Below are positions 1 through 64,000 of a stretch of DNA of 64,000 nucleotides, in pieces. Where the stretch lies: the NCBI GenBank assembly GCA_949775045.1, contig OX459106.1:312501-376500 (forward strand). The letters run 5' to 3'. The notes below the pieces were generated by a model, which saw only the letters and a list, made by a program, of their open reading frames with translations, was not told the origin of the DNA and did no database searches. Every line of letters starts with the position of its first letter. Position 1 is the first letter of the stretch. Both the position numbers and the translations under genes were made by a program. Source of the DNA: Metridium senile (Eukaryota; Cnidaria; Anthozoa; Actiniaria; Metridiidae).

Positions 1-537
1 TGTTGAACATTCACATACACGAGGTACTATTTCTTGCAGTCGACGATATCGAACAAGTAAGCGTACACTGACAATAGCATGACGATATAACAGGTATTTA
101 CATAAAGGCATCTAAAATTTAAGGATGGTAATTGTGTGTGTGTGTGGGGAGGGGGGGGGGGGGGGGGAGGGAGGGGGAGTTCGATGTTATTTCTGACATA
201 ACAGAGGGGGTAAGAGCTAATTTGTTTTGGAGGGGGTACTGCCTAGGTTTTTGCTTGATCAATCTGGTCCCTCCCCCCTTCCTTTCAGTGACTTCGGCTC
301 GTTGAAATATAATAATATAATTTGAAATACTACTTATCTTAAATGTGTTCATGCATGTTGACAGCAACAGCACCTCACGGGGGAATCCCCTGACACCTTT
401 GCCATATATGGCAATATCAATTCCTTTTTAAATACAAATTTCAGAGTTTCAAAACTTGCTGAGTCATAGAAGCAAGAACAAGTTTAGCTTGGATTGAGAA
501 TCACTCTCTTTACACCATTTATACTGCGACGAAGGAC
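1..537. other. No gene seen; G-rich tract near 143-179
   Basis: I see no convincing gene here. A GT run passes into a long G homopolymer and GGGA tract at about 137-179. The short ORFs across it are low-complexity shadows. Confidence 0.5.
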
Positions 538-697
538 TATATAGGTGAGAGTAGTGTTTACAAGTGTTGAAATTGTGATGCTAATTAATTTGCCAACCAT
601 TTTCACAATGGATTTTTTAATTTTCTTTGTTCTTATAACAAAGATTGGTTGGCAAAACCATAACAAAATACGTCACTATACGTCCACCTATAGGTGA
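538..697 (+). mobile_element. MITE family A, copy 1 (plus half copy to about 750)
   Basis: A 155-160-bp element bounded by ATAGGTGAG and CCACCTAT. The core pairs TTGCCAACCATTTT with a later TGGTTGGCAAAACCA, so it can fold. A second, truncated copy starts at 692. The same sequence recurs at 31576, 39485 and 56449 and, inverted and interrupted, at 26121. It has no coding capacity and is likely a non-autonomous DNA transposon. Confidence 0.75.
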
Positions 698-1250
698 GCG
701 TAGTGTTTACAAGTGTTGGTATTGTGATACTAATTTACCAACCATAAGAAACTCTCTTTTTCTGGAAAATTACTTTAGAACTAAAACTCATTCTGAGTCT
801 TAGAAGGGACAAGAACAATTAGCCAGGATTCGGCAATCTCTTCTGAAATGCTGTTGTTTTTTTGTTTTGTTTTTGTATAAAGTACTCGAACAGGCTAAGA
901 CGTACCCCAGACATGACGAATTCAGTTGAAAGAGCTTCCTCTCAACATTTTTGTTATCCTTAACTTGAAAACAATATGCAATTATCCCCCCCCCCCAAAA
1001 AAAAATCGTGCAAAACAGAAAACAATTTCCTGCACGGCTTCAAAGGCAAAACAAAACATTGAGCATTGAATACAAACGACCGAGTAATGATTGGGGTGTG
1101 AATGAGCCTATAAAATGATATCAGCCCTCGTGATCAAGGTTAACAATAACAAAGCATGCTGAGAACTATCAATGCTTGTTGGAAAATACCCCCCAAAATA
1201 AAAATACTAACAGCCTAACAATTTCTAATAATGTTTGTGTTTATTGGACA
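698..1250. other. Non-coding, no gene recognised
   Basis: AT-rich sequence with a C/A homopolymer at about 986-1005. No ORF with a believable composition was found. Confidence 0.4.
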
Positions 1251-1434
1251 GAAGAAGAAGAAGAAGAAGAAGAAGAAGAAGAAGAAGAAGAAGAAGAAGA
1301 AGAAGAAGAAGAAGAAGGAGAAGAAGAAGAAGAAGAAAAAGAAGAAGAAGAGGAAGAACAAGAACAAGAACAAGAACAAGAACAAGACCAAGAACAAGAA
1401 GTAGAAGTAGAAGAACAAGAACAAGGACAACGAT
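1251..1434 (+). repeat. (GAA)n microsatellite degrading to GAACAA
   Basis: About 180 bp of GAA units with scattered GGA/AAA interruptions, drifting to a GAACAA hexamer. It gives long pseudo-ORFs (poly-Glu, poly-Arg, poly-Phe) in every frame, which are not genes. Confidence 0.95.
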
Positions 1435-1482
1435 GCTGAGATTGAAGTAATACTTAGCAATACTTACCAATTATCCGTCACA

Positions 1483-1965
1483 ATGTTATTTCGTTCAAAT
1501 TTAAATATTGTGTTGTTGTTTGTGCTTGTGATTTCGCCAGCAACGATGTCAAACACGATCAAACGTACATGTCATAATCATGGTTCATGTTGTTATGTAG
1601 TAAAAATGGTATTAGACAAGATATTTGATCCGAAAGTAAGCCGTTTTGATTTATATTCTTCGCTAAAAGACCCAGCCTTTGTCAAGGACGTTCTCATATG
1701 TGCAATTGAAATTGACGCAGCGATAACGCAACCGCAAGCGCAAGATATCAAACATGTTCCCTTTTTCTTGCGTGTGCGCTTGTGCTTGCGCGTGGCACTA
1801 TTTAATAGTGTGTTTGCGCTTGGGCTTATTCACGTCTCGTTTTCAGCTATGAAATTAACCCTTGTGCTTGTGCTTGTGCTTGCGATTGCGCTTGCGTTGC
1901 TAGTGAAAACCAGGCTTTATAAGTGTGTTTACAAACAGCTACAAGCTCTCTTGGTTCTCCGTTAG
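1483..1965 (+). CDS. Doubtful 160-codon ORF, possible small secreted protein
   Basis: The ORF starts with a hydrophobic stretch (residues 8-22, like a signal peptide), then a Cys-containing stretch (CHNHGSCC near residue 30) and a mixed helix-like segment to about residue 90. The remainder is encoded by a degenerate GCTTGT/GCGCTTGTGCTTGCG repeat and is low-complexity leucine/valine. I do not recognise a family, see no intron signals that extend it, and the repeat-derived 3' half argues against it. It may be a fortuitous ORF. Confidence 0.2.
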   Translation: MLFRSNLNIVLLFVLVISPATMSNTIKRTCHNHGSCCYVVKMVLDKIFDPKVSRFDLYSSLKDPAFVKDVLICAIEIDAAITQPQAQDIKHVPFFLRVRLCLRVALFNSVFALGLIHVSFSAMKLTLVLVLVLAIALALLVKTRLYKCVYKQLQALLVLR

Positions 1966-2039
1966 TATGTTCTCTTGATTTCCTGTCGTCCGTGAAAGAA
2001 AAATAACAAACTAGTTTGTAGTAGTGCGTAATAGTTGAG

Positions 2040-2273
2040 TAATAGAGAGTTTAAGATTCACGTTTACGCCAAACGTCAAAACTAACCGATTTTTCTGCGT
2101 TTACTCTTTACCATTTGATATCTCCGCGTAAACAAGGTCCTTATGTCGTTTGTTAATACACATTTTATTCATTGAGATCTTTTGTACAGTTATTTGAAGC
2201 TTTTAAAGCAATATTAGAAAGGCCAATCTGACGTTTGGCGCTCCCGTAAACGTGAATCTTAAACTCTCTATTA
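2040..2273. mobile_element. TA-flanked foldback MITE
   Basis: Terminal inverted repeats of about 28 bp (ATAGAGAGTTTAAGATTCAC and its complement) enclose an internal inverted CAAACGTCA/TGACGTTTG pair. The dinucleotide TA sits at both ends (2040-2041, 2272-2273), as in Tc1/mariner-type insertions. There is no ORF inside. Confidence 0.8.
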
Positions 2274-3230
2274 GATACAAAGAGACTAGAAGAGTCAGGC
2301 ACATTATGTGATGAAAACACAAGAAACTGCAGTGACTTTTATAACCTGTTATAACAAATTCAGTGATCGTCATTGGAGTCCTGTTTTCAGTTTTTCTTTC
2401 TGCGTTTGCATACTAAATTGTACAATTTGTTAAGTCAAGGATTAATGAAAGCCACTCTATAGTCTAGTATATAAAGTGTAGTTAGTAGTACTAGCTACCA
2501 ATAGGTAATACTGTGTATTATGCGTGCTATTTTTCCAAGGACGACGAAAAATCACTCTATGGAGAAAATTAGAAACCTTACAACTATTAGGCATAGAAAG
2601 GCTACAGACTTTCTGCAATCGAATATATATAAAGGTAATTTTTGTGGTGTAGAATGCCATGTTTTTCCGTGCATGTTTGATAATTTTTTTCATTAAGACA
2701 CATATATACTCTACTGTGATAGATATAAATACAAATATTTCTTTAAAAAACGTGCAATGAATCACAAATTAAGTCCATAAAACCGACATCCTTTGCAGGC
2801 TTCAGAGTGTGGACCGTAGCTTCGGCTGGGAAAACGATTTTTGAAATAGGTGTATACATAAAATGACATTAAGTGAACAAGAGAAGAAGAAGAATTTCAA
2901 TCAACAATTACTCTGTTTGATAATTAATTAATTGATTAAGTTTCCTTTTTTATTTCACTTTTTGGACATTGGTTTGTGTAATTATTAACAGGGATATGTG
3001 AGTAATAGAACCAAAAAACAAATACAATTGAATACATCAAATTGATGTTAGATTTATAAAAATAGCATGTTAAAATTAAGAAGTAATCTCTGCAAATAAA
3101 CTTTATTTTACTTAAAAAAACTCATTATTAATTGATATTAAGCCTAGCTTTAGTCCAATTAGTTGGACTATTTTGTTCACATGCATGAGGCTTTAGACCT
3201 AATAAAGTATTCTTATTACTACATAGGTAA
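2274..3230. other. Non-coding, no gene recognised
   Basis: AT-rich stretch. The minus ORF at 2765-2457 has no domain, codon bias or splice context I can support. Confidence 0.4.
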
Positions 3231-3330
3231 TAGAATGAAATGTGTATCATTAAAAAATGTTGACTTAAATTTACTGACATTTCGAGCTTTAGCCCTTCGC
3301 CGGAGTAAAAGAGGTAAACTATCCTAGGTA
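3231..3330 (-). repeat. Fragment of the dispersed GTGTTACAAATTTCAT/TTTCGAGC repeat
   Basis: It matches, in opposite orientation, sequence next to the arrays at 40355-40430, 58375-58470 and 62880-62960 (a gtcaacattttttac block, then TTTCGAGCTTTA and TCCGACGAAGG). Confidence 0.55.
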
Positions 3331-3510
3331 AACTATCCTATCCTAGGTTGTTGAGCTACGCACGCGGGCAGGTCCCTATTCTACGTTGTTGAGCTACGTA
3401 AGCATGCTTGCTTAAGGTCCCCTATTCAACGTTGTTGAGCTACGTGCGCTGGCTTGCTTAAGGTCCCTATTCTACGTTGTTGAGCTACGCACCGGGGCTT
3501 GCTTAAGGTC
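3331..3510 (+). repeat. Minisatellite interrupted by the palindromic element (left part)
   Basis: Four imperfect copies of a roughly 50-bp unit containing CTACGTTGTTGAGCTACG and GCTTGCTTAAGGTCCC. The same units in the same orientation continue at 11946-12095, so the big element inserted into this array. The last six bases (3505-3510, AAGGTC) are the left target-site duplication. Confidence 0.85.
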
Positions 3511-3689
3511 AGTAGTTTTCTTGGGATGAAATGACCCCGGAAATTGAGGTGGGATTGAGGTAGGATTGAGGCGGTGCCATGGTAACCAGGTGACTCGAGA
3601 GGATTAGCACCTTGACCAGGAAGTGAAGTGTTGCTATGGTAACCAGGTGACGCCAAAGGCTTAGTGAGCGGGCAAGTTTGGGCAAGTCT

Positions 3690-3780
3690 TTTGTTATCAA
3701 TTATAATATATAGCGCGCGCCTATTTTGAATCTTTCACTAAAACATTTGAAAGCAAATAGCATTTGGTTAGAGAAAAAAC
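3690..3780 (+). promoter_or_regulatory. Putative promoter of left PC4-like gene
   Basis: A TATAATATATA box near 3702-3712 is followed by GCGCGCGCC about 70 bp before the ATG at 3781. The mirror copy lies at 11676-11766. It is an inference from position and sequence only. Confidence 0.4.
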
Positions 3781-4224
3781 ATGGCAACTTTATTCAAGCT
3801 AGGTTCTCGAGGCTACCACGCTACCGTCCAGGAATTCCAAGGACAGATAAGAGTACATATTCGAAAGTATATTGATGGTGAAGAGAAGAACAAATTTCCA
3901 ACAAAATATGGCATAGCTTTATCGATTGAAGAATTTGAAGAGTTATTTAAAGTCATGGGTGATTTGAGCGAAATGGTAGATGTTATGGTAGAGAGTTGTT
4001 CTATGACCACACAACCAGGCGATGAGTCAGGATTGCTAACAGAGAACGAATATCAACCCCAAGCAAGAGGTTTACAACCAAGCAAGGAAAGTAGAGTGAT
4101 CGAACAGACTCCAAAACACAGCAAAAGACCACAAGAAATGAATCACCTCGCACCGAGAAAACTTTTTAAGAACAATAGACCATCAGCTAGAATGTCACAT
4201 CAAAACTCTTTCCACTATATCTAG
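3781..4224 (+). CDS. PC4-like ssDNA-binding protein (left arm copy)
   Basis: 147 residues. Residues 5-70 fit the PC4 (RNA polymerase II coactivator p15) fold: a start LFKLGSRGYHATV, a strand-turn EFQGQIRVHIRKY, then a loop, FPTKYGIALSIEEFEEL and a closing helix. This matches the PC4 pattern of V-x-x-F-x-G-x-x-x-v-x-I-R-x-Y and KxGIaLs. The C-terminal half (71-147) is basic and Ser/Gln-rich with no recognised domain. In cells PC4 proteins bind single-stranded DNA and modulate transcription and repair; here a role in the element's replication or transcription is inferred. The gene faces inward from the element end, has a TATA-like box upstream, and an AATAAA lies at about 4291. The copy at 11675-11232 is identical in protein. 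Confidence 0.8.
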   Translation: MATLFKLGSRGYHATVQEFQGQIRVHIRKYIDGEEKNKFPTKYGIALSIEEFEELFKVMGDLSEMVDVMVESCSMTTQPGDESGLLTENEYQPQARGLQPSKESRVIEQTPKHSKRPQEMNHLAPRKLFKNNRPSARMSHQNSFHYI

Positions 4225-4576
4225 TTAAACAGTTGTTTAATTCGTTAGATAATTATCGTTTATATTTTTGACATGTAAAAAATTGATTTAAAAATAAAAG
4301 CTTGTTGAAACAAATGGTTGTGTACATTTTTATTGCCTGTTATTCAAATCAACTCGTAAATGTTCGATTTAATAAAAAAGGGATTACAATCTTTTATTCA
4401 CAAAACAATGGGAAAACGTGTAAGAGATTATAGCTTATTTGTTTTTCTTTTAAAGTTTCATCAAACTATCAGAGAAGGTTTATAACTTCAAGATGAACCA
4501 TTCTTGTTTATGGTTTCGCTAAACTTCTTTTAGTTCTAAACTTTACCTAGTAGATTGTTTCTTTTAACTAGTTATA

Positions 4577-4621
4577 ATGGCAGAATTTAGTATTGATACT
4601 TCTGACTGTGAAGATATATCG
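4577..4621 (+). CDS. Small acidic protein, exon 1 (left arm)
   Basis: ATG plus 14 codons (MAEFSIDTSDCEDIS), ending in a consensus donor (CG|gtaagt). Phase 0. It joins either the acidic exon at 4748 or, in the same phase, a basic exon at 4953. Confidence 0.6.
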
Positions 4622-4747
4622 GTAAGTAAAGTTGTTTAAATTATAACTGAGTTGATTTCTTAACTCTCAGTTGTTTTATTTTTCATAATCGTTTTCCTAT
4701 CAAAGAAGAAAAGTAGTTATAATTTTTGTTTTGTTTTTTGTTACTAG

Positions 4748-4939
4748 TTTGGTGAGTTTACTGATTCTCAACTACAAGAACTGGCTTTAGATGAAAACTC
4801 ATTTGATTTGGATAATTATGTTGACGATGAAATATTATTGGAAGCCCTTTCAATCACTTCTCAACTAGAAGAACCAAACGTTATCGATGGAAATTGTGAA
4901 TGGAGCAGCTCTCATGATCAACTCCTTGAAGTTCTTTAG
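4748..4939 (+). CDS. Small acidic protein, exon 2 (left arm)
   Basis: It follows an acceptor (ttactag) and encodes 63 residues to TAG. It is rich in Asp/Glu and hydrophobics (FDLDNYVDDEILLEAL), so the 78-residue product resembles an acidic activation-domain protein. No family is recognised. The mirror exon is at 10708-10517. Composition and clean splice sites support it; transcription is unproven. Confidence 0.55.
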   Translation, partial: FGEFTDSQLQELALDENSFDLDNYVDDEILLEALSITSQLEEPNVIDGNCEWSSSHDQLLEVL

Positions 4940-4952
4940 TTATTCAAACTAG

Positions 4953-5237
4953 TCAATCGAAGAGCAACCATTCAAGAGAAAATGCACTGAACAATCCAAC
5001 GCAAAAAGAAAGCTACGCGAATTAAGTAAAAGCAATTATAATTCAAAGCTATATGCAGCACGAAAAACAACATCTGATGAACTAGCTAATCTGTTTAATG
5101 ATAAATCAAAACTTTTTACAAGGTTTTGCAAACAACAACTTATTATTCAGTGGTCTCTTGTTCAGGTTCAGAGTCAGGCTAACCAAAGAAAGAAAGAATC
5201 CCGATTAAAACTTGTGTTTGTAAACATACTTAGTTAG
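4953..5237 (+). CDS. Possible alternative basic exon (left arm)
   Basis: Open for 94 codons with no ATG at its start. It begins immediately after an AG (aaactag) and is in phase with exon 1 at 4577-4621, so skipping the acidic exon would fuse exon 1 to this Lys/Arg-rich segment (starts SIEEQPFKRKC). A bZIP- or DNA-binding-like role is only a guess from charge. The mirror copy is at 10503-10219. Confidence 0.35.
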   Translation, partial: SIEEQPFKRKCTEQSNAKRKLRELSKSNYNSKLYAARKTTSDELANLFNDKSKLFTRFCKQQLIIQWSLVQVQSQANQRKKESRLKLVFVNILS

Positions 5238-5389
5238 CTAGAGTTTAGGATTAATTGTTTTGAAACATGGAAATCTCTATAATTAACTAAAACATGTAAT
5301 AGAGAATCGAATCCCCAGAAGAAAAGCATTAACAGGAAACCAAGATTTATGCTTCAAAGTTTTACAGATATATATATATATATAATAAC

Positions 5390-5665
5390 TTATTTTGAAT
5401 AACTTACAGCCGGCTTAAGAATCATTCGGGATCTTGTTGAATATCTTTTATAGAAAAGCGTCAGGATCGAATTCATCACACTGCAAAAGGTCTTGTGTAC
5501 CAATTGATCATCTCCAATATCACATCTTCTTGGTCCAATTAAATAATTCAGGCGGAGACCAATAATCAAACTGTAGATTAAGAAAAAGCAGGAGCCCATA
5601 AATATGCTTACCACATCTCCAATAAGTTGATAATTAGTAGATAATAACTCGGCCATTATGAACAA
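5390..5665 (-). CDS. 91-codon ORF, possible decayed paralogue of the acidic gene (left arm)
   Basis: The ORF reads MFIMAELLSTNYQLIGDV and on. After about 15 codons from the second Met there is a donor-like gtaagc and, about 40 bp later, a ctacag acceptor. That layout parallels the acidic gene (MAE.., 15 codons, intron, Phe). If spliced, the next exon soon hits TGA, so either the unspliced 91-aa form or a broken paralogue is present. No domain is recognised. Confidence 0.35.
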   Translation of the reverse strand: MFIMAELLSTNYQLIGDVVSIFMGSCFFLIYSLIIGLRLNYLIGPRRCDIGDDQLVHKTFCSVMNSILTLFYKRYSTRSRMILKPAVSYSK

Positions 5666-6015
5666 GAAACAAGTAAAATAATCTTTGCAGTGATATAATC
5701 GCTAATCAGTATCTTTTGGAAGCAATTTATAAGGTTTGTTAGTACAAAAGATATAAGCATTTCAAAAAGAACCTTATTTCGCGCAACATATTAATTACGT
5801 TCAAAAACAAACATGAACACATAAAGTTTATTTTAAGCTATTTTGAGCACAAAATATATCAAACAAAGGATTGTTTTTTTACGATAAATATAACTTTGAA
5901 TTATAATTAGTGTATCTTAGCTTAAAATCCATCAGAAAAAAAAAGTTTTTTATCACGTGGTGTATGTTCAACTCCTCGATAGTCATAGTTATAGTTATAG
6001 TTGACAAGCATTAGT

Positions 6016-6126
6016 ATGGATAAAAACATTTCAAAACTTTCGGAAGAGGAATTGAGAGAAATTCAAGAAAGTTTGCATGGACAGTTTGCTATTGTTATAA
6101 CGCACAAGTGTACCTGCATGATATAA
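6016..6126 (+). CDS. 36-aa ORF or first exon (left arm)
   Basis: A short ORF starting MDKNISKLSEEELREIQ, with an amphipathic helical beginning. It is too short to judge and could be a leader exon. The mirror copy is at 9440-9330. Confidence 0.25.
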   Translation: MDKNISKLSEEELREIQESLHGQFAIVITHKCTCMI

Positions 6127-6750
6127 ATAAAATGTTGATCTTATTATTGTCTGATATAACCTTTTAAAAAAAAGAACTGTATTCTAGTTAATGGTCAAAC
6201 ACCTATGCGTTATAAACATGGATTCATTTTAAATCTTCACTTCGCATAATTTACTTCAGTTATGCGTCTAGTTCATATTGAATTTAAATTTATCATAATT
6301 AAGTAACAACAAAACGGTTCATATAGTTTTATCTCGATTCAAACAAAATATTTAACTACCTACAAAACGTATCATATAAGTCAGTCAAGAAATCAACCAA
6401 CCTTTCGAAAATCATTATCATAAAATCTCTGTGCTGCATGTGTGTTTTTATTAGTTATTCAAGATGATTGTTCACACAACTTGCGTAGTATTGTATCGAT
6501 CGCGACTAGGAAGATAAACAAAAACAAAATAGAACAACTGATATCTAAATCTTTATTTTCTATCAAAATAAGAATTACATTTATCAATGATAGCAAAGTT
6601 TATTCACTAATGGAAATGTTCATTTGGTTTGTTTATGAAAAAGTGAATAAAACCGCGTTTGTTCTCCTTACAATGGTGATAAAAGCTAAGTATGAATATT
6701 ACAAAAATCAATTTTGTTATTTATTTTGCATGACTATTATTCGTATGTAA

Positions 6751-7167
6751 TTACAATGATTTCAACTCCAACCATTTACGTTTACAGGCATATTTTCTTC
6801 TTTTTGTAGATACTTTTGAGGCTGCTTTATCTCCCTTGCGCTTATTTCTATTCATAGAGTTTTCATTTGTTATTATATATTCATAAGAGTTTCTCTCAAT
6901 CTCTTCCTGGTGTTTGAGAAGTCGTGCTAATGATTTTTGTACATTTGGTACATTATCCTCTGTTCCAGTTTCATCATAATTCTTTGAGGGAATGCATACT
7001 CCAAGTTTACTCCATTTTAACCATTTAGCGCGCTCTTTGATATCTATTCCATGAACTTGATCGAGATGATTTGCTAGTCGAGCAAGGTTAGTGCTTCCAC
7101 ATCCAAATACAGGACAGTTTCGCCTTGTGCGACCCATGCTGAGCTCTTGACTTGACCAATGTTTCAT
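6751..7167 (-). CDS. C2H2-like zinc-finger protein (left arm copy)
   Basis: 138 residues. One zinc-finger-like motif, C18-x4-C23-x10-H34-x4-H39 (CPVFGCGSTNLARLANHLDQ), is followed by a Trp/Lys-rich linker, a coiled-coil-prone middle (QKSLARLLKHQEEIERN) and a Lys/Arg-rich C-terminus (KRKGDKAASKVSTKRRKYA) likely to bind nucleic acid or act as a nuclear signal. An internal Met at residue 11 (MGRTRRNC) may be the true start. It differs from the right-arm copy at two residues (Ile/Met 41, Glu/Asp 95). Function within the element is unknown. Confidence 0.65.
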   Translation of the reverse strand: MKHWSSQELSMGRTRRNCPVFGCGSTNLARLANHLDQVHGIDIKERAKWLKWSKLGVCIPSKNYDETGTEDNVPNVQKSLARLLKHQEEIERNSYEYIITNENSMNRNKRKGDKAASKVSTKRRKYACKRKWLELKSL

Positions 7168-7309
7168 AGAAAATAATCTCTTTTTGCAATATTACATTTT
7201 TATGTATGACGGCCCGAATAAGAGGCCCGCGACGGCCCGATCAGACCCGAAGGCCCTATAGGCTTTATTTGCTCTCTCGCTCTCGTTCTGTCTCTTATTC
7301 AATTTGGCC

Positions 7310-8106
7310 CCGTCGCAACGGTTGCGCTTAATCAAAGTAGATTAAGATAAAACAAAAACTCAATGAAACAAAAACCTCATTTTATTAAACCGAAAAAAAT
7401 TATTTTCAAAACACAATTACATGCATCTAAGGCTAACGAGTATAAGAATTATAAGTTGCGTAGTTAATTATACTTTGTTTTGGAATTTCTTCCTGTACAA
7501 ATAGTTTGTTAAGTAGAAATTTCCTTTGATGTATTGCCGATTCAGTTGCCTCCTCCCAGCTGTAGTCATTATCATCCATAAGGTTTTTCTTTGTGGCCAT
7601 GATCTTTTTATAAGTAGGATCTCTTCTCAAATGATGCATCCATGTCAGTTGTTCGTTTAGAACCTCCCTCAGCTCTTTTCTGTATGTAGGCAACAAAGCA
7701 TTATTGGCTTTGGCTTGTGCTACTTCATCACTATCACCGTTTTGTTTATATTGCTGCATTGCCACTTCCAAATCTTGCTGATGCCTTTCCATTGCCTTGT
7801 GTTGCATTCTCGCCCAAACATCCTTTTTCTCATCTTCAGTAGAATCAAACTGATTTGAGTCAACACTATCCTCGCTGCTATCCTCAATACTTTCTTGATC
7901 ACTACTTGCCATGCTATCAGAACTTGATTCATCTTCCTCATAGTGGGATTGAGACATGCTATCTTCTTGAGAGTTATTTTGGGATGACTCTGCTTTGGAT
8001 GCTAACCTCCCTTATAAGCAGAGGGTTATGCTCTATTATGGGACCGGTTATCTTGTTATCGTATTTTTTTAAGAGAAATTAAATTTCTCTATGATCATGC
8101 GCGAAC
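7310..8106. other. Unique loop of the palindrome
   Basis: The only part of the element not duplicated. It is bounded on both sides by the inverted GGGCC..CTCTCGCTCTCGTTCTG blocks and carries the single-copy 174-aa gene. About 150 bp upstream of that gene (7958-8106) is AT-rich and may be its promoter. Confidence 0.8.
7433..7957 (-). CDS. 174-aa acidic/helical protein encoded in the loop
   Basis: Residues 1-45 are Ser/Asp/Glu repeats (DESSSDS, SSEDSVDS). Residues 46-155 form a compact, probably helical domain with WARMQHKAMERHQQDLE, ALLPTYRKELREVL, WMHHLRRDPTYKKIM and SWEEATESAIHQRKFLLNKL. The WxxMxxxA..LPxYRKELR..LRxDP..I pattern looks like a conserved domain seen in uncharacterised proteins of repetitive invertebrate DNA. 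That is recollection, not a search result. As the only single-copy gene of the element it may be what the arms carry or package. Coding potential is good. Confidence 0.6.
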   Translation of the reverse strand: MSQSHYEEDESSSDSMASSDQESIEDSSEDSVDSNQFDSTEDEKKDVWARMQHKAMERHQQDLEVAMQQYKQNGDSDEVAQAKANNALLPTYRKELREVLNEQLTWMHHLRRDPTYKKIMATKKNLMDDNDYSWEEATESAIHQRKFLLNKLFVQEEIPKQSIINYATYNSYTR

Positions 8107-8288
8107 GGGCCAAATTGAATAAGAGACAGAACGAGAGCGAGAGAGCAAATAAAGCCTATAGGGCCTTCGGGTCTGACGGGCCAGTTCGGGCCGATTCGGG
8201 CCGATTCGGGTTGATTCGGGCCGTCGCGGGCCTCTTATTCGGGCCGTCATACATAAAAATGTAATATTGCAAAAAGAGATTATTTTCT

Positions 8289-8705
8289 ATGAAACATTGG
8301 TCAAGTCAAGAGCTCAGCATGGGTCGCACAAGGCGAAACTGTCCTGTATTTGGATGTGGAAGCACTAACCTTGCTCGACTAGCAAATCATCTCGATCAAG
8401 TTCATGGAATGGATATCAAAGAGCGCGCTAAATGGTTAAAATGGAGTAAACTTGGAGTATGCATTCCCTCAAAGAATTATGATGAAACTGGAACAGAGGA
8501 TAATGTACCAAATGTACAAAAATCATTAGCACGACTTCTCAAACACCAGGAAGAGATTGAGAGAAACTCTTATGACTATATAATAACAAATGAAAACTCT
8601 ATGAATAGAAATAAGCGCAAGGGAGATAAAGCAGCCTCAAAAGTATCTACAAAAAGAAGAAAATATGCCTGTAAACGTAAATGGTTGGAGTTGAAATCAT
8701 TGTAA
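8289..8705 (+). CDS. C2H2-like zinc-finger protein (right arm copy)
   Basis: Mirror of the gene at 7167-6751 and 136/138 identical, with the same C18/C23/H34/H39 finger. Both copies are intact, so arm homogenisation is recent or continuing. Confidence 0.65.
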   Translation: MKHWSSQELSMGRTRRNCPVFGCGSTNLARLANHLDQVHGMDIKERAKWLKWSKLGVCIPSKNYDETGTEDNVPNVQKSLARLLKHQEEIERNSYDYIITNENSMNRNKRKGDKAASKVSTKRRKYACKRKWLELKSL

Positions 8706-9329
8706 TTACATACGAATAATAGTCATGCAAAATAAATAACAAAATTGATTTTTGTAATATTCATACTTAGCTTTTATCACCATTGTAAGGAGAACAAACG
8801 CGGTTTTATTCACTTTTTCATAAACAAACCAAATGAACATTTCCATTAGTGAATAAACTTTGCTATCATTGATAAATGTAATTCTTATTTTGATAGAAAA
8901 TAAAGATTTAGATATCAGTTGTTCTATTTTGTTTTTGTTTATCTTCCTAGTCGCGATCGATACAATACTACGCAAGTTGTGTGAACAATCATCTTGAATA
9001 ACTAATAAAAACACACATGCAGCACAGAGATTTTATGATAATGATTTTCGAAAGGTTGGTTGATTTCTTGACTGACTTATATGATACGTTTTGTAGGTAG
9101 TTAAATATTTTGTTTGAATCGAGATAAAACTATATGAACCGTTTTGTTGTTACTTAATTATGATAAATTTAAATTCAATATGAACTAGACGCATAACTGA
9201 AGTAAATTATGCGAAGTGAAGATTTAAAATGAATCCATGTTTATAACGCATAGGTGTTTGACCATTAACTAGAATACAGTTCTTTTTTTTAAAAGGTTAT
9301 ATCAGACAATAATAAGATCAACATTTTAT

Positions 9330-9440
9330 TTATATCATGCAGGTACACTTGTGCGTTATAACAATAGCAAACTGTCCATGCAAACTTTCTTGAATTTCTC
9401 TCAATTCCTCTTCCGAAAGTTTTGAAATGTTTTTATCCAT
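9330..9440 (-). CDS. 36-aa ORF (right arm copy)
   Basis: Mirror of 6016-6126 with the same caveats. Confidence 0.25.
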   Translation of the reverse strand: MDKNISKLSEEELREIQESLHGQFAIVITHKCTCMI

Positions 9441-9790
9441 ACTAATGCTTGTCAACTATAACTATAACTATGACTATCGAGGAGTTGAACATACACCACG
9501 TGATAAAAAACTTTTTTTTTCTGATGGATTTTAAGCTAAGATACACTAATTATAATTCAAAGTTATATTTATCGTAAAAAAACAATCCTTTGTTTGATAT
9601 ATTTTGTGCTCAAAATAGCTTAAAATAAACTTTATGTGTTCATGTTTGTTTTTGAACGTAATTAATATGTTGCGCGAAATAAGGTTCTTTTTGAAATGCT
9701 TATATCTTTTGTACTAACAAACCTTATAAATTGCTTCCAAAAGATACTGATTAGCGATTATATCACTGCAAAGATTATTTTACTTGTTTC

Positions 9791-10066
9791 TTGTTCATAA
9801 TGGCCGAGTTATTATCTACTAATTATCAACTTATTGGAGATGTGGTAAGCATATTTATGGGCTCCTGCTTTTTCTTAATCTACAGTTTGATTATTGGTCT
9901 CCGCCTGAATTATTTAATTGGACCAAGAAGATGTGATATTGGAGATGATCAATTGGTACACAAGACCTTTTGCAGTGTGATGAATTCGATCCTGACGCTT
10001 TTCTATAAAAGATATTCAACAAGATCCCGAATGATTCTTAAGCCGGCTGTAAGTTATTCAAAATAA
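9791..10066 (+). CDS. 91-codon ORF (right arm copy)
   Basis: Mirror of 5665-5390 with identical protein. Confidence 0.35.
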   Translation: MFIMAELLSTNYQLIGDVVSIFMGSCFFLIYSLIIGLRLNYLIGPRRCDIGDDQLVHKTFCSVMNSILTLFYKRYSTRSRMILKPAVSYSK

Positions 10067-10218
10067 GTTATTATATATATATATATATCTGTAAAACTTT
10101 GAAGCATAAATCTTGGTTTCCTGTTAATGCTTTTCTTCTGGGGATTCGATTCTCTATTACATGTTTTAGTTAATTATAGAGATTTCCATGTTTCAAAACA
10201 ATTAATCCTAAACTCTAG

Positions 10219-10503
10219 CTAACTAAGTATGTTTACAAACACAAGTTTTAATCGGGATTCTTTCTTTCTTTGGTTAGCCTGACTCTGAACCTGAACAAGA
10301 GACCACTGAATAATAAGTTGTTGTTTGCAAAACCTTGTAAAAAGTTTTGATTTATCATTAAACAGATTAGCTAGTTCATCAGATGTTGTTTTTCGTGCTG
10401 CATATAGCTTTGAATTATAATTGCTTTTACTTAATTCGCGTAGCTTTCTTTTTGCGTTGGATTGTTCAGTGCATTTTCTCTTGAATGGTTGCTCTTCGAT
10501 TGA
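10219..10503 (-). CDS. Possible alternative basic exon (right arm)
   Basis: Mirror of 4953-5237. Confidence 0.35.
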   Translation of the reverse strand, partial: SIEEQPFKRKCTEQSNAKRKLRELSKSNYNSKLYAARKTTSDELANLFNDKSKLFTRFCKQQLIIQWSLVQVQSQANQRKKESRLKLVFVNILS

Positions 10504-10516
10504 CTAGTTTGAATAA

Positions 10517-10708
10517 CTAAAGAACTTCAAGGAGTTGATCATGAGAGCTGCTCCATTCACAATTTCCATCGATAACGTTTGGTTCTTCTAGTTGAGAAGT
10601 GATTGAAAGGGCTTCCAATAATATTTCATCGTCAACATAATTATCCAAATCAAATGAGTTTTCATCTAAAGCCAGTTCTTGTAGTTGAGAATCAGTAAAC
10701 TCACCAAA
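10517..10708 (-). CDS. Small acidic protein, exon 2 (right arm)
   Basis: Mirror of 4748-4939, preceded by the same acceptor. Confidence 0.55.
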   Translation of the reverse strand, partial: FGEFTDSQLQELALDENSFDLDNYVDDEILLEALSITSQLEEPNVIDGNCEWSSSHDQLLEVL

Positions 10709-10834
10709 CTAGTAACAAAAAACAAAACAAAAATTATAACTACTTTTCTTCTTTGATAGGAAAACGATTATGAAAAATAAAACAACTGAGAGTTAAGAAA
10801 TCAACTCAGTTATAATTTAAACAACTTTACTTAC

Positions 10835-10879
10835 CGATATATCTTCACAGTCAGAAGTATCAATACTAAATTCTGCCAT
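10835..10879 (-). CDS. Small acidic protein, exon 1 (right arm)
   Basis: Mirror of 4577-4621 with the same donor. Confidence 0.6.
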
Positions 10880-11231
10880 TATAACTAGTTAAAAGAAACA
10901 ATCTACTAGGTAAAGTTTAGAACTAAAAGAAGTTTAGCGAAACCATAAACAAGAATGGTTCATCTTGAAGTTATAAACCTTCTCTGATAGTTTGATGAAA
11001 CTTTAAAAGAAAAACAAATAAGCTATAATCTCTTACACGTTTTCCCATTGTTTTGTGAATAAAAGATTGTAATCCCTTTTTTATTAAATCGAACATTTAC
11101 GAGTTGATTTGAATAACAGGCAATAAAAATGTACACAACCATTTGTTTCAACAAGCTTTTATTTTTAAATCAATTTTTTACATGTCAAAAATATAAACGA
11201 TAATTATCTAACGAATTAAACAACTGTTTAA

Positions 11232-11675
11232 CTAGATATAGTGGAAAGAGTTTTGATGTGACATTCTAGCTGATGGTCTATTGTTCTTAAAAAGTTTTCT
11301 CGGTGCGAGGTGATTCATTTCTTGTGGTCTTTTGCTGTGTTTTGGAGTCTGTTCGATCACTCTACTTTCCTTGCTTGGTTGTAAACCTCTTGCTTGGGGT
11401 TGATATTCGTTCTCTGTTAGCAATCCTGACTCATCGCCTGGTTGTGTGGTCATAGAACAACTCTCTACCATAACATCTACCATTTCGCTCAAATCACCCA
11501 TGACTTTAAATAACTCTTCAAATTCTTCAATCGATAAAGCTATGCCATATTTTGTTGGAAATTTGTTCTTCTCTTCACCATCAATATACTTTCGAATATG
11601 TACTCTTATCTGTCCTTGGAATTCCTGGACGGTAGCGTGGTAGCCTCGAGAACCTAGCTTGAATAAAGTTGCCAT
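11232..11675 (-). CDS. PC4-like ssDNA-binding protein (right arm copy)
   Basis: Protein identical to the left copy. Here the gene runs in the same direction as the cadherin gene whose stop is 458 bp upstream, so cadherin read-through transcripts could include it in sense. Confidence 0.8.
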   Translation of the reverse strand: MATLFKLGSRGYHATVQEFQGQIRVHIRKYIDGEEKNKFPTKYGIALSIEEFEELFKVMGDLSEMVDVMVESCSMTTQPGDESGLLTENEYQPQARGLQPSKESRVIEQTPKHSKRPQEMNHLAPRKLFKNNRPSARMSHQNSFHYI

Positions 11676-11945
11676 GTTTTTTCTCTAACCAAATGCTATT
11701 TGCTTTCAAATGTTTTAGTGAAAGATTCAAAATAGGCGCGCGCTATATATTATAATTGATAACAAAAGACTTGCCCAAACTTGCCCGCTCACTAAGCCTT
11801 TGGCGTCACCTGGTTACCATAGCAACACTTCACTTCCTGGTCAAGGTGCTAATCCTCTCGAGTCACCTGGTTACCATGGCACCGCCTCAATCCTACCTCA
11901 ATCCCACCTCAATTTCCGGGGTCATTTCATCCCAAGAAAACTACT

Positions 11946-12095
11946 AAGGTCCATATTCTACGTTGTTGAGCTACGTACGCGGGCTTGCTTAAGGTCCCTA
12001 TTCTACGTTGTTGAGCTACGTACGCGGGCTTAGCTTGCGTAAGGTTCCTATTCTACGTTGTTAAGCTACGTATGCTGGCTTGGGCTTGCTTAGGG
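11946..12095 (+). repeat. Minisatellite (right part) beginning with the target duplication
   Basis: Three further units of the CTACGTTGTTGAGCTACG..GCTTGCTTAAGGT repeat, in the same orientation as 3331-3510. The first six bases (AAGGTC) duplicate 3505-3510. Confidence 0.85.
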
Positions 12096-12132
12096 TCAAT
12101 ACATATATATATATATATGACGTCATGCCTAT

Positions 12133-62845
<50,713 letters not shown>

Positions 62846-62879
62846 CTAAAAGAAAACAGAAGAATTTATATTAATATTT

Positions 62880-64000
62880 AATCCTTTTACTCCGACGAAG
62901 GGATAAAGCTCGAAACGTCAGTAAAGTTAAGTCAACATTTTTTACGGTGTTACAAATTTCATTGTATGACCTATCGTTTGTATCAAACACCGACGCAGCC
63001 TATACTAGTTTACTCGCTAGTTTCTATTTCTATTTTTTTACGGTGTTACAAATTTCATTATATTACCTATCGTTTATATCAAACACCGACGCAGCCTACA
63101 CTAGTTTACTCGCTAGTTTCTATTTCTATTCTTTAAGGTGTTACAAATTTAATTATATTACCTATCGTTTATATCAAACACCGACGCAGCCTATACTAGT
63201 TTACTCGCTAGTTTCTATTTCTATTCTTTAAGGTGTTACAAATTTAATTATGTTACCTATCGTTTATATCAAACACCGATGCAGCCTACACTAGTTTACT
63301 CGCTAGTTTCTATTTCTATTCTTTAAGGTGTTACAAATTTCATTCTATTACCTATCGTTTATATCAAACACCGACGCAGCCTATACTAGTTTACTCGCTA
63401 GTTTCTATTTCTATTCTTTAAGGTGTTACAAATTTAATTATGTTACCTATCGTTTATATCAAACATCGACGCAGCCGATACTAGTTTACTCGCTAGTTTC
63501 TATTTCTATTCTTTAAGGTGTTACAAATTTAATTATATTACCTATCGTTTATATCAAACACCGATGCAGCCTACACTAGTTTACTCGCTAGTTTCTATTT
63601 CTATTCTTTAAGGTGTTACAAATTTAATTATGTTACCTATCGTTTATATCAAACACCGATGCAGCCTACACTAGTTTACTCGCTAGTTTCTATTTCTATT
63701 CTTTAAGGTGTTACAAATTTAATTATGTTACCTATCGTTTATATCAAACATCGACGCAGCCGATACTAGTTTACTCGCTAGTTTCTATTTCTATTCTTTA
63801 AGGTGTTACAAATTTAATTATGTTACCTATCGTTTATATCAAACACCGATGCAGCCTACACTAGTTTCTCGCTAGTTTCTATTTCTATTCTTTAAGGTGT
63901 TACAAATTTAATTATGTTACCTATCGTTTATATCAAACATCGACGCAGCCGATACTAGTTTACTCGCTAGTTTCTATTTCTATTCTTTAAGGTGTTACAA
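62880..64000 (+). repeat. ~95-bp tandem array reaching the window edge
   Basis: About eleven units of GGTGTTACAAATTTAATTA..TTACCTATCGTTTATATCAA..CACCGACGCAGCCTATACTA..GTTTACTCGCTAG. C/T variants (CACCGACG, CACCGATG, CATCGACG) recur in a higher-order pattern. Confidence 0.92.

What the first reader, a model, noticed from the sequence alone, without database searches (positions are those of the whole stretch)
3511..11945. Giant palindromic mobile element with precise ends and 6-bp target duplication
Seen: two ~3.8-kb inverted arms mirrored at 7728, an ~0.8-kb loop, AGTAG/CTACT ends, AAGGTC on both sides, insertion into a tandem repeat. Known: Maverick/Polinton elements make 6-bp duplications, begin 5'-AG and have long terminal inverted repeats, but carry polymerase B, integrase, ATPase and capsid genes, and their repeats are normally up to about 1 kb. 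Inference: this is a non-autonomous, snap-back relative in which almost all genes are diploid within the element. I know of no described family of this form.
Basis: partly seen in the sequence, partly recalled or inferred. Interest (0 to 1): 0.9.

Follow-up and report, generated by a model that had tools for sequence, protein, structure and literature searches.

The report
Palindromic satellite elements of Maverick transposons
This is one copy of a family of small mobile DNA elements that read almost the same on both strands, carry two copies of most of their genes, and appear to borrow the ends and machinery of a larger virus-like transposon (a Maverick/Polinton) in the same animal genome.

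Summary
In detail: an 8,435-bp palindrome (arms 3511-7316 and 8101-11945, 784-nt loop) with (AGT)2/(ACT)2 ends and a 6-bp duplication AAGGTC. An assembly artefact is very unlikely. The own genome holds at least 15 related palindromes, 14 with a perfect 6-bp duplication. It also holds Polintons of about 17 kb (integrase and protease; weaker capsid and ATPase matches; 210-bp terminal repeats) whose left end, with a PC4 gene, matches the outer 1.4 kb of the arms. The inner part (a CCHH-motif gene, plus a helical-protein gene in the loop) has no match in those Polintons. Palindromy is not a one-off: among 146 merged CCHH-gene hits there are 51 outward-facing pairs and no inward-facing ones, down to about 30% identity. 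Six further loci read all have 6-bp duplications; five are palindromes, one has a truncated arm. Arms behave like two alleles: four loci carry one identical heterozygote, others are mosaics, and own arms are more alike than shuffled ones. Best reading: non-autonomous, self-complementary satellites of Polintons. Helper dependence and snap-back replication are inferred. Helpers for the other families' ends were not found, because the genome search stayed busy.

The parts
3505..3510 (.). left target-site duplication AAGGTC
11946..11951 (.). right target-site duplication AAGGTC
3511..11945 (.). whole palindromic element, 8,435 bp
3511..3516 (+). (AGT)2 terminal repeat; mirrored as (ACT)2 at 11940-11945; same motif type as vertebrate Mavericks (PMC8097293)
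3511..7316 (+). left arm
8101..11945 (-). right arm
3511..4933 (+). outer arm segment homologous to the left end of the full-length Polintons
10523..11945 (-). mirror copy of the outer segment
3567..3664 (+). two subterminal direct repeats (41 bp each, 80% alike); mirrored at 11792-11889
3781..4224 (+). PC4-domain gene, 147 aa; 99.3% identical to the Polinton protein
11232..11675 (-). second copy of the PC4 gene
4934..7316 (+). inner arm segment (core), no nucleotide match in the Polinton pieces read
6751..7167 (-). CCHH-motif gene (138 aa), copy 1, reading outward; zinc-finger-like by my reading of the motif, no Pfam family supports that
8289..8705 (+). CCHH-motif gene, copy 2 (two amino-acid differences), reading outward
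8177..8248 (.). GC-rich short tandem repeat at the arm/loop border that differs in length between the arms
7317..8100 (.). single-copy loop, 784 nt
7433..7957 (-). loop gene, 174 aa, acidic head and four predicted helices; relatives include an Exaiptasia hypothetical protein
3370..3510 (.). 45-bp tandem repeat in the left flank (target array)
11946..12082 (.). same tandem repeat in the right flank, same direction (the call lists the array from 11944)

Best explanation
The element is one copy of a lineage of small, non-autonomous, palindromic satellites of Polintons. It carries Polinton termini (with a Polinton end gene, PC4) on both sides and two genes of its own (a CCHH-motif protein and an acidic helical protein). 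No integrase or polymerase was found in it, so it would be copied and integrated in trans by a Polinton's protein-primed PolB and DDE integrase, which makes 6-bp duplications. Because the genome is self-complementary, a displaced single strand can fold back into a near-complete duplex, much as adeno-associated virus snap-back genomes do. That could create palindromes, let one arm overwrite the other, and spare a second initiation. SHOWN: insertions with 6-bp duplications, ends shared with Polintons (family 1), many loci, both arms transmitted together to new loci, exchange between arms, and palindromes in several divergent families. INFERRED: replication and integration by the helper, fold-back replication, any packaging, and any role of the two private genes.
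For: Copies: the end query (40 of 52 candidates scored) pairs up into 15 palindrome-family elements, the same 15 loci as the best 15 loop hits (40 of 121 candidates scored). Perfect 6-bp duplication in 14 of 15; L013 has none. Helper: three paired elements of 16.9, 16.9 and 17.3 kb (L028/29, L030/31, L026/27) with 210-bp terminal repeats; in L028/29 integrase core 2.9e-9 with chromodomain and adenovirus-type protease 8.7e-5 (above Pfam's cut-offs), capsid-like 0.0014 and ATPase-like 2.6e-4 (below them). Ends: the first 290 bp of both ends of L012 and L013 equal the left end of L028; the window copy differs at 3 positions. Outer 1,380 columns against L031: L012 right arm 2 mismatches and 2 gaps, L011 3 and 2, L012 left 4 and 0, window 10 and 2. 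The (AGT)2//(ACT)2 motif is that of Mavericks, tied to jumping-back (PMC8097293, passages). Arms: L015-L018 carry the same A2/B core arms (0 differences between loci; 36 mismatches and 13 gaps between arms) at four loci with four different duplications; window and L009 share the same two CCHH alleles; L013 and L014 are mosaics; the loops of L012-L018 are identical over 774 nt though their arms differ; own-arm distance 9.4 against 29.2 shuffled, 2 of 20,000 shuffles as low. Open frames in family 1: PC4 18 of 18, CCHH 30 of 30, loop gene 15 of 15 full-length matches. Generality: 51 outward-facing, 0 inward-facing, 3 same-strand pairs among 146 merged hits; L037-L042 6 of 6 with 6-bp duplications; L040 arms carry a relative (57%, 178 aa) of the Polinton right-end gene.
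Against: No helper with the ends of families 2-4 has been shown; the search did not complete. The core genes do not match the Polinton pieces read. One palindrome (L013) and two of four paired Polintons (C2, C12) lack a matching duplication. Family 3 (L039) ends in (ACT)2//(AGT)2, the mirror of the usual motif. 44 of 146 CCHH hits are not in outward-facing pairs, many of them fragments, and some carry stops; only 150 of 258 candidates were scored, so some partners may be missing. Five of the six further loci were picked because they were pairs, so their palindromy is partly selected; their duplications are not. The Polintons' PolB was seen only as broken ORFs with a DTDS motif (recalled), with no Pfam PolB match. 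No Pfam family identifies the CCHH or loop genes. Ordinary amplification keeps arm differences, so fold-back copying cannot be the routine mode.
Confidence: 0.78

Rival explanations
1. A defective snap-back by-product of this Polinton: one end of a full-length element was copied back on itself, amplified a little, and has no lasting lineage of its own.
For: Outer 1.4 kb of the arms is the Polinton left end, including PC4; symmetric and asymmetric snap-back genomes are a known class of defective particles in AAV (PMC8235507, passages).
Against: The core and the loop have no match in the Polinton pieces read; the private genes are open in all full-length family-1 matches; outward-facing pairs occur in four rank classes down to about 30% identity, so the form is old or recurs constantly.
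Confidence: 0.12
2. An unrelated fold-back DNA transposon (in the manner of Galileo or Foldback) that only picked up Polinton ends in some families; its mobility does not depend on Polintons.
For: Own gene pair; family 3 ends differ in type; very long inverted repeats, chimeric copies and TIR recruitment are known in Galileo (PMC3573991, passages).
Against: 6-bp duplications in 20 of 21 palindrome-family loci, (AGT)2 ends in families 1, 2 and 4, up to 290 bp of end identical to a Polinton, and a relative of a Polinton right-end gene in family 4. No transposase match among the palindrome ORFs given to Pfam (5 of the window element, 9 of L037 and L039-L042); the longest ORF listed in those loci is 258 aa.
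Confidence: 0.1
3. Arms are kept alike by ordinary host gene conversion after integration, as in chromosomal palindromes, not by replication of the element.
For: Mosaic arms with internal breakpoints are what gene conversion makes; heterozygous arms survive amplification.
Against: Does not explain how palindromes arose, nor how loops stay identical over seven loci while arms differ; does not exclude element-borne copying. This concerns the homogenising step only and is compatible with the rest, so its odds do not add to the others.
Confidence: 0.4
4. Assembly artefact: a fold-back (missing-adapter) read built into the assembly.
For: Perfect palindromes are a known long-read artefact (general knowledge).
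Against: Flanks are not mirrored; loci have different 6-bp duplications; arms differ in fixed ways shared between loci. No reads were available to check.
Confidence: 0.01

Closest known systems
Maverick/Polinton elements (polintoviruses)
   Same: 6-bp duplications, (AGT)2//(ACT)2 ends, shared terminal 1.4 kb and PC4 gene with full-length copies in the same genome
   Different: 4.4-8.5 kb in the palindromes read, without later insertions, against about 17 kb; no PolB, integrase, ATPase or capsid match among the ORFs tested; main inverted repeats of about 1.9-3.9 kb that make up most of the element, against 46-1,447 bp in intact vertebrate Mavericks (PMC8097293, passages)
AAV snap-back (self-complementary) subgenomes
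   Same: Self-complementary genomes carrying one end of a parent, symmetric or with a loop, replicated when Rep and helper functions are supplied (PMC8235507, passages)
   Different: AAV ones are found as particles; these are integrated, multi-copy, with own genes and in several divergent families
Symmetric recombinants of adenovirus 12 (SYREC; recalled, nothing read; one search listed nothing on it)
   Same: Palindromes made from one end of a protein-primed linear genome
   Different: By-products of virus culture with host DNA; no integrated lineage
Galileo and other Foldback transposons
   Same: Long inverted repeats, chimeric copies, longest repeats in non-autonomous copies (PMC3573991, passages)
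   Different: 7-bp duplications and P-type transposase; TIRs to about 1.26 kb; genes like the pair seen here are not known to me in them (recalled)
Virophages and other satellites of larger DNA viruses
   Same: Small element that probably lives on a bigger virus-like element's enzymes
   Different: Virophages have their own capsid genes (recalled); none found here

Membership tests
Maverick/Polinton (autonomous) | 6-bp target-site duplication | tested here: met
   14 of 15 family-1 palindromes and 6 of 6 others
Maverick/Polinton (autonomous) | terminal repeat motif such as (AGT)2//(ACT)2 | tested here: met
   family 3 (L039) has (ACT)2//(AGT)2
Maverick/Polinton (autonomous) | DDE integrase, PolB, ATPase, protease and capsid genes | tested here: not met
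   Among the window element's ORFs Pfam recognises only PC4 above cut-off; 9 ORFs of other palindromes give nothing above cut-off; the full-length relative has integrase and protease, with weaker ATPase and capsid matches
Non-autonomous Polinton derivative or satellite | shares ends with an autonomous element in the same genome | tested here: met
   family 1 only:
Non-autonomous Polinton derivative or satellite | families 2-4 share ends with an autonomous element | not tested
   the request with the L037 end did not complete; ends of L039-L042 were not sent. By eye the ends printed do not resemble the family-1 Polinton ends beyond the first 6-9 bases
Non-autonomous Polinton derivative or satellite | moves by the Polinton's enzymes | not testable with these tools
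   needs biochemistry
Snap-back genome | near-complete self-complementarity with one parental end at both termini | tested here: met
Snap-back genome | formed by fold-back or template switching in replication | not testable with these tools
   inferred from form
Foldback/Galileo | 7-bp duplication and P-superfamily transposase | tested here: not met
   6-bp duplications; no transposase among the ORFs given to Pfam

The most novel reading that the evidence does not exclude
There is an old superfamily of obligately palindromic mobile elements, marked by a CCHH-motif gene and often an acidic helical-protein gene, that live as satellites on Polintons by taking over their ends and end genes. Their two arms act as two alleles of one small genome, which are inherited together, recombine and are periodically made homozygous by fold-back copying.
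Probability: 0.5. Interest if true: 0.92.

Novelty: new variant of a known kind. Interest (0 to 1): 0.85.

Why it matters
If right, Polintons have genetic satellites just as DNA viruses do, and palindromy is a stable way of life for a mobile element, not an accident. The arms give a natural record of fold-back copying and arm-to-arm exchange, so a question that is hard to study (how protein-primed linear elements replicate and recombine in animals) becomes readable from sequence. Transcription across such arms would also make long double-stranded RNA, which matters for silencing (inference).

Tried and rejected
Assembly artefact: rejected (flanks not mirrored, shared arm differences, different duplications). 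Segmental duplication of one locus: rejected; the roughly 300-bp flanks of the 14 loci do not match each other beyond one 33-bp hit between L019 and the window. The 16.35-kb pair on C3 (23538604-23554954), first taken for a Polinton, is an old palindrome with a nested insertion bounded by 364-bp direct repeats and other inserts. The label zinc finger, which I used while working, has no Pfam support: of 37 members scanned the commonest match is DUF5810 in 21, best E 0.001, and no zinc-finger family is among the 25 shown of 30; I now write CCHH-motif gene.

Led nowhere: viral contigs with PC4, CCHH and loop-gene alignments and genome contigs with CCHH (patterns matched, no relative confirmed); phage records with CCHH and PC4 (no match); PHROGs (best 4.8e-4, for PC4); PDB by sequence, PC4 only (three PC4 entries); predicted fold of the loop protein (pLDDT 71.9, pTM 0.43), best PDB match E 1.6. 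The viral fold library and the CCHH fold met a busy machine and were not tried again. Papers, seen as listings (titles and starts of abstracts) unless said otherwise: Polinton+PC4 none; Polinton+TIR+palindrome+non-autonomous 10; Maverick+Polinton+cnidaria+duplication 4; nonautonomous+Maverick 13; adenovirus symmetric recombinants, 2,416 papers with two of three terms, 20 listed; Maverick transposon+palindrome 3; protein-primed snap-back 14; satellite wording 79, 12 listed; sea anemone+palindromic 5; Galileo 9, 6 listed. None seen describes these elements. Passages only were read of PMC6431247, PMC8097293, PMC8235507 and PMC3573991. The library holds openly licensed papers only, and Repbase was not available, so a catalogue entry or a paper elsewhere cannot be excluded.
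Full report
WHAT IS THERE. The window holds an inverted repeat with arms 3511-7251 and 8205-11945. Compared base by base, the first 3,730 bp differ at two positions, 6880 and 7045. Beyond them a GC-rich short repeat differs in length between the arms, after which pairing goes on to 7316/8101. The loop is 784 nt. The ends are AGTAGT and ACTACT, with AAGGTC outside each. The insertion lies in a 45-bp tandem repeat that runs in one direction on both sides, which a fold-back read could not produce.

GENES. Each arm holds a PC4-domain gene (Pfam 1.5e-9; the PDB matches are PC4/p15) and an outward-reading gene for a small protein with a C-x4-C...H-x4-H motif. I read that motif as zinc-finger-like, but no Pfam family supports it, so I call it the CCHH gene. 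It has 93 matches in the protein database, one of them (P0001) marked as the window's own. The loop holds one gene for a 174-aa protein with an acidic head and four predicted helices and 22 matches, one named in Exaiptasia. A database protein (P0093) joins a CCHH head to a loop-gene-like body, which suggests the two genes work together.

COPIES. The window is G000:C12:312501-376500 of a 389-Mb assembly. The 301-bp end finds 40 scored matches of 52 candidates. By position they form seven palindromes of 8.4-8.5 kb, four elements of 7.3 kb, two of 6.2 kb, one of 4.6 kb with a truncated arm, one old 16.35-kb copy swollen by insertions, three paired Polintons of about 17 kb, and unpaired ends. The loop query finds the same 15 palindrome-family loci at 98-100% (40 of 121 candidates scored), so the count is a lower bound. 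Of these 15, 14 have perfect 6-bp duplications; L013 has none.

HELPER. L028/29, L030/31 and L026/27 are full-length Polintons of 16.9, 16.9 and 17.3 kb with 210-bp terminal repeats. In L028/29 Pfam finds an integrase core with chromodomain and an adenovirus-type protease above its cut-offs, and ATPase-like (2.6e-4) and double-jelly-roll-like (0.0014) matches below them; no PolB family was matched, and I recognise PolB only from a DTDS motif in broken ORFs. The copies are 99.1-99.98% alike over the longest aligned pieces and 98.3% and 99.4% over two shorter ones. A fourth pair of ends, on C12, is older (94-99% to the others in the pieces compared). Two of these four have matching duplications (TTTAGT, ATCAAC); C2 and C12 do not. 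L022 and L023 carry the left end, but their right end was not in the stretch read at the expected distance. Size and ends fit intact vertebrate Mavericks: 16,862 +/- 1,678 bp, 6-bp duplications, (AGT)2//(ACT)2 (PMC8097293, passages).

HOW THE PALINDROME RELATES TO IT. Element positions 1-1423 match the Polinton LEFT end (97.2% with gaps; 10 mismatches over 1,380 columns), including PC4 at 99.3% protein identity. From 1424 inward, and in the loop, nothing matches the Polinton pieces at DNA level, nor do the two core proteins match them by tblastn up to E 1. Both ends of L012 and L013 equal the L028 left end over 290 bp. Different palindrome arms have different nearest Polintons in the outer segment: L012 right arm L031 (2 mismatches, 2 gaps), L014 left arm L022/L023 (7 and 2). 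So ends have been exchanged with helpers more than once, or diverged with them (inference).

ARMS AS ALLELES. Core arms fall into types A1, A2, B and B' (my names). L015-L018 are one A2/B heterozygote at four loci: no core difference between loci, 36 mismatches and 13 gaps between arms. The window and L009 share the same pair of CCHH alleles. So normal spread copies both arms. Yet L019 and L020 are B/B and B'/B' with 1 and 2 differences. L014 has both outermost parts of A2 type and both middles of B type, and L013 has an A2 arm that turns to A1 near the loop. The loops of L012-L018 are identical over 774 nt although their arms differ. Own-arm distance averages 9.4 against 29.2 for shuffled pairs of ten elements, with 2 of 20,000 shuffles as low; L016-L018 (identical to L015) and L021 (truncated) were dropped before that test, and dropping L009 too again gives 2. 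The old C3 copy was not in it. Arm-to-arm exchange is therefore well supported. Whether it happens during replication or in the chromosome is not known.

SELECTION. Among full-length matches in family 1, PC4 is open in 18 of 18 palindrome copies, the CCHH gene in 30 of 30, and the loop gene in 15 of 15. Crude pN/pS values are 0.17, 0.46 and 0.32 on very few changes, so this is suggestive only. Partial copies were not counted. In other families some CCHH copies carry stops and the L039 loop gene is truncated.

A WIDER SET. The CCHH protein query gives 150 scored matches of 258 candidates. After merging, 146 hits contain 51 outward-facing pairs less than 4 kb apart, no inward-facing pair and 3 same-strand pairs; 102 of the 146 hits are in outward-facing pairs. 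The pairs spread over four classes that I cut by rank: about 96-100% identity (15 pairs), 68-90% or higher in fragments (8), 47-49% (11) and 28-47% (17). I read six further loci: five chosen as pairs and one (L038) as a single hit. L037 is 5,378 bp, identical over 2,667 bp per arm, with the loop gene inside the arms. L038 is 3,456 bp with a truncated arm. L039 is 5,916 bp with arms 97% alike. L040 is 4,527 bp, L041 4,385 bp, and L042 4,748 bp with both private genes in its arms. All six have perfect 6-bp duplications. Five begin with AGTAGT; L039 begins with ACTACT. L040 carries in each arm a gene 57% identical to the Polinton's RIGHT-end gene, as family 1 carries the LEFT-end gene; the other outer genes found no match among the Polinton ORFs. 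In the three Polintons themselves the inverted matches are the 210-bp terminal repeats and short subterminal repeats between the pieces, and none within a piece except one in the flank of L028, so palindromy is a property of the small elements.

MECHANISM. Stated for Mavericks in the literature: protein-primed PolB, integrase, and end repeats that would allow jumping-back (PMC8097293). Inferred here: the palindromes use these in trans. Self-complementary genomes are a known product of helper-dependent linear replication: AAV snap-back genomes, symmetric or with a loop, replicate when Rep and helper functions are supplied (PMC8235507, passages). A palindrome needs only one kind of end, can become double-stranded by folding, and can repair one arm from the other; I think these explain why the form persists. 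Against fold-back as the routine mode: heterozygous arms are transmitted unchanged.

WHAT IS NOT SETTLED. Helpers for families 2-4 were not found, because the genome search was busy through. Host, age and distribution in other species are open. The literature search covers openly licensed papers only. I rate the element as a new variant of a known kind (non-autonomous Polinton relatives), with a fair chance that it is a satellite class of its own.

Noticed in passing
window 62937-64000 and 40197-40377: A tandem array of a 95-bp unit at the window end; a two-copy array with a similar-looking unit lies at 40197-40377.
   Followed up: no
L032 1522-8697 with L033: The old C3 palindrome contains an insertion flanked by 364-bp identical direct repeats, probably an LTR retrotransposon, plus two smaller inserts.
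   Followed up: partly
L039 1061-6976: Palindrome with reversed terminal motif, 5'-ACTACT...AGTAGT-3', not among the three vertebrate Maverick motif types in the passages seen of PMC8097293.
   Followed up: partly
P0093 (database protein): One protein joins a CCHH head like the arm gene to a body like the loop gene, so the two palindrome genes can exist as a fusion.
   Followed up: partly
L025 303-836: A diverged Polinton-type end (about 89%) whose PC4 match is in two pieces; its other end was not looked for.
   Followed up: no
L013 (G000:C9:3061253-3070353): The only family-1 palindrome without a matching 6-bp duplication (TAAGTA / TGTGGG); could be a recombinant between two insertions.
   Followed up: no
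L040 about 1262-1520 and L041 468-737: Outer arms of family 4 are rich in short GC-rich repeats that translate as repetitive runs, probably not genes.
   Followed up: no
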